Of a stretch of 64,000 nucleotides of DNA, positions 1-64,000 are shown one piece after another (within the stretch, counting starts at the first letter, position 1; the number at the start of each line of letters is the position of its first letter). The notes under the pieces are model-generated. The model was given only the letters and a program-made list of their open reading frames with translations. It did no database searches and had not been told where the DNA came from. Made by a program: the position numbers and the translations under genes. The DNA is taken from contig VENA01000058.1 in the NCBI GenBank assembly GCA_009711785.1, positions 1-64,000 of the forward strand, in the 5' to 3' direction. Source of the DNA: Bacillota bacterium (GTDB lineage: Bacteria; Bacillota; Clostridia; Tissierellales; MES13).

Positions 1-331
1 CCTTTGACCAAGCTGAAGTATTTTGCTTTATTCTTTTTATATTTCTTATCCTTATTTGTGACGAATTCTTACCCATACACTGAGCAACTGCTGCTGTTAA
101 TACAGCTACTAATTCTTCTTCATCTTCGTTTTTATTTTCAATAGTTTCTCTTTTTCTTTCAGGCTTTTTAGTTTTCTTTTTTAATGTTTTATTATTTTCT
201 TTATAAAATAATTTCTTAAATCCAAATAATACAAGACATATAACTATTAAAGTAAGAAAAACAATAAACATACTAAATACAGTAACTATTAAGCCTTCAG
301 ATAAAGATACATTCATAATATCTTCTAACAA
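1..331 (-). CDS. OadG-family gamma subunit of Na+-pumping decarboxylase (partial, 3' end outside window)
   Basis: Small membrane subunit of a biotin-dependent sodium-pumping decarboxylase, here probably methylmalonyl-CoA decarboxylase, where it would anchor the carboxyltransferase to the membrane beta subunit. One N-terminal membrane helix is followed by a Lys/Glu-rich linker and a short segment with the family pattern EELVAVLTAAVA. The start is taken as TTG at 331 because GGGGTGAT lies 6 bases upstream (338-345); the first ATG (316) is 21 bases from that site. It follows the alpha subunit by 16 bases. The 3' end, and presumably the biotin carrier and beta subunit, lie beyond the window. Confidence 0.8.
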   Translation of the reverse strand, partial: MLEDIMNVSLSEGLIVTVFSMFIVFLTLIVICLVLFGFKKLFYKENNKTLKKKTKKPERKRETIENKNEDEEELVAVLTAAVAQCMGKNSSQIRIRNIKRIKQNTSAWSK

Positions 332-347
332 AGTTTATCACCCCAAT

Positions 348-1898
348 TTATAGTGGTAAGTTACCATGTTTCTTAGATGGTAAGTTCTCTCTTTTACTTG
401 ATAACATATCAAAGGCACTTATAAGTCTAGGTCTAGTTTCTAAAGGCTTAATTACATCATCTACATATCCTCTAGAAGCTGCAACGTAAGGATTTGCAAC
501 CGTATCTTTATATTCGTTTATTTTTTCTGTTTTAGTTTCTAACGGGTCATCTGATTTTTCTATTTCTTTTCTAAATATAATATTAGCTGCCCCCTGTGGT
601 CCCATAACTGCAATTTCAGCAGTTGGCCATGCAAGTACTAAGTCAGACTTAAGATGTCTACTACACATAGCTATATATGCTCCTCCATAGGCTTTTCTTA
701 ATATAACCGTTACCTTAGGAACTGTTGCTTCTGAATATGCATAAAGCATTTTAGCGCCATGTCTTATAATTCCTCCATATTCTTGGTCTGTTCCTGGTAA
801 AAATCCTGGAACATCAACTAAACTTAATAAAGGTATATTAAAGGAATCACAAGTTCTTATAAATCTTGAAGCTTTATCAGATGCATTTATATCTAAACAA
901 CCTGCTAATACCCTTGGTTGATTTGCAATAACACCAACAGAGCGTCCATTAAGTCTTATAAAACCTGTTATAATATTTTGTGCATAATAAGGTTGTACTT
1001 CTAAGAAATCTTCATTATCTGCTAATATTTCTATAACTTCTTTCATATCATAGGGTTTATTAGCATTATCAGGAATAATACTATTAAGTTCTTCATTCAT
1101 TCTATTAATATCGTCCTCTGGGTCAAACATTGGGGCTTCTTCTAAGTTATTAGAAGGTAAGAAACTTAAAAGTTTTTTAATATTTTCTAAAGTTTCCTCC
1201 TCATTTTCATTAATAAAATGAGCAACTCCACTGGTATTATTATGAGTCATTGCTCCACCTAATTCTTCTGCTGAAACCTCTTCTCCTGTAACTGTTTTTA
1301 TAACTTGTGGTCCTGTTATAAACATTTTGCTTGTATTATCAACCATAAATATAAAATCTGTTAAAGCTGGTGAATAAACTGCTCCTCCAGCGCAAGGACC
1401 CATTATAACTGAAATTTGAGGTATAACCCCTGAAGCTATTGTATTGTTATAAAAAATATTTCCATACCCAGATAAGGCATCAACACCTTCTTGTATTCTA
1501 GCACCACCTGAATCATTAATACCAACTAAAGGTGCTCCAACTTTAAGTGCCATTTCTTGAACTTTACAAATTTTTGCTGCATGCATCTCTCCTAGTGATC
1601 CACCTATAACAGTGAAATCTTGAGCAAATACATAAATTAATCTTCCATCTACAGTTCCATATCCTGTTACTACGCCTTCTCCTGGCATTTTTTTATTTTC
1701 CATTCCAAAATTAGTACATCTATGTTCCACAAATGTATCTAATTCTACAAAACTATCTTCATCTAAAAGCTTATTTATTCTTTCACGTGCAGTATATTTT
1801 CCTTTATTGTGTTGCTTTTCAATTCTTTTTTCTCCTCCACCCATTTTTACTTTCTTCTTTATAGCATTTAATTCTTCTATTTTTTTACTAGTCGACAT
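348..1898 (-). CDS. mmdA: methylmalonyl-CoA decarboxylase alpha subunit / propionyl-CoA carboxyltransferase
   Basis: Carboxyltransferase of 516 residues that moves CO2 between (S)-methylmalonyl-CoA and the biotin carrier. The two crotonase-fold halves are visible: N-terminal motifs [24 protein letters not shown] and [13 protein letters not shown], then C-terminal [20 protein letters not shown] and [12 protein letters not shown]. Full family length. Start ATG with AAAGGAGGG upstream. It lies between the epimerase and an OadG-type subunit, which favours the sodium-pumping decarboxylase over a soluble propionyl-CoA carboxylase. The same family also includes acetyl/propionyl-CoA carboxylase beta subunits, so the physiological direction is inferred. 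Confidence 0.92.
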
Positions 1899-1917
1899 AA
1901 AAACCCTCCTTTAGAGA

Positions 1918-2319
1918 TTAGTCTCTTTCACAAAGCTCTACTAAAACACCATGGGTGCTTTTCGGGTGTAAAAATGCTATTTTTGCTCCTCCAGCACCGT
2001 ATCTTGGCTTTTCATCTATCATTTTAATTCCTTTTTCCTTCATTTCTTTAATCGCTTTTTCTATATCATCTACTCTGTAAGCTATATGTTGAATTCCTTC
2101 ACCCTTCTTTTCAATATACTTATAAATAGGTCCCTCTTTATCAGTTGATTCTAAAAGTTCCATTTCAGTATCTCCAACAGGTAAAAATGCAACCTTTACC
2201 CTTTGGTCTTTGACTATCTCTGTTCCTTGTAATTCTAATCCTAAAACATCTCTATAAAATTTTAATGTTTCCTCTAAATCCTTAACTGCAACTCCTATGT
2301 GGTCTACTTTTTTTACCAT
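1918..2319 (-). CDS. mce: methylmalonyl-CoA epimerase
   Basis: Interconverts (R)- and (S)-methylmalonyl-CoA, linking the B12 mutase to the decarboxylase encoded next. A 133-residue VOC/glyoxalase fold protein with two beta-alpha-beta repeats. Expected metal ligands are visible: His7 (VDHIGVAV), His78 (GIQHIAYR) and a Glu near the C terminus (VELCE). The length is normal for the family. Start ATG with GGGGG upstream. It sits 11 bases after meaB in the mcm operon. Confidence 0.95.
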   Translation of the reverse strand: MVKKVDHIGVAVKDLEETLKFYRDVLGLELQGTEIVKDQRVKVAFLPVGDTEMELLESTDKEGPIYKYIEKKGEGIQHIAYRVDDIEKAIKEMKEKGIKMIDEKPRYGAGGAKIAFLHPKSTHGVLVELCERD

Positions 2320-2330
2320 GATAATACCCC

Positions 2331-3266
2331 CTACTTTTTTATTAACTTTATAATTTCATCCCTAGAAGTATATGGATTCGATTTTCTAAGGGCAACTTTC
2401 TTTGCTATAGTATCTAATCCTTCATGTTCATCTGTTATTTTATGTACCATTTCCATTAATTCTTCTTCTACAAGATTTAATATCTCAAGTTTAGCATTCT
2501 TTTCCCTTCTTAATTTAAAGTTTTCATTTTTTAACATATCTTCTTTATGGTTTATAATATTGTCAAGTAAATTATTAACTCCTTCATTTTTCACAGCAGA
2601 AAGTTTTGTAACCGGTGGTCTCCAGGTATCATATTTTTTAAAATCTAACATCATCTCTAACTCAAGTGCTGTTTTATCAGCTCCATCTAAATCACTTTTA
2701 TTAACTGCAAATATATCGCCTATCTCCATGATTCCTGCCTTTATAGCCTGTATATCATCACCAAGACCAGGTACCATAACCATCACTACTGTATCTGAAC
2801 TTTTAACTATATCTACCTCTGATTGACCAACACCTACAGTCTCTATAAAAATATAATCAACACCATAGATATCTAAAATATTAACTGCTCCTTTAGTTGC
2901 CTTTGATAAACCTCCTAAATGACCTCTAGTTCCCATACTTCTTATAAAAACCCCAGGATCAGTAGCTAAATCACTCATCCTCACTCTATCTCCTAAAATA
3001 GAGCCTCCTGTAAATGGGCTAGTAGGATCTACTGCTATTACTCCTACCTTTTTATCATTTTTTCTTAAAAGTTTAACAAGTTTATCTGTTAATGTACTCT
3101 TTCCTCCTCCTGGAGGTCCTGTTATTCCTATAACATGTGCATTGCCAGTTTTATTATAATGTTTTTTTATAACTTCTATTGCCCGATTATCATTATTTTC
3201 AATTAAAGAGATAAGACGAGCACAAGCCCTCTTATCTCCTTTTATTAATCTTTCGCCTAATTCCAA
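2331..3266 (-). CDS. meaB: methylmalonyl-CoA mutase-associated GTPase MeaB
   Basis: G3E-type P-loop GTPase that loads and protects the adenosylcobalamin of methylmalonyl-CoA mutase. Walker A is GPPGGGKST; the switch region reads IETVGVGQSEVDI and the base-specificity motif AVNKSD. A C-terminal helical dimerisation arm follows. I prefer TTG at 3266 as start: AGGTGG lies 8 bases upstream and the protein then begins MELGERLIKGDKRACARLI, like the family. The frame extends four codons upstream to GTG 3278, which lacks a ribosome site. It lies between the mutase B12 subunit and the epimerase, as in many Clostridia. Confidence 0.93.
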   Translation of the reverse strand: MELGERLIKGDKRACARLISLIENNDNRAIEVIKKHYNKTGNAHVIGITGPPGGGKSTLTDKLVKLLRKNDKKVGVIAVDPTSPFTGGSILGDRVRMSDLATDPGVFIRSMGTRGHLGGLSKATKGAVNILDIYGVDYIFIETVGVGQSEVDIVKSSDTVVMVMVPGLGDDIQAIKAGIMEIGDIFAVNKSDLDGADKTALELEMMLDFKKYDTWRPPVTKLSAVKNEGVNNLLDNIINHKEDMLKNENFKLRREKNAKLEILNLVEEELMEMVHKITDEHEGLDTIAKKVALRKSNPYTSRDEIIKLIKK

Positions 3267-3284
3267 ATTAAGCACCACCTAAAG

Positions 3285-3686
3285 TTATTTCCTTTTTACA
3301 TTTTTCTTTATAAAATCAATAGTTTCTGTTGTAGGTGTTCCTGGAGTGAATATCTCTTTTATTCCTGCTTCTTTTAAAGAAGGAATATCATCTTCTGGTA
3401 TTACTCCACCTCCTACAACTAATATATCATCTGCATTTTCTTTTTTAAGTAGTTTAACTACTTTAGGGAATAAATGATTATGTGCTCCTGATAATATACT
3501 CATAGCAACCACATCTACATCCTCTTGAATAGCTGCAGATACTATTTGCTCTGGTGTTTGTCTTAAACCTGTATATATAACCTCCATACCAGCATCTCTT
3601 AAAGCCCTAGCTACAACTTTAGCTCCTCTATCATGTCCATCAAGACCTGGCTTGGCTACTAATACTCTTATAGGTCTTTCAGCCAT
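3285..3686 (-). CDS. methylmalonyl-CoA mutase, cobalamin-binding (small/C-terminal) subunit
   Basis: The 133-residue B12-binding half of a split methylmalonyl-CoA mutase. The signature DGHDRG (the DxHxxG loop whose His replaces dimethylbenzimidazole as cobalt ligand) is near residue 16, followed by [10 protein letters not shown] and [10 protein letters not shown], the usual Rossmann-like B12 fold. Start ATG with AAGGAGG upstream. It follows the large subunit by 21 bases. The split arrangement contrasts with fused single-chain mutases. Confidence 0.95.
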
Positions 3687-3707
3687 TTTTCTACCTCCTT
3701 AAAGTAT

Positions 3708-5387
3708 CTATAATATTACCGACTGTTGATATTCTCCAAATACTTCTCTTAATACTCCACAAATTTCTCCTAATGTTGCATACTCTTTAACTGCTTTTAT
3801 AATATAAGGCATTGTATTTTCATTTTCTTTAGCTGCTTTTTTAAGTTCATTAAGACTTACCTTTACCTTTTCATTATCTCTTTCTTCTTTAAGATTTTTA
3901 AGTTTTTCTTCCTGCATTCTACCTACTTTAGGATCAACTTTTAATAAGTCCTTTTTAGGTTCTTTATCTACTTTAAATTTATTCATACCAACTACTATTC
4001 TATCCTTTGATTCTATTTCCTTTTGATAGTTATAAGCACTATCTTGAATTTCCTTTTGTATATATCCTTTTTCTATAGCCTTAGGAGCTCCACCTAATTC
4101 ATCAATTCTATCTATATGCTTCATAGCTTCTTTTTCTATTTCTTTAGTTAAATTCTCTATATAATAAGAACCTGCTAGTGGGTCTATTGTTTCTGCTACT
4201 CCACTTTCATGGGCAACTATTTGCTGTGTTCTTAAAGCTATCCTTACTGAATCTTCGGTAGGTAAAGCTAATGCTTCATCCCTAGAGTTAGTATGAAGTG
4301 ATTGAGTACCTCCTAATACTGCAGCTAATGTTTGTATAGCAACACGTACTATATTATTATCTGGCTGCTGTGCAGTTAGTGTAGAACCTGCTGTTTGTGT
4401 ATGGAATTTAAGTCTCATTGACTTAGGGTTTTTAGCTTTAAATCTCTCTTTCATAATCTTAGCCCATAGTTTTCTAGCCGCTCTAAACTTAGATACTTCT
4501 TCTAATAAATCATTATGGGCATTAAAGAAAAATGATAATCTAGGAGCAAAAGCATCAACATCTAATCCTGCATCTATAGCTGCATCAACATAGGCTATTC
4601 CATCTGCTAATGTAAATGCAACCTCCTGTGCTGCTGTTGAACCTGCCTCTCTAATGTGATAGCCTGAAATACTTATTGTATTCCATTTAGGTACATTTTT
4701 AGAACAATACTCAAATATATCAGTAATAAGTCTCATTGATGGTTCTGGTGGAAATATGTAAGTTCCCCTTGCTATATATTCCTTTAATATATCATTTTGT
4801 ATTGTTCCTCTTAATTTATCTTCAGAAACTCCCTGTTTTTCAGCAACTGCAATATACATAGCAAGTAATACACTAGCAGGTGCATTTATAGTCATTGATG
4901 TACTAACTTTATCTAAAGGTATCCCATCAAATAAAATTTCCATATCCTTAAGTGAGTCAATTGCCACACCAACTTTTCCTACTTCTCCTTGAGATAACGG
5001 ATGATTAGAGTCATACCCTATTTGAGTAGGAAGATCAAATGCAACACTTAAACCTGTTTGACCCTGTTCTAATAAATACTTATATCTTTTATTTGATTCC
5101 TCCGCTGTTGCAAATCCTGCATATTGTCTCATAGTCCAGAATCTACCTCTATACATTGTAGGCTGAACTCCCCTTGTAAAAGGATACTTTCCTGGGAATC
5201 CTATTTCATCATTGTAATCTATATCTTCTACATCTTCTGGAGTATAAACTCTGTTAACTTCTAATCCTGAACCAGTAGTAAATTCATCTTTTCTTTCTGG
5301 GAAACGTGAAATTGTTTTATCTACCTCATTATTTTCCCATTCTTTTTTAGACTTTTTAATCTGGTCCAATTTTTCCTTTTCAAACAT
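3708..5387 (-). CDS. methylmalonyl-CoA mutase, large (catalytic TIM-barrel) subunit
   Basis: Catalytic subunit of 559 residues that, with the B12 subunit, isomerises succinyl-CoA and methylmalonyl-CoA by adenosylcobalamin radical chemistry. Recognisable stretches are [20 protein letters not shown] near residue 70, [38 protein letters not shown] and [18 protein letters not shown], typical of the CoA-binding barrel. Start ATG after AAGGAGG. It is the first gene of the mcm operon and is preceded by an unusually long leader (see 5388-5715). Isobutyryl-CoA mutases are close relatives; the meaB-mce-mmdA context argues for methylmalonyl-CoA. Confidence 0.95.
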
Positions 5388-5715
5388 TTTTAAGCCTCCT
5401 TATTAATTGAATAGACCAATTACATACCATTTGAAAATGTTTTCTTTAAGGATAATTAGCATTATATACATGATTATCCATCCAAGTATAGACTATTACA
5501 ATATAGCTTATAATGCAATATTTATTTCAAAAATTTATTAATATAATTCGAAAATTTCACTATTATAATAAATTCAATTTAGATGAAACTATTCCTTTTT
5601 AGGGCTTTGAATTAATTGTTCAAGTTTTCTTAATATTTCTTAATATTTTTTCTTCTTAAGTCTACAAATTAATACATTACCTGGGAAATAATTTTATTTT
5701 TCTTATATTAAATGT
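5388..5715 (-). other. long non-coding leader of the mcm operon
   Basis: About 330 AT-rich bases with no convincing ORF on either strand. If the promoter at 5691-5718 is used, the transcript has a roughly 300-base untranslated leader. I looked for a cobalamin riboswitch (B12 box) and do not see one. The only clear structure is the dyad at 5450-5479. Confidence 0.5.
5450..5479. repeat. inverted repeat centred on a -10-like hexamer upstream of the mcm operon
   Basis: Arms GGATAATTA (5450-5458) and TGATTATCC (5471-5479) are complementary at 8 of 9 positions and bracket a minus-strand TATAAT at 5461-5466. It lies about 63-92 bases upstream of the mutase start. It could be an operator; no strong -35 is visible at the right distance. 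Confidence 0.4.
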
Positions 5716-5718
5716 CAA
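5691..5718 (-). promoter_or_regulatory. candidate SigA promoter for the mcm operon
   Basis: TTGACA at 5713-5718 and TAAAAT at 5691-5696 on the minus strand, separated by 16 bases. It directly follows the thioesterase terminator, which suits an independent operon. Confidence 0.5.
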
Positions 5719-5750
5719 AAAAGGTATTGGCTTAAGCCAATACCTTTCTT
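5716..5750 (-). terminator. rho-independent terminator of the thioesterase gene
   Basis: Perfect 26-bp palindrome at 5721-5746 with GGCTTAAGCC at its centre, followed on the minus strand by a T-run. Confidence 0.85.
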
Positions 5751-6131
5751 TTAAATATTTTCTTTAAATTTATTTATGTTTACTATATATCTTATATGAC
5801 TTCCTTCTCCTATCTTTTTTTCTTCATCAAAAGCAACTACATTGAAAAAAAGCTTTTTACCTTCAATTTTAACAAGCTCTGCTTCTGCCCAAACTTTCAT
5901 TCCTACAGGTGTTGCTTTTAAATGATTTACATTAACATTAATACCTACAGTTGAATATTCACTTCCTAATTTTTCGTCAACTGTATTTAAGGAGGCATTT
6001 TCCATAAGTCCTATCATCATAGGAGTTGCATATACATAAATATCACCACTACCAAATTCAGCTGCTGTATCCTTCTTTGTCACTATTTTTTCTACTCTTT
6101 TTTTCATACCCTTAACTAAATTAAATTCCAT
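5751..6131 (-). CDS. FlK-like acyl-CoA thioesterase (hotdog fold)
   Basis: A 126-residue protein resembling fluoroacetyl-CoA thioesterase FlK and related hotdog thioesterases, which hydrolyse short acyl-CoAs. Visible features are the N-terminal strand [16 protein letters not shown], the segment [13 protein letters not shown] that carries the active-site Glu in this family, and [17 protein letters not shown]. The start ATG follows GAGGTGAT. It stands alone between ftsH and the mcm operon with its own terminator. Short acyl-CoAs such as propionyl-CoA are possible substrates given the neighbours, but that is inference. Confidence 0.8.
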
Positions 6132-6175
6132 ATTATCACCTCTATATTATTCTACCATGTTTTTTATTAATTATA

Positions 6176-6202
6176 ATAAAGACAGCCTAAAAAGGCTGTC
6201 TT
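6176..6202 (-). terminator. ftsH terminator
   Basis: Stem GACAGCCT/AGGCTGTC at 6181-6200 just after the ftsH stop, followed on the minus strand by TTTATT. Confidence 0.85.
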
Positions 6203-8101
6203 TTATACTTCTTCATCAAAATTATCATCTGAATTATTATCTTCTATCTCTTCAATATTCTCATCATCTTCGATATCTGTATTAATATCTTCTAAGCTTT
6301 TCCCTTCATAGATCGCTTCAAAGTCCTTTGCATCTAGCGTTTCTACTTCTAGTAAAGCCTTAGCTACATTGTGTAATCTATCTTTATTATCCGTTAATAT
6401 TTTCTCAGCTCTTCTATATGCTTTATTGATCATTTCTCTCATTTCATTGTCTATCTCAGCTGCGATAAGTTCACTATAGTTTTTGCTTCTTCCTAAATCT
6501 CTACCTATAAACACTTCACTATCATCATCTCCATATGTCATAGGTCCAAGTTTGTCACTCATACCATAGTGGGTAATCATATTTCTTACTATTTTAGTTG
6601 CTCTTTCTATATCATTACTTGCTCCTGTCGATATATCATCTAATACTAGCTTTTCTGCAACTCTACCTCCAAGTAATTGAACAACTTGTTCTTCCATCTG
6701 AGTTTTAGATAGATAACTTCTATCCTTCTCTGGTAAATTCATAGTAAATCCACCAGCTTGACCCCTTGGCATAATAGTAACCATATGAACTGGATCTATA
6801 TTAGGTAGTAGCTTAGCAACTACTGCATGCCCTGCTTCGTGATAAGCAGTTAATTTATTTTCTTCTTCAGTCCTTACTCTACTTTTCTTTTCTGGACCTG
6901 CTATAAGCTTAGTAATCGCTTCTTCAATAATATGCATAGGTATCTTTTTATAATTTTGTCTTGCTGATAATAAGGCTGCTTCATTCAATAGGTTTTCTAA
7001 ATTAGCAGGTGTAAATCCTATAGTTCTTTTAGCTATTACAGATAAATCAACATCCTCTGCTAATGGTTTACCCTTTGAATGTATTTTTAATATAGCTTCA
7101 CGTCCTTTAATATCTGGTACACCAACTTGAACTTGTCTGTCGAATCTACCAGGTCTTAATAACGCAGGGTCTAATATATCAGGTCTATTTGTTGCTGCTA
7201 TTAAGATTATTCCTTCGTTTTCTCCAAAACCATCCATTTCAACTAACAGTTGATTTAAAGTTTGTTCTCTCTCATCATGGCCACCGCCTAAGCCGGCACC
7301 TCTTCTTCTACCAACTGCATCTATTTCATCTATAAAAACTATACATGGTGAGCTCTTTTTAGCTTGTTCGAATAGGTCTCTTACCCTTGAAGCACCTACA
7401 CCTACAAACATTTCAACAAAATCTGAACCACTTATACTAAAAAATGGAACTCCTGCTTCTCCTGCAACTGCTTTTGATAAATAAGTTTTACCTGTACCAG
7501 GAGGTCCTACCATTAAAATTCCCTTTGGTATTCTAGCTCCTAAATTAATAAACTTCTTTGGATGTTTAAGGAAATGTACTACCTCTTCTAATTCTTCTTT
7601 TTCTTCTTCTAATCCTGCTACATCGTCAAATGTTACCTTCTTACCTTCATTTTCTTTATGCAACTTAGCTTTACTCTTACCAAAGGACATAACTCGTCCT
7701 CCGCCTCCTTGAGACTGCTGCATAAATACAAACCAAAATACTACAAAAATAAGAACCATAAATACTGTAGGTAATATCTGTAAGAACCATGGTGTTCCAG
7801 GTTCCTCTTTAGCACCTATTTCAATATTATTGTCTTTTGCTAAAATTTCATAATATTCACGCTCTATCTCAGGTATATAAGAAGTGAATTGCTTGCCATC
7901 TTTAAATTCTCCTTTAATGGCATTCTCCGTTATTTCCATACTCTTAATTTGGTTAGGTTGATTTTCTATCATTTGTTCTAACTGTTTATACGGTAACTCA
8001 ACAGCCTGCTCCATTGGTGATTTAAACACATATTGTACTATAAATATTAGAATTATGAATATAAGCAAATAAAAGCTTATACCTCTAAAAAACTTCCTCA
8101 A
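6203..8101 (-). CDS. ftsH: ATP-dependent zinc metalloprotease FtsH
   Basis: Membrane-anchored AAA+ protease of 632 residues that degrades misfolded membrane and regulatory proteins. In order: a first membrane helix (about 8-27), an extracytoplasmic domain, a second helix (about 106-127), an AAA domain with Walker A GPPGTGKT, Walker B IVFIDEID and second-region-of-homology RPGRFDR, then the zinc protease motif HEAGH. The tail is very acidic. Start is TTG at 8101 after GGAGGACC. It keeps the tilS-hpt-ftsH order of Firmicutes. Confidence 0.97.
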
Positions 8102-8146
8102 CTAAGGTCCTCCTCTCCCATTTAAAACTAGTTATAGTATTACTAC

Positions 8147-8175
8147 ATTTTAACATATAAAATATTAAAAGGCAA
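8147..8175 (-). promoter_or_regulatory. candidate SigA promoter of ftsH
   Basis: Minus-strand TTGCCT (8170-8175), 17-base spacer, TAAAAT (8147-8152), about 46 bases before the ftsH start. A weak hairpin with four T's overlaps the -35 and could end the hpt transcript. Confidence 0.5.
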
Positions 8176-8208
8176 TACGAGGCTATTACCCGATAATTTC
8201 TTTTAATA

Positions 8209-8745
8209 TTATCTATAAATTTCTTCCTTTAGAGTTGCTATATAAGGTAAATTCCTATATTTCTCATCATAGTCTAGTCCATAGCCTACTATAAAAGCAT
8301 CCGGAACTTTATATCCACTATAATCTATATCTAGGTCTACTTTTCTTCTTTCAGGCTTATCTAAAAGTGTAAATAATTTTATACTTTTAGGATCCCTTGA
8401 TTTAAGATTACTAACTAAGTAATTCAAAGTTAAACCTGTGTCTATAATATCCTCTACAATAAGAATATCCTTACCTTCAATACTTTCATCTAAATCTTTT
8501 ATTATTTTTACAACACCAGAAGATTCAGTCGAACTTCCATAACTAGATACAGCCATAAAGTCCATAGTCAATGGTATACTTATATTTTTAGCTAAATCTG
8601 TTAATACCATAACTGCACCCTTTAATACTCCTATTAGTAGTAAATCTTTTCCTTTATAATCTTCTGATATTTGTTTTCCTAATTCTTTTAATTTCTTTTG
8701 TATATCCTCTTCAGTTAATAATACTTCTTTTATATCATTCTTCAC
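8209..8745 (-). CDS. hpt: hypoxanthine phosphoribosyltransferase
   Basis: Purine salvage enzyme of 178 residues converting hypoxanthine or guanine plus PRPP to IMP or GMP. The PRPP-binding motif reads LIVEDIIDTGLT and the flexible-loop motif FMAVSSYGSST precedes it; the purine-site segment KVPDAFIVGYGLDYDEKYRN is near the C terminus. Start is GTG at 8745 after AAGGAGG. This start lies inside the last codons of tilS (11-base overlap), which indicates translational coupling. Gene order is the same as in B. subtilis. Confidence 0.95.
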   Translation of the reverse strand: MKNDIKEVLLTEEDIQKKLKELGKQISEDYKGKDLLLIGVLKGAVMVLTDLAKNISIPLTMDFMAVSSYGSSTESSGVVKIIKDLDESIEGKDILIVEDIIDTGLTLNYLVSNLKSRDPKSIKLFTLLDKPERRKVDLDIDYSGYKVPDAFIVGYGLDYDEKYRNLPYIATLKEEIYR

Positions 8746-10129
8746 CTATATCCTCCTTATCAATTTTTATTTTTAAAAATCTTTTAGTTGCTTCAGTTAC
8801 CTTGTATAATTCACTTATTCTAAAACCAACTATCCATATAATATTATTATCATCACATATTAAAGGAATAGAATCTCTTTTATCCCTAGGAATCTTTTCA
8901 TCAATGAAAAAGTCTTTTAACTTTTTACTACCTTTCATACCTAAAGGTGTAAATCTATCCCCAGGTTTTCTCGTTTTAACATACAAGCCGCCTTCTATTT
9001 TATCATAATCAAAATATTTTATAAACCTATGTTTTTTGTTAAAGTTAAATTCATCCTTATTTACTATACTTACTTCAATATTATAATTCTTTATTTGATT
9101 ATAATTATTAATTTCTAATTTTTCATTAGAAATTAATTCATCTTTTGTTTTTCTCTTTTTAATTACAAAATTATCATATCTCATTACTATTAAAATATCT
9201 TTAATAATATTAATTCTTTTACCTGCTTTATTCTCGTTAATTAATTTAATAATACTTTCTACATGCTTTTGTTCTAATCCTTTTAAATTCCCCTTGATTT
9301 TTTCTACTGTATACCTTATAACCCTTGTCTTTATTGATATATGTAGTTTATTAAATTTTTTTATATCTAAAACATATACTTCTTTTGATTTTTTATTTGC
9401 TATTTCTTTAAAAGCTTTCTTAGTTGTAATTTCTAAAAAGTCTTGATCCCTTTTAATTATCTTAGAGGTTCTAGATAATGCATCATTTAATGATGGATTG
9501 AAATTTTCTTCTATATACGGTATCAATTCTAAACGTATTTTATTTCTTCTATATATAGGTTTTAAATTACTCTTATCAATTCTAGGATTAAGATTATTAT
9601 CTATGCAATACTCTTCAATTTCCTTTCTTGATATATCCAAAAGCGGTCTTATTATATTTCCATTTTTATATTCCATTCCCTTAAGTCCATCTAAACCTGT
9701 ACCCCTTAAAAATCTCATTAAAAGTGTTTCGCATTGATCATTTTTATTATGGGCTACTGCAATTTTATCTCCATTTAATTTTCTTTTCAGTTCATAAAAA
9801 AAGCTATATCTGATTTCCCTTCCTGCTTCTTCTTTAGAAAGTTTATTTTCCTTTGCGTATAAATCCATATTAACCACTTTACTATAAAAGGGGATGTTAT
9901 TACTTTTACAAAAGTTTTTAACGTATAATTCATCTTTATCTGCCTCTATTTCTCTCACCCCGTGATTAATATGGGCAACAAATAAATTGAAATTTAATTT
10001 ATTTGTTAATTTCAATAAAACATCTAAAAGCGCCATAGAATCTGGCCCACCTGAGACTCCAACTATTATATTATCTCTACTATTAATTAAATTATATCCC
10101 TTTATAGTATTTACCACTCTTTTTAACAT
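8735..10129 (-). CDS. tilS: tRNA(Ile)-lysidine synthetase
   Basis: Modifies the wobble cytidine of tRNA-Ile(CAU) to lysidine, changing decoding from AUG to AUA. N-terminal PP-loop ATPase motif VSGGPDSMALLD; C-terminal TilS domain with KTRKPGDRFTPLGMKGSKKL. The reading frame extends to GTG 10147, but that codon has no ribosome site, while GTGAGG and GGTGG stretches precede ATG 10129, so I take 464 residues. The stop overlaps the hpt start. Confidence 0.95.
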   Translation of the reverse strand: MLKRVVNTIKGYNLINSRDNIIVGVSGGPDSMALLDVLLKLTNKLNFNLFVAHINHGVREIEADKDELYVKNFCKSNNIPFYSKVVNMDLYAKENKLSKEEAGREIRYSFFYELKRKLNGDKIAVAHNKNDQCETLLMRFLRGTGLDGLKGMEYKNGNIIRPLLDISRKEIEEYCIDNNLNPRIDKSNLKPIYRRNKIRLELIPYIEENFNPSLNDALSRTSKIIKRDQDFLEITTKKAFKEIANKKSKEVYVLDIKKFNKLHISIKTRVIRYTVEKIKGNLKGLEQKHVESIIKLINENKAGKRINIIKDILIVMRYDNFVIKKRKTKDELISNEKLEINNYNQIKNYNIEVSIVNKDEFNFNKKHRFIKYFDYDKIEGGLYVKTRKPGDRFTPLGMKGSKKLKDFFIDEKIPRDKRDSIPLICDDNNIIWIVGFRISELYKVTEATKRFLKIKIDKEDIGEE

Positions 10130-10261
10130 ATAACCACCAAACCTCACTTTATATACTAAAGCTAAATATTATTACAGATATATTCATATAATTAACAATT
10201 ATCTATACTTTTATAAAAGAATCTATTTTATATCTTATCTTTTATTTTCTTTTTGTCAAAT

Positions 10262-10299
10262 TAAAAGGTTTATAATATCGAAATATTATAAACCTTAAA
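10262..10299 (-). terminator. spoIIE terminator
   Basis: Fourteen-base-pair stem, four-base loop at 10265-10296, followed on the minus strand by TTAATTTG. Confidence 0.75.
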
Positions 10300-10309
10300 C
10301 TTATATTTG

Positions 10310-12691
10310 CTATCTTCGTCTCCATATTTTAGTTACTAAAACGGTCATATCATCCTTTGTCTCTAAAGAAGAAACACTTAATGCTTGAGTAATTATTTTA
10401 TCTGCAATAACTTGAGGGTTTACACTTTTTATATTTTTTATAACTTCTTTGATCCATTGTTCTTTATCTTCACTATTTTCATTAGCATCTAAAACTCCAT
10501 CCGACATCATAATAATAAAATCTCCATCCTCTAAATCCTTTTCATAAATATTAAAATCAACATCCTTAAGTATTCCCACTGGTAAACTATTTGCATCTAT
10601 AATATCTACTTCATTTTTTCTTTTTATAAAGGTAGAAGCAGATCCTATTTTTATAAATTGACCATTCCCACTATATAAGTCTATTATTGACATATCTATT
10701 GTAGTAGACATCTCATCGTCAGATTTTAAAAGTAAAACTGAATTTATAGTCTTTAATGCTAGTTCTTTATCAAAGCCTGCCTCTAAAAACTTTTCAAGTA
10801 ATGATATTGCTATACTACTTTCTTGATTGGCCTTTTGGCCAATTCCCATTCCATCACTTACAACTGCAAAATAGTTATTTTGTTTTTCTCCAAATGTATA
10901 ACTATCTCCTGAAATATAATTAAATGAGTCCTGTGCCTTTGCTACCTTAGTTACTGCACCATATCTATTTGCTTTTATTAGTTTAAATTTTATTCTTTTA
11001 TTATTTATTATTTCACTATATGAAAATTTATCCCTCGCAAGTTTAAATCCTACCGACTTTGAAACTATCTTTGTTATCTTTTCAATATATTTTTCTATAT
11101 CTCCTTCAGGCTTTGCATCTATAAGTATCTCAAATTTCTCTTCCTCTGATTCTGTTACTATAATATCTTTAATGGTTATATTTTTATTTTTTAGCTCAGA
11201 ATATATTGCCTTTTCTACATCTTCTTTAAACTCAACATCACTATAAATTTCTCCTGCTAATTCTTTTATAATTTTAGATACTCCTTCTAATTGTTCTGAA
11301 ACTAAATGTCTACTTTCAAGTATTTTATTTTCCCATTTATAATTAAGCTTATATAAGTCAAAAATATAATTTGCTTTATCTATTAAATCTTGATGTTTCA
11401 TACATCTTCTTTTTATATTTTTAGGTAATGTTTCTTCACTTATATAACCATTAATCTCTATTATACTCATAAGATCAAAAAATGATTGATAGGTAGAATA
11501 AAAATCCTCTTCCCAACAAAATCTATAAAGGGAACAATCTTTACATACATCACAAACTATACTATCAACATAATTAGAAATATCTTTTTGTTCTATAACA
11601 TTTTCTCTTTGAGATACCCTTTTAAATGTTAAACCTAACTCTTCGAAAACTGAAGAGAATTCCTTTAATCTTTTATATGTCATATCCTTTATTCTTTTTG
11701 CATATACTTTATCTGCTGTATTTGTACTTGTATTTAATATAGGAATTTTCTCTTCATACTTATATAAAACACTAATTAATATAATAAACATAACAGAAGC
11801 TAAGATAGTCTCTTTAAATCCTATACTAAATTCAGTAATCCCTCCTATATATAAAGACATTATACCACTTCCTACAACAAAACCTAAACTACTTCCAATC
11901 TTGCCTAACTCTTTGAATAATCCTGATAATAGTCCAGAAAGCCCCAATGCCGATACCATTATAGGCATGTTAGTTGAGTTCATTGAAGTTACAAGTCCTA
12001 TAGTAATACCTACAGCTGCTCCCATAGAAGGTCCCTTTATATATGCAAAGGAAATAATTATCATAACTACTATGATCTCTTTTACAGATAAACTGAAAAT
12101 AGAAGCTTGTCCTATCCCAGCTACTACTAATGAAAGCATAATAGCTCCTGATATTAATTCTTCATTTGTAAAGGAACTTTCATTTAAATTAAGTATAATA
12201 CTTATACTATATGTGAATATAAATGTTAGTGAAAATACAATTACCCCTTCAAAACCTATCATAACTAAATCATATAATAGATAATCACTAAACATAAGAA
12301 ATGCTAATCTGACTACTATTAATATTAAAGAAGTCAATGAAGCTACTTTTAAAGTGGTTAATTTCTTATTATCCTTTATAAAATTAGAAAATAAAAAAAG
12401 AATTACTATGGGTAAAAAATACTTAATACTATTTAAACCATGAATACTAAATACTCCTAATGAGGATATTATAAAAAATATTATACTGGTTTTATTTTTA
12501 ACTAATAAACTTGCTAAAAAAGCTAATCCAAAAGGTGTTAATCCATTCATAACATTTGCTCTAGAAACTAAGAAACTTATTAATATAAAGTAAATATCAT
12601 AAGTCTCAATATTATATATCAATTTTTCTAGGGCTAAAAATATAATATTGTGACTACTTTTTTTATTAGAACTAATTTGATTATTAATCAC
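10310..12691 (-). CDS. spoIIE: stage II sporulation protein E (SpoIIE) phosphatase
   Basis: Septum-associated PP2C phosphatase that dephosphorylates SpoIIAA-P and so activates SigF in the forespore. A polytopic membrane region occupies roughly residues 15-310, a linker follows (with the cluster CDVCKDCSLYRFC near residue 380), and the C-terminal PP2C domain shows VVSDGMGIGQKA and MMSDGVLDANENS. The length of 793 is close to that of the family. Start GTG at 12691 after GGTGG. It lies between yabR and tilS as in B. subtilis. Confidence 0.96.
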   Translation of the reverse strand: MINNQISSNKKSSHNIIFLALEKLIYNIETYDIYFILISFLVSRANVMNGLTPFGLAFLASLLVKNKTSIIFFIISSLGVFSIHGLNSIKYFLPIVILFLFSNFIKDNKKLTTLKVASLTSLILIVVRLAFLMFSDYLLYDLVMIGFEGVIVFSLTFIFTYSISIILNLNESSFTNEELISGAIMLSLVVAGIGQASIFSLSVKEIIVVMIIISFAYIKGPSMGAAVGITIGLVTSMNSTNMPIMVSALGLSGLLSGLFKELGKIGSSLGFVVGSGIMSLYIGGITEFSIGFKETILASVMFIILISVLYKYEEKIPILNTSTNTADKVYAKRIKDMTYKRLKEFSSVFEELGLTFKRVSQRENVIEQKDISNYVDSIVCDVCKDCSLYRFCWEEDFYSTYQSFFDLMSIIEINGYISEETLPKNIKRRCMKHQDLIDKANYIFDLYKLNYKWENKILESRHLVSEQLEGVSKIIKELAGEIYSDVEFKEDVEKAIYSELKNKNITIKDIIVTESEEEKFEILIDAKPEGDIEKYIEKITKIVSKSVGFKLARDKFSYSEIINNKRIKFKLIKANRYGAVTKVAKAQDSFNYISGDSYTFGEKQNNYFAVVSDGMGIGQKANQESSIAISLLEKFLEAGFDKELALKTINSVLLLKSDDEMSTTIDMSIIDLYSGNGQFIKIGSASTFIKRKNEVDIIDANSLPVGILKDVDFNIYEKDLEDGDFIIMMSDGVLDANENSEDKEQWIKEVIKNIKSVNPQVIADKIITQALSVSSLETKDDMTVLVTKIWRRR

Positions 12692-12723
12692 TTAGTACCA
12701 CCATCCTTCTAATAGTTGATATC

Positions 12724-12756
12724 ATTGTACCAAAATATATGTAAATTATTTGTCAA
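12724..12756 (-). promoter_or_regulatory. spoIIE promoter with 21-bp spacer (Spo0A-activated type)
   Basis: Minus-strand TTGACA (12751-12756) and TACAAT (12724-12729) separated by 21 bases. In B. subtilis, spoIIE and spoIIG have near-consensus hexamers with such overlong spacing and need Spo0A-P. The remaining sequence from 12692 to 12987 holds no gene. Confidence 0.6.
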
Positions 12757-12780
12757 GAAGGGTTGTCCTAATAAAAAAAG

Positions 12781-12790
12781 TTTTTGACAA
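12781..12790 (-). promoter_or_regulatory. candidate Spo0A box upstream of spoIIE
   Basis: Minus strand TTGTCAAAAA, one mismatch from the 0A box TTGTCGAAAA, about 25 bases upstream of the -35. A second, weaker match overlaps the -35 itself in the opposite orientation. Confidence 0.45.
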
Positions 12791-12955
12791 GTTTAGTAAT
12801 TGTTTTTCTTTATATATGAAATAAAGACAATTTAAATTTAAATTTTAAAATATTATTTGCATTCTATCACCTTTAATACTGTAAATCATTACTATCGACA
12901 AATATATTATTATTTAACAATATTTAAATCTAATATTAAAAAATGACAAAAAAAA

Positions 12956-12982
12956 TTAAAAACCGGAAAAATCCGGTTTTAT
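12956..12982 (-). terminator. yabR terminator
   Basis: Stem AAAACCGGA/TCCGGTTTT at 12959-12980 followed on the minus strand by T-rich sequence. Confidence 0.85.
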
Positions 12983-12987
12983 AATTT

Positions 12988-13398
12988 TTATCGTTTATTT
13001 GAACTATTACTTTTCTTTGCATCTCTATTTTGAATCTGACTTTGTCTTTCACTACTATCTTTTAGAAACAATGACATTTTATCTTCAAATGACATACGTT
13101 TTTGTTTTTTATCATTAGCATTATTTGACCAATCAATTTCCCTTGGCTGTTTTTTGCTCTTTTTAGGTTTAGCCTGTCTGATAGATAAACTTATTTTTCC
13201 TTCTTTATCTATCGATAAAACTTTAACCTTTACTTTTTGATTCTTTTTTAGATAGTTATTAATGTCATTAACAAAATCGTGTGACACCTCTGAAATATGA
13301 ACTAATCCATTTTTACCTTCTGGTAGTTGAACAAATGCACCAAAATTTGTGATTCCAGTTACTGTACCTTCAACTACATTACCTACTTTAACGGGCAT
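12988..13398 (-). CDS. S1 RNA-binding domain protein (YabR / general stress protein 13 type)
   Basis: A 136-residue protein with one S1 domain at about residues 3-73 (GNVVEGTVTGITNFGAFV, then GLVHISEVS and GKISLSIRQA) and a basic, low-complexity tail rich in Lys, Ser and Asn. It binds RNA or ribosomes by family analogy. It lies between divIC and spoIIE, the position of yabR in B. subtilis. Start ATG after AAAGGAGGAG. Confidence 0.88.
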   Translation of the reverse strand: MPVKVGNVVEGTVTGITNFGAFVQLPEGKNGLVHISEVSHDFVNDINNYLKKNQKVKVKVLSIDKEGKISLSIRQAKPKKSKKQPREIDWSNNANDKKQKRMSFEDKMSLFLKDSSERQSQIQNRDAKKSNSSNKR

Positions 13399-13511
13399 AA
13401 AATAAATACTCCTCCTTTTAATTAATCTATCGAATGATTAAAGTATATATTATAATTAGCAAATTGTCAATATAAGTAGAAGACTTATATCTATTTACCA
13501 AAATATGAATA

Positions 13512-13823
13512 TCATTCCGTAGTGAAATTATTATTATCTTCTTTATCTTCTTTATTTTTATCTATATAAATTATTTCATTCGGCTTTACCATTTTCAACT
13601 CTTCCCTTGCAACTTTTTCAATAAACTCAAGAGAATTAACTTTTTCTAATTGTTTTTCTATTTCACTTATTTCTCCGTTGAGTTCTTTAACTTCCTTTTG
13701 TTTCGTTTCATTCTTTTTTTCTAAGGAATTTATAGTCATCTCTTGCTTTATAAAAACAGTCCCTAAATATATTATTAAAGCTAAAAATAAAACATATCTT
13801 AATTTAAACTTCTTTTTTTTCAT
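13512..13823 (-). CDS. divIC: septum formation initiator DivIC/FtsB family
   Basis: Bitopic cell-division protein of about 103 residues: a basic N terminus, one membrane helix (about 8-26), then a heptad-rich coiled coil (INSLEKKNETKQKEVKELNG region) and a conserved C-terminal patch VAREELKMVKPNEIIYI. It would act with FtsL and DivIB at the septum. I take ATG 13823, 9 bases after AAAGGG, rather than ATG 13832, which abuts it. It sits between yabQ and yabR, as in B. subtilis. Confidence 0.9.
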   Translation of the reverse strand: MKKKKFKLRYVLFLALIIYLGTVFIKQEMTINSLEKKNETKQKEVKELNGEISEIEKQLEKVNSLEFIEKVAREELKMVKPNEIIYIDKNKEDKEDNNNFTTE

Positions 13824-13886
13824 AATAATCATCCCTTTAATCGTATGTATATAATAGTTTCTATTCTTTAGTGAAAAATCCTTTTA

Positions 13887-14396
13887 TCATTTTTTAAATA
13901 TTATTGATTTAGTATGTTTCTTTATATCATAAAAAATTCTTGATGGCAACTTTAAAAATTTCCTTAATCTCTTTATCTTATTACCTATATAAGTTTTTAC
14001 TTTCTTATACGGAGTATAAAAATAGTTTTTAATTTTTTTAAAGGGAAATAATATAATATTAAAAATAACTTTAATTCCTCTAAATAAATATCTTAATATT
14101 TTAACTAATGTAGTAATTACTAGTTTACTTAAAAGTTTATTATATATAATAGCACCACTTATAAAACCTAAAAATACAAATCCCCTTACTTCTCCGAAAT
14201 TACTGAAAAAAAGAATAAATAAGGCTATTAACGATACTAATATCCAAAATATTAAATCTTCTATAAAACTTACAATTTTTCTAGGTTCTGAGAAATATCT
14301 GAAAATTCTATATATATCATAAATAAATCCTATTATTATTCCACCATATAAAGTGGCAAAAAATATATAGGCTTGACTTTCAACCGAACTGCCCAT
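13887..14396 (-). CDS. yabQ: spore cortex biosynthesis protein YabQ
   Basis: A 169-residue membrane protein of the mother cell, required for cortex formation in B. subtilis. Three or four hydrophobic helices fill residues 8-110 (FFATLYGGIIIGFIYDIYRI and later ILFFSNFGEVRGFVFLGF are typical of the family) and the C-terminal third is strongly basic. Start ATG after GAGGTGG. It follows yabP. Confidence 0.9.
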   Translation of the reverse strand: MGSSVESQAYIFFATLYGGIIIGFIYDIYRIFRYFSEPRKIVSFIEDLIFWILVSLIALFILFFSNFGEVRGFVFLGFISGAIIYNKLLSKLVITTLVKILRYLFRGIKVIFNIILFPFKKIKNYFYTPYKKVKTYIGNKIKRLRKFLKLPSRIFYDIKKHTKSIIFKK

Positions 14397-14428
14397 TTAA
14401 CCACCTCAAGTCATTTTTAAAATTAAAA

Positions 14429-14448
14429 CCAATGGTTAAAACCATCGG
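14429..14448 (-). terminator. hairpin between yabP and yabQ (attenuator or weak terminator)
   Basis: Nine-pair stem with one G-U pair, followed on the minus strand by TTTTAATTTT. It would reduce read-through from yabP into yabQ-divIC-yabR. Confidence 0.5.
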
Positions 14449-14449
14449 C

Positions 14450-14737
14450 TTATTTAAACATTTTTTTTAATAATCCTGAGTTTTTAGATTTTGATGTTTG
14501 ACTTTTACTATATTCTATTATGTTTATAGTGCCTTCTATCTTTACATTTCCATCATCTAGATTTAATTTGCTTATGTTTAAAGATTCTCCTTTTATAGTC
14601 ATTAACCCTTTTACGGTAGCAACTACTATTGTGTTATCATCAAAACTATCAACATGCTCTACGCCAGATATACTAAGTTTCTCTCTATTTTCCATTATAA
14701 TACTTTGGTTTATATTAGTTGTTTTACTTCCTTCCAT
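14450..14737 (-). CDS. yabP: sporulation protein YabP
   Basis: A 95-residue YabP/YqfC family protein made in the mother cell and linked to spore coat and cortex assembly. The family core is visible: REKLSISGVEHVDSFDDN, then TVKGLMTIKGESLNISKLNL and GTINIIEYS. Start ATG after AAAGGGGG. A SigE-type promoter lies about 40 bases upstream. It is the first gene of yabP-yabQ-divIC-yabR. Confidence 0.93.
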   Translation of the reverse strand: MEGSKTTNINQSIIMENREKLSISGVEHVDSFDDNTIVVATVKGLMTIKGESLNISKLNLDDGNVKIEGTINIIEYSKSQTSKSKNSGLLKKMFK

Positions 14738-14768
14738 GCTACTACCCCCTTTTACCCTTTATGTTTAA

Positions 14769-14795
14769 AGAATATGTGTTATCTCTATAGTTTAT
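14769..14795 (-). promoter_or_regulatory. candidate SigE promoter of yabP
   Basis: Minus-strand ATA (14793-14795), 16-base spacer, CATATTCT (14769-14776); this fits the SigE consensus ATA-N16-18-CATACANT apart from the A-C at positions 5-6. yabP is a SigE gene in B. subtilis. Confidence 0.5.
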
Positions 14796-14805
14796 GACTA
14801 GTAAA

Positions 14806-14836
14806 AAAAATACTCTCCCAAAAGGGAAAGTATTTT
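14806..14836 (-). terminator. rqcP terminator
   Basis: Stem AAATACTTTCCC/GGGAGAGTATTT (minus strand, 14808-14835) with a T-run. Confidence 0.85.
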
Positions 14837-15079
14837 TTAATTTATAACTTTATATAATTCTTGAGCTTTTTTCTTAGGTACGTGATCTGATATTTCTAAT
14901 ACTTCTACTTTCATATTACTGTTGCCAAAATTTATTTCAATTATATCTCCTACAAAGACATCTGTCCCTGGCTTAGACACCTTACCATTTATACTTACTC
15001 TTCCTTTTTCACAGGCTTCTTTAGCAACAGGACGTCTCTTTATGATTCTTGAATTTTTTAAAAACTTATCAATTCTCAT
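14837..15079 (-). CDS. rqcP: RqcP, S4-domain ribosome quality control factor (YabO)
   Basis: An 80-residue S4 RNA-binding protein: MRIDKFLKNSRIIKRRPVA opens the S4 fold and KGRVSINGKVSKPG continues it. In B. subtilis RqcP works with RqcH to add C-terminal alanine tails to nascent chains on obstructed 50S subunits. Older annotation calls this family Hsp15-like. It lies between hup and yabP, as yabO does in B. subtilis. It has its own terminator. Confidence 0.93.
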   Translation of the reverse strand: MRIDKFLKNSRIIKRRPVAKEACEKGRVSINGKVSKPGTDVFVGDIIEINFGNSNMKVEVLEISDHVPKKKAQELYKVIN

Positions 15080-15102
15080 ATTTATCCCCCTAATTCTAAT
15101 AT

Positions 15103-15132
15103 AAAAAAATCAGGTCCTAGACCTGATTTTTT
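15103..15132 (-). terminator. hup terminator
   Basis: Stem AAATCAGGTC/GACCTGATTT at 15107-15129 with T-runs on both sides. Confidence 0.88.
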
Positions 15133-15414
15133 TTATTTATTGTTTACTGTTTCTTTTAATGTTTTTCCAGCTTTAAATACTGGTGCTTTTGATGCTGGTA
15201 TCATTATTTTTTCTTCAGGATTTCTAGGATTTCTTCCTTCTCTAGCTTTTCTATGTCTTACTTCGAAAGTTCCGAATCCTACTAATTGTACCTTTTCTTC
15301 CTTTACTAATGATTCTTCAACACTTTTCATGAAACCATTTAATGCACTTTCTGCATCCTTTTTAGTTAATCCACTTTTTTCTGCTATACTTGCAACTAAT
15401 TCTGATTTGTTCAC
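15133..15414 (-). CDS. hup: DNA-binding protein HU
   Basis: Nucleoid protein of 93 residues that bends DNA as a dimer. The family is unmistakable: MNKSELVASIAEKSGLTKKD at the N terminus, GFGTFEVRHRKAREGRNPR for the DNA-binding arm and KAGKTLKETVN at the end. It lies between mazG and rqcP, a common position in Clostridia. The strong terminator and short separation from mazG suggest it may also have its own promoter, which I could not locate. Confidence 0.97.
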   Translation of the reverse strand: MNKSELVASIAEKSGLTKKDAESALNGFMKSVEESLVKEEKVQLVGFGTFEVRHRKAREGRNPRNPEEKIMIPASKAPVFKAGKTLKETVNNK

Positions 15415-15504
15415 AATAATTACCTCCTTGATATTTAAATAATTAAAAAGTATTACGTTATTAGCTAATTCTAGGTTTTTTTCTAAATTCCTTCTTTTAA
15501 AACA

Positions 15505-16989
15505 TTATTTTTCATCTTTTTTAATATTTTTATGTAGCTTTGCCACATTCCAAAGTTCATCCATTTCTTTTAGATTCATATCTTTAAGGTCTTTACCTAG
15601 TTCAATGCTTCTTTTTTCTATGAAACTAAATCTTTTGATAAACTTATCAATGGTCTTGTTTAGAGCTATTTCTGGATTGATATTTAAAAACCTACTTACA
15701 TTAACAATAGAAAATAATAAATCTCCTAGTTCCTCTTCTATATTTTCTTTGTCATCACCTCTGTATACTTCTTCAAATTCAGTTAACTCTTCTTTCACTT
15801 TTTCAAATGCATCTTTTATATCATTCCAATCAAAACCTACATTAGCAGCTTTTTTCTGTATTTTATAACTTCTGCTTAAAGTAGTCAAGCTTTTTGGTAT
15901 ATCTGTAAGTCTTTGTGTATAAGTTTTTATATCTTTTTCCTTATCTTTCATACTATCCCAATTTAAATTAGCCTCATCTACATCCTTAGCTACTAAATTA
16001 CTAAATACGTGGGGATGTCTATATATAAGCTTCTCACTTATCCTAGTAATAACATCATATATATTAAAGTACCCTTCTTCATTTGCTATAATACTATGGA
16101 ATACAACCTGTAGTAATAAATCACCTAATTCTTCAACTAAGTCATCAATATTACCATTATCTATTGCATCTACAACTTCATAGGCTTCTTCTAATACAAA
16201 TTCTCTTAAGGATTTATGGGTTTGTTTCATATCCCATGGACATCCGTCCTTATCCCTTAATCTTTCCATAATATTAACTAAATTATTCATATTATAACAA
16301 ATTCTTTTATCATTTGTCATTTTAGGTATATATATATATGTTACATGATTATACCCATCAATCCTATCTAGTTTATATATCGGAACCTTTATTACCTTTT
16401 CTTTCTCTTTAAAACCTGGTGAAATTATTATAAAGACTTCATAATCATCACCATAAACATCAGTTAACTGAATTTTTATTTCAGAGGCTATAAACTTATT
16501 ATAAACCTGGGATATAATATTATTACTATTGATATCGACTAATTCATTAGAGAAGTTTAGCCCATTTATAATTTTAGTACCATTAATAAGATCTTCTTTT
16601 AAAGCCTTTGAAATAGGTTCAATGAAACTTTGGCTTGAAACTATTTCAACTTCAAGGTCTTCTTTTGTATCTAACTTTAAAAGTTTATTAGTAATTTCAT
16701 CCCCAGATAAAGGATTACCTGGTACACAATAGTTAATGATATCATACTTCTTTGCTTTTTTCACTAGGTCACTAGTAATAAAGCTATAAACTTTATCGAA
16801 ACTATCTTCATCTTCATATACATAATCATATGAATTATATTCTATATTGTTTTCTTTTAAATACTTAACTACTGGATGCTTTTCAGTTCTTAGATATAAA
16901 TTTTCACCTTTTTTTAGTATTTCAAAAGCATCTACTGTCATCGAACCAATATCTCCAGGTCCTAGACCTACTATATTAATCTTTGACAT
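15505..16989 (-). CDS. mazG: MazG NTP pyrophosphohydrolase fused to a tetrapyrrole-methylase-like domain (YabN)
   Basis: House-cleaning nucleotide pyrophosphohydrolase of 494 residues. Residues 1 to about 220 form an SAM-dependent tetrapyrrole (corrin/porphyrin) methylase-like domain (VGLGPGDIGSMTVDAF, CVPGNPLSGDE). Two MazG modules follow, with DKDGCPWDMKQTHKSLREF, EELGDLLLQVVFHS and EEELGDLLFSIVNVSRF giving the Mg-binding EExxE/D pattern. This fusion is the normal YabN architecture in spore formers. Start ATG after GGAGGTG; 15 bases separate it from the upstream flippase gene. Confidence 0.94.
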   Translation of the reverse strand: MSKINIVGLGPGDIGSMTVDAFEILKKGENLYLRTEKHPVVKYLKENNIEYNSYDYVYEDEDSFDKVYSFITSDLVKKAKKYDIINYCVPGNPLSGDEITNKLLKLDTKEDLEVEIVSSQSFIEPISKALKEDLINGTKIINGLNFSNELVDINSNNIISQVYNKFIASEIKIQLTDVYGDDYEVFIIISPGFKEKEKVIKVPIYKLDRIDGYNHVTYIYIPKMTNDKRICYNMNNLVNIMERLRDKDGCPWDMKQTHKSLREFVLEEAYEVVDAIDNGNIDDLVEELGDLLLQVVFHSIIANEEGYFNIYDVITRISEKLIYRHPHVFSNLVAKDVDEANLNWDSMKDKEKDIKTYTQRLTDIPKSLTTLSRSYKIQKKAANVGFDWNDIKDAFEKVKEELTEFEEVYRGDDKENIEEELGDLLFSIVNVSRFLNINPEIALNKTIDKFIKRFSFIEKRSIELGKDLKDMNLKEMDELWNVAKLHKNIKKDEK

Positions 16990-17004
16990 AAAACACCTCC
17001 TAAA

Positions 17005-18612
17005 TTATGCTTTAACTAAACCAAATCTTTCTAGATATTTTGATATCTTCTCTCCAGCAGGTAAAAGCATTAAATCCCTTTTTGTAACAGAACCACTAAT
17101 AAATAAAGTGGTAAAATAAACTGCTATACCTATGAAAATAGCAATTAATGTAACGAGTCTTTTATCTAAAAAGTTTACTAAATAGTATTTACTTAAAAAA
17201 ACTATAATAGCCATTACCCCTGAAGAAACAAAGGGTTTTATTATAATATTTTTAATAGAAAATTCTGTTTTTGTATATTTAATCACTGCAATGAAATCTA
17301 ATAATGCAGCAACTATGTATGTTGCTACCGTACTTATAGCAGCCCCTTTTATGTTTATAGAAGGTATGGCTAGTAATATAAAAGATAAAATTATTTTCAC
17401 TAAAGCTCCAATACCTAAGTTTCTAACTGCTATACTAGGTTTACCTAGTCCTTGTAATGTAGCTGTTAATGTTTGTACTAAAGTTAAAAATATTACACCA
17501 ATACCAGCTATTCTTAATATACCTCCTACACTTTTTATAGTATCTAAAGAGTTTTCATAATAAATTAATCCTATGATATCTGTTGATAATACAAATATCC
17601 CTAGACCAGCCGGTAGACCCATTAAAAGAGTCATCCTTACTGCTGATCTTGTAATTCTTTTTATATTTTCATTGTCTTTTTTAGCATAATAGTCAGATAT
17701 CAAAGGTACTATACTCATCATAAGTGCAACAGAAAAGGTTTGAGTGAAGTTTATTACAGTTTGTGCCATACTTATTTGGCCAATAAAATCTGGTGCTTCA
17801 TTTCTGGGTATTCCTGCAAGTATTATCCTTTTAGGGATTAGTGCTGAATCTATGAAATTTAATGCAGGTATTATTAAAGCACCAACTGTCAATGGTAAAG
17901 CTATACTTATAATCCTTTTAACTATTGTTTTAGTTTCTTCTAATTCACATTCTAATCCTTCATTAAGTTCAAGTTTAATTTCATTACGATTTTTAAAATA
18001 AACTCCTATAATCAAAATAGTAGCAGCTATTGCCCCTGCAGATGTTCCAAAGGACGCTCCCCCAGCTGCGATATCAAGACCTTTTCCTAATAAAATATAC
18101 GTTAAATAAAGTCCCACTAACACCCTAATAAATTGTTCTACTATTTGACTTAGAGCTGTAGGTACCATTGTTTTTCTTCCTTGAAAATACCCCCTAAAAG
18201 CAGACATTATAGGTACGAAAAACAACGCAGGAACTAAAGCAATTGTAGCATAATATGCATTAGGATTGTCTAAAGCATTTAATAAAGGTTTCGCACCAAA
18301 ATATACTAAAGATGCACTTAAAAAACCAGCAGTAGCTAATATTATTAAAGCTAATTTAAAAACTCTATGGGCACCTTTATAATCTTTAAGTGCTCTCTTT
18401 TCTGATACCAATTTAGCGACTGCTACATTTATCCCTGAAGATGAAATTGCAAATAATATTGTATAAATATAAAAAGACTGTGCTATATATCCACTACCTC
18501 TATCCTTTAACAAGTTAGCGATCGGTATTCTATATAAAAGTCCCATTACCTTTACTAATACACCAGCTATACTTAGTACTATAGCTCCTTTAAAAAAATC
18601 TTTTTTACTCAT
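17005..18612 (-). CDS. SpoVB/MurJ-type polysaccharide flippase, copy 2 (YabM position)
   Basis: Polytopic membrane protein of 535 residues in the MOP superfamily, related to SpoVB, MurJ and Wzx lipid II or polysaccharide flippases. It opens SKKDFFKGAIVLSIAGVLVK and carries FRGYFQGRKTMVPTALSQ, FGTSAGAIAATIL and LTATLQGLGKPSIAVRN. About 14 membrane helices can be drawn. Start ATG after AAGGAG. It is a tandem paralogue of the next gene upstream, collinear over the full length. A lipid II or spore envelope precursor is the expected cargo. Confidence 0.9.
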   Translation of the reverse strand: MSKKDFFKGAIVLSIAGVLVKVMGLLYRIPIANLLKDRGSGYIAQSFYIYTILFAISSSGINVAVAKLVSEKRALKDYKGAHRVFKLALIILATAGFLSASLVYFGAKPLLNALDNPNAYYATIALVPALFFVPIMSAFRGYFQGRKTMVPTALSQIVEQFIRVLVGLYLTYILLGKGLDIAAGGASFGTSAGAIAATILIIGVYFKNRNEIKLELNEGLECELEETKTIVKRIISIALPLTVGALIIPALNFIDSALIPKRIILAGIPRNEAPDFIGQISMAQTVINFTQTFSVALMMSIVPLISDYYAKKDNENIKRITRSAVRMTLLMGLPAGLGIFVLSTDIIGLIYYENSLDTIKSVGGILRIAGIGVIFLTLVQTLTATLQGLGKPSIAVRNLGIGALVKIILSFILLAIPSINIKGAAISTVATYIVAALLDFIAVIKYTKTEFSIKNIIIKPFVSSGVMAIIVFLSKYYLVNFLDKRLVTLIAIFIGIAVYFTTLFISGSVTKRDLMLLPAGEKISKYLERFGLVKA

Positions 18613-18630
18613 ATAATTCTCCTTAATCTA

Positions 18631-20241
18631 TTAACCCTTTAACAACCCAAAGGATTTTAACATTTTTGATATTTTTTTACCCGCTGGAATTAGTTTAAAG
18701 TCATTTTCTGTTACAGCCCCTGTAATAAGTAAAGATAAACCATAAGTTATACCTCCTAATAATACACTAATTATTGTAGTAATTTTACTAGTTAGATAAT
18801 AACTTAAATAATCATGGCTATATTTTACTATTATTGTCATTATGGAAACTGAAATAACAGGCTTAACAAAAATATTTATAAAACTAAAATGTGTTTTTGT
18901 ATGTCTTTTTACTTCAATTAAATTTAGTATAGAAGCAATAAGATATGCAACGATAGTACTTATTGCAGCTCCCTTTATACCTATTGAATCTATACCTGTT
19001 AGTATATATGTAAGGATAACTTTTATAAGTCCTCCTATAAATAAATTTCTAACTGGTATTAATGGTTTACCTAAACCTTGTAATATTGCAGTCAATGATT
19101 GTACTAACGTTAAAAATATTACACTAAAAGAAAGTATTTTTAAAATAGCCCCTGCACTTTCTTGAACCTCTAAAGGATTACTAAAGTATAATAATTTTAT
19201 TATAGGTGTTGCTAGAGTATATAAACCTAATGCTGCAGGTAAACCTATAAGTAATGTTACCCTAACCCCTGATTTTGTAATACTTTTTATTTGAGAATAA
19301 TTTTTTTTAGCTGAACTAGCAGATACTGCAGGTACTAGACTCATAGCAAGTGCTACAGAAAAAACCTGTGGAAAATTAATTAATGTCTGAGCAAATCCAC
19401 TTAATTGCCCATATAAACTTGTCGCCTCTGCTTCACTAAGACCTATTGTTTGAAGCCTTCTTATAACTATCATAACATCAATTGTATTTAATAAAGGCAC
19501 AACAGATGCCCCTATAGTAATAGGAATAGCTATAGATAAAATTTTTCTTATTATATTAGATGTTTTCTCTTTTTTATAATAGGCTGAACTATCAAGTTCA
19601 GCTCTTATAAACTTTCTCTTTTTAAAGTATATCACAATCATTGTAAAAGTTCCTATTACAGCTCCTACAGAAGCTCCAAAAGATGCTCCCCCTGCCGCCA
19701 TAGGTAGCCCTTTTTTTAGTAATATAATAGTTAAACTAAGCCCAGATACAACTCTAAAAAGCTGTTCTAACACCTGAGATATAGCCGTTGGTACCATTGT
19801 ATGCCGGCCTTGAAAATATCCTCTAAAAGCAGACATTATAGGAACAAATAATAATGCTGGAGTTAAAGCGATCATAGAATAATAGGCATTGGTACTTCCT
19901 ATCTTTTCAACTATAAAACTAGCATTAAAAAATACTATTAAAGAAGTTAATATACCTCCTAATATTAACCCTAAAAATGATACCTGAAAAACCTTTTGAG
20001 CTCCTTTATAATCCCCTAAAGCTCTTTTTTCCGATACTAATTTTGCTATAGCTATAGGTATCCCTGAAGTAGATATAGCAAACATTAAATTATACAAAGG
20101 ATATGAGGCTTGATAATACCCCATACCTTCATCTCCAATTATATTACCTAAAGGGATCCTATAAAAGGCACCTAGTATCTTTACGCATATCCCTGCTATG
20201 CCTAATATCGCAGCTCCCTTTAAAAAATTATTTCTACTCAT
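18631..20241 (-). CDS. SpoVB/MurJ-type polysaccharide flippase, copy 1
   Basis: Membrane protein of 536 residues, same family as the downstream gene. Shared landmarks are the N terminus (SRNNFLKGAAILGIAGICVK), AFRGYFQGRHTMVPTAISQV and LTAILQGLGKPLIPVRN. The frame extends to 20277, but AGGAGG immediately precedes ATG 20241 and the protein then starts MSRNNFLKG like its sister. B. subtilis has a single gene (yabM) at this place, so a local tandem duplication is likely. Which copy has sporulation duties cannot be told from the sequence. Confidence 0.9.
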   Translation of the reverse strand: MSRNNFLKGAAILGIAGICVKILGAFYRIPLGNIIGDEGMGYYQASYPLYNLMFAISTSGIPIAIAKLVSEKRALGDYKGAQKVFQVSFLGLILGGILTSLIVFFNASFIVEKIGSTNAYYSMIALTPALLFVPIMSAFRGYFQGRHTMVPTAISQVLEQLFRVVSGLSLTIILLKKGLPMAAGGASFGASVGAVIGTFTMIVIYFKKRKFIRAELDSSAYYKKEKTSNIIRKILSIAIPITIGASVVPLLNTIDVMIVIRRLQTIGLSEAEATSLYGQLSGFAQTLINFPQVFSVALAMSLVPAVSASSAKKNYSQIKSITKSGVRVTLLIGLPAALGLYTLATPIIKLLYFSNPLEVQESAGAILKILSFSVIFLTLVQSLTAILQGLGKPLIPVRNLFIGGLIKVILTYILTGIDSIGIKGAAISTIVAYLIASILNLIEVKRHTKTHFSFINIFVKPVISVSIMTIIVKYSHDYLSYYLTSKITTIISVLLGGITYGLSLLITGAVTENDFKLIPAGKKISKMLKSFGLLKG

Positions 20242-20350
20242 ATATATCCTCCTAGGATAAGTTTTCAAATTAATCAATACTCACATTATATCAAAAACAT
20301 ACCCTATAATAAATACTATTTCAAATGTTTGTTGTTAAATTTAACCATAA

Positions 20351-20378
20351 ATAAAAAGCCCTCATGGGGGCTTTTTAA
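20351..20378 (-). terminator. spoVT terminator
   Basis: Stem AAAAAGCCC/GGGCTTTTT at 20353-20376. Confidence 0.88.
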
Positions 20379-20387
20379 GACTTTACT

Positions 20388-20939
20388 TTAATGTTGCATC
20401 TGTTTAGATAAAAATCCTGCTGTAGTTTCTGATAATTTAGTTTCTAATTCATCCATCTTAACATCGGATTCTTTAGATATTAATATTACAGCCCCTATAG
20501 GGTCTCCCTGGGTTACAATAGGTGCTATTACTTCACTTGTATAGGCATCTGGGTTTAATTCATCAGAAACAACTCTGATAGGTTTGCTATTGCCAGAAGC
20601 TAAATAGGTTTCTTTGCTTTCCATTATTTTTTCAAGCTCTGGACTAACTCTTTTTTCTAGATAATCCTTTTTTGAACCACCAGATACAGCAACAACACTA
20701 TCTCTATCACTTATAACACAAATATGTCCAGTAGTTTCGTTTAATGATTCTGCAAACTCATTAGCAAATTCACTTAATTCTCCTATCGGTGAATATTTCT
20801 TAAGTATAACTTCGCCTTCTCTATCTGTAAATATCTCTAATGGATCACCTTCTCTTATCCTAAGGGTTCTTCTTATTTCCTTTGGTATTACTACTCTTCC
20901 TAGATCATCAATTCTTCTAACTATTCCAGTAGCTTTCAC
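20388..20939 (-). CDS. spoVT: stage V sporulation transcription regulator SpoVT
   Basis: Forespore regulator of 183 residues that modulates SigG genes. The N-terminal AbrB-type DNA-binding domain reads KATGIVRRIDDLGRVVIPK and RTLRIREGDPLEIF; the C-terminal GAF-like domain spans about 60-178. Start GTG at 20939 after AGGGAGGG. It lies between prsA and the flippase pair. A weak SigG-like site lies 47-76 bases upstream. Confidence 0.96.
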   Translation of the reverse strand: MKATGIVRRIDDLGRVVIPKEIRRTLRIREGDPLEIFTDREGEVILKKYSPIGELSEFANEFAESLNETTGHICVISDRDSVVAVSGGSKKDYLEKRVSPELEKIMESKETYLASGNSKPIRVVSDELNPDAYTSEVIAPIVTQGDPIGAVILISKESDVKMDELETKLSETTAGFLSKQMQH

Positions 20940-20985
20940 TTTGTTCCCTCCCTATCAAATATTAAAAAATAAATCATTGTGTAAT

Positions 20986-21015
20986 TATTATTTTACTATT
21001 GTGATTATTTTATGC
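20986..21015 (-). promoter_or_regulatory. possible SigG-type promoter of spoVT
   Basis: Minus-strand GCATA (21011-21015), 18-base spacer, AATAATA (20986-20992), similar to the SigG pattern GNATR-N17/18-CATNNTA except for the first base of the -10. The region is AT-rich, so chance matching is a real risk. Confidence 0.3.
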
Positions 21016-21051
21016 ATTGATGGTAAAAAGTAATATTTTTTTTTAAAAAAA

Positions 21052-21077
21052 AGAAAACCGTGGATATCTCCACGGTT
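21052..21077 (-). terminator. prsA terminator overlapping the stop codon
   Basis: Stem AACCGTGGA/TCCACGGTT at 21056-21077; the TAA stop of prsA at 21076-21078 is in its 5' arm. A T-rich run follows. Confidence 0.85.
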
Positions 21078-22071
21078 ATTCTTCCTTATTATCTTCTTTT
21101 TTATTCTCTGTTTTATTTTCTTCAGACTTATCTTTAGATTCTTTATTTAAATCTATTAATTTTTCAACTTCAGCTTCTTCTCTATATTTCTTTACATTTT
21201 CAGTAAATTTGTTATTTTTTAAATCATCTTTAACTTCCTCTTTATTATCTTCTAAAGAAACTTTTTTATCTTCAACCTTTATAATATGATAACCATATTG
21301 TGTCTTAACTGGGTCACTTACTTCCCCTTCTTTAAGACTAAAAGCAGTCTCTTCAAATTCAGGAAGCATTCTTCCTTTAGTAAAATAACCTAAATCTCCT
21401 CCGTTAGGTGCAGAAGGTCCTGTTGATTTTTCTTTTGCAAGTTCAATAAAATCTTCTCCATTATCTAACTTACCTTTAATTTCTTTAGCTTCCTTTTCAG
21501 TTTTAACTAATATATGTCTTGCTTTAACTTTATCAAACTTATCTCTAGTTCTCATATAGTATTCCTTAGCTTCATTATCAGATATTTCTATTGACTCATC
21601 CATTAGCTTAGAAATTACCATACCCTTTTTATAAATACTTTTAAAATACTCTTCTTTAATTCCTAATTTCTCTAAATAGTCATTGAAATTTTTTATATCT
21701 TCTTCACTACCTTTAAGCTTTTCAATTTCTTTATTTAGCTCTTCTTCGGTAACTTCAATACCTTTTTCTTCTGCCTTTTGAATTAATATCTCTTGTGTTA
21801 TAAGCTCTTCTAAAGCCATTTCTCTAAGTTGGTCTTCATAAGTTTTACCTCCACCTGCGTCTGTATCCCACATATCTGGAGCTATGTTCTGTGTCATTTC
21901 TGCACTTTTCTTTTGATAACTTACATAATCCTCTAATTCTGTTTTTGATATTATCTCTCCATTAACCTTTGCCACAGCATTTTCAGCTTTCTCATTATTA
22001 CATCCTGTCAAAGCAGTTGTTGCTATTAACAAAAAGGCCATAGAAAGTAATAGAAACCTTTTTAATCTCAT
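21076..22071 (-). CDS. prsA: PrsA/SurA-type peptidylprolyl isomerase lipoprotein
   Basis: Extracytoplasmic foldase of 331 residues. A lipoprotein signal ends in the lipobox LTGC. A SurA-N-like helical region follows (about 60-180), then a parvulin domain with KARHILVKTEKEAKEI, GGDLGYFTKGRMLPEFEETA and KTQYGYHIIKVED, and a Lys/Glu-rich tail. I take ATG 22071, 9 bases after AGAGAGG; the ATG at 22080 abuts that site. It lies between mfd and spoVT, as in many Clostridia. Confidence 0.9.
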   Translation of the reverse strand: MRLKRFLLLSMAFLLIATTALTGCNNEKAENAVAKVNGEIISKTELEDYVSYQKKSAEMTQNIAPDMWDTDAGGGKTYEDQLREMALEELITQEILIQKAEEKGIEVTEEELNKEIEKLKGSEEDIKNFNDYLEKLGIKEEYFKSIYKKGMVISKLMDESIEISDNEAKEYYMRTRDKFDKVKARHILVKTEKEAKEIKGKLDNGEDFIELAKEKSTGPSAPNGGDLGYFTKGRMLPEFEETAFSLKEGEVSDPVKTQYGYHIIKVEDKKVSLEDNKEEVKDDLKNNKFTENVKKYREEAEVEKLIDLNKESKDKSEENKTENKKEDNKEE

Positions 22072-22130
22072 TAATTTCATCCTCTCTCTATATACTTTAC
22101 CTTCTAACTTCCATTACATTATATATTAAT

Positions 22131-25100
22131 TTATTTTTTATTAAAATAGCTTATTTTTTTAACTACATCCTCTACTTCAGATAATATGCCGTTTTGAGTA
22201 CTTTTATTAAGTTTATATTTCAAAATAGGTTTATTAGATAAATCAAAAGTCATTCGCCTTCTATATCGACGATTTAATTCATCTATAAGCTCTGGTGTTA
22301 TTCCTATTGCGTCCTCTAATTGAATACTAATAAATTTATCGTTTTGCGTTAAAGAAATAATTTTATGTTTTTTACATATTGATTTAACCTTAGATATTCT
22401 TAAAAGATTATTAACTTCCTTAGGTATATCTCCAAATCTATCAATAAGTTCTTCAACAACATCAGAATATTCTTCATCATTCTCTATAGTAGATATCTTT
22501 TTATACATCTCTACTTTAAGTTCTTCATTTGATATATATGATTTAGGAATAAAACCATCTACATTTAATTCTATTGTAGTATCAACTTCTATTTCTTCTT
22601 TATCTCCCTTAAGCTTTTTAACTGTTTCTTCTAAATACTTAACATATAAGTCATAACCAATTGAAGCCATATGACCATGTTGTTCAGCCCCTAATAAATT
22701 TCCTGCTCCCCTAATTTCTAAATCTCTCATGGCAATTTTAAATCCTGATCCAAATTCAGTAAATTCCTTAATAGCCTTTAATCTTTTTTCTGCTACCTCT
22801 TTTAAAACCTTATCCTTTTCATACATAAAATATGAAAAAGCTATTCTATTAGACCTACCTACTCTTCCTCTTAGCTGATAAAGTTGTGATAATCCCATTT
22901 TATCAGAGTCATATATTATCATAGTATTAACATTAGGAATATCTAACCCCGTCTCAATTATTGTAGTACATACTAAACAATCATATTCTTTATTTAAAAA
23001 GTCTATCATTACTTTTTCAAGTTCTCTCTCACTCATTTGACCGTGACCTACTGCTATTTTAGCCTCAGGAATTAGTTTTTTAAGCTTACTTGCCATTTTC
23101 TTAATTCCTCTTACCCTATTAAAAACAAAGTAAATTTGGCCGTTTCTTTTTAATTCCTTTACTAAAGCATCCCTAACTAATTGTTCATTATATTCTAAAA
23201 CATAGGTTTGTATAGGATATCTTTCTTCAGGAGGCTGTTCAATAACACTCATATCCCTTACACCAAGTAGTGACATATGTAGTGTTCTAGGAATTGGTGT
23301 TGCGGTAAGAGTTAAAACATCAATAGATTCTTTTAATTCCTTTAAAGTCTCCTTATGTTTTACACCAAATCTTTGTTCCTCATCCACAATTAACAGACCT
23401 AAATTCTTAAATTTTACATCCTTTGATAATAATCTATGGGTTCCTACCACAATATCTAAATTCCCACTTCTTAAATTTCCTATTATTCTTTTCTGCTGCC
23501 CTGGGGTTCTAAACCTACTTAACATTTCCCCTTTTATAGGAAATTCGCTAAATCTATCCATAATGGTATTAAAATGTTGTTGTGCAAGTATAGTTGTAGG
23601 TACTAATATAGCTACTTGTTTACCATCCATTACTGCTTTAAAAGCAGCTCTTAAAGCAACTTCTGTTTTCCCATAACCTACATCTCCACATAACAATCTA
23701 TCCATAGGTCTTGGTTTTTCCATATCCCTTTTTATCTCATCAATACACTTTATTTGGTCTGGAGTCTCTTCATAGGGAAAAGAGTCTTCAAATTCCTTTT
23801 GCCATGGTTGATCTTTAGAAAAAGCATAGCCTTTAGCACTATGTCTTTTTGCATATAATTTTAAAAGATCTTTAGCCATATCTTCTATAGCCTTTTTAAC
23901 TTTACGTTTTGTTTTATTCCATTCGCCACTTCCTAATTTATTAACCTTAGGCTTTATAGTATCTTTCCCTATATACTTTTGTATTAAATCCATTTGATCT
24001 ACCGGAATATAAAGCATATCCCGTCCTGAATATTTTACACTCAAATAATCCTTTTTTACATCCTGAACCTTAAGTTTTTCTATGCCCACATACTTTCCTA
24101 TACCATGGTTTTCATGTACTACATAATCTCCTACCTTTAAATCAGAAAAGGAGTTTATCTTTTTACTATCTTTCCTTGCCTTTCTTTGTCTTTTTTTCTT
24201 ATAGGTCCCAAATATCTCTTTATCACTTATAATTGCAAATTTAATATTTGGGTATTCAAAGCCCTTACTTATAGTTCCAGAAGTAACGACAACTTGACTT
24301 GATTTTATGTCTCTATCCTTATCTAAAACAAAACTTGCATCTATTTTTCTATCCATTAAACTTTTAACTAATCTTTTTCCTCTATCTTCAGTTCCTGAAA
24401 GTATTATTACTTTATAGCCTTTATATTTAAGGTCATCTAACTCCTTTTTAAGTAAATCTATTTTATTATGAAAACCCTGCATACTTTTCGTAACCATATT
24501 TATAATAGCCTTAGGTTTAAATAAAGGACTATTTTTCAAAAGAGCCGATGTTGTAATACACATTTTTTCTTTCATTTCATGGGTTATATCTTCATATGAA
24601 AAATTTATATCTTGTTGTTTATTTAAAACTTCCCCACTTTCAAAAAGATCTGTATACTTTATTAAAAAATCTTTATTTATTTCTTCTATACTTTCACTAA
24701 TTCTTTTTGGCTCATCTATAATTACTACTGCATCATCATTTAAATATTTTAAAACACTTGTAAATTTATCCGGTAAATAGGGTATTAATGCAGTATCATT
24801 TTCAAGATTTAAATTTTCATCTATTCTTTCTATATAAAATTCAAATTTATCCTTAAGCTTTCGAGCTATTTCTTCCTCTTTATTATCATTAAGTTTCTTA
24901 ACTGTTTTCTCTAAATCATTTTTTATATTATTTATTAATATATCTTTATCATCTTCTTCAATAAGAACTTCTTTTACAGGTGAAATATTCACCTTAGTTA
25001 AATTTTTAATAGACCTTTGATTTGTTATATCAAAACTTCTTATGGAATCAATTTCATTGTCAAATAATTCTATTCTAAAGGGATGTTCACTCATTACAGG

Positions 25101-25655
25101 GAATATATCAATTATTCCACCCCTTATACTAAATTGACCCTTACCCTCTATCATATCTACTCTTTCATATCCTTGAATTATAAAAGAGTTTGTCATTTTA
25201 TCTAGATCTATATCTTCCCCAAATTCAATATTCATAGTATATTTTTTATAAACATTCTTATTAATAACTTTATTTATTATAGCTTCTATAGAAGAAACTA
25301 TTATAACAGTTTCTTCTTTTGTTAATCTATCAATTACTTTAATCCTTTGATTTGTTATTTCATGACTATAGGCATCTACATCATAAAAAACTAACTGTCT
25401 TGCAGGATATAACTCAACATTCTCCCTAGAAAATAGTTTTATATCCTCAATAATTTTTTTAGCCCTTAGCTCATCATGGGTTATTAATAAGATTTGTTTA
25501 TTTAAATGATTGTTTATCCCTGATACAATATGGGCAATACTTTCTTCTGATAATCCATGAATTGATAAGGGGGATACTTTTTTTTCTATATCGTTTATTA
25601 TTTTTTTATAGGGTTTAAGATCTTTTAAATTATCTAAAAACATATTATTAGACAA
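22131..25655 (-). CDS. mfd: transcription-repair coupling factor
   Basis: DNA translocase that removes RNA polymerase stalled at lesions and recruits UvrAB. In order: UvrB-homology region (about 10-340), RNA polymerase interaction domain (GDYVVHENHGIGKYVGIEKL), RecG-like motor with Walker A LLCGDVGYGKTEVALRAA and DEEQ box LIVDEEQRFGVKHKE, helicase motif VI QLRGRVGRSN, and the C-terminal regulatory domain. About 1174 residues. The frame opens with TTG 25664 right against AAGGAG, so TTG 25655, 9 bases downstream of that site, is a better start. Confidence 0.96.
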   Translation of the reverse strand: MSNNMFLDNLKDLKPYKKIINDIEKKVSPLSIHGLSEESIAHIVSGINNHLNKQILLITHDELRAKKIIEDIKLFSRENVELYPARQLVFYDVDAYSHEITNQRIKVIDRLTKEETVIIVSSIEAIINKVINKNVYKKYTMNIEFGEDIDLDKMTNSFIIQGYERVDMIEGKGQFSIRGGIIDIFPVMSEHPFRIELFDNEIDSIRSFDITNQRSIKNLTKVNISPVKEVLIEEDDKDILINNIKNDLEKTVKKLNDNKEEEIARKLKDKFEFYIERIDENLNLENDTALIPYLPDKFTSVLKYLNDDAVVIIDEPKRISESIEEINKDFLIKYTDLFESGEVLNKQQDINFSYEDITHEMKEKMCITTSALLKNSPLFKPKAIINMVTKSMQGFHNKIDLLKKELDDLKYKGYKVIILSGTEDRGKRLVKSLMDRKIDASFVLDKDRDIKSSQVVVTSGTISKGFEYPNIKFAIISDKEIFGTYKKKRQRKARKDSKKINSFSDLKVGDYVVHENHGIGKYVGIEKLKVQDVKKDYLSVKYSGRDMLYIPVDQMDLIQKYIGKDTIKPKVNKLGSGEWNKTKRKVKKAIEDMAKDLLKLYAKRHSAKGYAFSKDQPWQKEFEDSFPYEETPDQIKCIDEIKRDMEKPRPMDRLLCGDVGYGKTEVALRAAFKAVMDGKQVAILVPTTILAQQHFNTIMDRFSEFPIKGEMLSRFRTPGQQKRIIGNLRSGNLDIVVGTHRLLSKDVKFKNLGLLIVDEEQRFGVKHKETLKELKESIDVLTLTATPIPRTLHMSLLGVRDMSVIEQPPEERYPIQTYVLEYNEQLVRDALVKELKRNGQIYFVFNRVRGIKKMASKLKKLIPEAKIAVGHGQMSERELEKVMIDFLNKEYDCLVCTTIIETGLDIPNVNTMIIYDSDKMGLSQLYQLRGRVGRSNRIAFSYFMYEKDKVLKEVAEKRLKAIKEFTEFGSGFKIAMRDLEIRGAGNLLGAEQHGHMASIGYDLYVKYLEETVKKLKGDKEEIEVDTTIELNVDGFIPKSYISNEELKVEMYKKISTIENDEEYSDVVEELIDRFGDIPKEVNNLLRISKVKSICKKHKIISLTQNDKFISIQLEDAIGITPELIDELNRRYRRRMTFDLSNKPILKYKLNKSTQNGILSEVEDVVKKISYFNKK

Positions 25656-25685
25656 TGAAATCAACTCCTTAATTAAACCATCATA

Positions 25686-25709
25686 AGCCCAGGTTTAAAA
25701 ACCTGGGCT
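25686..25709. terminator. strong hairpin between pth and mfd, without a U-run
   Basis: Eleven-base-pair stem AGCCCAGGTTT/AAACCTGGGCT. Neither strand has a proper T-run, so it may be a processing or stabilising hairpin rather than a terminator. Confidence 0.45.
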
Positions 25710-25721
25710 ATTATTATAAGT

Positions 25722-26279
25722 TTATCCATTATATAGATTCATAGCTTTTTCTATATCATTTTTAATTATTTCTTCAACTGCTTTTGCCGCATTTAATATA
25801 GTTTCATCTACAACTTCCCGTTCTTCTTTGTTAAATCCACTTAAAACATGACTGATAAGTCCATTCTCACCGGGTTTTCCTATACCTATTCTAACTCTTG
25901 GAAAATTATCATCCTTTAAATGATATATAACTGATTTCATACCATTATGACTTCCAGCACTTCCTTTTTTTCTTATTCTTAAAGAACCGGTACCTATGTC
26001 TATATCATCATATATTATTATTATATTCTCTATAGGAAGCTTGTAAAAACTATAAATATCTTTAACAGATTCTCCACTATTATTCATATATGTTTGTGGT
26101 TTTACTAATAAAACCTTCTTATTATCTATAAAAACCTCTCCACATACTGACTTATGTTTGATTTTACTTAATTTAACATTATGCCTTTCGGCTAGACAAT
26201 CTATAGTATTAAATCCCACATTATGCTTTGTATCAGTATATTTTTTACCAGGGTTTCCAAGTCCTATTACTGCAAACAA
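25722..26279 (-). CDS. pth: peptidyl-tRNA hydrolase
   Basis: Recycles peptidyl-tRNA released from ribosomes. Signatures FAVIGLGNPGKKYTDTKHN, the catalytic His in HNVGF, KPQTYMNNSGESV and DDIDIGTGSLRIRKKGSAGS are all present. The start is probably TTG 26279 (protein MFAVIGLGNPG, 185 residues), 9 bases after GAGGAG; the TTG at 26288 abuts that site. It keeps the prs-pth-mfd order of Firmicutes; the B. subtilis spoVC locus is the equivalent. Confidence 0.96.
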   Translation of the reverse strand: MFAVIGLGNPGKKYTDTKHNVGFNTIDCLAERHNVKLSKIKHKSVCGEVFIDNKKVLLVKPQTYMNNSGESVKDIYSFYKLPIENIIIIYDDIDIGTGSLRIRKKGSAGSHNGMKSVIYHLKDDNFPRVRIGIGKPGENGLISHVLSGFNKEEREVVDETILNAAKAVEEIIKNDIEKAMNLYNG

Positions 26280-26306
26280 ATAGCTCAACTCCTCGATTAA
26301 GTTATT

Positions 26307-27254
26307 TTAGTCAAATAACTTACTTACTGATTCATTTTCATATATTCTTTTTATAGCTTCTGCAAATAATGGAGCAACAGAAACTTGTTCAATCTTATCT
26401 ATTTTCTTTTCTTCATCTAGAGGTATAGTATCAGTAACTATTAATTTTTCTATTACTGAATTTTCTATTCTCTCAATAGCTGGTCCTGATAACACTGCAT
26501 GGGTACAACTTGCATAAACATTTAAAGCTCCAAAATCTTTTAATACTTCAGCAGCCTTTGTCATTGAACCTGCTGTGTCTATAATATCATCTACTATAAT
26601 AACATTTTTATCTTTTATATCTCCTATTACATTCATTACTTCTGAAACATTAGCCTTTGGTCTTCTTTTTTCAATTATTGCTATAGGAAGATCTAAAAGG
26701 TTTGCAAAATTTCTAGCCCTTCTTACTCCGCCGATATCTGGTGATACAATAACTGTTTCTTCAAGATCCATTTTTTCAAAATACTTAGCTAATATTGGAA
26801 CTCCTAATAAATGATCTACTGGAATATCAAAATAACCCTGAAGTTGAGCTGCGTGTAGATCCATACTTACAACTCTATCTGCTCCTGCACTTGTTAAGAT
26901 GTCTGCAACTAATTTTGATGTAATTGGGTCGCGGGCTTTAGTTTTTCTATCCTGTCTAGCGTATCCATAGTAAGGTATAACTGCATTTATTCTACCTGCA
27001 GATGCCCTTTTAAGTCCATCAATCATGATAAGTAATTCCATTAAATTCTCATTTACTGGAGGGCACGTTGGTTGTATAACAAATACATCTGCTCCCCTTA
27101 CAGTTTGATTAATATTTACAGAGATTTCACCGTCACTAAACCTATCTACTGTTCCATCACCTAAATTAAGGCCCACTTCCTTACATATTTTTTCAGCTAA
27201 TTTCTTGTTTGAATTACCTGAAAAAATCTTAATGTCTCTTTTCATGATATTCAT
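26307..27254 (-). CDS. prs: ribose-phosphate pyrophosphokinase
   Basis: Makes PRPP from ribose-5-phosphate and ATP for nucleotide, His, Trp and NAD synthesis. 315 residues, class I. Visible are the ATP-site segment [30 protein letters not shown] and the PRPP-binding motif [14 protein letters not shown]. Start ATG after AGGAGG. It lies between glmU and pth as in B. subtilis. PRPP made here serves hpt and nadC elsewhere in the window. Confidence 0.97.
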
Positions 27255-27273
27255 TAGTTATTCCTCCTAAAAG

Positions 27274-28647
27274 TTATTTATTATTTTTTTCAACCCATCC
27301 TTCTTTATTAACTTGTCTTGCTCTAGCTATAGATAGGTCTCCTTTATTTACTTCTTTAGTTATTGTACTTCCTGCAGCTATGTATCCTTTTTCATTTACA
27401 ACAACAGGGGCTACTAAGTTAGAATTACTACCTATGAATGCATCATCCTTTACTATTGTCTTATGCTTATTTTTTCCATCATAATTTACAAATACAACGC
27501 CACATCCAATATTTACGTTTTTGCCAACCTCAGCATCACCTATATATGCTAAATGTGAAGCCTTTGAATTATTCCCTATTATAGAATTTTTAATCTCAAC
27601 AAAATCTCCTATTTTAACATTTTTACCAACATGACTATTAGGTCTTAAATATGCATATGGTCCTACTTTTGTAAAGTCATCAATAAAACTTTCTATGACT
27701 GTTGATGATTTTAAATGTACTCCATTTTTTATAGTACTATTTTCTATTTTCGAATTACTATCTATTATACAATCTTCTCCTATTTTAGAATCACCCTTAA
27801 TAACTACCCCTGGATATATTATTGTATCTTTACCTATACTTACACTCTTTTCAATATAAGTATTTTCAGGATCTATAAAGGTAACTCCTTCCTTCATAAA
27901 TTTTATATTTATTCTATTTCTCATGACTTTTTCTGCCTGTGCTAACTGTACTCTAGAATTAACACCCATTATCTCTGTATTATCTTTAAGTTTATATCCG
28001 CCTACTTTTTCTTTATCACTATTTAAAATTTCTATCGCATCAGTTATATAATATTCATTTTGCACGTTATCATTATTTAGTCTATCTAAAATGTCTAAAA
28101 GATATTTACCTTCAAAACAATAAATTCCTGAATTTATTTCTTTTATCAGTCTTTGTTCCTTTGTTGCATCCTTTTGTTCTACTATCTTAGTTACATTTTC
28201 TAAATTATCTCTAATAATCCTACCATAACCTGTAGGATTTTCAAAATCAGCCGTTAATACAGTAGCTTTATATCCTCCGCTTTTATGGTGATTATAAAGA
28301 TTTGTTAACGTTTCACCTGTAATTAGTGGTGTATCTCCAGTTAAAACTATTACCTGATCATCTTCTTTAATATGATCTCGTGCCTGCATAACAGCATATC
28401 CTGTACCATAGGGCATATTATCCCCTATAGGTTGAGTTTCAAATTTTGTAGATTTATCTTCTATTGAGTTAATAACTTTATCTTTTCCGTGACCGACAAT
28501 AACTACATTTGATTCGCAATTAGAATTTTTAGCAGCATCTACAACATAATTAACCATAGATTTACCACATATTTTATGTACAACTTTCGGTAACTTTGAT
28601 TTCATTCTAGTTCCTTCACCTGCTGCTAATATAACAGAAATTAACAT
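27274..28647 (-). CDS. glmU: bifunctional UDP-GlcNAc pyrophosphorylase / GlcN-1-P acetyltransferase
   Basis: Makes UDP-GlcNAc for peptidoglycan. N-terminal uridylyltransferase domain with LAAGEGTRMKSKLPKVVH; C-terminal left-handed beta-helix of hexapeptide repeats (about 255-440) with acetyltransferase residues in YLRPNSHVGKNVKIGDFVE and NYDGKNKHKT. Start is ATG 28647 after GAGAGGTG, giving 457 residues; the frame runs ten codons further upstream without a ribosome site. Gene order spoVG-glmU-prs is conserved. Confidence 0.96.
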   Translation of the reverse strand: MLISVILAAGEGTRMKSKLPKVVHKICGKSMVNYVVDAAKNSNCESNVVIVGHGKDKVINSIEDKSTKFETQPIGDNMPYGTGYAVMQARDHIKEDDQVIVLTGDTPLITGETLTNLYNHHKSGGYKATVLTADFENPTGYGRIIRDNLENVTKIVEQKDATKEQRLIKEINSGIYCFEGKYLLDILDRLNNDNVQNEYYITDAIEILNSDKEKVGGYKLKDNTEIMGVNSRVQLAQAEKVMRNRINIKFMKEGVTFIDPENTYIEKSVSIGKDTIIYPGVVIKGDSKIGEDCIIDSNSKIENSTIKNGVHLKSSTVIESFIDDFTKVGPYAYLRPNSHVGKNVKIGDFVEIKNSIIGNNSKASHLAYIGDAEVGKNVNIGCGVVFVNYDGKNKHKTIVKDDAFIGSNSNLVAPVVVNEKGYIAAGSTITKEVNKGDLSIARARQVNKEGWVEKNNK

Positions 28648-28659
28648 AAAAACACCTCT

Positions 28660-28686
28660 CAATATTTTATCCTTCAATATTTTATC
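28660..28686. repeat. short tandem direct repeat in the glmU 5' region
   Basis: CAATATTTTATC occurs at 28660-28671 and again at 28675-28686, a 15-base period just upstream of the glmU ribosome site. Confidence 0.6.
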
Positions 28687-28804
28687 ATTAATAGTCGAAA
28701 TTTAAAAACCTTTATTTTAATTACCTAATATTACATTTTTAAATCTTACTAATTCTTAGTATTGACTCTATCATATATTTTAACTTAAAAAGATATTTTA
28801 AACA

Positions 28805-28832
28805 ATAAAAAAGGAGCTTAAGCCCCTTATTT
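28805..28832 (-). terminator. spoVG terminator
   Basis: Minus-strand stem AAGGGGCTT/AAGCTCCTT (one G-U pair, 28811-28828) followed by T's. Confidence 0.75.
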
Positions 28833-28845
28833 TTATTTAACCTAT

Positions 28846-29133
28846 TTAAGTTTCTTCACTTTCCGTTTCATTTAATTCTTCTAATTCTTTATTGTATTCT
28901 TCAAACACCGCTTCTTGAATCTTGTTTCTAGTCTCTGAATTAATAGGATGTGCTATATCCCTAAACTCTCCATCGGGCATCTTTCTACTTGGCATTGCGA
29001 TAAATAACCCCGTTTGCCCTTCAATTATTTTAATATCATGAACTACGAATTCATCATCAAAAGTAACAGAAACTATAGCTTTCATTTTCCCTTCACTATT
29101 TATTTTTCTTATTCTGACATCTGTAACCTTCAT
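28846..29133 (-). CDS. spoVG: septation / RNA-binding regulator SpoVG
   Basis: A 95-residue protein whose family binds RNA and DNA and, in B. subtilis, affects asymmetric septation and cortex. The conserved core is present: [57 protein letters not shown]. The C-terminal tail is Glu-rich. Start ATG 29133 after GGTGGTG; the frame extends seven codons upstream. A SigH-type promoter lies 47-71 bases upstream. Confidence 0.97.
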
Positions 29134-29179
29134 AGTTTCACCACCTTCCGCCAAAGCTCTGATGTGCTTTAAAGAATAT

Positions 29180-29204
29180 ATTCTTCATTTTTTAGAAAAT
29201 TCCT
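29180..29204 (-). promoter_or_regulatory. SigH-type promoter of spoVG
   Basis: Minus-strand AGGAATT (29198-29204), 14-base spacer, GAAT (29180-29183). This matches the SigH consensus and, in spacing, the well-known spoVG promoter of B. subtilis. Confidence 0.65.
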
Positions 29205-29291
29205 TCTTTTTTAGATAAAAATATTAATTTTTTTTAATATAGCATTTAATAAATTTTAATTTAGAAAAAATTTAACTTTATTAGGTTAATA

Positions 29292-30104
29292 TTACTCTAA
29301 ATTAGGTTCAATATTAATATTTTCTTCCCTTTCATCAAGACCTTTTAAATTAAGTAAAGATATATAATCATTTACTAACTTATCCTCTGGCTTTTCAGTA
29401 GTTATAAAAACTCCCATTCCAACAACATCTGCTTTAAATTCTTTCATCATATCCTTCATACCCTTAGCAGTACCTCCTGCCTTCATAAAGTCATCTACTA
29501 CTAATACTTTACTTTCTTCTTTCATAGCTCTTCTTGATAAAGACATTGTCTGGATTTTTCCTGTAGAACCTGATACATAATTTATATTAACTGTAGGTCC
29601 TTCAGTAACTTTACTATTACTTCTTATAATAACTAAGGGTACATTTAAAACCCTTGCAGTTTCTAAACCGATTGGTATACCCTTTGTTTCAACAGTAACA
29701 ACATAATCAATATTTTTATCTTTAAATTTAGTGGCAAAAATTTTACCGATATTATATACAGTATCTGGATTATATAATATATCTGTCATATATATAAATC
29801 CACCGGGAATAACTCTATTTTTTTCCTTTATCTTATCACAAATACTATAAAGGAATTTATTTATCTGTCCATCTGTCATTAAAGGTATAAATTTCACCCC
29901 ACCTGCTGCTCCTGAAATTGTCTTAATTTCTCCTAATTCAAGTTTATTAACTAATTTCTTTACTATTACTATATCTTCACTTATTGTTGACTTTGCTGCA
30001 TTAAAAAGCTCTGTAAAGTAATTATAAGTAAAAACCTTATTAGGTTTATCTGTTAATATTTTCATTAATGCTCCTATTCTTTCATTTCTTTTAAATTTAC
30101 TCAC
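29292..30104 (-). CDS. purR: purine operon repressor PurR
   Basis: PRPP-responsive repressor of purine genes, 270 residues. N-terminal winged helix at about 1-75 (RIGALMKILTDKPNKVFTYN), then a phosphoribosyltransferase-fold domain with PRPP motif VLVVDDFMKAGGTAKGM. Its family binds PRPP without catalysing transfer. Start GTG at 30104 after AGGAGTG. It heads the conserved block and is divergent from murC. Confidence 0.95.
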   Translation of the reverse strand: MSKFKRNERIGALMKILTDKPNKVFTYNYFTELFNAAKSTISEDIVIVKKLVNKLELGEIKTISGAAGGVKFIPLMTDGQINKFLYSICDKIKEKNRVIPGGFIYMTDILYNPDTVYNIGKIFATKFKDKNIDYVVTVETKGIPIGLETARVLNVPLVIIRSNSKVTEGPTVNINYVSGSTGKIQTMSLSRRAMKEESKVLVVDDFMKAGGTAKGMKDMMKEFKADVVGMGVFITTEKPEDKLVNDYISLLNLKGLDEREENINIEPNLE

Positions 30105-30212
30105 TTAATCACTCCTAAATCCGAATAATATACTTATTATATTTAATTTTATTCGTTATTGAAGAAATAATCAACCCTTTATAGTGTTTTTCTTTTTAAT
30201 GAATTTTTCTTA

Positions 30213-30221
30213 TGATATAAT
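30213..30221 (+). promoter_or_regulatory. extended -10 promoter of murC
   Basis: TG-A-TATAAT (TG at 30213-30214, TATAAT at 30216-30221); the -35 region is only T-rich. It leaves an untranslated leader of about 85 bases. Confidence 0.4.
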
Positions 30222-30314
30222 CATCAAGTAACAAAACTTTATAAATAGGATATAATAATAATAAAAATGTAAAAAGTGGTAATAATACGAATAACCCTTG
30301 AGAGGAGGTTTAAA

Positions 30315-31712
30315 ATGTCTTTAGATATAACAAATTTAAGTCACATCCACTTTATAGGTATAGGTGGAATAAGCATGAGTGCTTTAGCTGAAATTATGAT
30401 TACTAAAAAATATAAGGTTACAGGTTCAGATGTGAAAGATTCTCCCCTTGTAAATAAACTAAAAAATAAGGGTGTAAAAGTTTTCATAGGTCATGATGCT
30501 AAAAATATTAAAGGTGCTGATTTAGTAGTTTACACTTCAGCTATAGGAGAAGACAATCCTGAATTTGTAGCTGCTACTAAAAATAATATTAAACTTATGG
30601 ATAGAGCTACCTTTCTTGGACAATTAATGAATGAATATAAAAACTCCATTGCTGTTTCAGGAACCCACGGTAAAACAACCACTACAGGTATGATAGCAAC
30701 TATAATTAATGATTCTTTTAAAAACGCTACAATGCTAGTAGGGGGAGAGTTAGACGCAATTGGAGGGAATATAAAAATAGGTGGAAATGATTTAATATTA
30801 ACAGAAGCCTGTGAATATAAAGGTAATTTTTTAAAATTTCTTCCTAATATAGGTATTATTTTAAATATTGAAGAGGATCATTTAGACTATTTTAAAGATA
30901 TTAATCATATCAAAGATACTTTTACTAATTTTTCTAATTTACTCCCAGAGGATGGGTATTTAATAATAAATAGTGATGATAACAATACTTATGAAATAAT
31001 TAATTCTTGTACTAGTAATGTATTAACCTTTGGTATGGATAATAAAAGTGATTATATGGCTAAGGATATTACTTTTAATGAAAAAGGTTTTCCTACGTAT
31101 ACCCTAATTACTGAAAATGGGGAATATGATGTTAATTTAAATGTAGTTGGACTTCATAATATATATAATTCATTAGCTGCAATAGCATCTTGCGATATAT
31201 TAGATATACCTACTGAAAAAATAATAAATTCATTAAAGGCATTTAAAGGTACCCATAGAAGACAAGAACATAAGGGTAATATTAATGGTATAGAAATAAT
31301 AGATGATTATGCCCATCATCCTACAGAAATAAAGGCGACTTTAAAAGCATTAGGAAATATTAATTATAATAATATATGGTGTGTATTCCAACCCCATACA
31401 TACACAAGAACAAAAGCTTTATTAGATGAATTTAGCACTTCATTTGAAAATGTAGATAAGCTTATAATAACAGATATCTACGCTGCTAGGGAAAAGGATA
31501 CTGGCTTGATTCATTCAACTGATCTTGTAGATAAACTTAAAAGTGAAAATGTAGATGCTATATATATAAGTGACTTTTTAGACATTAAAAACTATTTATT
31601 AGAAAAAGTTCAGCCTGGAGATTTAATAGTAACTATGGGTGCAGGTAGCATATACGAAGTTGGTGAAATGGTTTTAAATAGTGATGAAAAAATTAAAGCA
31701 GAAATTAAATAA
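30315..31712 (+). CDS. murC: UDP-N-acetylmuramate--L-alanine ligase
   Basis: Adds L-Ala to UDP-MurNAc, the first peptide step of peptidoglycan synthesis. N-terminal UDP-binding motif IHFIGIGGISMSALAEI, ATP loop SGTHGKTTTTGMIA, central EACEYKGNFLKFLPN and C-terminal IDDYAHHPTEIKATLKAL. Start ATG 30315 after AGAGGAGG gives 465 residues; the open frame begins 13 codons earlier. It is monocistronic with its own terminator. Product links to glmU upstream in the pathway. Confidence 0.97.
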   Translation: MSLDITNLSHIHFIGIGGISMSALAEIMITKKYKVTGSDVKDSPLVNKLKNKGVKVFIGHDAKNIKGADLVVYTSAIGEDNPEFVAATKNNIKLMDRATFLGQLMNEYKNSIAVSGTHGKTTTTGMIATIINDSFKNATMLVGGELDAIGGNIKIGGNDLILTEACEYKGNFLKFLPNIGIILNIEEDHLDYFKDINHIKDTFTNFSNLLPEDGYLIINSDDNNTYEIINSCTSNVLTFGMDNKSDYMAKDITFNEKGFPTYTLITENGEYDVNLNVVGLHNIYNSLAAIASCDILDIPTEKIINSLKAFKGTHRRQEHKGNINGIEIIDDYAHHPTEIKATLKALGNINYNNIWCVFQPHTYTRTKALLDEFSTSFENVDKLIITDIYAAREKDTGLIHSTDLVDKLKSENVDAIYISDFLDIKNYLLEKVQPGDLIVTMGAGSIYEVGEMVLNSDEKIKAEIK

Positions 31713-31789
31713 AATTATAAAATTAACTGTTTTAAAATAATATATTTTGGTTATAAATATAATATACCTTAGTCCCCACTCCCCCATAG

Positions 31790-31820
31790 AGAAAGCTCCC
31801 ACCGTTTGGGAGCTTTTTTT
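31790..31820. terminator. bidirectional terminator between murC and the LCP gene
   Basis: Stem AAAGCTCCC/GGGAGCTTT at 31792-31816 with a long T-run on the plus side; the LCP gene ends at its edge. Confidence 0.85.
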
Positions 31821-32812
31821 TAATTATTATTATTATTTTCTTCCTGTACATCATATAATTTTTTAATTAACTCTTTAGTTTTGTTACTATCATGATAAAA
31901 GTAAGAATACCTTGTTCCTTGTACTGTTTTATATTTAGCACTTCCAGGAAGCATATCCATTGATATATTATCCATATTCATACTAAAGCCATATCTAGCG
32001 TAGTATAAAATATCAGATAATTCCATATCAGTTCTAACTTCTTCAAAGGCTGTCTTAGCTACATTTATAATATTTAAACTTAGCGTCTTTTTCATAGCCG
32101 ATTTTAAAAACTGCTGCTGTGTTTTCATTCTTCCTAAGTCTCCATCACTATATCCTGTTTTTCCATCATTACTTTTTCTAAATCTTAAAAACTTAACTGC
32201 TTCTTCTCCATCTAAAACTTGTCTTCCCTTTGGAATATCAATATAAAGAGGTTCTTTTCCCTTTGTTGTATCTTCATATACCATATGGAAAGGTACGTTT
32301 ACTTCAACACCTCCAAGGGCATCAACTATTCTTTCCACTCCTTCATATCTTATGCTAACATAAAAATCAATAGGCGCTCCACCTAGAATACTTTCAACTG
32401 CTTTTTTTAAACCTTTAGTTCCACTTCTTCCATATTTAGCATTAATTTTTCTTAAATCTCCTGCATCATATCCTTTGTTGTGAAAATAAGTATCCCTAGG
32501 TATTGATATTAAATCTAAATGTTTATCTTCTGGATTAAAACTTGCAAAAATTATCGTATCGGTTCTAGACCCTTCTAGTCCAAGTAAAAGTATATTTACT
32601 CTCTTACTTTCCTTTACTGCCTTTTCAAATGGCGTTAAATCAGATTCAACTTTCTTTTCATTATCCTTTTTATCATCTTTATTTACTATATTTTCATCTG
32701 GATTTTTAGCCTCAGCATCGTTATAAAATTTAGTAAATACAAAAAGTCCCGAGCCAACCATTAGCATAAACGCTAAAAAAGCTATTGAAAAGACCTTTAA
32801 AAAATGTTTCAT
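31820..32812 (-). CDS. LytR-CpsA-Psr (LCP) family cell-wall glycopolymer transferase
   Basis: A 330-residue protein with one N-terminal membrane anchor (about 5-28), a charged linker, and an extracellular LCP domain. LCP enzymes move lipid-linked glycopolymers onto peptidoglycan. Key motifs are RVNILLLGLEGSRTDTIIFA, LISIPRDTYF, INAKYG and RFRKSNDG with GDLGRMKTQQQFL, containing the Arg and Asp residues that hold the pyrophosphate. It ends in a run of five Asn encoded by a trinucleotide repeat. Monocistronic by context. Confidence 0.9.
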   Translation of the reverse strand: MKHFLKVFSIAFLAFMLMVGSGLFVFTKFYNDAEAKNPDENIVNKDDKKDNEKKVESDLTPFEKAVKESKRVNILLLGLEGSRTDTIIFASFNPEDKHLDLISIPRDTYFHNKGYDAGDLRKINAKYGRSGTKGLKKAVESILGGAPIDFYVSIRYEGVERIVDALGGVEVNVPFHMVYEDTTKGKEPLYIDIPKGRQVLDGEEAVKFLRFRKSNDGKTGYSDGDLGRMKTQQQFLKSAMKKTLSLNIINVAKTAFEEVRTDMELSDILYYARYGFSMNMDNISMDMLPGSAKYKTVQGTRYSYFYHDSNKTKELIKKLYDVQEENNNNN

Positions 32813-32995
32813 ACATTACACCTCTTTCTAAACCTTAAAAAAAACTACTTTTTTACAAACATCTACAAATATTATATCATAATAAAACTTTCTATTAAAT
32901 TAAAATTATATTACAGATCACTTTCTTAATCGATTAAATATTATACCACTTAACTATTCTTTATTCAATAGTAATAATATTATTCCCAATATAAA

Positions 32996-33027
32996 GAAAA
33001 CATGTAGGCAAGTGCCTACATGTTTAA
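32996..33027 (-). terminator. terminator of the crt-hbd-thl operon
   Basis: Stem AAACATGTAGGCA/TGCCTACATGTTT at 32998-33025, two-base gap at the centre, T-rich flank on the minus strand. Confidence 0.88.
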
Positions 33028-33029
33028 AA

Positions 33030-34208
33030 TTATCTTTCTACTATAACTGCTGTTCCTTGTCCTCCACCTATACATAATGTGGCAAGACCTGTCTTTGAAT
33101 CTCTTTTTTCCATTTCATATAGTAAAGTTGTTAATATTCTAGCTCCTGATGCTCCTATAGGGTGACCAAGTGCAATAGCTCCTCCATTTACATTTACCCT
33201 ATCTGTATCTAACTCTAAATCCTTAACTACTGCTAAAGACTGTGCTGCAAATGCTTCATTTGCTTCTATAAGATCTAAATCTTCTACTTTTAAATTAGCT
33301 TTTTTAAGGGCTTTCTTAGTTGATGGTACTGGGCCATATCCCATTATTTTTGGATCTAATGCAGCTGATGCATAGGATTTTATTGTAGCTAAAGGTTTAA
33401 GTCCTAACTCATTTGCTTTTTCCTTTGACATTATAACTAATACAGCTGCCCCATCATTTATACCAGATGCATTTCCTGCTGTTACTGTTCCATCCTTTTT
33501 AAACGCTGGTCTTAATTTCCCAAGCTTATCAAGTGTTAGACCAAACTTTGGATGTTCGTCAGTATCAACTACTATAGGATCTTTCTTTCTTTGTGGAACC
33601 TTAACTGGTACTATTTCATCTTTTAGTCTTCCTTCTTTAATTGCTTTTTCAGCCCTTGATTGACTAGTTAATGCAAATTCATCCTGTTCTTTTCTTGTTA
33701 GTTCCCATCTCTCAGCTATATTTTCTGCTGTAATTCCCATATGATAATCATTAAATGCATCCCATAATCCATCATTCACCATAGAGTCAACTAATTTTCC
33801 ATTACCCATTCTTTCACCCCATCTTGCCTTTGGTAAAAGATATGGTGCATTACTCATACTTTCAGTACCACCTGCTATTATTACATCTGCATCTCCAAGC
33901 ATTATTGATTGAGCTGCTAAACTTACTGTTCTAAGTCCAGAACCGCACACCTTATTAATAGTCATAGCAGGGGTTGTTTCTGGTAATCCTGCCTTTATAG
34001 CAACTTGCCTTGAAACATTTTGTCCAAGCCCTGCTGATAATACATTTCCAAGTATTACTTCATCTACAATTTCATTTTTAATACCTGCTCTTTTGATAGC
34101 TTCTTTAGTAGCAACTACTCCTAAATCTACTGCAGAAACTTTAGATAAACTACCTCCAAAACCTCCTATTGGTGTTCTAACAGCACTTACTATAACTGCT
34201 TCTCTCAT
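33030..34208 (-). CDS. thlA: acetyl-CoA acetyltransferase (thiolase)
   Basis: Condenses two acetyl-CoA to acetoacetyl-CoA, or cleaves it. 392 residues. Catalytic residues are visible: Cys in [11 protein letters not shown] (about 88), His in [10 protein letters not shown] and Cys in [10 protein letters not shown]. Start ATG after AAGGGGG. It is the last gene of a crt-hbd-thl operon. Bcd and EtfAB, the next enzymes of butyrate synthesis, are not adjacent. Confidence 0.95.
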
Positions 34209-34226
34209 ATAACTTCCCCCTTATTT

Positions 34227-35072
34227 TTATTTTCTATAATCATAAAATCCAATCTTAGTTTTTCTTCCTAAAAGGTTTCCTCTAACCATTTTTCTTAAAT
34301 ACGGATGAGGTCTATACTTAGTATCACCAAACTCTTCATATAAAACTTCCATAATAGCTAAGCATACATCATTACCTATTAAATCAGCCAATGCTAATGG
34401 TCCTATAGGATGATTTGCTCCTAATTTCATTGCCTCATCTATATCCTCTTTACTAGCTACTCCATCTGCTAAAATTCCAACCGCTTCATTTATCATTGGT
34501 ACTAATATTCTATTTACTACAAATCCTGGAGCTTCTTCAACTTCCACTGGAGTTTTTCCTAATTCTTCAGATAATTTTAAAACTGTTTCCTTTGTTTCAT
34601 CAGATGTAGCTATACCCTTAATTATTTCTACTAATTTCATAACTGGTACTGGGTTAAAAAAGTGCATGCCTACTATTTTGTCAGGTCTATTTGTTGCACT
34701 TGAAATCTCAGTTATTGATAGTGATGATGTGTTTGTAGCAAGTATAGTATCCTCTTTACAAACTTCATCTAATTCTTTAAATATTTTTTTCTTTATATCC
34801 ATATTCTCACTTGCTGCCTCTATAACTAAATCTACATCATTTAAAGCATTTATATCTGTTGTAGCTGTTATTTTTTTTAGGATTTCATCTTTCTCTTTTT
34901 CTGTTATTCTTTCCTTTTTAACACTTCTAGATAGATTTTTATTAATTGTTTTCATTCCTCTTTCAAGGCTTTCATCATTAATATCTCTCATAATTACTTC
35001 ATAACCTGATTGAGCAAATACTAAAGCTATACCTGAGCCCATTGTTCCTGCTCCTATTACACAAACTTTCAT
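34227..35072 (-). CDS. hbd: 3-hydroxybutyryl-CoA dehydrogenase
   Basis: NAD(P)H-dependent interconversion of acetoacetyl-CoA and 3-hydroxybutyryl-CoA. 281 residues. N-terminal dinucleotide fold VIGAGTMGSGIALVFAQSG, catalytic His in GMHFFNPVPVMKLVEI, and the C-terminal dimerisation domain with GANHPIGPLALADLIGND. Start ATG after AGGAGGGG. It lies between crt and thl with 14-18 base gaps. Confidence 0.95.
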   Translation of the reverse strand: MKVCVIGAGTMGSGIALVFAQSGYEVIMRDINDESLERGMKTINKNLSRSVKKERITEKEKDEILKKITATTDINALNDVDLVIEAASENMDIKKKIFKELDEVCKEDTILATNTSSLSITEISSATNRPDKIVGMHFFNPVPVMKLVEIIKGIATSDETKETVLKLSEELGKTPVEVEEAPGFVVNRILVPMINEAVGILADGVASKEDIDEAMKLGANHPIGPLALADLIGNDVCLAIMEVLYEEFGDTKYRPHPYLRKMVRGNLLGRKTKIGFYDYRK

Positions 35073-35087
35073 TTAAAACCCCTCCTA

Positions 35088-35867
35088 TTATTTGTTTTTA
35101 AATTCTGGTTTTCTCTTATCTATAAAGGCTTTCATACCTTCTTTTTGATCATCTGTAGCAAAACATAATCCAAATAAATCTCTCTCTATAGCCATGCCTG
35201 TATCTATATCTGTCTCAAAACCTCTATTTATTGCACTTTTTGAATATCTAATAGCTATTTGTCCCTTTGAGGCTATTTTTTTAGCTAAATTTATTGCCTC
35301 ATCCATTAAATCTTCTCTTTTAACTACTTTATTTACAAGTCCTATTTTTTCAGCTTCATTACTATCTATCATATCAGCTGTAAATATCAATTCTTTAGCC
35401 TTACTAGGTCCTACTAATCTAGCTAATCTTTGAGTTCCAGAAAAACCAGGGGTAATACCAAGACCTACTTCTGGTTGGCCAAATTTAGCCTTTTCACTAG
35501 CTATCCTTATATCACAACTCATTGAAAGCTCTAAGCCTCCTCCTAGGGAAAAACCATTAATAGCTGCAATAACTGGCTTTTCTAAAAGCTCTATTTTTCT
35601 GAAAACATCTATACCTAATTTTGCAAACTCTCTAGCTTCTTTTGGTGTTTTATCTTTCATTTCAGATATATCAGCACCTGCGACAAAGGCTTTTCCTTCA
35701 CCTGTTAAAACTAAAACATCAATTTCTTTATTACTTTCTATGTATTCAATTGCTTCTTTTAATTCTTTTAACACATCACTATTTAGTGCATTTAACACTT
35801 TAGGTTTGTTAATACTTAATATACCTACCCTTTCATCAATCTTTAATAAAAGGTTTTCAAATTCCAC
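35088..35867 (-). CDS. crt: crotonase / enoyl-CoA hydratase
   Basis: Hydrates crotonyl-CoA to 3-hydroxybutyryl-CoA. 259 residues with the crotonase fold: oxyanion-hole segment AFVAGADISEM and GFSLGGGLELSMSCDIRIAS, and catalytic Glu region KFGQPEVGLGITPGFSGTQR. Start GTG at 35867 after AGGAGGGG. First gene of the operon. The cluster supports four-carbon acyl-CoA metabolism; with the mcm operon it suggests an amino-acid or acid fermenter. Confidence 0.94.
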   Translation of the reverse strand: MEFENLLLKIDERVGILSINKPKVLNALNSDVLKELKEAIEYIESNKEIDVLVLTGEGKAFVAGADISEMKDKTPKEAREFAKLGIDVFRKIELLEKPVIAAINGFSLGGGLELSMSCDIRIASEKAKFGQPEVGLGITPGFSGTQRLARLVGPSKAKELIFTADMIDSNEAEKIGLVNKVVKREDLMDEAINLAKKIASKGQIAIRYSKSAINRGFETDIDTGMAIERDLFGLCFATDDQKEGMKAFIDKRKPEFKNK

Positions 35868-36068
35868 AATAACCCCTCCTAAGTTTTAAACTTTTCATTT
35901 AGAATATTTGACCATTTACTATTTATTACTATTCTCTTTTTATTAAAAAATTCCTCTTTAAAATAAAATATGTCACCCTTTAGTCTAAATATTTTTTTAC
36001 CCTTTATATATTTTTTAAAACTATAATACTAATTGCTTGTAATATCCATTTTCCTTTATAAATAAAAA

Positions 36069-36091
36069 AACATAGGGGTTATTCCCTATGC
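36069..36091 (-). terminator. terminator overlapping the HAD nucleotidase stop codon
   Basis: Stem CATAGGG/CCCTATG at 36071-36090, followed on the minus strand by a T7 run. Confidence 0.8.
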
Positions 36092-36664
36092 AATGGACTG
36101 TCTTTCATAATAATATTTACTTATTTCAGTATATATATCATCCCAATTAAATACTCTAGTCATCCCTGAAATTAAAGGATATCTATTATAATTACAATGT
36201 ATAAGTAAAACTTTAAATCCTTTTAAAGCTAATTGTAACGCATTTTCATATCTGTCTTCTATAAAAATATCACAATTTAATTCCATAGCTTTTTTAACTT
36301 TAAAATGACTCCCTAAAAGGTAAACTTCTGTCATAGGTAAATTTTTATTTTCAAACCACATTCTCGTTACATCTTCCATTCTTTTAGGTCTTGCAGTAAC
36401 ATAACTTATATTATGTTTTTCATTTAATTTCTCTAAAACTTCCTTTACGTTTTTTCTAGCTGTAGCATTTAAATGTAACTTTTCACCATATACATCATAA
36501 AATTTTAAATAATCTTTCCTTGCTATATTTAAAACTTTATGTATTTCATATTCTGTAACATCTTTAGGTTTTACTTTCTTATTAAAATGTTTATTTAAAG
36601 CATCTAACCAACAATATGGGTTTGTAATTGTTCCATCGATATCAATACATATATTAAGTCTCAC
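36086..36664 (-). CDS. HAD-superfamily nucleotidase-like protein (YqfW/NT5C type)
   Basis: A 192-residue HAD hydrolase, likely a 5'(3')-deoxyribonucleotidase-type phosphatase. Motif I DIDGTIT is at the N terminus (nucleophile Asp, acid-base Asp), motif II is in SYVTARPKR and motif IV in FIEDRYENA. The cap segment between residues 20 and 80 resembles YqfW-like proteins. Start GTG 36664 after GGGATG. It appears monocistronic. The substrate is not known. Confidence 0.75.
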   Translation of the reverse strand: MRLNICIDIDGTITNPYCWLDALNKHFNKKVKPKDVTEYEIHKVLNIARKDYLKFYDVYGEKLHLNATARKNVKEVLEKLNEKHNISYVTARPKRMEDVTRMWFENKNLPMTEVYLLGSHFKVKKAMELNCDIFIEDRYENALQLALKGFKVLLIHCNYNRYPLISGMTRVFNWDDIYTEISKYYYERQSIA

Positions 36665-36745
36665 TTAATCACATCCCTTCTTTATTCTTAGAATACTTCA
36701 AAAGTTTTAACTAAGTATTATAAAAACATTAACTCTTAGTAAATT

Positions 36746-36777
36746 TTAAATCCCATCTATTTAAAGATGGGATTTGT
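36746..36777 (-). terminator. terminator overlapping the phospholipase-like gene stop
   Basis: Stem AAATCCCATCT/AGATGGGATTT at 36748-36775; the TAG stop at 36757-36759 is inside the stem. Confidence 0.8.
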
Positions 36778-37749
36778 ATATATCATTTTACATTTATTTT
36801 TAGTATTTTTCCCTGTTACATATGATACATTAGGATAACTTTTTTTAAGGGTTAATAAATCTATATTTCCATTTAAGTACTTTAATGTTTTACTTATAGC
36901 ACTTAAGCTTATTTCTAATGCTATGTCATATAGTTCATAAAAACTATATTCATATACTTCATTTTTATAACAGGGATGATTCCACTTATTTTTATTTATA
37001 TTTAAATAATCAACATTATCTTTAATACTTCTTGGGTAAGTTAAATTACTATAATCAAACTTATTATTAGTTGCAATATCTACTATATTTAGTAAAGTCT
37101 TTTTAAATCCATAAGGGTCATATAAAATTTTTAATACCTTCTTCATATCTTTGTAGGAATCATTTATCAGATTCTTATCTATATCTGTTAAATAAACTTT
37201 GTTAAAGGTACTTATAAAAAATAAAGAAATTACACCCGCTAAATTATCTCCTCCATTTATTATTTCATATAGGGGAGTTTTTGTTGCAATTTGATTCTTT
37301 TTATCCTTAAGTAAAAGAAAATCTATAATTAACTCTAATCTTTTATGATTTCCTTTATACTGAAAAGTATTTTTATCATATTTATCATAGATTCCTGTAT
37401 AATAAACTATATATGGATGGGCTATTCTATCTAACTCAAAATGGGAAATAAAACCTATTAAGTATGACAATAATTTATTATAATCTTCTTTATTACTAAC
37501 ATTTAAATATAAATAATTAATAGCTTCTAGTATAAATTTGGCTGTTTTTTCATTATGCATCAAAGCTCCTAATTTAGGACCTCTTTTTTTCTTAACCCAA
37601 GGTAAATAGTCATTATAAAAAAATATATCTGGCCCTTGACATCCTAAATTAAATAAAGCCCTATTTTCTTTAATAATAGATGATAATGAATCATTTACTT
37701 CTTTTAAAATATCCTCACCAAATAAAGTATGGGTTAATAAATCTGGCAT
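36757..37749 (-). CDS. zinc-dependent phospholipase C-like protein
   Basis: A 330-residue protein of the zn_dep_PLPC-like family found in Clostridia. Conserved His/Asp positions are in the N terminus (MPDLLTHTLFGEDIL), NLGCQGPDIFFYNDYLPW and GFISHFELDRIAHPYIVYYTG, which would bind metal. No signal peptide is visible, so it is probably cytosolic despite the family name. Start ATG after GGGGGAT. It lies 15 bases downstream of the secreted GH18 protein, likely co-transcribed. Substrate unknown. Confidence 0.75.
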   Translation of the reverse strand: MPDLLTHTLFGEDILKEVNDSLSSIIKENRALFNLGCQGPDIFFYNDYLPWVKKKRGPKLGALMHNEKTAKFILEAINYLYLNVSNKEDYNKLLSYLIGFISHFELDRIAHPYIVYYTGIYDKYDKNTFQYKGNHKRLELIIDFLLLKDKKNQIATKTPLYEIINGGDNLAGVISLFFISTFNKVYLTDIDKNLINDSYKDMKKVLKILYDPYGFKKTLLNIVDIATNNKFDYSNLTYPRSIKDNVDYLNINKNKWNHPCYKNEVYEYSFYELYDIALEISLSAISKTLKYLNGNIDLLTLKKSYPNVSYVTGKNTKNKCKMIYTNPIFK

Positions 37750-37763
37750 TTTAAATCCCCCAT

Positions 37764-39599
37764 TTAGTTATTGTTTTCATAGTTTTTTAAAATAGTATCC
37801 CAAATATTTAAATATCCAAAATCCTCTTCATATTCTGGTATCATACCTAATCTCCATAATGAAATTCCCCTTATGTCAAATAATTTAGCTAAATTTATTT
37901 TAGATTGTATACTTCTACTATCTTCATACCAAATAATGTTATCTATATCATTTGATTCATCATAGTAGGTTAAAAAAGGAGCTTGATACTCTTTATTATA
38001 TTGGATATTTAAATCATCTTTATCCCTTTGTTTTTCCATTCTAGTTCTTACCTTTTCTAAAGTTGTTTGAATACTTTCTATTTTTATATTTTCTTTATTA
38101 TTATGTCTTCTCCACTGGGAAGCTCCTAAGGAAAGTTGTAAAAATATTTTATCTTTATCCTCTATTCCAGTTTCTTTATTTGTTATTTCCTCTAATGCAC
38201 TATATACATCAAAATCCTTATTAAAATTATTTTTAATAGGGGCTAATGGACTTTCTATATCATAAAAATCCTCATTAATATTATAGATGTTTAAATCCTT
38301 TTCCTTTTTCGGCTGATAGTCATGGGCCATTAAAATAACTTTATCAGAAATATTACCTATTGTTTTATAATCATATCCTTTATAATATTTATTAGGTTGT
38401 AGCATTACATATAACAACTTATCTTTTTTATCTAATTCTTTATTTAAAGTTTTTAAAAACATATTATAATTACCTTTAAGCTTTTCAGATTTAATATCTT
38501 CAAAGTCAATTATAACACCATTAAATTTAATGTTTTTTCCTTTCTCTCTTACTTTTAAATTATCAACTATACTATCTACATAATTTTCAATTGATTCTTT
38601 ATCTTTAATTATATGTTCTATAAGCCCTATTCCTGATTTATTTTTAACTCTATTAGATGCATATACTGTTAAATTTGCTATTATATCTTCATCCTTTGTA
38701 TTATCTACTAAATCATAAGCACCCTCAGGAAGATAAAATGAATTTTCTTTATCAATACTTAACTCTACATCTTCCCCATTAAAAACAAACTGTGACCATC
38801 CAAATCCTATAGAATCAAATTCAGAAATTAGATTCCTTTGAGGGTAGGATTTTATAGCATAAAACCCATGTAAACTATCTAAAGGTTTTTTAATCTTTTC
38901 ATACATTTTTAAATACATCTCAGTACAAGGTGAATCACTTATTTTTTCTGTATTTAGTTTATTATTATATCCTATACCTCTTATAAACATTAATTTAAGT
39001 TCCTCTTTTGTAATATAATTATTAAAGTTTATATCATCTTTTATTAAGTTATTTTCTTTAGCCAAATAAATATATATATCTTTATCTTCACTACTTACAG
39101 GTACTTCTTTTTTAATATCTAATAAATTTATTAAATCTTTTAAAGCTTCATACTTTGTTATACCAACTAAAGTATCCTTTGGAGGGGATGATATTATTAC
39201 TTTGTTAGTTAAATCATCAAAGGTAACTTTAGCCCCTAAACTTTCCGATATGAATCTTACTGGTACTAATACCCTTTTATTTTTAATAATAGGTTTTGAA
39301 TTTAGTTTAATTTCTTTATTATTTAATTTAGCTATATTACTTCCTAGTTTTAGAGTAATATCTAAATAATCTTTTTTTGAAATTATCTTATTACTCTCTT
39401 TATCAAACGTTACATCCACCTCTAATTCTTCAAATATTTTCCTTAACGGAACCATTGTACTTCCCTTTATTATTGTCGGTTTAACATCTAAAAAATTAAT
39501 CTCTTTTCCATCTAAAATGACTTTTATATTTTCATCTGCAAAGGCATGACTACTAAATACAAATAGTATTATAGTTATTAAAATAAGTATTTTTTTCAA
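37764..39599 (-). CDS. secreted GH18-type glycosidase with copper amine oxidase-like N-terminal domain
   Basis: A 611-residue exported protein. A signal peptide (about 1-20) is followed by a stalk domain of the 'copper amine oxidase N-terminal' type at about 25-138 (MVPLRKIFEELEV, VPVRFISESLGAKV), an SLH-like segment near 147-210 and a glycoside hydrolase 18 domain from about 245. The GH18 signature is GVIIDFEDI with Asp365 and Glu367, but the first Asp of the classical DxxDxDxE is Asn. Relatives SleL/YaaH/YdhD act on spore cortex. Start is TTG 39599 after AGGAGGGG; the longer frame lacks a ribosome site. Confidence 0.8.
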   Translation of the reverse strand: MKKILILITIILFVFSSHAFADENIKVILDGKEINFLDVKPTIIKGSTMVPLRKIFEELEVDVTFDKESNKIISKKDYLDITLKLGSNIAKLNNKEIKLNSKPIIKNKRVLVPVRFISESLGAKVTFDDLTNKVIISSPPKDTLVGITKYEALKDLINLLDIKKEVPVSSEDKDIYIYLAKENNLIKDDINFNNYITKEELKLMFIRGIGYNNKLNTEKISDSPCTEMYLKMYEKIKKPLDSLHGFYAIKSYPQRNLISEFDSIGFGWSQFVFNGEDVELSIDKENSFYLPEGAYDLVDNTKDEDIIANLTVYASNRVKNKSGIGLIEHIIKDKESIENYVDSIVDNLKVREKGKNIKFNGVIIDFEDIKSEKLKGNYNMFLKTLNKELDKKDKLLYVMLQPNKYYKGYDYKTIGNISDKVILMAHDYQPKKEKDLNIYNINEDFYDIESPLAPIKNNFNKDFDVYSALEEITNKETGIEDKDKIFLQLSLGASQWRRHNNKENIKIESIQTTLEKVRTRMEKQRDKDDLNIQYNKEYQAPFLTYYDESNDIDNIIWYEDSRSIQSKINLAKLFDIRGISLWRLGMIPEYEEDFGYLNIWDTILKNYENNN

Positions 39600-39669
39600 A
39601 TTAACCCCTCCTAAATTTCTGTAACCTAATATATATATTCGATAAATTCCATAGATTTCCTTTTGCAAT

Positions 39670-39708
39670 AAAAAAATGGGATTGCATTATTTGCAATCCC
39701 ATTTTTTA
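39670..39708 (-). terminator. terminator of the NSS transporter operon
   Basis: Sixteen-base arms at 39671-39686 and 39692-39707 (core TGGGATTGCA/TGCAATCCCA) with a five-base loop and T-runs. Confidence 0.9.
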
Positions 39709-39712
39709 GCTA

Positions 39713-39805
39713 TTAATTTTTTTTAGTCTTTGATATTGCTAAGTAAAGTCCTCCATATAAAAATACAACTCCAAATACTAGCATTACCCATGCGCCTACA
39801 GTCAT
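39713..39805 (-). CDS. MetS-type small subunit of the NSS transporter (30 residues)
   Basis: A 30-residue single-helix membrane protein, starting MTVGAWVMLVFGVV and ending AISKTKKN. MetS-family small subunits with this pattern are encoded directly after NSS transporters; in Corynebacterium glutamicum MetS is needed for MetP methionine/alanine uptake. ATG at 39805 follows GGGGGGAAGG. It lies 28 bases after the transporter stop and before a strong terminator, so the two are co-transcribed. Confidence 0.85.
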   Translation of the reverse strand: MTVGAWVMLVFGVVFLYGGLYLAISKTKKN

Positions 39806-39833
39806 AACCTTCCCCCCTTAAAGGTAAGAAAAT

Positions 39834-41342
39834 CTATTCTTCTATATCCTCTTTAAGCTCATAATTAGTTTTTGTTTTTCTTAATAAAATTGATAAAACA
39901 ATTAATAAAGCTGCTACTAACCAACCACCAATTAATATTGCCCAAAGTGGATATCCTTCATAAAGATTACCGTTAATAACATCTATTATCTCTTGAATTA
40001 TATTCCATATTAATATTACACCTAATACTAATGGCGTTATAAATTTAATAAATACATCATACCAAGAGCCTAATTTAATATCAGAAATCGGATTTACATG
40101 TTCACGTAATTTTTTAGTTTTATAAATCCAACCTACTAAGATTACCTCAAAAAGCGCAACACCTATAATACCAAAGTCATTAACATAATGGTCTACTATA
40201 TCTAGCCAATATAATCCACCCTTTGTGGCATATAATAAACTTATTACAAATCCTACTAATATAGTAAGACGGGTAACTTTTTTCTTTTTCCAACCCCATT
40301 TATCTGATAATCCTACCACAACACCTTCAACTAATGAGAAGGCTGAATCTATTCCTAATGTTAAAAGCATAATGAAAAATACCAAAGCAAATATTACACT
40401 ACCAAATGGAAGCATATTTATAGCTTCTGGATATACACAAAATGCTAACCCTAATCCACCACTACCTGCTACATCTGCCACAGCTGCACCCTTTTCAAAT
40501 GCCATATAACCTAAAGTTCCAAATACTGCAAATCCTGCTAAGAAACTTATACCACAATTTGCTAAGGCAGTTATAATAGCATTATTAGTTATGTCAGATT
40601 TTTTTGGTAAATAACTAGCATAGGCTACCATTACACCAAAAGAAACACTTAAAGAAAAGAAAATTTGGCCATATGCTGCAGCCCATACCTTTATATCAAG
40701 TAGCTTTGAAAAATCAGGATTTAAATAATAACTAATACCATCTATAGACCCTGGTAAAGTTAATCCTCTAATTACTAATATACCAAGCATTATTATAGGT
40801 AATGGAACAGTCCATTTTACAACTTTACCTACTGATTTTACACCATCTCTAACTGTCCAATAAATTGCAGCCCAGGCTATAATTACACCTATAAGTACCG
40901 GTATTCTAAATCCTCCTAATACTCCTGGTCCACTGGTAATACTAAGTACTTCATTAAAGAAGAAATCCGTAGGTAAATCACCCCAAGCTAAGGTTAATGA
41001 ATGCCATAAATAATTAAATACCCAAGCCATAATAACTGCATAATAAGTTACTATTACAAAACTTACTAAAATTGCCCACCAGCCTAGTGTTTCCCAACCT
41101 TTTTTGATTTTGCCAAAGGCTGTTGGGGCTCCAGCTTGAAATTTGTGTCCCACTGAAAACTCTAAAATTAATAAAGGTATACCTGCTGTTATAAGTGCGA
41201 TAAAGTAAGGAATCAAGAAAGCTCCTCCACCATTAGTTGCTGCCTGATATGGAAATCTCCATGCATTTCCTAAACCAGCTGCAGAACCAATAGCTGCAAA
41301 AATAAAAATAGTCCTACTGTCCCAACGCTGTCTTTTACCCAT
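39834..41342 (-). CDS. neurotransmitter:sodium symporter (NSS/SNF) family transporter, MetP-like
   Basis: Sodium-coupled amino acid importer of 502 residues with about 12 membrane helices. Family motifs: FIFAAIGSAAGLGNAWRFPY in helix 1 (unwound Na+/substrate site), GGGAFLIPYFIALI, and GIDSAFSLVEGV. Start ATG 41342, seven bases after AAAGGAGGA; the TTG two codons earlier is too close. The MetS-like small protein downstream suggests methionine or alanine as substrate, but this is by analogy. Confidence 0.9.
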   Translation of the reverse strand: MGKRQRWDSRTIFIFAAIGSAAGLGNAWRFPYQAATNGGGAFLIPYFIALITAGIPLLILEFSVGHKFQAGAPTAFGKIKKGWETLGWWAILVSFVIVTYYAVIMAWVFNYLWHSLTLAWGDLPTDFFFNEVLSITSGPGVLGGFRIPVLIGVIIAWAAIYWTVRDGVKSVGKVVKWTVPLPIIMLGILVIRGLTLPGSIDGISYYLNPDFSKLLDIKVWAAAYGQIFFSLSVSFGVMVAYASYLPKKSDITNNAIITALANCGISFLAGFAVFGTLGYMAFEKGAAVADVAGSGGLGLAFCVYPEAINMLPFGSVIFALVFFIMLLTLGIDSAFSLVEGVVVGLSDKWGWKKKKVTRLTILVGFVISLLYATKGGLYWLDIVDHYVNDFGIIGVALFEVILVGWIYKTKKLREHVNPISDIKLGSWYDVFIKFITPLVLGVILIWNIIQEIIDVINGNLYEGYPLWAILIGGWLVAALLIVLSILLRKTKTNYELKEDIEE

Positions 41343-41471
41343 ATACAATCCTCCTTTAAATAAATGATTTATTCCTCTAATACATTAATATTAAAAAAAC
41401 TTAATAATTATTATTAATTTTAAATTTAACAAATAATTTTTATTTTTTCGGGTAAATTGATATCAGAGGTG

Positions 41472-41500
41472 TTGTAAATTTTTAATAAATTCAATATAAT
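41472..41500 (+). promoter_or_regulatory. SigA promoter of the nitroreductase gene
   Basis: TTGTAA (41472-41477), 17-base spacer, TATAAT (41495-41500), 27 bases before the start codon. Confidence 0.65.
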
Positions 41501-41526
41501 AACTTTAGAATTTAAGGAGGTTAATT

Positions 41527-42159
41527 ATGGGTGATTTGATATACAAAAGACATAGTGTTAGGAAATTTAAAGATACAGATATACCTTTAGAGGATATAAA
41601 AAAAATTATTAAAGATGCTACATATGCCCCTTCAGGTAAAAATCTTCAAAACTGGCACTTTGTTGTAGTTAAAAACAAAGAAAAAATTCAAGAGATGTCT
41701 AAAATAGTTGAAAAGAAAAATGAAGAAATGGCAAGTAAACTTATGGATGAAGATAAGAAAAAATCCCTTACTAAATACGTGAAATATCATACTGTATTTA
41801 AAAATGCTCCAGTTGCTATTTTAGTATATGCAGGTAAATATCCATCTACGGGAGTAGATGTTTTAAAAGAAATTAATGCAAGTGATGAAGAAATTAAGGA
41901 ATTAGAAAAAGTATCTCCTGGCATACAAAATATATCTGCAGCAATGGAGAATTTATTATTATCCGCTGCTGATTTAGGATATGGTACTTGTTGGATGACA
42001 GGTCCTTTGTATGCAGCTAAAGAAATAAATGAATTTTTAGGCTTTGAAAAGGAAGGATATTTCCTCGCTGCTATTACTCCCTTAGGAGTTAGTGATGAGT
42101 CTGAATTAAAAAGTCCACCTAGAAAACCTGTGGATGAAGTTTTAACAATAATAGAGTAA
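41527..42159 (+). CDS. nitroreductase-family flavoprotein
   Basis: FMN-dependent NAD(P)H oxidoreductase of 210 residues. Typical landmarks are the N-terminal YKRHSVRKFKD, the FMN-phosphate segment YAPSGKNLQNWHFVVV and the C-terminal ENLLLSAADLGYGTCWMTGP and GVSDE. Start ATG after AAGGAGG. Monocistronic between a good promoter and a shared terminator. Physiological substrate cannot be read from sequence. Confidence 0.9.
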   Translation: MGDLIYKRHSVRKFKDTDIPLEDIKKIIKDATYAPSGKNLQNWHFVVVKNKEKIQEMSKIVEKKNEEMASKLMDEDKKKSLTKYVKYHTVFKNAPVAILVYAGKYPSTGVDVLKEINASDEEIKELEKVSPGIQNISAAMENLLLSAADLGYGTCWMTGPLYAAKEINEFLGFEKEGYFLAAITPLGVSDESELKSPPRKPVDEVLTIIE

Positions 42160-42161
42160 AA

Positions 42162-42191
42162 ATAAATCCCAGTAAATTTACTGGGATTTTT
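42162..42191. terminator. bidirectional terminator (nitroreductase / HD-GYP)
   Basis: Perfect 26-bp palindrome at 42164-42189 centred on AAATTT, with T-rich flanks on both sides. Confidence 0.9.
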
Positions 42192-43686
42192 ATTTATTAA
42201 AAACTTTTGTTATTGCAATATCAGCTATATCAGGATTAAATTGTTTTCCCTTTTCTTTTTTAATAATTTCTATAGCTTTCCTTTCACTTAGTGCTTTTCT
42301 ATATGATCTATCACTGGTCATAGCATCATATGCATCTGCTAGCTGTATAATTTGTGCTTCATAGGGGATTTCATCTCTTTTTAATCCTAAAGGATAGCCA
42401 CCCCCATTAAAATGTTCATGGTGGGCATATATTATGTCTGATACTTCATTTAGTCCACTAATATTTTCAACTATTGTTTTTGAAAATGTAGGGTGATCTT
42501 TTATTAACTCAAATTCTTCATAAGTTAGCTTTCCAGATTTATTTAATATCTCTTCTGGTACTCCAATTTTCCCAACATCATGTAATAAAGCAGCTATATC
42601 AATCCCTTTAATCTCTTTTTCACTTAATCCAATTTCTCTAGCTATTTTCATACTATACTCTCTAACCCTTTCCCCGTGCCCTTTTGTATAATTATCTTTA
42701 AGTTCTATTGCTGAGACTAATGCTTTTACAGTTTCTAGATATGTATTTGTTAACTTCTTTTGTCTTGATCTTTCATTATAAAAGTGAGAAATAAGTTGAG
42801 CGTAGTATTTAAGTATAGATTGAGATTCTTCACTAAAATCTTTTTCTGAATCAATAGAAATGATACCTATTATTTCATTATCAACTACTATAGGAGCATA
42901 AAGCATTACAAAATCATCTAACGATCCCATATTTTTTAAAACTTTTTTTATTTCCTCTGGAAGCCTTTTATTACTACCCTTTTTTATTTTTTTAATATAG
43001 GCCTCAATATTATCAGTCACTGGACTTTTTATATCTACAAAAGTTTCCCCTTTTTTAAATATAAGTTTTTTCATTGTTTCTTTATCATAACCCTTACTTA
43101 CAATTGGATAATAATAGCCATCCTTTAATTCAAAAAGAGTACCCTTTTCTGCTTCATCCACAAGGGAAAAAACAGTTTTAAAGCACTTTTTTAAAAAATC
43201 TTTTTTACTTATCTTATTTATATCTGAAAAAGATTTTAAAACAGATTCAAGCTTATATGATAGAGTTTCTATAAGTTTATTTGATTTATTTAAATTTCTA
43301 CTTTGGGCTATTAATTCTTCCTCATTTGCCTGTATATTAGTTAAGAGCTCATAATATTTATTTTCAAATTTTACAAGTTCCTTTACTGTATGTTTACTTT
43401 TACTTACAGAACACTCCATTAAATTATATGAATAAAGCTTATCTGTTGAAATATTATCAGTAAACTCATTTAGCTTTTCTAATGGATCTAATAATTTGAT
43501 TTTAATCTTATAATTTATATATATCACTGTTATAATTAAAAAAAATATAAACATTATATAATATACTGAAAAGTTTATAGTCCCCTTAAATTCCCCTCTA
43601 AGTTTTATGATTAAAGTAGTTATAATAATAAGTGATATGGCAGATATTAAAGCTATACTTATATTAATTAACTTTTTTATTGTCAA
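42190..43686 (-). CDS. membrane-bound GAF + HD-GYP domain protein (putative cyclic-di-GMP phosphodiesterase)
   Basis: A 498-residue protein: two N-terminal membrane helices (about 8-60), a short linker, a GAF-like domain (about 150-310) and a C-terminal HD-GYP domain. The catalytic signatures are AALLHDVGKIGVPEEIL, HHEHFNGGGYPLG and LADAYDAMTSDRSYR, all with their metal and GYP residues. Expected activity is hydrolysis of cyclic-di-GMP. Start is TTG 43686, 6 bases after GGGGGAT; the open frame extends 22 codons upstream without a start-site signal. Confidence 0.88.
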   Translation of the reverse strand: MTIKKLINISIALISAISLIIITTLIIKLRGEFKGTINFSVYYIMFIFFLIITVIYINYKIKIKLLDPLEKLNEFTDNISTDKLYSYNLMECSVSKSKHTVKELVKFENKYYELLTNIQANEEELIAQSRNLNKSNKLIETLSYKLESVLKSFSDINKISKKDFLKKCFKTVFSLVDEAEKGTLFELKDGYYYPIVSKGYDKETMKKLIFKKGETFVDIKSPVTDNIEAYIKKIKKGSNKRLPEEIKKVLKNMGSLDDFVMLYAPIVVDNEIIGIISIDSEKDFSEESQSILKYYAQLISHFYNERSRQKKLTNTYLETVKALVSAIELKDNYTKGHGERVREYSMKIAREIGLSEKEIKGIDIAALLHDVGKIGVPEEILNKSGKLTYEEFELIKDHPTFSKTIVENISGLNEVSDIIYAHHEHFNGGGYPLGLKRDEIPYEAQIIQLADAYDAMTSDRSYRKALSERKAIEIIKKEKGKQFNPDIADIAITKVFNK

Positions 43687-43762
43687 TAAAATCCCCCATT
43701 TAAAAACTTTTTCTCCCTCCTTTATTCTACAATAAAATAGGTTTTTTTCCAAATTTTTTATA

Positions 43763-43797
43763 AAAAAGACTATGAATTAAAAATTCATAGCCTTTAA
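43763..43797 (-). terminator. pgi terminator
   Basis: Stem CTATGAATT/AATTCATAG at 43770-43790 extended by A/T pairs, T6 run on the minus strand. Confidence 0.8.
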
Positions 43798-43798
43798 T

Positions 43799-45142
43799 TT
43801 ATTTCATCCTTTTTAAAAGTTCTTTTCTTAAGTCTTCAAACCCTGGTTTTCCAAGAAGGGCAAACATATTTTTCTTATAGGCTTCAACTCCAGGTTGATC
43901 AAAAGGATTAACTCCAAGTAAATATCCACTTATACCACATGCTTTTTCAAAGAAGTATATTAATTTACCAAAATAAAACTCATCCAACTTAGGTATATTT
44001 AAAATTAAGTTTGGAACATCCCCATCAACATGGGCTAAAAGTGTACCTTCAAAGGCCTTTTTATTTACAAAATCCATAGTTTTATCCTTTAAGTAATTAA
44101 GTCCATCTAAATTTTGACTATCTTCTTTTATAGTAATATCCTTTTTTGGAGTTTCTATATTTATTACAGTTTCAAATAAGTGTCTCTTTCCATCCTGTAA
44201 ATACTGACCCATAGAATGTAAATCAGTTGAAAAATTAACTGAAGCAGGAAAAATCCCTCTTAAATCTTTCCCTTCACTTTCTCCATATAATTGCTTCCAC
44301 CATTCAGATAAATAGCTTAAAGACGGTTCATAATTAACTAATACTTCTATTTCTTTTCCTCTTTTATATAAAATGTTTCTTATAGCAGCATACTGATAAC
44401 AGTAATTTTCATCTAAGTTTTGATTATTATATTCTTTAACTCCATCCTTTGCACCTTCAAACATTTTATCAATATCTAAACCGGATACTGCTATTGGTAA
44501 CATCCCAACAGGGGTGAAAATTGAATATCTTCCTCCAATATCATCAGGAATAACAAAACTTTCATACCCTTCATTATCTGCAAGTTCCTTTAAAGCGCCT
44601 CTTTCTTTATCTGTAGTTGCATAAATTCTTTCTTTAGCTTCTTCTTTACCATATTTATCTTCGATGTATTTTCTTAATACTCTAAAGGCTATGGCAGGTT
44701 CAGTTGTAGTACCTGATTTTGAAATTACATTAATGCTAATATCTTTATTTTCTATAACATCTAATAATTCACTTAAATACTGACCACTTATATTATTACC
44801 AACAAAATATATCTCTGGTGCATTTCTTTTTTCTTTAGTAAGATTATTACTAAAACTATGTGTTAATGCTTCTATTGCAGCTCTAGCTCCTAAATAAGAG
44901 CCTCCTATCCCTATAACTATGAAAACATCAGAATTATTTCTAATTTTTTCACTTATTTTTTTAATTCTTTTAAATTCTTCTTTATCATATTCTAAAGGAT
45001 AGTCTATCCATCCTAAAAAGTCTTTTCCTGCACCGGTTGAGTTATGTAACATATCATGGGCTCTTTTAACTGACTCTTTAATATTCATCATTTCATGTTC
45101 CTTTATACCTGCATTTTTATAATCTAATAATATATTATTCAT
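43799..45142 (-). CDS. pgi: glucose-6-phosphate isomerase
   Basis: Interconverts glucose-6-P and fructose-6-P. 447 residues, the shorter bacterial type. Phosphate-site segments [20 protein letters not shown] and [34 protein letters not shown], catalytic [15 protein letters not shown] and the C-terminal [16 protein letters not shown] are all present. Start ATG after AAGGAGG. It stands alone between the nad operon and the HD-GYP gene. Confidence 0.96.
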
Positions 45143-45212
45143 ATAAACCTCCTTATTTTAATTTCTTTAACATCTATTTATTCTACTATTTATATTGTTC
45201 TATATCAAACAT

Positions 45213-45238
45213 AAAAAATACGGAATAATCCGTATTTT
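45213..45238 (-). terminator. terminator of the nadABC operon
   Basis: Stem AAAATACGGA/TCCGTATTTT at 45215-45238 directly after the nadC stop. Confidence 0.85.
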
Positions 45239-46066
45239 CTAAATTATTTTCAAACTAATGTCTGAAGCCTTTACTGAATGGGTTATAGCTCCTGTGGATA
45301 TAACATGAACTCCTGTTTTTGCCATTTCATTGATATTTTCTAGGGTTATATTTCCTGATGTTTCTAGTATTTTTTCGTTATTTAGTTTAACAGCTAAAGC
45401 TATATCCTTATAATTCATATTATCAAGCATAATAATATCAACATCTGTTTTTATAGCCCTTTTAAACTTTTCTAAACTATCAACCTCTATCTCTATCTTT
45501 GTGGTATGGGGAATTTTATTTTTTATTTTACTTACTGCTTTTTCTATACCCCCTGAGGCTTTAATATGATTATCCTTTATCATTACTGCATCAGATAAAT
45601 TATATCTATGATTATATCCTCCCCCTACTTTAACTGAATATTTTTCTATAATTCTTAAATTTGGAGTTGTCTTTCTTGTATCAGTTATTTTTACATTTAA
45701 TCCTTTAACCCTTTGAACAAATTCATTAGTTTTAGTAGCAATACCTGACATCCTTTGTAAAAAATTAAGAGCTGTTCTTTCTGCTGAAAGTATTGCTTTA
45801 GTTTTCCCTGTAATTGTTAAAATAACATCCCCTTTATTAACTAAATCTCCATCTTTACACTTTTTATTAAAATTCATTTCATTATCTAAAAAACTAAAAG
45901 TTAATTCACATACTTCTAATCCACAAACGACCATTTTCTCCTTTGCTATGATTTTAGCTGTAGATATACTTTTTTCATCTATTAGGTTATCAGTTGTTAT
46001 ATCTCCATTATTCATATCCTCTAATAAGGCATTTTTAATTAACTGTTTTATAATATATCTATTCAA
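45239..46066 (-). CDS. nadC: nicotinate-nucleotide pyrophosphorylase (carboxylating)
   Basis: Converts quinolinate and PRPP to nicotinate mononucleotide. 275 residues. Motifs: LLEDMNNGDITTDNL, AERTALNFLQRMSGIAT, TRKTTPNLRIIEKYSVKVGG and LDNMNYKDI, ending ISTGAITHS. Start is probably TTG 46066, 8 bases after AGGTGG; GTG codons at 46078 and 46075 sit within that ribosome site. The site overlaps the TAG that would end nadB in its uninterrupted frame. Confidence 0.94.
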   Translation of the reverse strand: MNRYIIKQLIKNALLEDMNNGDITTDNLIDEKSISTAKIIAKEKMVVCGLEVCELTFSFLDNEMNFNKKCKDGDLVNKGDVILTITGKTKAILSAERTALNFLQRMSGIATKTNEFVQRVKGLNVKITDTRKTTPNLRIIEKYSVKVGGGYNHRYNLSDAVMIKDNHIKASGGIEKAVSKIKNKIPHTTKIEIEVDSLEKFKRAIKTDVDIIMLDNMNYKDIALAVKLNNEKILETSGNITLENINEMAKTGVHVISTGAITHSVKASDISLKII

Positions 46067-46078
46067 TTTTTTCACCAC

Positions 46079-46169
46079 CTACTTTTCAATATAATGACAT
46101 CCCAAACTTTCTTCCCTTTTTAAACAAGCTTTTATTATTAATTTACTTACAGTTGCCATATTTAAAGTT
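46079..46169 (-). pseudogene. nadB: frame-displaced 3' tail of nadB
   Basis: In the frame one base away from nadB this stretch reads ETLNMATVSKLIIKACLK and then, after a short gap, ESLGCHYIEK, ending in TAG at 46079-46081. This is the normal C-terminal helix of L-aspartate oxidase. Removing one T from the T8 tract at 46172-46179 (minus strand) joins it to nadB and gives 488 residues. It is the 3' part of nadB, not a separate gene. Confidence 0.85.
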
Positions 46170-47546
46170 TCAAAAAAAATCTTTACTATAAAAATGTTTA
46201 TTAAAATCATTTAAAATATCCTCTATCTTAACTTCAGCCTTTAATAAATCTTTTTTATTTCTAACTATCCCTACATCTTTATCCATAATACATTGTATTT
46301 TCTTTTTATAATGGGTAAAATCCCAATTATCTAAATTATAAGTTTCATCTAATATATACTTATCTTTATATGGATTATTGTTTATATTTTCAGCAATATT
46401 ATATCCAAAGGTTATACATTCTAATAAAGAGTTACTAGCTAATCTATTTGCACCATGAACACCTGTATTTGCACATTCTCCGCATGCATAGAGATTTTTA
46501 ATATTCGTTAAACCATTAAAATCTGTTTCTATTCCCCCTATAAAATAATGTTCAACTGCTATAACCGGTATATAATCATTACACATATCAAATCCATTTT
46601 CTAAGCACTTTTTGTATATATTAGGGAATCTCTTTTTAATAAAACTATTTTCTAAATGGGTTGCATCTAGATACACACATTCTTCATCATTATCTATAAG
46701 TTCTTTATATATGCCTCTTGCTACAATATCTCTTGGAGCTAATTCTCCTCTTTTGTGATATTTAAGCATAAAACGCTCATTAAATTTATTTTTTAAATAA
46801 GCACCTTCTCCCCTTACTGCTTCTGAAATTAAAAACTTTTTCCCCTTTTCTTTTGAGTAAAAGGCAGTGGGGTGAAACTGTATAAACTCCATATTTTTAA
46901 GATTGCAACCTGCTCTATAGGCTAAAGCAATACCATCCCCAGTAGATATGGAAGTATTAGTAGTATTTTTAAAAAGTCCCCCAATTCCTCCTGTAGCTAT
47001 AACTGTATGTTTTGATGTTATATTAAATACTTTTTTATTTAAAACCTTTGCACCTATACATATATTTTTATTTTTTATAAGATCAATAGCCATAGTATTA
47101 TCTAATACAGTTATATTACTTCTCTTTTTTACATTACTTATAAGAGTATCCATTATAACTTTTCCTGTAATATCTCCTCCTGCATGAAGGATTCTTCTAT
47201 TACTATGACCACCTTCCATAGTTGTTTTTAATTTCCCATTTTTATATTTATCAAAGAAAACACCAAATTCTATTAATTTATCTATCCTTTCTTTAGAGGT
47301 TTTAACCATCATATTTAAGGCTTGTAAATTATTAAACTTATTTCCTGCAATAAAGGTATCCTTTATATGACTTTTATAACTATCTTCTTTATCTATACAA
47401 GCTGCTATTCCTCCCTGGGCTAAACTTGAATTACATCTATATAAATCTCCTTTAGTAATTATAGTTATTTTTAAATCACTTTTTATATTAAGTGCTGTAT
47501 ATAAGCTTGCTAATCCTCCACCTATGATTAACACATCAGTATACAT
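46170..47546 (-). CDS. nadB: L-aspartate oxidase (frameshifted near the 3' end)
   Basis: FAD enzyme that oxidises aspartate to iminoaspartate, the first step of NAD synthesis. FAD fold VLIIGGGLASLYTALNI, substrate region GGHSNRRILHAGGDITG, AEHYFIGGI-type segment (VEHYFIGGIETDF) and ACGECANTGVHGANRLASNS. The in-frame product stops after 458 residues at TGA 46170-46172, immediately past a run of eight T's; about 30 family residues continue in another frame (46079-46169). It could be a real mutation, slippage, or a base-calling error. It starts 10 bases after nadA. Confidence 0.9.
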   Translation of the reverse strand: MYTDVLIIGGGLASLYTALNIKSDLKITIITKGDLYRCNSSLAQGGIAACIDKEDSYKSHIKDTFIAGNKFNNLQALNMMVKTSKERIDKLIEFGVFFDKYKNGKLKTTMEGGHSNRRILHAGGDITGKVIMDTLISNVKKRSNITVLDNTMAIDLIKNKNICIGAKVLNKKVFNITSKHTVIATGGIGGLFKNTTNTSISTGDGIALAYRAGCNLKNMEFIQFHPTAFYSKEKGKKFLISEAVRGEGAYLKNKFNERFMLKYHKRGELAPRDIVARGIYKELIDNDEECVYLDATHLENSFIKKRFPNIYKKCLENGFDMCNDYIPVIAVEHYFIGGIETDFNGLTNIKNLYACGECANTGVHGANRLASNSLLECITFGYNIAENINNNPYKDKYILDETYNLDNWDFTHYKKKIQCIMDKDVGIVRNKKDLLKAEVKIEDILNDFNKHFYSKDFF

Positions 47547-47556
47547 ACCCTCACCC

Positions 47557-48462
47557 CTATAAGCTTTTATTGAGCATATTTGTTAGTGATTTTAAAGCCT
47601 TTTTAGAAATTGAATTATCTACCTTAATTTCATATTCTTCATTTTCTAATGCATTTAATACATCTTTTAAAGTGATTTTTTTCATATCCTCACAAATTAA
47701 GTTATTATCTAGTAAAATAAATTCTTTATTAGGATTATCTTTTTTTAGTTTATATAATACGCCTTTTTCAGTTCCTATTATAAATTTTTTATTCTTAGAT
47801 TTATTAGCATAATTTATTATTTGGGAAGTACTACCTATAAAATCTGCTTCTTTTAATACATCATAATCACACTCAGGATGTACTAATAATAAAGCTAAAG
47901 GATGTTTGTTTTTCATCCTTTTTACATGACTTTTATTAACCCTTTCATGGGTCGGACAATATCCGTTATAGGTAATAACCTCTTTATTAGTTTGATTTTT
48001 TACATAATTACCTAAATTCTTATCTGGTACAAATAAAATTTTCTTTGCATCTAAACTATTGACTATTTTTACTGCATTAGAACTTGTAACACATATATCA
48101 CTTTCAGCTTTAACCTCCATGGATGAATTAACATAACAAACTATTTTACTGTCAGGATTATTTCTTTTATACTCTTTTAATTTTTCAGCCTTTATCATAT
48201 CCGCCATAGGGCATAATGCATTTTTTACAGGTAATAATATCTTTTTATCTGGAGAAAGTATTTTAGCACTTTCTGCCATAAATTTAACTCCACAAAATAT
48301 AATAATATTTTCACCTACATTGGCAATCTCTCTACTTAATGCTAAAGAATCCCCTATAATATCTGCTACCTTCTGAATCTCTGGAAGTTGATAGTTATGG
48401 GCTATAACTAATGCGTTTTTCTTTCTTTTTAAATGATTTATTTTATTTATTATACTCTCCAT
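47557..48462 (-). CDS. nadA: quinolinate synthase
   Basis: [4Fe-4S] enzyme condensing iminoaspartate with dihydroxyacetone phosphate to quinolinate. About 301 residues. ALVIAHNYQLPEIQKVADI opens the protein; likely cluster cysteines lie in NALCPMADM, GYCPTHERV and HPECDYDV-type contexts. Start ATG 48462 follows GAAAGGAGAT; the open frame runs 21 codons further without such a site. First gene of nadA-nadB-nadC, behind a strong promoter overlapped by a NiaR-like dyad. Confidence 0.94.
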   Translation of the reverse strand: MESIINKINHLKRKKNALVIAHNYQLPEIQKVADIIGDSLALSREIANVGENIIIFCGVKFMAESAKILSPDKKILLPVKNALCPMADMIKAEKLKEYKRNNPDSKIVCYVNSSMEVKAESDICVTSSNAVKIVNSLDAKKILFVPDKNLGNYVKNQTNKEVITYNGYCPTHERVNKSHVKRMKNKHPLALLLVHPECDYDVLKEADFIGSTSQIINYANKSKNKKFIIGTEKGVLYKLKKDNPNKEFILLDNNLICEDMKKITLKDVLNALENEEYEIKVDNSISKKALKSLTNMLNKSL

Positions 48463-48487
48463 ATTTATCTCCTTTCTCATTGTATAT

Positions 48488-48507
48488 ACATGTGTCTTTA
48501 CACCTAT
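48488..48507 (-). promoter_or_regulatory. candidate NiaR (YrxA) operator before nadA
   Basis: Dyad TGTGT-CTTT-ACACC (plus strand core 48491-48504) placed just downstream of the nadA -10, where a repressor would block initiation. NiaR is the niacin-responsive repressor of nad genes in Firmicutes; its sites contain GGTGT/ACACC-type half-sites. The regulator gene is not in the window. Confidence 0.45.
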
Positions 48508-48515
48508 TATAAAAA

Positions 48516-48544
48516 AGTATAACATTTAACCTAAACTTATTCAA
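48516..48544 (-). promoter_or_regulatory. SigA promoter of nadABC
   Basis: Minus-strand TTGAAT (48539-48544), 17-base spacer, TATACT (48516-48521). Confidence 0.65.
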
Positions 48545-48545
48545 C

Positions 48546-48579
48546 TTAAAAAAATTAAGACCCTAGGGTCTTAATTTGA
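48546..48579 (-). terminator. terminator of the FAD/NAD oxidoreductase gene
   Basis: Perfect 26-bp palindrome at 48552-48577 (core GACCCTAGGGTC), T-run on the minus strand, abutting the nadA -35. Confidence 0.88.
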
Positions 48580-48620
48580 GTAATACTATTCTTTATATTC
48601 TATTGTTACTTTTCTTAGCG

Positions 48621-49832
48621 TTAAAACTTATCTATAATTTCTTTTAATTTAAGTCCCTCTTGTAACTTTTTAGATATATCTAAGTTTTTATTTACTGCCT
48701 TTTTAACCTTTACCATTTTAGATACATCACCCATAAGAACTGCTCCTATTATTTTTTTATTCTTTAAATATAACTTATTATGTATGAACTTTTCATCATC
48801 ACTAAATTTTAGTGTCTCATCAAATTCTTTTACATCTCCAATAGAAAATAATGATGTATCTGCTATATTTAACATTGTATAGGGTTTAGGTAATGTATAT
48901 TCTTTATTTTCTCCTGCCATATTTACTCCTGCTATCTTACCTTGCTCATTTGCAGCTGTCCATAATCCTAAGGTTACACCATCTCTCTCTGCAATGTCAC
49001 CAGCAGCAAAAACATTTTTAATATTAGTTTCTAAATGTTTATCTACTTTTATTCCCCGTCCAACGTTTAAATTAGTTCCCTCTGCTATGGCTATATTTGA
49101 TCTTATTCCTGTAGAAAATAATACAGCATCAGTCTTTATTTCAGGACCATCCTTTATACTTAGCCCCTTTACGCTATTTTCTCCTAATATTTCCTGTGCA
49201 TAAGCTCCTAGGTAAAATTTCAATCCCTTTTTTTCTAAAATATCTTTAAATTTATTAGATAATTCTTCATCTAATTGTTTAGATAATAAATATGTAGAAT
49301 TTTCTATAACATTAACATCTTTTCCTAACTTCTTTATTGCCCAAGCAGCTTCAAGGCCTAAAAGTCCGCCACCTATAACTGTTATATTTTTACATTCACT
49401 GAAGTAATTTTTTATATGTTTTAAATCTTTAATAGTTCTAAGGGCTAATACACCTTTTTTATATTTACCCGCTACTGGTGGTATAAAGGGACGACTTCCA
49501 TTTGCTAATAATAATTTTTTATATTCTATTTCTCTTCCATCATCTAATTTTATATTCTTATTATCCGTATCAATTTTCTCTACTATGCTACCTAAAATCA
49601 CATCTATGTTTTTTTCTTTATACCAATCTTCCTTCTTTAATAGTAATTCATCATCGGTAAAATTCTTACTTATATAATGGGATAATTTAACTCTATAATA
49701 AGTTAAATATTTCTCTGAAGAAACTATAGTTATATTTCCACTTTTATCTCTTTTTGAAATCTCTTCTGCTGCTGAAAACCCTGCGATACCATTTCCAATT
49801 ATTAAATATTTTGTTTTCATCTTTTCACTCAT
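48621..49832 (-). CDS. FAD/NAD(P)-dependent oxidoreductase (NADH-rubredoxin reductase / nitrite reductase-like)
   Basis: Pyridine nucleotide-disulphide-type oxidoreductase of 403 residues. N-terminal FAD fold YLIIGNGIAGFSAAEEI, second dinucleotide fold ITVIGGGLLGLEAAWAIKKLG, and FAD-ribityl motif NVFAAGDIAE. A short C-terminal domain follows. It lacks the CxxC disulphide near residue 40 of true disulphide reductases. NADH:rubredoxin oxidoreductase is a good candidate in an anaerobe, but no rubredoxin gene is nearby. Start ATG 49832 after GGGGGGAT. Confidence 0.8.
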   Translation of the reverse strand: MSEKMKTKYLIIGNGIAGFSAAEEISKRDKSGNITIVSSEKYLTYYRVKLSHYISKNFTDDELLLKKEDWYKEKNIDVILGSIVEKIDTDNKNIKLDDGREIEYKKLLLANGSRPFIPPVAGKYKKGVLALRTIKDLKHIKNYFSECKNITVIGGGLLGLEAAWAIKKLGKDVNVIENSTYLLSKQLDEELSNKFKDILEKKGLKFYLGAYAQEILGENSVKGLSIKDGPEIKTDAVLFSTGIRSNIAIAEGTNLNVGRGIKVDKHLETNIKNVFAAGDIAERDGVTLGLWTAANEQGKIAGVNMAGENKEYTLPKPYTMLNIADTSLFSIGDVKEFDETLKFSDDEKFIHNKLYLKNKKIIGAVLMGDVSKMVKVKKAVNKNLDISKKLQEGLKLKEIIDKF

Positions 49833-49913
49833 CAAATCCCCCCTGTATATCACTTCAACTTTTTACATATATTACAATTACCCTTAAAACACTTTAGTAA
49901 TCATAATATGTAT

Positions 49914-50474
49914 CTAAATATCATTATTTCTAATTATGCATCCAACCTTTTTATCATGGTCCTTTACTTTAGTATTTGATTTTAGCCCCCCTAAAATCCA
50001 AAAGATTATAATATCTCCACTACAGCCTGTTATAAGTATTATACTTATAAGAAGAATATATAAACTTTTAGTAATACATCCTAGTAAAAAAGGAATAACT
50101 CCTAATATTAACAAGGGCATAATAATACTAATTTTATATTCATTAATATATAACCATTCTTTACAATGACAATACGGAGCTAATTTTTTTAATAATATCC
50201 CGAATTCAATAGATTTAGTTTTATTATCACAAAATATAGAAAAAAATAGGCCATGTATTAATTCATGTATAATTATACCTAATATCAATAATATTGGATA
50301 TATAACTAAACTAAGAATTACTAAATTGGAACTCTTTTGTATATATTCTTTTTCAATAAATTCTTTATCCCAACCAAATATAAAAATTAAACTTGATATA
50401 AATATTAAAGATATTAAGATAATAATTGATAGTCTATTTGCTTTTTTAACTGTTGTAGTTACTTCCTTTTTCAT
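49914..50474 (-). CDS. DUF3267 membrane zinc metalloprotease-like protein
   Basis: A 186-residue membrane protein with about four helices and the zinc motif HELIHG (about residue 71). A short second conserved segment is in GILLKKLAPYCHCKEWL. DUF3267 proteins are putative zincins with no known substrate. Start ATG 50474, after AAGGGTGG; the frame runs 20 codons further upstream, through the terminator of the preceding gene, so that part is not coding. Confidence 0.8.
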   Translation of the reverse strand: MKKEVTTTVKKANRLSIIILISLIFISSLIFIFGWDKEFIEKEYIQKSSNLVILSLVIYPILLILGIIIHELIHGLFFSIFCDNKTKSIEFGILLKKLAPYCHCKEWLYINEYKISIIMPLLILGVIPFLLGCITKSLYILLISIILITGCSGDIIIFWILGGLKSNTKVKDHDKKVGCIIRNNDI

Positions 50475-50499
50475 ATATTCCACCCTTAATTTTAAGATA

Positions 50500-50530
50500 T
50501 AAAAAAACCGAGGAATTAATCCTCGATTAG
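50500..50530 (-). terminator. terminator of the PAS-PP2C gene
   Basis: Stem CGAGGA/TCCTCG at 50509-50525, extended by A/T pairs, T7 run on the minus strand. Confidence 0.82.
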
Positions 50531-51642
50531 TCAATTATTTTTGCTTTAAGTATAGCAAAATCATCTTCCTGTGTATAATAATTAAAATCATCTATTTTTT
50601 CTTCAATTGATTTTATACAATTTTTATCTGTACTTACTATATCTAATAATCTTTCTAAACCAAATTGCTCACCCTGTTTATTTTTAGCTTCTAGGATTCC
50701 ATCTGTGTATAATAAAAGTTTATCTCCTACTTTTATATCAATAGTCTTTTCATTATATTTAATTTCATCAAATAAATAGGAAATAGGAAATCCTTCAGTT
50801 TTTAAAAGCTTAGTATCATTGTTTCTTATTAATAGTGGTATACTATTATGTCCTCCATTCACATAGGTGAATGTTTTATCTTTTTTATTTATAACACCAT
50901 AAAATATAGTAAAGTATTTATCGTCATCTAAATTTAAATCTATAAAATTTTTATGCAATTCACTTATAGCCTGAGAAGGACTTTTATAATAATTTTTAAT
51001 AGCTCTCATGGTTTGTCTTACAAACATAGTCATCATAGAAGCAGACACTCCATGTCCAACAACATCACTTATATATATTCCTAAATTATTCTCATCTATA
51101 TGAAACACATCAAACATATCTCCACTTAAAACTTCAGATGGTCTATATATATAATCTATATAAGCTGATCCATAGTTCCCTTTTTCAGGTAGTATCCTTT
51201 TTTGCAACCTTCTAGAAAATCCTAAATCTTTACTCATCTTCTTATTCTTTCTCATTACTTCTTTTTCTAGCTTTCTTTCCCTCGTTACATCTCTAAAAAC
51301 TTCAACTGCAGCATATATATTACCATTAGCATCCGTTACAGGAGAGCTTTTTACTGAGTAAATCTTATCACCTATTTTTTCTTCCTTTTCAGAAGTAACT
51401 CCTGTAGCTATTGCTGCTTCAGTTATACATCTTTTACAGGGGCATTCTTTATTTAAAGAACGATAACATCTAGATCCTACTAAACTTTTTCCCACTGCTT
51501 CTTCCATGGTTTTATTAGCATAGATTATTACACCATTTCTATCTATGACTCTTACCCAATCAACCATACCATCTAAGATATCATAGGTTAAGCTTTTGTG
51601 AATTTTTAATTTTTTATCCGAGGTCATCTTTTCATTTAACAT
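50527..51642 (-). CDS. PAS domain SpoIIE-type (PP2C) serine phosphatase
   Basis: A 371-residue soluble signalling protein. The PAS domain (about 15-120) carries four cysteines, Cys59, 67, 69 and 72 (C-x7-C-x-C-x2-C), suggesting metal or redox sensing. A coiled linker leads to a PP2C domain (about 160-371) with SGDMFDVFHIDEN, DVVGHGVSASMMTM and LLLYTDGILEAKN. By analogy to RsbU/SpoIIE it would dephosphorylate an anti-sigma antagonist; no such partner is encoded nearby. Start ATG after GAGGAGGG. Confidence 0.85.
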   Translation of the reverse strand: MLNEKMTSDKKLKIHKSLTYDILDGMVDWVRVIDRNGVIIYANKTMEEAVGKSLVGSRCYRSLNKECPCKRCITEAAIATGVTSEKEEKIGDKIYSVKSSPVTDANGNIYAAVEVFRDVTRERKLEKEVMRKNKKMSKDLGFSRRLQKRILPEKGNYGSAYIDYIYRPSEVLSGDMFDVFHIDENNLGIYISDVVGHGVSASMMTMFVRQTMRAIKNYYKSPSQAISELHKNFIDLNLDDDKYFTIFYGVINKKDKTFTYVNGGHNSIPLLIRNNDTKLLKTEGFPISYLFDEIKYNEKTIDIKVGDKLLLYTDGILEAKNKQGEQFGLERLLDIVSTDKNCIKSIEEKIDDFNYYTQEDDFAILKAKIID

Positions 51643-51743
51643 AACGCCCTCCTCTTTGCTAAGAAAAAAGTAAAACTAATATTCGACAATTAACTTAATT
51701 ATAACATAAATTAAAATTAATTAATACCAACTATTATTAATAT

Positions 51744-52073
51744 TTACCTTATATTACTATCTAAAAAATTACTTAATCCGTTGTTAAATAAATATAAATC
51801 TTTTTTTATTTCAACCAATGTTTCCCTACCCTTAGGAGTAATCTTATAATACTTATACGGAATATCTTTTTCTAACCAATAATTCTCAATGTATTTTTTA
51901 TTCTCAAGTTTATATAAAAAAGGAAATATACTTATATCCTTACTTTTAAATATTTCCTCAGTTTTTCTTTCTATTGTGTTTAATATTTCATACCCTGCCA
52001 TATCATTTTCTTCTAATATAATCATAATTAAACCTTCTAAAACATCTTCTAATAATTTGTTTTTTAGTTTCAA
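51744..52073 (-). CDS. PadR-family transcriptional regulator
   Basis: A 109-residue winged-helix protein. The core is LEGLIMIILEENDMAGYEIL, then FPFLYKLENKKYIENYW and YYKITPKGRETL, which is the PadR-type recognition and wing region. Start is TTG 52073, 8 bases after GGGGGG. The longer frame would read through a 40-bp palindrome. Located downstream of the feo genes; it could regulate itself or a neighbour, but no target is evident. Confidence 0.82.
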   Translation of the reverse strand: MKLKNKLLEDVLEGLIMIILEENDMAGYEILNTIERKTEEIFKSKDISIFPFLYKLENKKYIENYWLEKDIPYKYYKITPKGRETLVEIKKDLYLFNNGLSNFLDSNIR

Positions 52074-52087
52074 TATTATTTCCCCCC

Positions 52088-52127
52088 ATATATTAATAAG
52101 AGGCATATATGCCTCTTATTAATATAT
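52088..52127. repeat. 40-bp perfect palindrome immediately upstream of the padR ribosome site
   Basis: Every base from 52088 to 52127 pairs about a centre at 52107.5, with core AGAGGCATATATGCCTCT. It begins one base upstream of the G6 ribosome site (52082-52087). It has no T-run on the minus strand. It may be an operator for the PadR protein or a hairpin closing the feo transcript. Confidence 0.85.
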
Positions 52128-52140
52128 AGATTTAAACGCT

Positions 52141-52293
52141 TTATTTATGTTTATTTTTCATATCACAACTGCACTTATTACTACAACTTGAACATTTTCC
52201 TTCAGTTTGTTTTTTTACTTTGGTAAAAAACATAAATATACCATAAACAATTATGGGGGTTGCTATTAAAATCGATAAAATTGTACTACTCAT
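52141..52293 (-). CDS. FeoB-associated Cys-rich membrane protein
   Basis: A 50-residue protein with one membrane helix (about 4-23) and a cysteine-rich tail KCSSCSNKCSCDMKNKHK (C-x2-C-x3-C-x-C). Such proteins are commonly encoded after feoB and are thought to assist iron uptake. ATG 52293 follows AGGGGATGA. This start is inside the frame overlapping the feoB 3' end only upstream; the real gene begins 12 bases after the feoB stop. Confidence 0.85.
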   Translation of the reverse strand: MSSTILSILIATPIIVYGIFMFFTKVKKQTEGKCSSCSNKCSCDMKNKHK

Positions 52294-52304
52294 AATATCA
52301 TCCC

Positions 52305-54296
52305 CTAAAGTATTATTTTTCCTATCTGATAAACAATCATAGCTACAATCCATGCAACCACAAACTGATATACTAAACTAAATATCGTCCATTTCCATGA
52401 ATTAGTTTCTTTTTTTATAACTCCTACTGTGGCTATGCAAGGTGTGTATAATAAAACAAATACCATAAAAGCATAGGCAGAAATTTGACTGAAATTTTCT
52501 AATAACGAAACAGATAATGCTTTAGATGCATCCTCAAGTCCGTATATTATAGCCATATTACTTATAACCACTTCCTTAGCAACAATCCCTGATAATAAAG
52601 AAAGGGCAGATCTCCAATCACCAAAACCTAAGGGTTTAAAAATAGGGGCAATTACTTTTCCTACTTGAGCTCCTAAACTATTATATATAGGTGCTGGTCC
52701 ATTTAAATTAAATCCTAAAACAAACCATAATATTATAGACGCTCCAAATATTAAAGTACCTGCATTGATTAAAAATCCTTTTAATCTATCCCACACATGG
52801 ATAATTATTCCCTTTAAAGATGGTACTTTATAAGGGGGAAGTTCTATTATAAAGGGACTAGATTCTCCTTTAAATATTGTTTTTTTAAATATTAAAGCAG
52901 CTATTACTGCTATTAAAATACCTAATATATATAAAGAAAAGACTATGAATTTTTCGTTATTTGGGAAAAATATACCTGCAAATAACGTATAAACCGTAAG
53001 TCTAGCAGAACAAGACATAAATGGATTAATTAAAATCGTAACTAATCTATCATTTTCATCATCTAAAGCTCTTGTTCCCATAACAGCTGGTACATTACAT
53101 CCAAACCCTAAAATCATAGGTATAAAAGCTTTTCCACTTAATCCTATTCTTCTCATACTTCTATCCATGATAAATGCAACTCTCGCCATATACCCACTAT
53201 CTTCAAGTATTGATATAGCTAAAAATAAACAAGCAATATTAGGTAAAAATACTAAAATTCCACCCACACCGCCAATAATTCCATCAACTATTAATGAGTT
53301 TAACCACTCAGAAACTCCCATAGTAATTAACATATCATTAACTGAAGTTGCCAAAGTATTATTAATAAAACTATCTATGATATTTAATAACTTATTTCCC
53401 ACTAAATCAAAGGTAAAATAAAATACACTAAACATTATAAGGGCAAATATAGGTAATCCTAACCACCTATGGGTTAATATATCATCAATTCTATCTGTTA
53501 ATGTTTTTTCTTGTTCTTTTGTTTTCTCTATTGTATCATCCAAAACATTTGAAATATAATTATATCTACCATCAGCTATAGAAGTTTGTGATTCATCATC
53601 TAGATAGCTAGATATAGTAGCCGCTGCTTCTTCTTTGAAAATATCTTTAAATTCCTTAATTATGATATCATCTTGTTCTAATATTTTTATAGCTAACCAT
53701 CTTAAATCATATTTACTATCATTACATTCAATAATATTTTCTATTTCTTTTATCTTTTTTTCAATTTTATTATTATATTTAATAAAATTATTGCTTTTAC
53801 TCTTTTTTGTATTTACTACTGCATCGAGTAATTTGTCTATTCCCTTATTCTTACTAGCAACTATTGGTACAACTTCTGTTCCTAATTTTTTTGATAACTC
53901 AAAAACATCTATCAAATAGCCTCTCTTTTCTGCAACATCCATCATATTCAATGCTATAACAACTGGTATATCTAGTTCTAAAAGTTGCATAGAAAGATAA
54001 AGGTTTCTCTCTATATTTGAAGCATCTACAATATTTATTACAACATCGGGTTTTTCATCTATTAAAAAATTTCTTGCTATTATTTCTTCCATAGAATAGG
54101 GAGATAAACTATATGTTCCTGGTAAATCAATTACATTTATATTAAAATCTTTATAATTTAATATTCCCTCTTTTTTTTCAACCGTAACTCCAGCCCAATT
54201 ACCCACATACTGTTTAGATCCTGTTAAACTATTAAACAGTGTTGTTTTACCGCTATTTGGGTTTCCTGCTAAAGCAACTGTAAGTTGTTTTTTCAC
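52305..54296 (-). CDS. feoB: ferrous iron transport protein B
   Basis: Fe2+ transporter of 663 residues. The N-terminal G domain has GNPNSGKTTLFN (G1), NWAGVTVEK (G2), DLPGTYSLSPYS (G3) and NMMD (G4); a regulatory helical region and about ten membrane helices follow, with gate motifs SGYMARVAFIMDR and GFGCNVPAVMGTRAL. Start GTG 54296 after AGGAGG. It is downstream of feoA by 48 bases and followed by its Cys-rich partner. Confidence 0.96.
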   Translation of the reverse strand: MKKQLTVALAGNPNSGKTTLFNSLTGSKQYVGNWAGVTVEKKEGILNYKDFNINVIDLPGTYSLSPYSMEEIIARNFLIDEKPDVVINIVDASNIERNLYLSMQLLELDIPVVIALNMMDVAEKRGYLIDVFELSKKLGTEVVPIVASKNKGIDKLLDAVVNTKKSKSNNFIKYNNKIEKKIKEIENIIECNDSKYDLRWLAIKILEQDDIIIKEFKDIFKEEAAATISSYLDDESQTSIADGRYNYISNVLDDTIEKTKEQEKTLTDRIDDILTHRWLGLPIFALIMFSVFYFTFDLVGNKLLNIIDSFINNTLATSVNDMLITMGVSEWLNSLIVDGIIGGVGGILVFLPNIACLFLAISILEDSGYMARVAFIMDRSMRRIGLSGKAFIPMILGFGCNVPAVMGTRALDDENDRLVTILINPFMSCSARLTVYTLFAGIFFPNNEKFIVFSLYILGILIAVIAALIFKKTIFKGESSPFIIELPPYKVPSLKGIIIHVWDRLKGFLINAGTLIFGASIILWFVLGFNLNGPAPIYNSLGAQVGKVIAPIFKPLGFGDWRSALSLLSGIVAKEVVISNMAIIYGLEDASKALSVSLLENFSQISAYAFMVFVLLYTPCIATVGVIKKETNSWKWTIFSLVYQFVVAWIVAMIVYQIGKIIL

Positions 54297-54312
54297 TTGT
54301 GCTACCTCCTAT

Positions 54313-54327
54313 TGATACCCATTCTCA
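54313..54327. promoter_or_regulatory. weak Fur-like site between feoA and feoB
   Basis: TGATACCCATTCTCA, 11 of 14 matches to the 7-1-7 Fur pattern TGATAAT-N-ATTATCA. It may be chance. Confidence 0.3.
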
Positions 54328-54344
54328 ATGCGTAACAAAAAAAT

Positions 54345-54569
54345 TTATCCTATTGATTCTACAAGTATTTTTTGAGCCATTCCTCTTCCTAATACTAGTT
54401 TAGATCCTCTTAAGCTTACTATTACTGCACCTCTATTATTACCAGAAACTACTTTTATTTCAACTCCTGGAGTCAGTCCCATATCTTGAAGTCTCTTTTT
54501 TAACCTATGTCCCCAACTAATATCCTTTAAAACAACATTATCTCCTGACTTTGTCATTGCTAATGGCAT
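54345..54569 (-). CDS. feoA: ferrous iron transport protein A
   Basis: A 74-residue SH3-like cytosolic protein that assists FeoB. Visible: GDNVVLKDISWGHRLKKRLQ, DMGLTPGVEIKVV, RGSKLVLGRGMAQKILVE. Start ATG 54569 after GGAGGAGAG; the open frame runs five codons upstream. First gene of the feoA-feoB operon, behind a SigA promoter whose start site is covered by a Fur box. Confidence 0.95.
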   Translation of the reverse strand: MPLAMTKSGDNVVLKDISWGHRLKKRLQDMGLTPGVEIKVVSGNNRGAVIVSLRGSKLVLGRGMAQKILVESIG

Positions 54570-54612
54570 AGATCTCTCCTCCAAACATAAATTATTGATT
54601 ATTAGTCCTTAT

Positions 54613-54627
54613 TGATAATGATTCTAA
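54613..54627. promoter_or_regulatory. Fur box of feoA
   Basis: TGATAATGATTCTAA, 12 of 14 matches to TGATAAT-N-ATTATCA, overlapping the expected transcription start of feoA. Confidence 0.65.
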
Positions 54628-54632
54628 ATATT

Positions 54633-54661
54633 ATTTTATTCTATTATTATATAAATGTCAA
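54633..54661 (-). promoter_or_regulatory. SigA promoter of feoAB
   Basis: Minus-strand TTGACA (54656-54661), 17-base spacer, TAAAAT (54633-54638). Confidence 0.7.
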
Positions 54662-54730
54662 TTGAATATATTATATATATTAGAAAATATTATATAATAA
54701 AATTAGTATTTTAAAATTAGGAGTGTTTAT

Positions 54731-55567
54731 ATGTTTTTTAAAAAAAGATATATACTAATAATTATCATTTTAATAATTATCGTAGCTTTACTCAACACTA
54801 ATATTTATTATACTTTAAGAAGCTATATTGTAATGTATCCCTATACTAGACTTAAAAAAAATGAAAGTCTAATTAATAAATATGATATTAAACTTAAAAT
54901 CCCATCGGGTGGTTATACAAAGAAAAAGGATTGGTATCCATTTATGCTCTATCATAATGATTATAAAGGTTTTTCAAACTATTTAAATAAGGATATTTCT
55001 TTAACAGTAGTTTATAACTTTGGTCACTTTAATTTGTTAGAGGGATTCTCTTCTTATTATAATGAAAACTCCCCTTATTACAATGCTTTCTATGGTGCCT
55101 ATATAATAAGAAATAATAAAAATTCTGAAAATGCATTTGGTTTTTTAGATAATGGTAAAATTGATACATTAGAAATGGGTCAACTTCCTAAATACGATCA
55201 AACTCATTTAGTTCTTCCATCATTAGGTTGCCCTATAAAAAAAGCTATTTTTGAAAATACCATTGAAAAAATCGAATACAATGTAAATTATATTAATATC
55301 CCTAACTGGACAAAGGTTAATTCTATTATAAAAACTAATAGTCCTATACATAAATATCACTCTAAACAAAAGGGTTATATACAATATGGAATCTTTAATA
55401 AATCTTACAATGGTGAAAATTTTCCTAAAATGATACTTAAAGGACGGATATATGCTAAAATTTTTAAAGAATATAATTTAACAATAGTTTTATATATGAT
55501 AGCAAAGGATGAAAAAGTACTTAATGAATTAGATGAAAATATCCTATCTAAAAGTATAATTAAATAA
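54731..55567 (+). CDS. hypothetical membrane-anchored protein
   Basis: I do not recognise this 278-residue protein. It has a short basic N terminus and one strongly hydrophobic helix (about 7-24), then an extracytoplasmic domain rich in Tyr, Asn, Phe and Lys with several SYYNENSPYYNAFYG-like aromatic stretches. There is no lipobox or clear cleavage site, so it is probably anchored. Start ATG after AGGAGTG. It is divergent from feoA and the gap contains the Fur box, so iron control in both directions is possible but unproven. Confidence 0.7.
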   Translation: MFFKKRYILIIIILIIIVALLNTNIYYTLRSYIVMYPYTRLKKNESLINKYDIKLKIPSGGYTKKKDWYPFMLYHNDYKGFSNYLNKDISLTVVYNFGHFNLLEGFSSYYNENSPYYNAFYGAYIIRNNKNSENAFGFLDNGKIDTLEMGQLPKYDQTHLVLPSLGCPIKKAIFENTIEKIEYNVNYINIPNWTKVNSIIKTNSPIHKYHSKQKGYIQYGIFNKSYNGENFPKMILKGRIYAKIFKEYNLTIVLYMIAKDEKVLNELDENILSKSIIK

Positions 55568-55575
55568 TTTATTAC

Positions 55576-55623
55576 ATAAACTTAAATTTATTTTACTATC
55601 TGTAAAGTAAAGTTTAAGTTTAT
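55576..55623. repeat. long near-perfect hairpin after the hypothetical gene
   Basis: Arms CATAAACTTAAATTTATTTTAC and GTAAAGTAAAGTTTAAGTTTATG pair over about 22 positions with one G-U pair and one unpaired base, with a loop of about five bases. No T-run follows on either strand. Confidence 0.6.
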
Positions 55624-55702
55624 GTAAAATAAGAAAAATCGACAATATAGTACTTATTCCTATGTTATACTTAATGAAAATTAAATTAATCAAGGAGGGG
55701 AT

Positions 55703-56065
55703 ATGATGTATACAAAGAAAAATGAAATCGCTAGGAAATACTATGCTGATTTAATATCTCTTAAAAGTATCGATAATAATGTATGCAAAAAAATATATGC
55801 AAAAACAAAAAAAATAGGAAAAGATGAGTTTATTAACAATTACCCAATTTCAACTTTAGGTATTATTAATTATAGAACCTTCTGGGAGATTTGCATGGAA
55901 TTAGAAATTGTTAATCATCCATATTATTATGATAGGAATAAATACAGCCCATTTGAATTAAAGCTTCATAATATATTATCCTCTCTCATTAATGACGGAA
56001 AAAACAGTAAATACTGCCATGATGATATAAAGAATTTATTAAATAAAGTAAAAATATGTGCATAG
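55703..56065 (+). CDS. hypothetical protein (120 residues)
   Basis: Not recognised. Soluble, Lys/Asn/Tyr-rich, mostly helical by composition, with no membrane helix, signal or known motif. AAGGAGGGG precedes two consecutive ATGs (55703 and 55706); the second has the better spacing. It has a good ribosome site and ends at a strong terminator, which supports real translation. Confidence 0.6.
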   Translation: MMYTKKNEIARKYYADLISLKSIDNNVCKKIYAKTKKIGKDEFINNYPISTLGIINYRTFWEICMELEIVNHPYYYDRNKYSPFELKLHNILSSLINDGKNSKYCHDDIKNLLNKVKICA

Positions 56066-56094
56066 AAAAACACAGGTTAGAACCTGTGTTTTAT
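56065..56094. terminator. bidirectional terminator (hypothetical gene / cupin)
   Basis: Stem AAAACACAGGTT/AACCTGTGTTTT at 56067-56092 with a two-base gap. Confidence 0.88.
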
Positions 56095-56438
56095 TTGTGT
56101 CCTTCCTTTGGAACAATACAAATGAATTTAAAATTATCTTCACTAGTATTTTTAAATTGATGCATTTTTCCCGATGGTACATAGGCAAATGACCCTGCTT
56201 TAAGCTTATGATATTCTCCTTCTAAAAAAAGAGTTCCCTTTCCTTCAACAATATAATTTATATGTGGCCACGGATGATTATGCCTTGGAGTGTGTCCATC
56301 TTTTTCTAATTCAAATATACGCATAGCATGACTATCCCAGCCTTCATTAGGTGTTATAAGAGCTTTCATTACTGTATTTTTCACTTCTTGGTTTTCAATT
56401 TTTACACCTTTAACTTCATTTTCATGAGAAACTATCAT
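56091..56438 (-). CDS. single-domain cupin protein
   Basis: A 115-residue cupin. Motif 1 is HTPRHNHPWPHINYIVEGKG with the usual His ligands and Glu; motif 2 is SGKMHQFKN with the final His. The fold binds a divalent metal; many members bind sugars or act as small isomerases or dioxygenases. Start ATG after AGGAGGAG. Monocistronic; no pathway context. Confidence 0.85.
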   Translation of the reverse strand: MIVSHENEVKGVKIENQEVKNTVMKALITPNEGWDSHAMRIFELEKDGHTPRHNHPWPHINYIVEGKGTLFLEGEYHKLKAGSFAYVPSGKMHQFKNTSEDNFKFICIVPKEGHK

Positions 56439-56556
56439 ATAATCTCCTCCTAAAATTATCTTTATTTAATTATTATATAATACTTTCCTTCTCATTCATA
56501 ATTAATTATTTAAATTAGTATGGTTATACTAATATTTAATAAATCAAAAATTTATT

Positions 56557-56585
56557 TTGATACCCGAAATAATTAATGATATAAT
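56557..56585 (+). promoter_or_regulatory. SigA promoter of the MATE gene
   Basis: TTGATA (56557-56562), 17-base spacer, TATAAT (56580-56585), 33 bases before the start codon. Confidence 0.7.
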
Positions 56586-56617
56586 TTATTTAGTTAAATG
56601 ATTCAAGGAGGATTATA

Positions 56618-57997
56618 ATGGATTACTCAGAAAAAAGGGACCTTATATTAAATGGTAAAATGTATAAGGTTTTATTGATTTTATCAGGTCCCATAATGCT
56701 TAATAATTTAATACAAACTATATATAACCTTACAGATACATACTTTGTAAGTATCCTTGGTGATACAGAAGTTGCTGCAATCGGATTTATTTGGCCTGTT
56801 ATATTCTTTATGATATCTATAGGCCTCGGTGTTTCTATTGCAGGTACTGCATTGATTTCTCAATATACAGGCTCCCATGATTTAGAAAGTTCAAAAGATG
56901 TAGCAGGCCAAGTAATTTCTTTTTCTTTCTTATTTTCTTTAATTTTAGGTATACTAGGTGCCATATTTGCCCCATTAATTGTTAAATTAATGGGTGGAGA
57001 AGGTGAATTATATACATTAGCAAGCTCTTTTTTAAGAATAATTTTTATAGGCATGCCAGCGATGTTTACATACTTTGCCTTTAACTCTATAAAACAAGGT
57101 CAAGGTGATACAGTTACACCTATGAAGTATAGTGCTTTATCGGTAGGTCTTAATATCTTACTTGATCCTATATTTATATTTGTTTTTGATTTCGGTATTA
57201 AAGGAGCTGCTATAGCGACTGTTTTAGCTAGAGGTACTTTTTCTATATATGCAGTTTATACTCTCTTTTTAAAGGGAGATGGTATTACACTTAAATTAAG
57301 ACATTTAAAATTAAAGAAAAAATTATTAAAAAAAATAATTAGTGTTGGTCTTCCTTCCTCCATTGGACAATCAACTGCTGCTTTAGGTTTTATTGTATTA
57401 AATATATTTGTATATTCCTTTGGAGAATATGTAATGAATGCTTTTACTCTAGGCAATAGAATTAATTCTCTTATTTTAATGCCTGCCATGGGCATAGGTA
57501 ATGCACTTGCTACAATAGTTGGTCAAAACCTAGGAGCTAATGATATCAAAAGAGCAAAAAAAGCTGTAAAAACAAGTGCTTTATTATCAACTATAGCTTT
57601 AGTTTTAGGAGGTAGCATAATATTTTATTTTGCAAGGGATGTTATTGATATATTTACCGATAGTGAAAAAATATTAAACCAAGCATCCTTTTATTTAAGA
57701 CTTATATCAGCATCATTACCATTAATGGGTTTTTTTCAAGTTTTTATTGGTACATTCCAAGGCTCAGGACACACAGTCTCTGCCATGGTCATAATGATGG
57801 GAAGACTTTGGTTTTTCAGAATACCTCTTATAATTATTTTTAAAAACTTTACTAATTTAGGCTCTAAGTCAGTATGGTTTGCCATGATATCAAGTAATGC
57901 ATTAATTTGTTTAGTAGGACTTGGAATTTATTTAACAGGTAGATGGCAAACTAAGATAGTAAAAGATAGCAGTGAAGATTTTAAGTTAGATAAATAA
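56618..57997 (+). CDS. MATE-family multidrug/sodium efflux transporter
   Basis: A 459-residue protein with about 12 membrane helices in two related halves. N-terminal PIMLNNLIQTIYNLTDTYFV and the matching second-half GLPSSIGQSTAALGFIVLN with GNALATIVGQNLGAND are typical of the NorM/DinF-type MATE family. Export of cationic compounds by Na+ or H+ antiport is expected. Start ATG after AAGGAGG. Monocistronic. The substrate is unknown. Confidence 0.9.
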   Translation: MDYSEKRDLILNGKMYKVLLILSGPIMLNNLIQTIYNLTDTYFVSILGDTEVAAIGFIWPVIFFMISIGLGVSIAGTALISQYTGSHDLESSKDVAGQVISFSFLFSLILGILGAIFAPLIVKLMGGEGELYTLASSFLRIIFIGMPAMFTYFAFNSIKQGQGDTVTPMKYSALSVGLNILLDPIFIFVFDFGIKGAAIATVLARGTFSIYAVYTLFLKGDGITLKLRHLKLKKKLLKKIISVGLPSSIGQSTAALGFIVLNIFVYSFGEYVMNAFTLGNRINSLILMPAMGIGNALATIVGQNLGANDIKRAKKAVKTSALLSTIALVLGGSIIFYFARDVIDIFTDSEKILNQASFYLRLISASLPLMGFFQVFIGTFQGSGHTVSAMVIMMGRLWFFRIPLIIIFKNFTNLGSKSVWFAMISSNALICLVGLGIYLTGRWQTKIVKDSSEDFKLDK

Positions 57998-58024
57998 AAA
58001 AGACCCTTAGTAGGGTCATTTTTA
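57994..58024. terminator. bidirectional terminator (MATE / lipoprotein)
   Basis: Stem GACCCT/AGGGTC at 58002-58017 with A- and T-runs outside. Confidence 0.78.
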
Positions 58025-59035
58025 TTGTCCTGGAATTGATGGCATAAATTGATTTGCTAATTCTTCTATTTTTATCGAATTCTCTTCGTTTAAATCTGGG
58101 AACTTAACATCTACAGGTTCATTTATCCCCCATGTATTACTTGTACCCTTTAAAGATAGTGACATAGCTTGTCCACTTTCTTTATCATTCATATTATATT
58201 TTATATCAAAATCAACTTTTCTTGTATGATAATCTTTATCTATACTATATGTTAAATTTAACTTTTCAAAGGTTACCAACTCGTCTAGTTCACTAAAATT
58301 ATTATTAAATTCTTTTTTAATTTCTTCTAGTTTTTTCTCTATTTCTTCCTCAGTTGGCTCTATACCCTCTGTTATTAATTGTTGTTTAATACTTGGATAC
58401 ATGGATTTTTTCAAGCTATCATTTTCTAGTAACATTGGTACTATTTTCTTCATTAAATCCTTTATATCTTTATCTTTAAATTTCATACTAATCTCTGTAA
58501 CCTTTATATCCCCATTTTCAGTTTTTAAAATTACATCATCCTTCTTTTGAAGTTTCTCATCATCTATAAAATCCATAGTAACCTTAAATAACTTCTTTGA
58601 TAATTTAATTCTCTCTTCTTTGTTATTAAGCTCTTCTTCGTTGTTTATAACTCCATTGATTAACACATATTTAGGTATCATGGGTAATTTTACTACAGAT
58701 TTTTCTGGAGTTACATACATTTTAGCTTTATATGACATTCCACCTAAATCGATTCCCATTTCTCCGACAGTTGACATCCTTTCAGAATCTGTTTCAAATT
58801 CACCCTTTAATTTTATATTATTTAACATTTGTATAAAGGGCATCATACTCGGGTCTGTATTTTCCATTTCAAAATTTAATACCATTTCAAAATCTTGTTT
58901 TGCTGATTTTACCTTTATTGATTCTTCCATATTCTTTTCAAGGATTTCTTTTGGGGATTCATTTCCACATCCTGACAACATACTCATTAATAGTATTAAT
59001 AATACACCTACAGATATAATTTTTTTATTCTTCAT
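58022..59035 (-). CDS. hypothetical lipoprotein, DUF6612/LolA-like
   Basis: Secreted lipoprotein of 337 residues. The signal peptide ends in the lipobox LSGC (Cys23). The remainder is hydrophilic, with alternating strands such as QDFEMVLNFEME, KLKGEFETDSERM and LTYSIDKDYHTRKVDFDI that resemble the LolA/DUF6612-type half-barrel of Firmicutes. An acidic coiled-coil (TEEEIEKKLEEIKKEFNN) interrupts it. The ribosome site is weak (CCGGGAAC). Monocistronic, function unknown. Confidence 0.72.
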   Translation of the reverse strand: MKNKKIISVGVLLILLMSMLSGCGNESPKEILEKNMEESIKVKSAKQDFEMVLNFEMENTDPSMMPFIQMLNNIKLKGEFETDSERMSTVGEMGIDLGGMSYKAKMYVTPEKSVVKLPMIPKYVLINGVINNEEELNNKEERIKLSKKLFKVTMDFIDDEKLQKKDDVILKTENGDIKVTEISMKFKDKDIKDLMKKIVPMLLENDSLKKSMYPSIKQQLITEGIEPTEEEIEKKLEEIKKEFNNNFSELDELVTFEKLNLTYSIDKDYHTRKVDFDIKYNMNDKESGQAMSLSLKGTSNTWGINEPVDVKFPDLNEENSIKIEELANQFMPSIPGQ

Positions 59036-59153
59036 TTGTTCCCGGTTATAATTTTATATATAATAACCAGTTCCTCCTTTAGTTTTATTTTTTAAGACTA
59101 TCTATAATTATAGTATCATTTCATAATACATCAATATAGTTGAATATATTACA

Positions 59154-59191
59154 AAAAATACTAAAGACTACCAATAAAATATGGTAGTCCA
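59154..59191 (-). terminator. terminator of the RNA methyltransferase gene
   Basis: Stem GACTACCA/TGGTAGTC at 59166-59189, followed on the minus strand by TTTAGTATTTTTT. Confidence 0.75.
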
Positions 59192-59216
59192 AATAAATAT
59201 ATAAAATTAATATTTT

Positions 59217-60353
59217 TTACTTCTTAGGTGGTCTCGGACCATAATACTGATAATAATCAACTTTGATTCTTCCATTGTATAACTTTCTTCTTTTATCTGC
59301 TTTTGAGCCATAAATCCTTTCGAAATCTTCATTAGATGTCAATATATATTTTGACCATGTCTTTAATCTTTTTAATTTCTCACCCATTATTTCATAAAGA
59401 TCTTCAACTTCCTTTTCCCCTCCTAATCTTTCACCATATGGAGGATTGCATATTAAAATCCCATAATTATCACTTAAATTAAGCTTTTTAAAATCCTGTA
59501 CTTTAAAGTCTATACATTCATCAACTCCTGCATTAAAAGAATTCTCTTTAGCAACTTTTATAGCTTTATGATTAATATCAGTAGCAAAAATCTCAAGTTT
59601 TTCCTCTTGTCTAATAGACTTTAATGCATTTACCCTTTCTTCTTTCCAAACTTTTTTACCTATACGTGGCCATTTTTCTGAAGCAAAGTTTCTATTAAGT
59701 CCTGGAGCAATATTTTTTCCAATCATAGCTGCTTCTATAGGAATCGTTCCTGAACCACAGAATGGGTCTAATAATATTCTATCCTTATTAAAAAAGCTTA
59801 ATTGTATCATAGCAGCTGCTAAAGTTTCTTTTAAAGGAGCTTTAATTGCATTTTCTCTATAGCCTCTTTTATGTAATCCTACACCACTAGTATCAATTGT
59901 TAATGTTGCTGTATCCTTTAATAAAGCAACTTGTATAGTAAACTCTGGGCCATCTTCTTTAAACCACTCTGTATTATACTTTTTCTTTAATTTTTCTACA
60001 ACTGCTTTTTTTACTATAGATTGACAATCTGGAACACTATATAATTTTGATTTTATAGATTTTCCTGTAACAGTAAATTTACCATTTTCAGTTATCCATT
60101 CTCCCCATGGTAAAGCCTTTGTTTTTTCAAATAACTCTTCAAAGGAGAAAGCTTTGAATTCTCCTAACTTAAGTAAAACTCTATCTGCTGATCTAAGCCA
60201 TAAATTAGCCCTTGCTATAGCTGATTCGTCGCCTTTAAAGGTTACCTTCCCATTTTCCACTTTGACGTCTTTATAACCTAAATTTTGGACTTCTCTTTTT
60301 ACTACAGCTTCTAATCCAAATGTTGTTGTTGCTATTAATTCTAAATTATACAT
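59217..60353 (-). CDS. THUMP-domain class I RNA methyltransferase (RlmL/YpsC-like)
   Basis: A 378-residue SAM-dependent methyltransferase. N-terminal THUMP domain (about 50-160) for RNA binding; then SAM motif LLDPFCGSGTIPIEAAMIG and catalytic motif ILICNPPYGERLG, characteristic of N2-guanine methyltransferases of the RlmL N-terminal half. 23S rRNA G2445 is the expected target. Start ATG after AGGAGAGG. Monocistronic. Confidence 0.9.
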   Translation of the reverse strand: MYNLELIATTTFGLEAVVKREVQNLGYKDVKVENGKVTFKGDESAIARANLWLRSADRVLLKLGEFKAFSFEELFEKTKALPWGEWITENGKFTVTGKSIKSKLYSVPDCQSIVKKAVVEKLKKKYNTEWFKEDGPEFTIQVALLKDTATLTIDTSGVGLHKRGYRENAIKAPLKETLAAAMIQLSFFNKDRILLDPFCGSGTIPIEAAMIGKNIAPGLNRNFASEKWPRIGKKVWKEERVNALKSIRQEEKLEIFATDINHKAIKVAKENSFNAGVDECIDFKVQDFKKLNLSDNYGILICNPPYGERLGGEKEVEDLYEIMGEKLKRLKTWSKYILTSNEDFERIYGSKADKRRKLYNGRIKVDYYQYYGPRPPKK

Positions 60354-60649
60354 CTTACCTCTCCTAAAATTTATTTAATATTTTTACTACATTACCTTCT
60401 ATTTTATAACTTTTAATAAATTATATTATTATTTTTAGTTTCCCTATATTTAATTTCCATATACTTATTATAACATGATATATGTATGTTGTAGACTGAG
60501 ATAATAATTTATTTTTCATCTCTACCAATCTAATCAATAAGCTTATTACAGGTTATTTTAACAAACTTTTTAAAATTTATCTAATATTTTGTGTTTAACA
60601 TATACTATAGGGGTATAAATTTATTAACAAAACAATTGGAGGGATTAAA
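60354..60649. other. AT-rich intergenic region between divergent genes
   Basis: About 300 bases with no ORF, RNA gene or strong structure that I can see. It must hold the promoters of both flanking genes, but neither shows near-consensus hexamers at good spacing. Confidence 0.5.
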
Positions 60650-61024
60650 GTGAAAAGCATAAAAGAATATTTACAAACTGGAGATTTTAAAGGTGAAAAA
60701 CACGTTCCTGTTATACACATTGATGATGAAATTAACGCTGATGAAATGGTTGAGTTAAAGGTTTCAATCGGTGATGAGATAGCTCATCCTAATACTTTAG
60801 AACATCATATATCATGGATTAAAGTTTTCTTTATACCTAAAGAAGGTAAATTTCCTATAGAAATAGGTACTTTTAATTTTACAGCCCATGGTGAAGGTAA
60901 TATATTTAATAAGCCTTCTGTATCAACAAACTTTAAAACAACAAAGCCAGGTAGCATACATGTAATTAGTTACTGTAATTTACACGGTCTTTGGGAAAAT
61001 AATAAAGAAATAAAAGTAAAATAA
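60650..61024 (+). CDS. superoxide reductase, neelaredoxin type (class II desulfoferrodoxin)
   Basis: Reduces superoxide to peroxide without making oxygen, a defence of anaerobes. 124 residues. The non-haem Fe(His4Cys) site is complete: His18 (EKHVP), His46 and His52 (AHPNTLEHHI), Cys109 and His112 (SYCNLHGLW). The Lys in EKHVP is also conserved. There is no N-terminal desulforedoxin domain. Start GTG 60650 after GGAGGG. It needs an electron donor, usually rubredoxin, which is not in the window. Confidence 0.93.
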   Translation: MKSIKEYLQTGDFKGEKHVPVIHIDDEINADEMVELKVSIGDEIAHPNTLEHHISWIKVFFIPKEGKFPIEIGTFNFTAHGEGNIFNKPSVSTNFKTTKPGSIHVISYCNLHGLWENNKEIKVK

Positions 61025-61047
61025 AAAGTGGCTTAAGCCACTTTTTT
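61022..61047. terminator. bidirectional terminator (superoxide reductase / DUF881)
   Basis: Perfect palindrome at 61023-61046 centred on GGCTTAAGCC with A- and T-runs. Confidence 0.88.
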
Positions 61048-61777
61048 ATTGATTAAATATACTATCTACAGGTTTTGCATATTTAAATTCCTTAATTTCA
61101 TTATATTTAGGTAATAATACATCTTTCTCTTTACTTATATGAACTTCATATTCTTTATACATTAACTCCTGTATTAATCCAATATTAATAAGTTGAGATT
61201 TAAGTTCATCTGGGTCACCAACTGCCTTTATTTCAAAGGGAGGATTTATTGAATAATCATTAAATTTTATATTGTTTCCCTCTTTTAACACTTCAGCAAA
61301 GGGTGTATATCTAATCCCATTTATGGAAATTCCTTCTGCTCCAGCTCCATTTAATGTACTTATTATTTCAAGTAAATAATCATAATTAGCAACTAAAAAA
61401 CTAATATCTTGTCCATAGGTCTCTTCCATTTTAGGATCATCTAACTTAAATATGATACCTGGGCCATGAGCTTTTTCATAACCAGCATATATTTTATATT
61501 TTGATATTTCATTAGATAATATGTTTACATATCTATTTTTCTCTGATACTTTTTTCTCTTCTTTTAAAATTTCACTTTCGATTTCATTTAATTTAGATGA
61601 AAGTTTTTCTTTTTCTTCATTTAAGTTTTCTATTTTAGAAATAAGTTCCTTTGATTTAGTAGTAGGTAATGAACCCTTTCCTACAACCTTATCCACTGTA
61701 TTAAACTGAATTGAAAGAATAATTCCTAATAATGCACATATAAAAGCTATTGCTAATTTATCATTAATCTTTTTCAT
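61046..61777 (-). CDS. DUF881 family membrane-anchored protein
   Basis: A 243-residue protein with one N-terminal helix (about 7-24), a coiled coil (about 40-90) and an extracytoplasmic DUF881 domain. Conserved pieces are GPGIIFKLDD, VANYDYLLEIISTLNGAGAE, GISINGIRY and NPPFEIKAVGDPDELKS. DUF881 proteins are often encoded near division genes and have no assigned activity. Start ATG after AGGAGGAC. Confidence 0.85.
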   Translation of the reverse strand: MKKINDKLAIAFICALLGIILSIQFNTVDKVVGKGSLPTTKSKELISKIENLNEEKEKLSSKLNEIESEILKEEKKVSEKNRYVNILSNEISKYKIYAGYEKAHGPGIIFKLDDPKMEETYGQDISFLVANYDYLLEIISTLNGAGAEGISINGIRYTPFAEVLKEGNNIKFNDYSINPPFEIKAVGDPDELKSQLINIGLIQELMYKEYEVHISKEKDVLLPKYNEIKEFKYAKPVDSIFNQ

Positions 61778-61901
61778 TATTGTCCTCCTAAAAGTAACAT
61801 CCTACTTATTATTTAAATTTTATAATAAATTATACCAATTTTCAATTTAGTTTTCTAATTTATTAAATAGTTAGTTATTTGGTTATAATAATATTATACC
61901 C

Positions 61902-61930
61902 TTGACATGATAGAAAACATATAATATTAT
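61902..61930 (+). promoter_or_regulatory. SigA promoter of the tyrS leader
   Basis: TTGACA (61902-61907), 17-base spacer, TATTAT (61925-61930); initiation about 61937, just before the T-box. Confidence 0.78.
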
Positions 61931-61950
61931 TATAAAAAACTATATTAAAC

Positions 61951-62160
61951 TATGAAAGAGATAGTAGCAATTTTTAGTTTTTACAGAGAGCAGACTGGTT
62001 GGTGAAAAGTTTGTAGCTAAAAATCAAGCGAATTACACTCTGGAGTTTCAATGTGAAAGCATTGCGATTATCACACGTTACAGTGATTCAAGGCATCTAT
62101 AGATGCAAATTAAGGTGGTACCACGGGTCTTCTCGTCCTTAGACGAGAAAGGCCCTTTTT
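61951..62160 (+). ncRNA. T-box riboswitch (tyrosine specifier)
   Basis: A transcription-attenuation leader sensing uncharged tRNA-Tyr. It contains the stem I GAAAGAGATAGTAGC-type start, a specifier codon TAC at 62034-62036 followed by A, and the conserved T-box AAGGTGGTACCACG (62112-62125), then a terminator. The T-box bases GGTGG pair with the tRNA acceptor end region when uncharged. It controls the tyrS gene immediately downstream. Confidence 0.93.
62125..62160 (+). terminator. T-box-controlled terminator of tyrS leader
   Basis: GGGTC-TTCTCGT / ACGAGAA-GGCCC stem ending in a T-run at 62156-62160; alternative pairing with the T-box sequence would form the antiterminator. Confidence 0.9.
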
Positions 62161-62183
62161 ATACTTTTTGGAGGTGGATAATT

Positions 62184-63410
62184 ATGTCTAATGTTTATGA
62201 TGTATTAGTAGAAAGAGGCTTTATTGAACAAGCAACCCACGAAGATGAAATAAAAGAACTTTTAAGTAAGAAAAAAGTAAAATTTTATATAGGATTTGAT
62301 CCTACTGCTGATAGCTTACATTTAGGACACTTTATACAAGTTATGGTGATGATGCATATGCAAAAGGCAGGTCATGTACCTATAGCCTTAGTAGGTGGAG
62401 GTACAGCTCAAGTTGGTGATCCGACTGGTAAAACAGAAATGCGTAAGATGTTAACAGAAGAAAAAATTAACAAAAATGCTGAAGGTATTAAAAATCAATT
62501 ATCTAAATTTATAAATATTAACGATGACAACGGCTATGTTGTTAATAATGCTGACTGGCTCAAAGGTTTAACTTATATTCCTTTTTTAAGAGAAATAGGA
62601 AGACATTTTTCAGTTAATAGAATGCTTACTGCTGAATGTTTTAAATCCCGTATGGAAAAGGGATTATCCTTTTTAGAATTTAACTATATGATAATGCAGT
62701 CTTATGACTTTTTAGAACTAAATAGAAGATATGACTGTAAACTTCAAATGGGTGGAAATGATCAATGGTCAAATATTTTAGGTGGTGTTGACTTAATAAG
62801 AAGAGTTGATGGAAATTCTGCTTATGGTTTAACTTTTAAACTATTAACAACAAGTGAAGGTAAAAAAATGGGTAAAACAGAATCCGGTGCTATCTGGATT
62901 GATAAAGAGAAAACATCACCCTACGATATGTATCAATACCTTAGAAATATCCAAGATGCTGATGTAGAAAATGCCCTATCTTTACTGACTTTCCTTCCTA
63001 TGGATGAAGTTAGAAGACTTAGTTCTTTAAAAGGAAAAGAGATTAATAAAGCAAAGGAAATCCTAGCTTATGAATTTACTAAAATTATTCATGGTGAAGA
63101 AGAAGCTAAAAAAGCTCAAAAGGCAGCTAAAGCTTTATTTAGTAACGGTGATACTAAAGCTAGTGTACCTTCTACTGACATTGATAAAGAAAAATTTGAA
63201 AATGGTATGGATATTTTAACTCTTTTAACAGAAATAGAACTTATTTCTTCAAAGGGAGAAGGTAGACGTCTTATTAAGCAAGGTGGTATATATGTGGAAG
63301 ATGAAAGAGTTACCGACTTTAGAAAAGAAATAACTGTTGATGATTTCACTGATGACAAACTTATGGTAAGAAGAGGTAAAAAAGTACACCATCAGATAAA
63401 CTTAATATAA
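62184..63410 (+). CDS. tyrS: tyrosyl-tRNA synthetase
   Basis: Charges tRNA-Tyr. 408 residues, class I. The HIGH motif is HLGH in [12 protein letters not shown]; the KMSKS motif reads KMGKT in [15 protein letters not shown]-terminal S4 domain (about 340-408, [19 protein letters not shown]) is present. The frame extends upstream to 62103 inside the T-box terminator; ATG 62184 after GGAGGTGG is the real start. Expression is set by the T-box. Confidence 0.97.
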
Positions 63411-63412
63411 TG

Positions 63413-63441
63413 ATAAAAGTGACCACTGTGGTCACTTTTAT
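63413..63441. terminator. bidirectional terminator (tyrS / small membrane protein)
   Basis: Stem AAAAGTGACCAC/GTGGTCACTTTT at 63415-63439 with one loop base. Confidence 0.85.
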
Positions 63442-63722
63442 TTATCTTCAATAAATAATTCTAATCCTCCAAACTTATTAGCTAATCCATTATATAAAAG
63501 TGCAAATAATGATCCAAAAGCTCCATAAAAAACTACTAATAATATTGGCATAAACATATATCCAACTCCTATAAATATAGCCATTGTTTCTTGAGTAATA
63601 AACCCTATAAACGTAGCTATACAACCTATTAAAACCATAATTATAGCAGGTATTAATGCAAAATAAATTAATATTTTAAATACGCTTTTTACATCTAACT
63701 TTTTTATCTCTATCCTTCTCAA
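63438..63722 (-). CDS. small membrane protein (DUF3566-like)
   Basis: A 94-residue protein: basic N terminus (RRIEIKKLDVKSVFKI), two long hydrophobic helices (about 18-42 and 48-78) separated by a short loop, and a short charged tail. The layout resembles the DUF3566 transmembrane domain seen in small Firmicute proteins, but the match is by pattern only. Start TTG 63722 after GGAGGAG. Function unknown. Confidence 0.65.
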   Translation of the reverse strand: MRRIEIKKLDVKSVFKILIYFALIPAIIMVLIGCIATFIGFITQETMAIFIGVGYMFMPILLVVFYGAFGSLFALLYNGLANKFGGLELFIEDK

Positions 63723-63777
63723 TATATCTCCTCCTTTTATTACACCTTAACATAATTAAAACCCATAGAAGTAAAGT

Positions 63778-63805
63778 AAAAGGTATGATAAAAATCATAC
63801 CTTTT
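63778..63805 (-). terminator. terminator overlapping the NUDIX gene stop
   Basis: Stem AAAGGTATGAT/ATCATACCTTT at 63779-63804 with a four-base loop; the stop codon lies in the arm. Confidence 0.78.
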
Positions 63806-64000
63806 CATTTTTTAATATATCTATAAAGTTTTTAGTAATTCTTGCAGTAATACCCCATATTGTATATTTATCGTACTCATAAAAGTATACAGGGTAATTA
63901 CCTGTTCTCCAATTATACTCTTCTCCATTTTCAATTAAATGGTATGGAAAGTGTTTATGGGGTTTTGGTTTTAAATGAACTTTATATTCCTTAGGTTTAT
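63795..64000 (-). CDS. CoA pyrophosphatase NUDIX hydrolase (partial, 5' end outside window)
   Basis: C-terminal 68 residues of a protein ending FIDILKNEKV. The pattern YTIWGITARITKNF is typical of the CoA pyrophosphatase (NudL/YeaB) branch of the NUDIX family, and the preceding aromatic segment NGEEYNWRTGNYPVYFYEY fits too. The catalytic NUDIX box is upstream of the window, so activity cannot be checked. Stop TGA at 63795-63797. Confidence 0.75.
   Translation of the reverse strand, partial: KPKEYKVHLKPKPHKHFPYHLIENGEEYNWRTGNYPVYFYEYDKYTIWGITARITKNFIDILKNEKV

Follow-up and report, generated by a model that had tools for sequence, protein, structure and literature searches.

The genes of the de novo NAD pathway lie on the minus strand of the window (the whole 64,000 nt stretch of DNA that was analyzed) in the order nadA-nadB-nadC. 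Features of this region are listed below, with some of them defined by comparison with a congener, genome G001.

47557–48465, minus strand: nadA, quinolinate synthase, 302 aa, intact (TIGR00550, 355.6 bits; cut-off 262.9)
46170–47546, minus strand: nadB, L-aspartate oxidase, 458 aa, ending in TGA at 46172–46170 (ORF and NadB profile scores)
46172–46179, minus strand: T8 tract, with one T more than the congener reading frame, which has TTTTTAT (congener comparison)
46079–46171, minus strand: out-of-frame nadB tail of 30 codons plus TAG, coding for the third helix of the C-terminal bundle (congener alignment without further indel; helix from the congener model)
46072–46080, minus strand: nadC ribosome-binding site AGGTGG, which shares bases with the ancestral nadB stop (sequence; same in the congener)
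45239–46066, minus strand: nadC, quinolinate phosphoribosyltransferase, intact (TIGR00078, 339.4 bits; cut-off 198.4)
After nadC, minus strand: glucose-6-phosphate-isomerase-like ORF (named from a reading of its translation)

The 3' end of nadB reads ...AGT AAA GAT TTT TTT TGA AAC... on the minus strand, the eighth T of the run being the first base of the stop codon, and the gene as assembled specifies 458 aa. With one T fewer the frame extends for another 30 codons (ETLNMATVSKLIIKACLKREESLGCHYIEK) to a TAG at 46081–46079, the AG of which forms the beginning of the nadC ribosome site. An earlier note on this DNA had placed the nadB stop just after the T8 run and had followed the seven-T frame on to 46079 at the nadC ribosome site; the sequence confirms the first point exactly, and the second with an extension of 30 residues. 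nadC starts with TTG (46064–46066) in the window, as against ATG in the congener. No riboswitch or other known RNA was found at the nad operon when the window was searched with Rfam, and the sole match above the gathering score anywhere in the window was a T-box leader at 61943–62143 (plus strand).

The congener and the accuracy of the T8 tract

Sixty genomes of relatives were searched, among which G001 is the only other member of the genus. It is syntenic with the window over nearly its entire length (~95% DNA identity) and reads GAT TTT TAT GAA ACC at the corresponding site, with an intact NadB of 488 residues. At this site its sequence is shared by VEND01000126.1, a contig of a Bacillota metagenome-assembled genome (L004/L033). 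Window and congener differ here by one A/T substitution and one extra T; codon 458 is TAT in the congener and TTT in the window, which leaves the T run of the window unbroken. Outgroups carry residues other than Phe or Tyr at codon 458 and so do not polarise this substitution. The nadB-nadC junction, including the ribosome site, is identical in the two genomes. An ancestral nadB that was intact and abutted nadC, as had been proposed in the earlier note, is the arrangement seen in the congener, and the alignment with a close relative that the note had suggested reveals a gene whose frame stays open across this tail and ends at the same TAG. Elsewhere in the window, a stretch of 875 bp (15053–15927) lacks any difference from the congener against a background divergence of ~4.5%; within it lie a 100-aa plus-strand ORF and a portion of a MazG/TP_methylase gene, and it may stem either from recent exchange between the two species or from an assembly piece that both genomes share.

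The draft assembly comprises 87 contigs and is 88% complete. Its accuracy at homopolymers (A/T tracts of at least six, G/C tracts of at least five) was assessed in the window and in a further 54.5 kb sample. Within the 36 window genes compared with the congener, an indel was present in 1 of 209 tracts, that of nadB alone. The 54.5 kb sample added 219 coding tracts, none with a gene-breaking indel, and its frame-changing indels fell at the edges of genes or within self-compensating clusters, ORF lengths being nearly equal. About 20 other A8/T8 runs occur within genes on the contig, all in open frames. An assembly artefact would be expected to produce an excess of homopolymer indels; no such excess was observed. 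Systematic homopolymer error is unlikely and was rejected, as the 428 coding tracts held no other gene-breaking indel. An isolated error is a separate matter: a consensus error, or a consensus drawn from mixed strains, would mean that seven T's are the true or majority state and that nadB is intact. In a draft assembly a single such error in 64 kb would suffice, and the undecayed tail would fit with it, as would the intact look of everything apart from this base. Set against this are the other eight-base runs in open frames and the 428 tracts just described, and we regard such an error as somewhat unlikely.

Age of the lesion and possible bypass of the stop codon

The view that the tail is undecayed was upheld. 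Its 30 codons align with those of the congener without further indel and show five synonymous changes to one replacement (P = 0.001 under no constraint), and at the replaced site the window retains the commoner His, found in most close relatives, where the congener has Tyr. No further lesion of the kind expected of a decaying pseudogene was found in nadB. In nadB the window branch has 7 polarised amino acid changes and the congener branch 10, and the dN/dS of the gene is 0.18 (median 0.10). It follows from the undecayed tail and these branch counts that the lesion is recent, or that the tail is still used, or that the extra T is an error, while long-standing decay of nadB was rejected on the same evidence.

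Continued use of the tail would mean that some full-length NadB is produced, either by RNA polymerase slippage on U8 or by a +1 ribosomal shift on UUU-UGA, with both lengths being made and the tail remaining under selection. The slippery run directly precedes the stop, the tail is well preserved, and the bypass of runs of 3–8 bases has been shown experimentally (PMC3812077). Transcriptional slippage has been documented for the frameshifted tssM gene of C. rodentium, with its A11 tract (PMC4256274), and proposed for several frameshifted genes of endosymbionts (PMC3017870). In Buchnera and Blochmannia genes, tssM and Shigella mxiE, as in nadB, an A/T-run indel breaks the frame and the downstream frame is undecayed. 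However, the tssM tract is longer and its expression has been demonstrated, whereas the eight T's of nadB are not conserved and would require a change of -1 or +2 to restore the frame. Slippage during transcription of A/T runs mostly inserts bases (PMC5574713), and eight T's are at or below the length where slippage is usually selected against, such selection usually being visible at nine-base runs in many genomes (PMC1088944). The run itself is interrupted in the congener (TTTTTAT), which has one open frame.

On the ribosome, UUU-UGA is in principle able to shift +1, as happens at the release-factor-2 site. The resemblance of nadB to the shifty stop of prfB (CUU UGA) ends there, as it has no ribosome-site-like stimulator just upstream (by inspection), no conservation and no autoregulatory logic, and no notable RNA structure is predicted (fold z-score -0.16). 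Programmed frameshifting would be recognized by a slippery site and both frames being conserved, which was not the case in the one congener compared, and by a stimulatory structure or upstream stimulator, neither of which was seen in the fold score or by inspection. A conserved recoding site was accordingly rejected, the congener run being broken and RNA structure lacking. Leaky production of full-length NadB is, on balance, quite unlikely, and it is very improbable that T8 is retained in the species as a leaky switch by which one gene yields NadB both with the last C-terminal helix and lacking it, thereby tuning aspartate oxidase and nadC coupling. Of the three causes that had been offered for the T8 run, a recent mutation fits best, systematic sequencing error is disfavoured, and programmed slippage lacks comparative support.

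Niacin salvage and the de novo pathway

A PRK08662-type nicotinate phosphoribosyltransferase (L116) and a 3H-domain repressor resembling NiaR (L118) are encoded in the genome, and niacin salvage is therefore likely, as judged from these predicted genes. Where salvage suffices, the nadB lesion could represent the first step in pseudogenization of the de novo pathway. The presence of the two genes would fit with this, as would the TTG start of nadC and the slightly raised replacement to synonymous ratios of nadB (p = 0.04) and nadC (p = 0.016), although both p-values are uncorrected and fail after testing 36 genes. The same salvage gene and repressor are also present in the congener, in which nadB is intact; moreover, nadA and nadC of the window are intact, nadB is otherwise open, and the window branch is not accelerated. 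Pseudogenization is thus considered unlikely. The nadC value derives from 10 replacements to 6 synonymous changes, and the synonymous divergence of this gene is 0.036, compared with a typical 0.1–0.25.

The shortened enzyme and short NadB proteins of related bacteria

The NadB protein as assembled has a complete PF00890 domain (residues 4–374), and scores 504.6 bits with TIGR00551 (cut-off 452.75) and 487.9 with NF004820 (cut-off 472), the NCBIfam L-aspartate oxidase model of 433 positions. PF02910 is found in the congener NadB and is absent from the window protein. The C-terminal bundle in the congener model consists of helices at residues 410–424, 431–447 and 455–476, of which the window protein has the first two, and the core of the truncated product is modeled as in the 488-aa congener (pLDDT of 85.8 for the window protein and 87.4 for the congener). 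The tail aligns with the C terminus of E. coli NadB (1CHU), and within it E459, N462, S480 and G482 are nearly invariant among 19 relatives. Given its conservation in the nearest relatives, loss of the tail may harm the enzyme. Compared with L-aspartate oxidase NadB (TIGR00551; 1CHU), the window protein is similar in its complete core and active-site part, its place in a nadA-nadB-nadC operon and its score above the equivalog cut-off, but differs in lacking the last helix and the S-x-G-x-H end, and in PF02910 being undetected. The full C-terminal helical domain and S-x-G-x-H end that define long-form NadB are not found in the protein, the tail being present out of frame only. Literature searches on the structural role of the NadB C-terminal domain and on nadB frameshift pseudogenes returned nothing directly on point.

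Five genomes of the same order (L017–L021) encode NadB proteins of 420–439 aa that lack the entire C-terminal bundle, each gene lying behind nadA and running into nadC where the contig continues. Because these proteins occur in nadABC operons, the bundle is probably dispensable in these related lineages, as inferred from operon context. The window protein is like these short forms (NF004820/PRK06175) in total length, in its incomplete C-terminal domain and in its operon. They differ in that the whole bundle is absent by descent, their endings are distinct and no out-of-frame remnant is present, whereas the window NadB retains the first two helices and its congener is long and intact; such a remnant of two helices cannot be equated with clean absence of the bundle. 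The earlier statement that a conserved C terminus has been removed holds for the last helix, which is conserved in close relatives, while a need for the lost part is unsupported, in view of the 420–439 aa proteins and the two NadB cut-offs that are passed.

The reading we favor, with a probability of about 0.62, is that nadB has undergone a recent one-T insertion by replication slippage, and that the shortened enzyme is probably tolerated. Ordinary slippage of DNA replication in the T run would have added the base, giving an L-aspartate oxidase of 458 residues in which the FAD/catalytic core is complete and the last helix and S-x-G-x-H end are missing. The nadB stop would now lie ~100 bases before the nadC start, with the old close coupling lost and the nadC ribosome site retained. 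We infer that the mutation is real as well as recent, and that either the short protein retains some activity or salvage covers its loss. Standard annotation pipelines would accept this shortened ORF as an ordinary NadB, because the cut-offs are passed, and would miss the lost helix. Beyond annotation the lesion probably has little meaning, but the domain-less NadB proteins of related nadABC operons offer an easy way of testing whether L-aspartate oxidase needs its C-terminal bundle for activity. In three of these genomes (L019–L021), nadC is followed by an ORF resembling a 3H-domain repressor.
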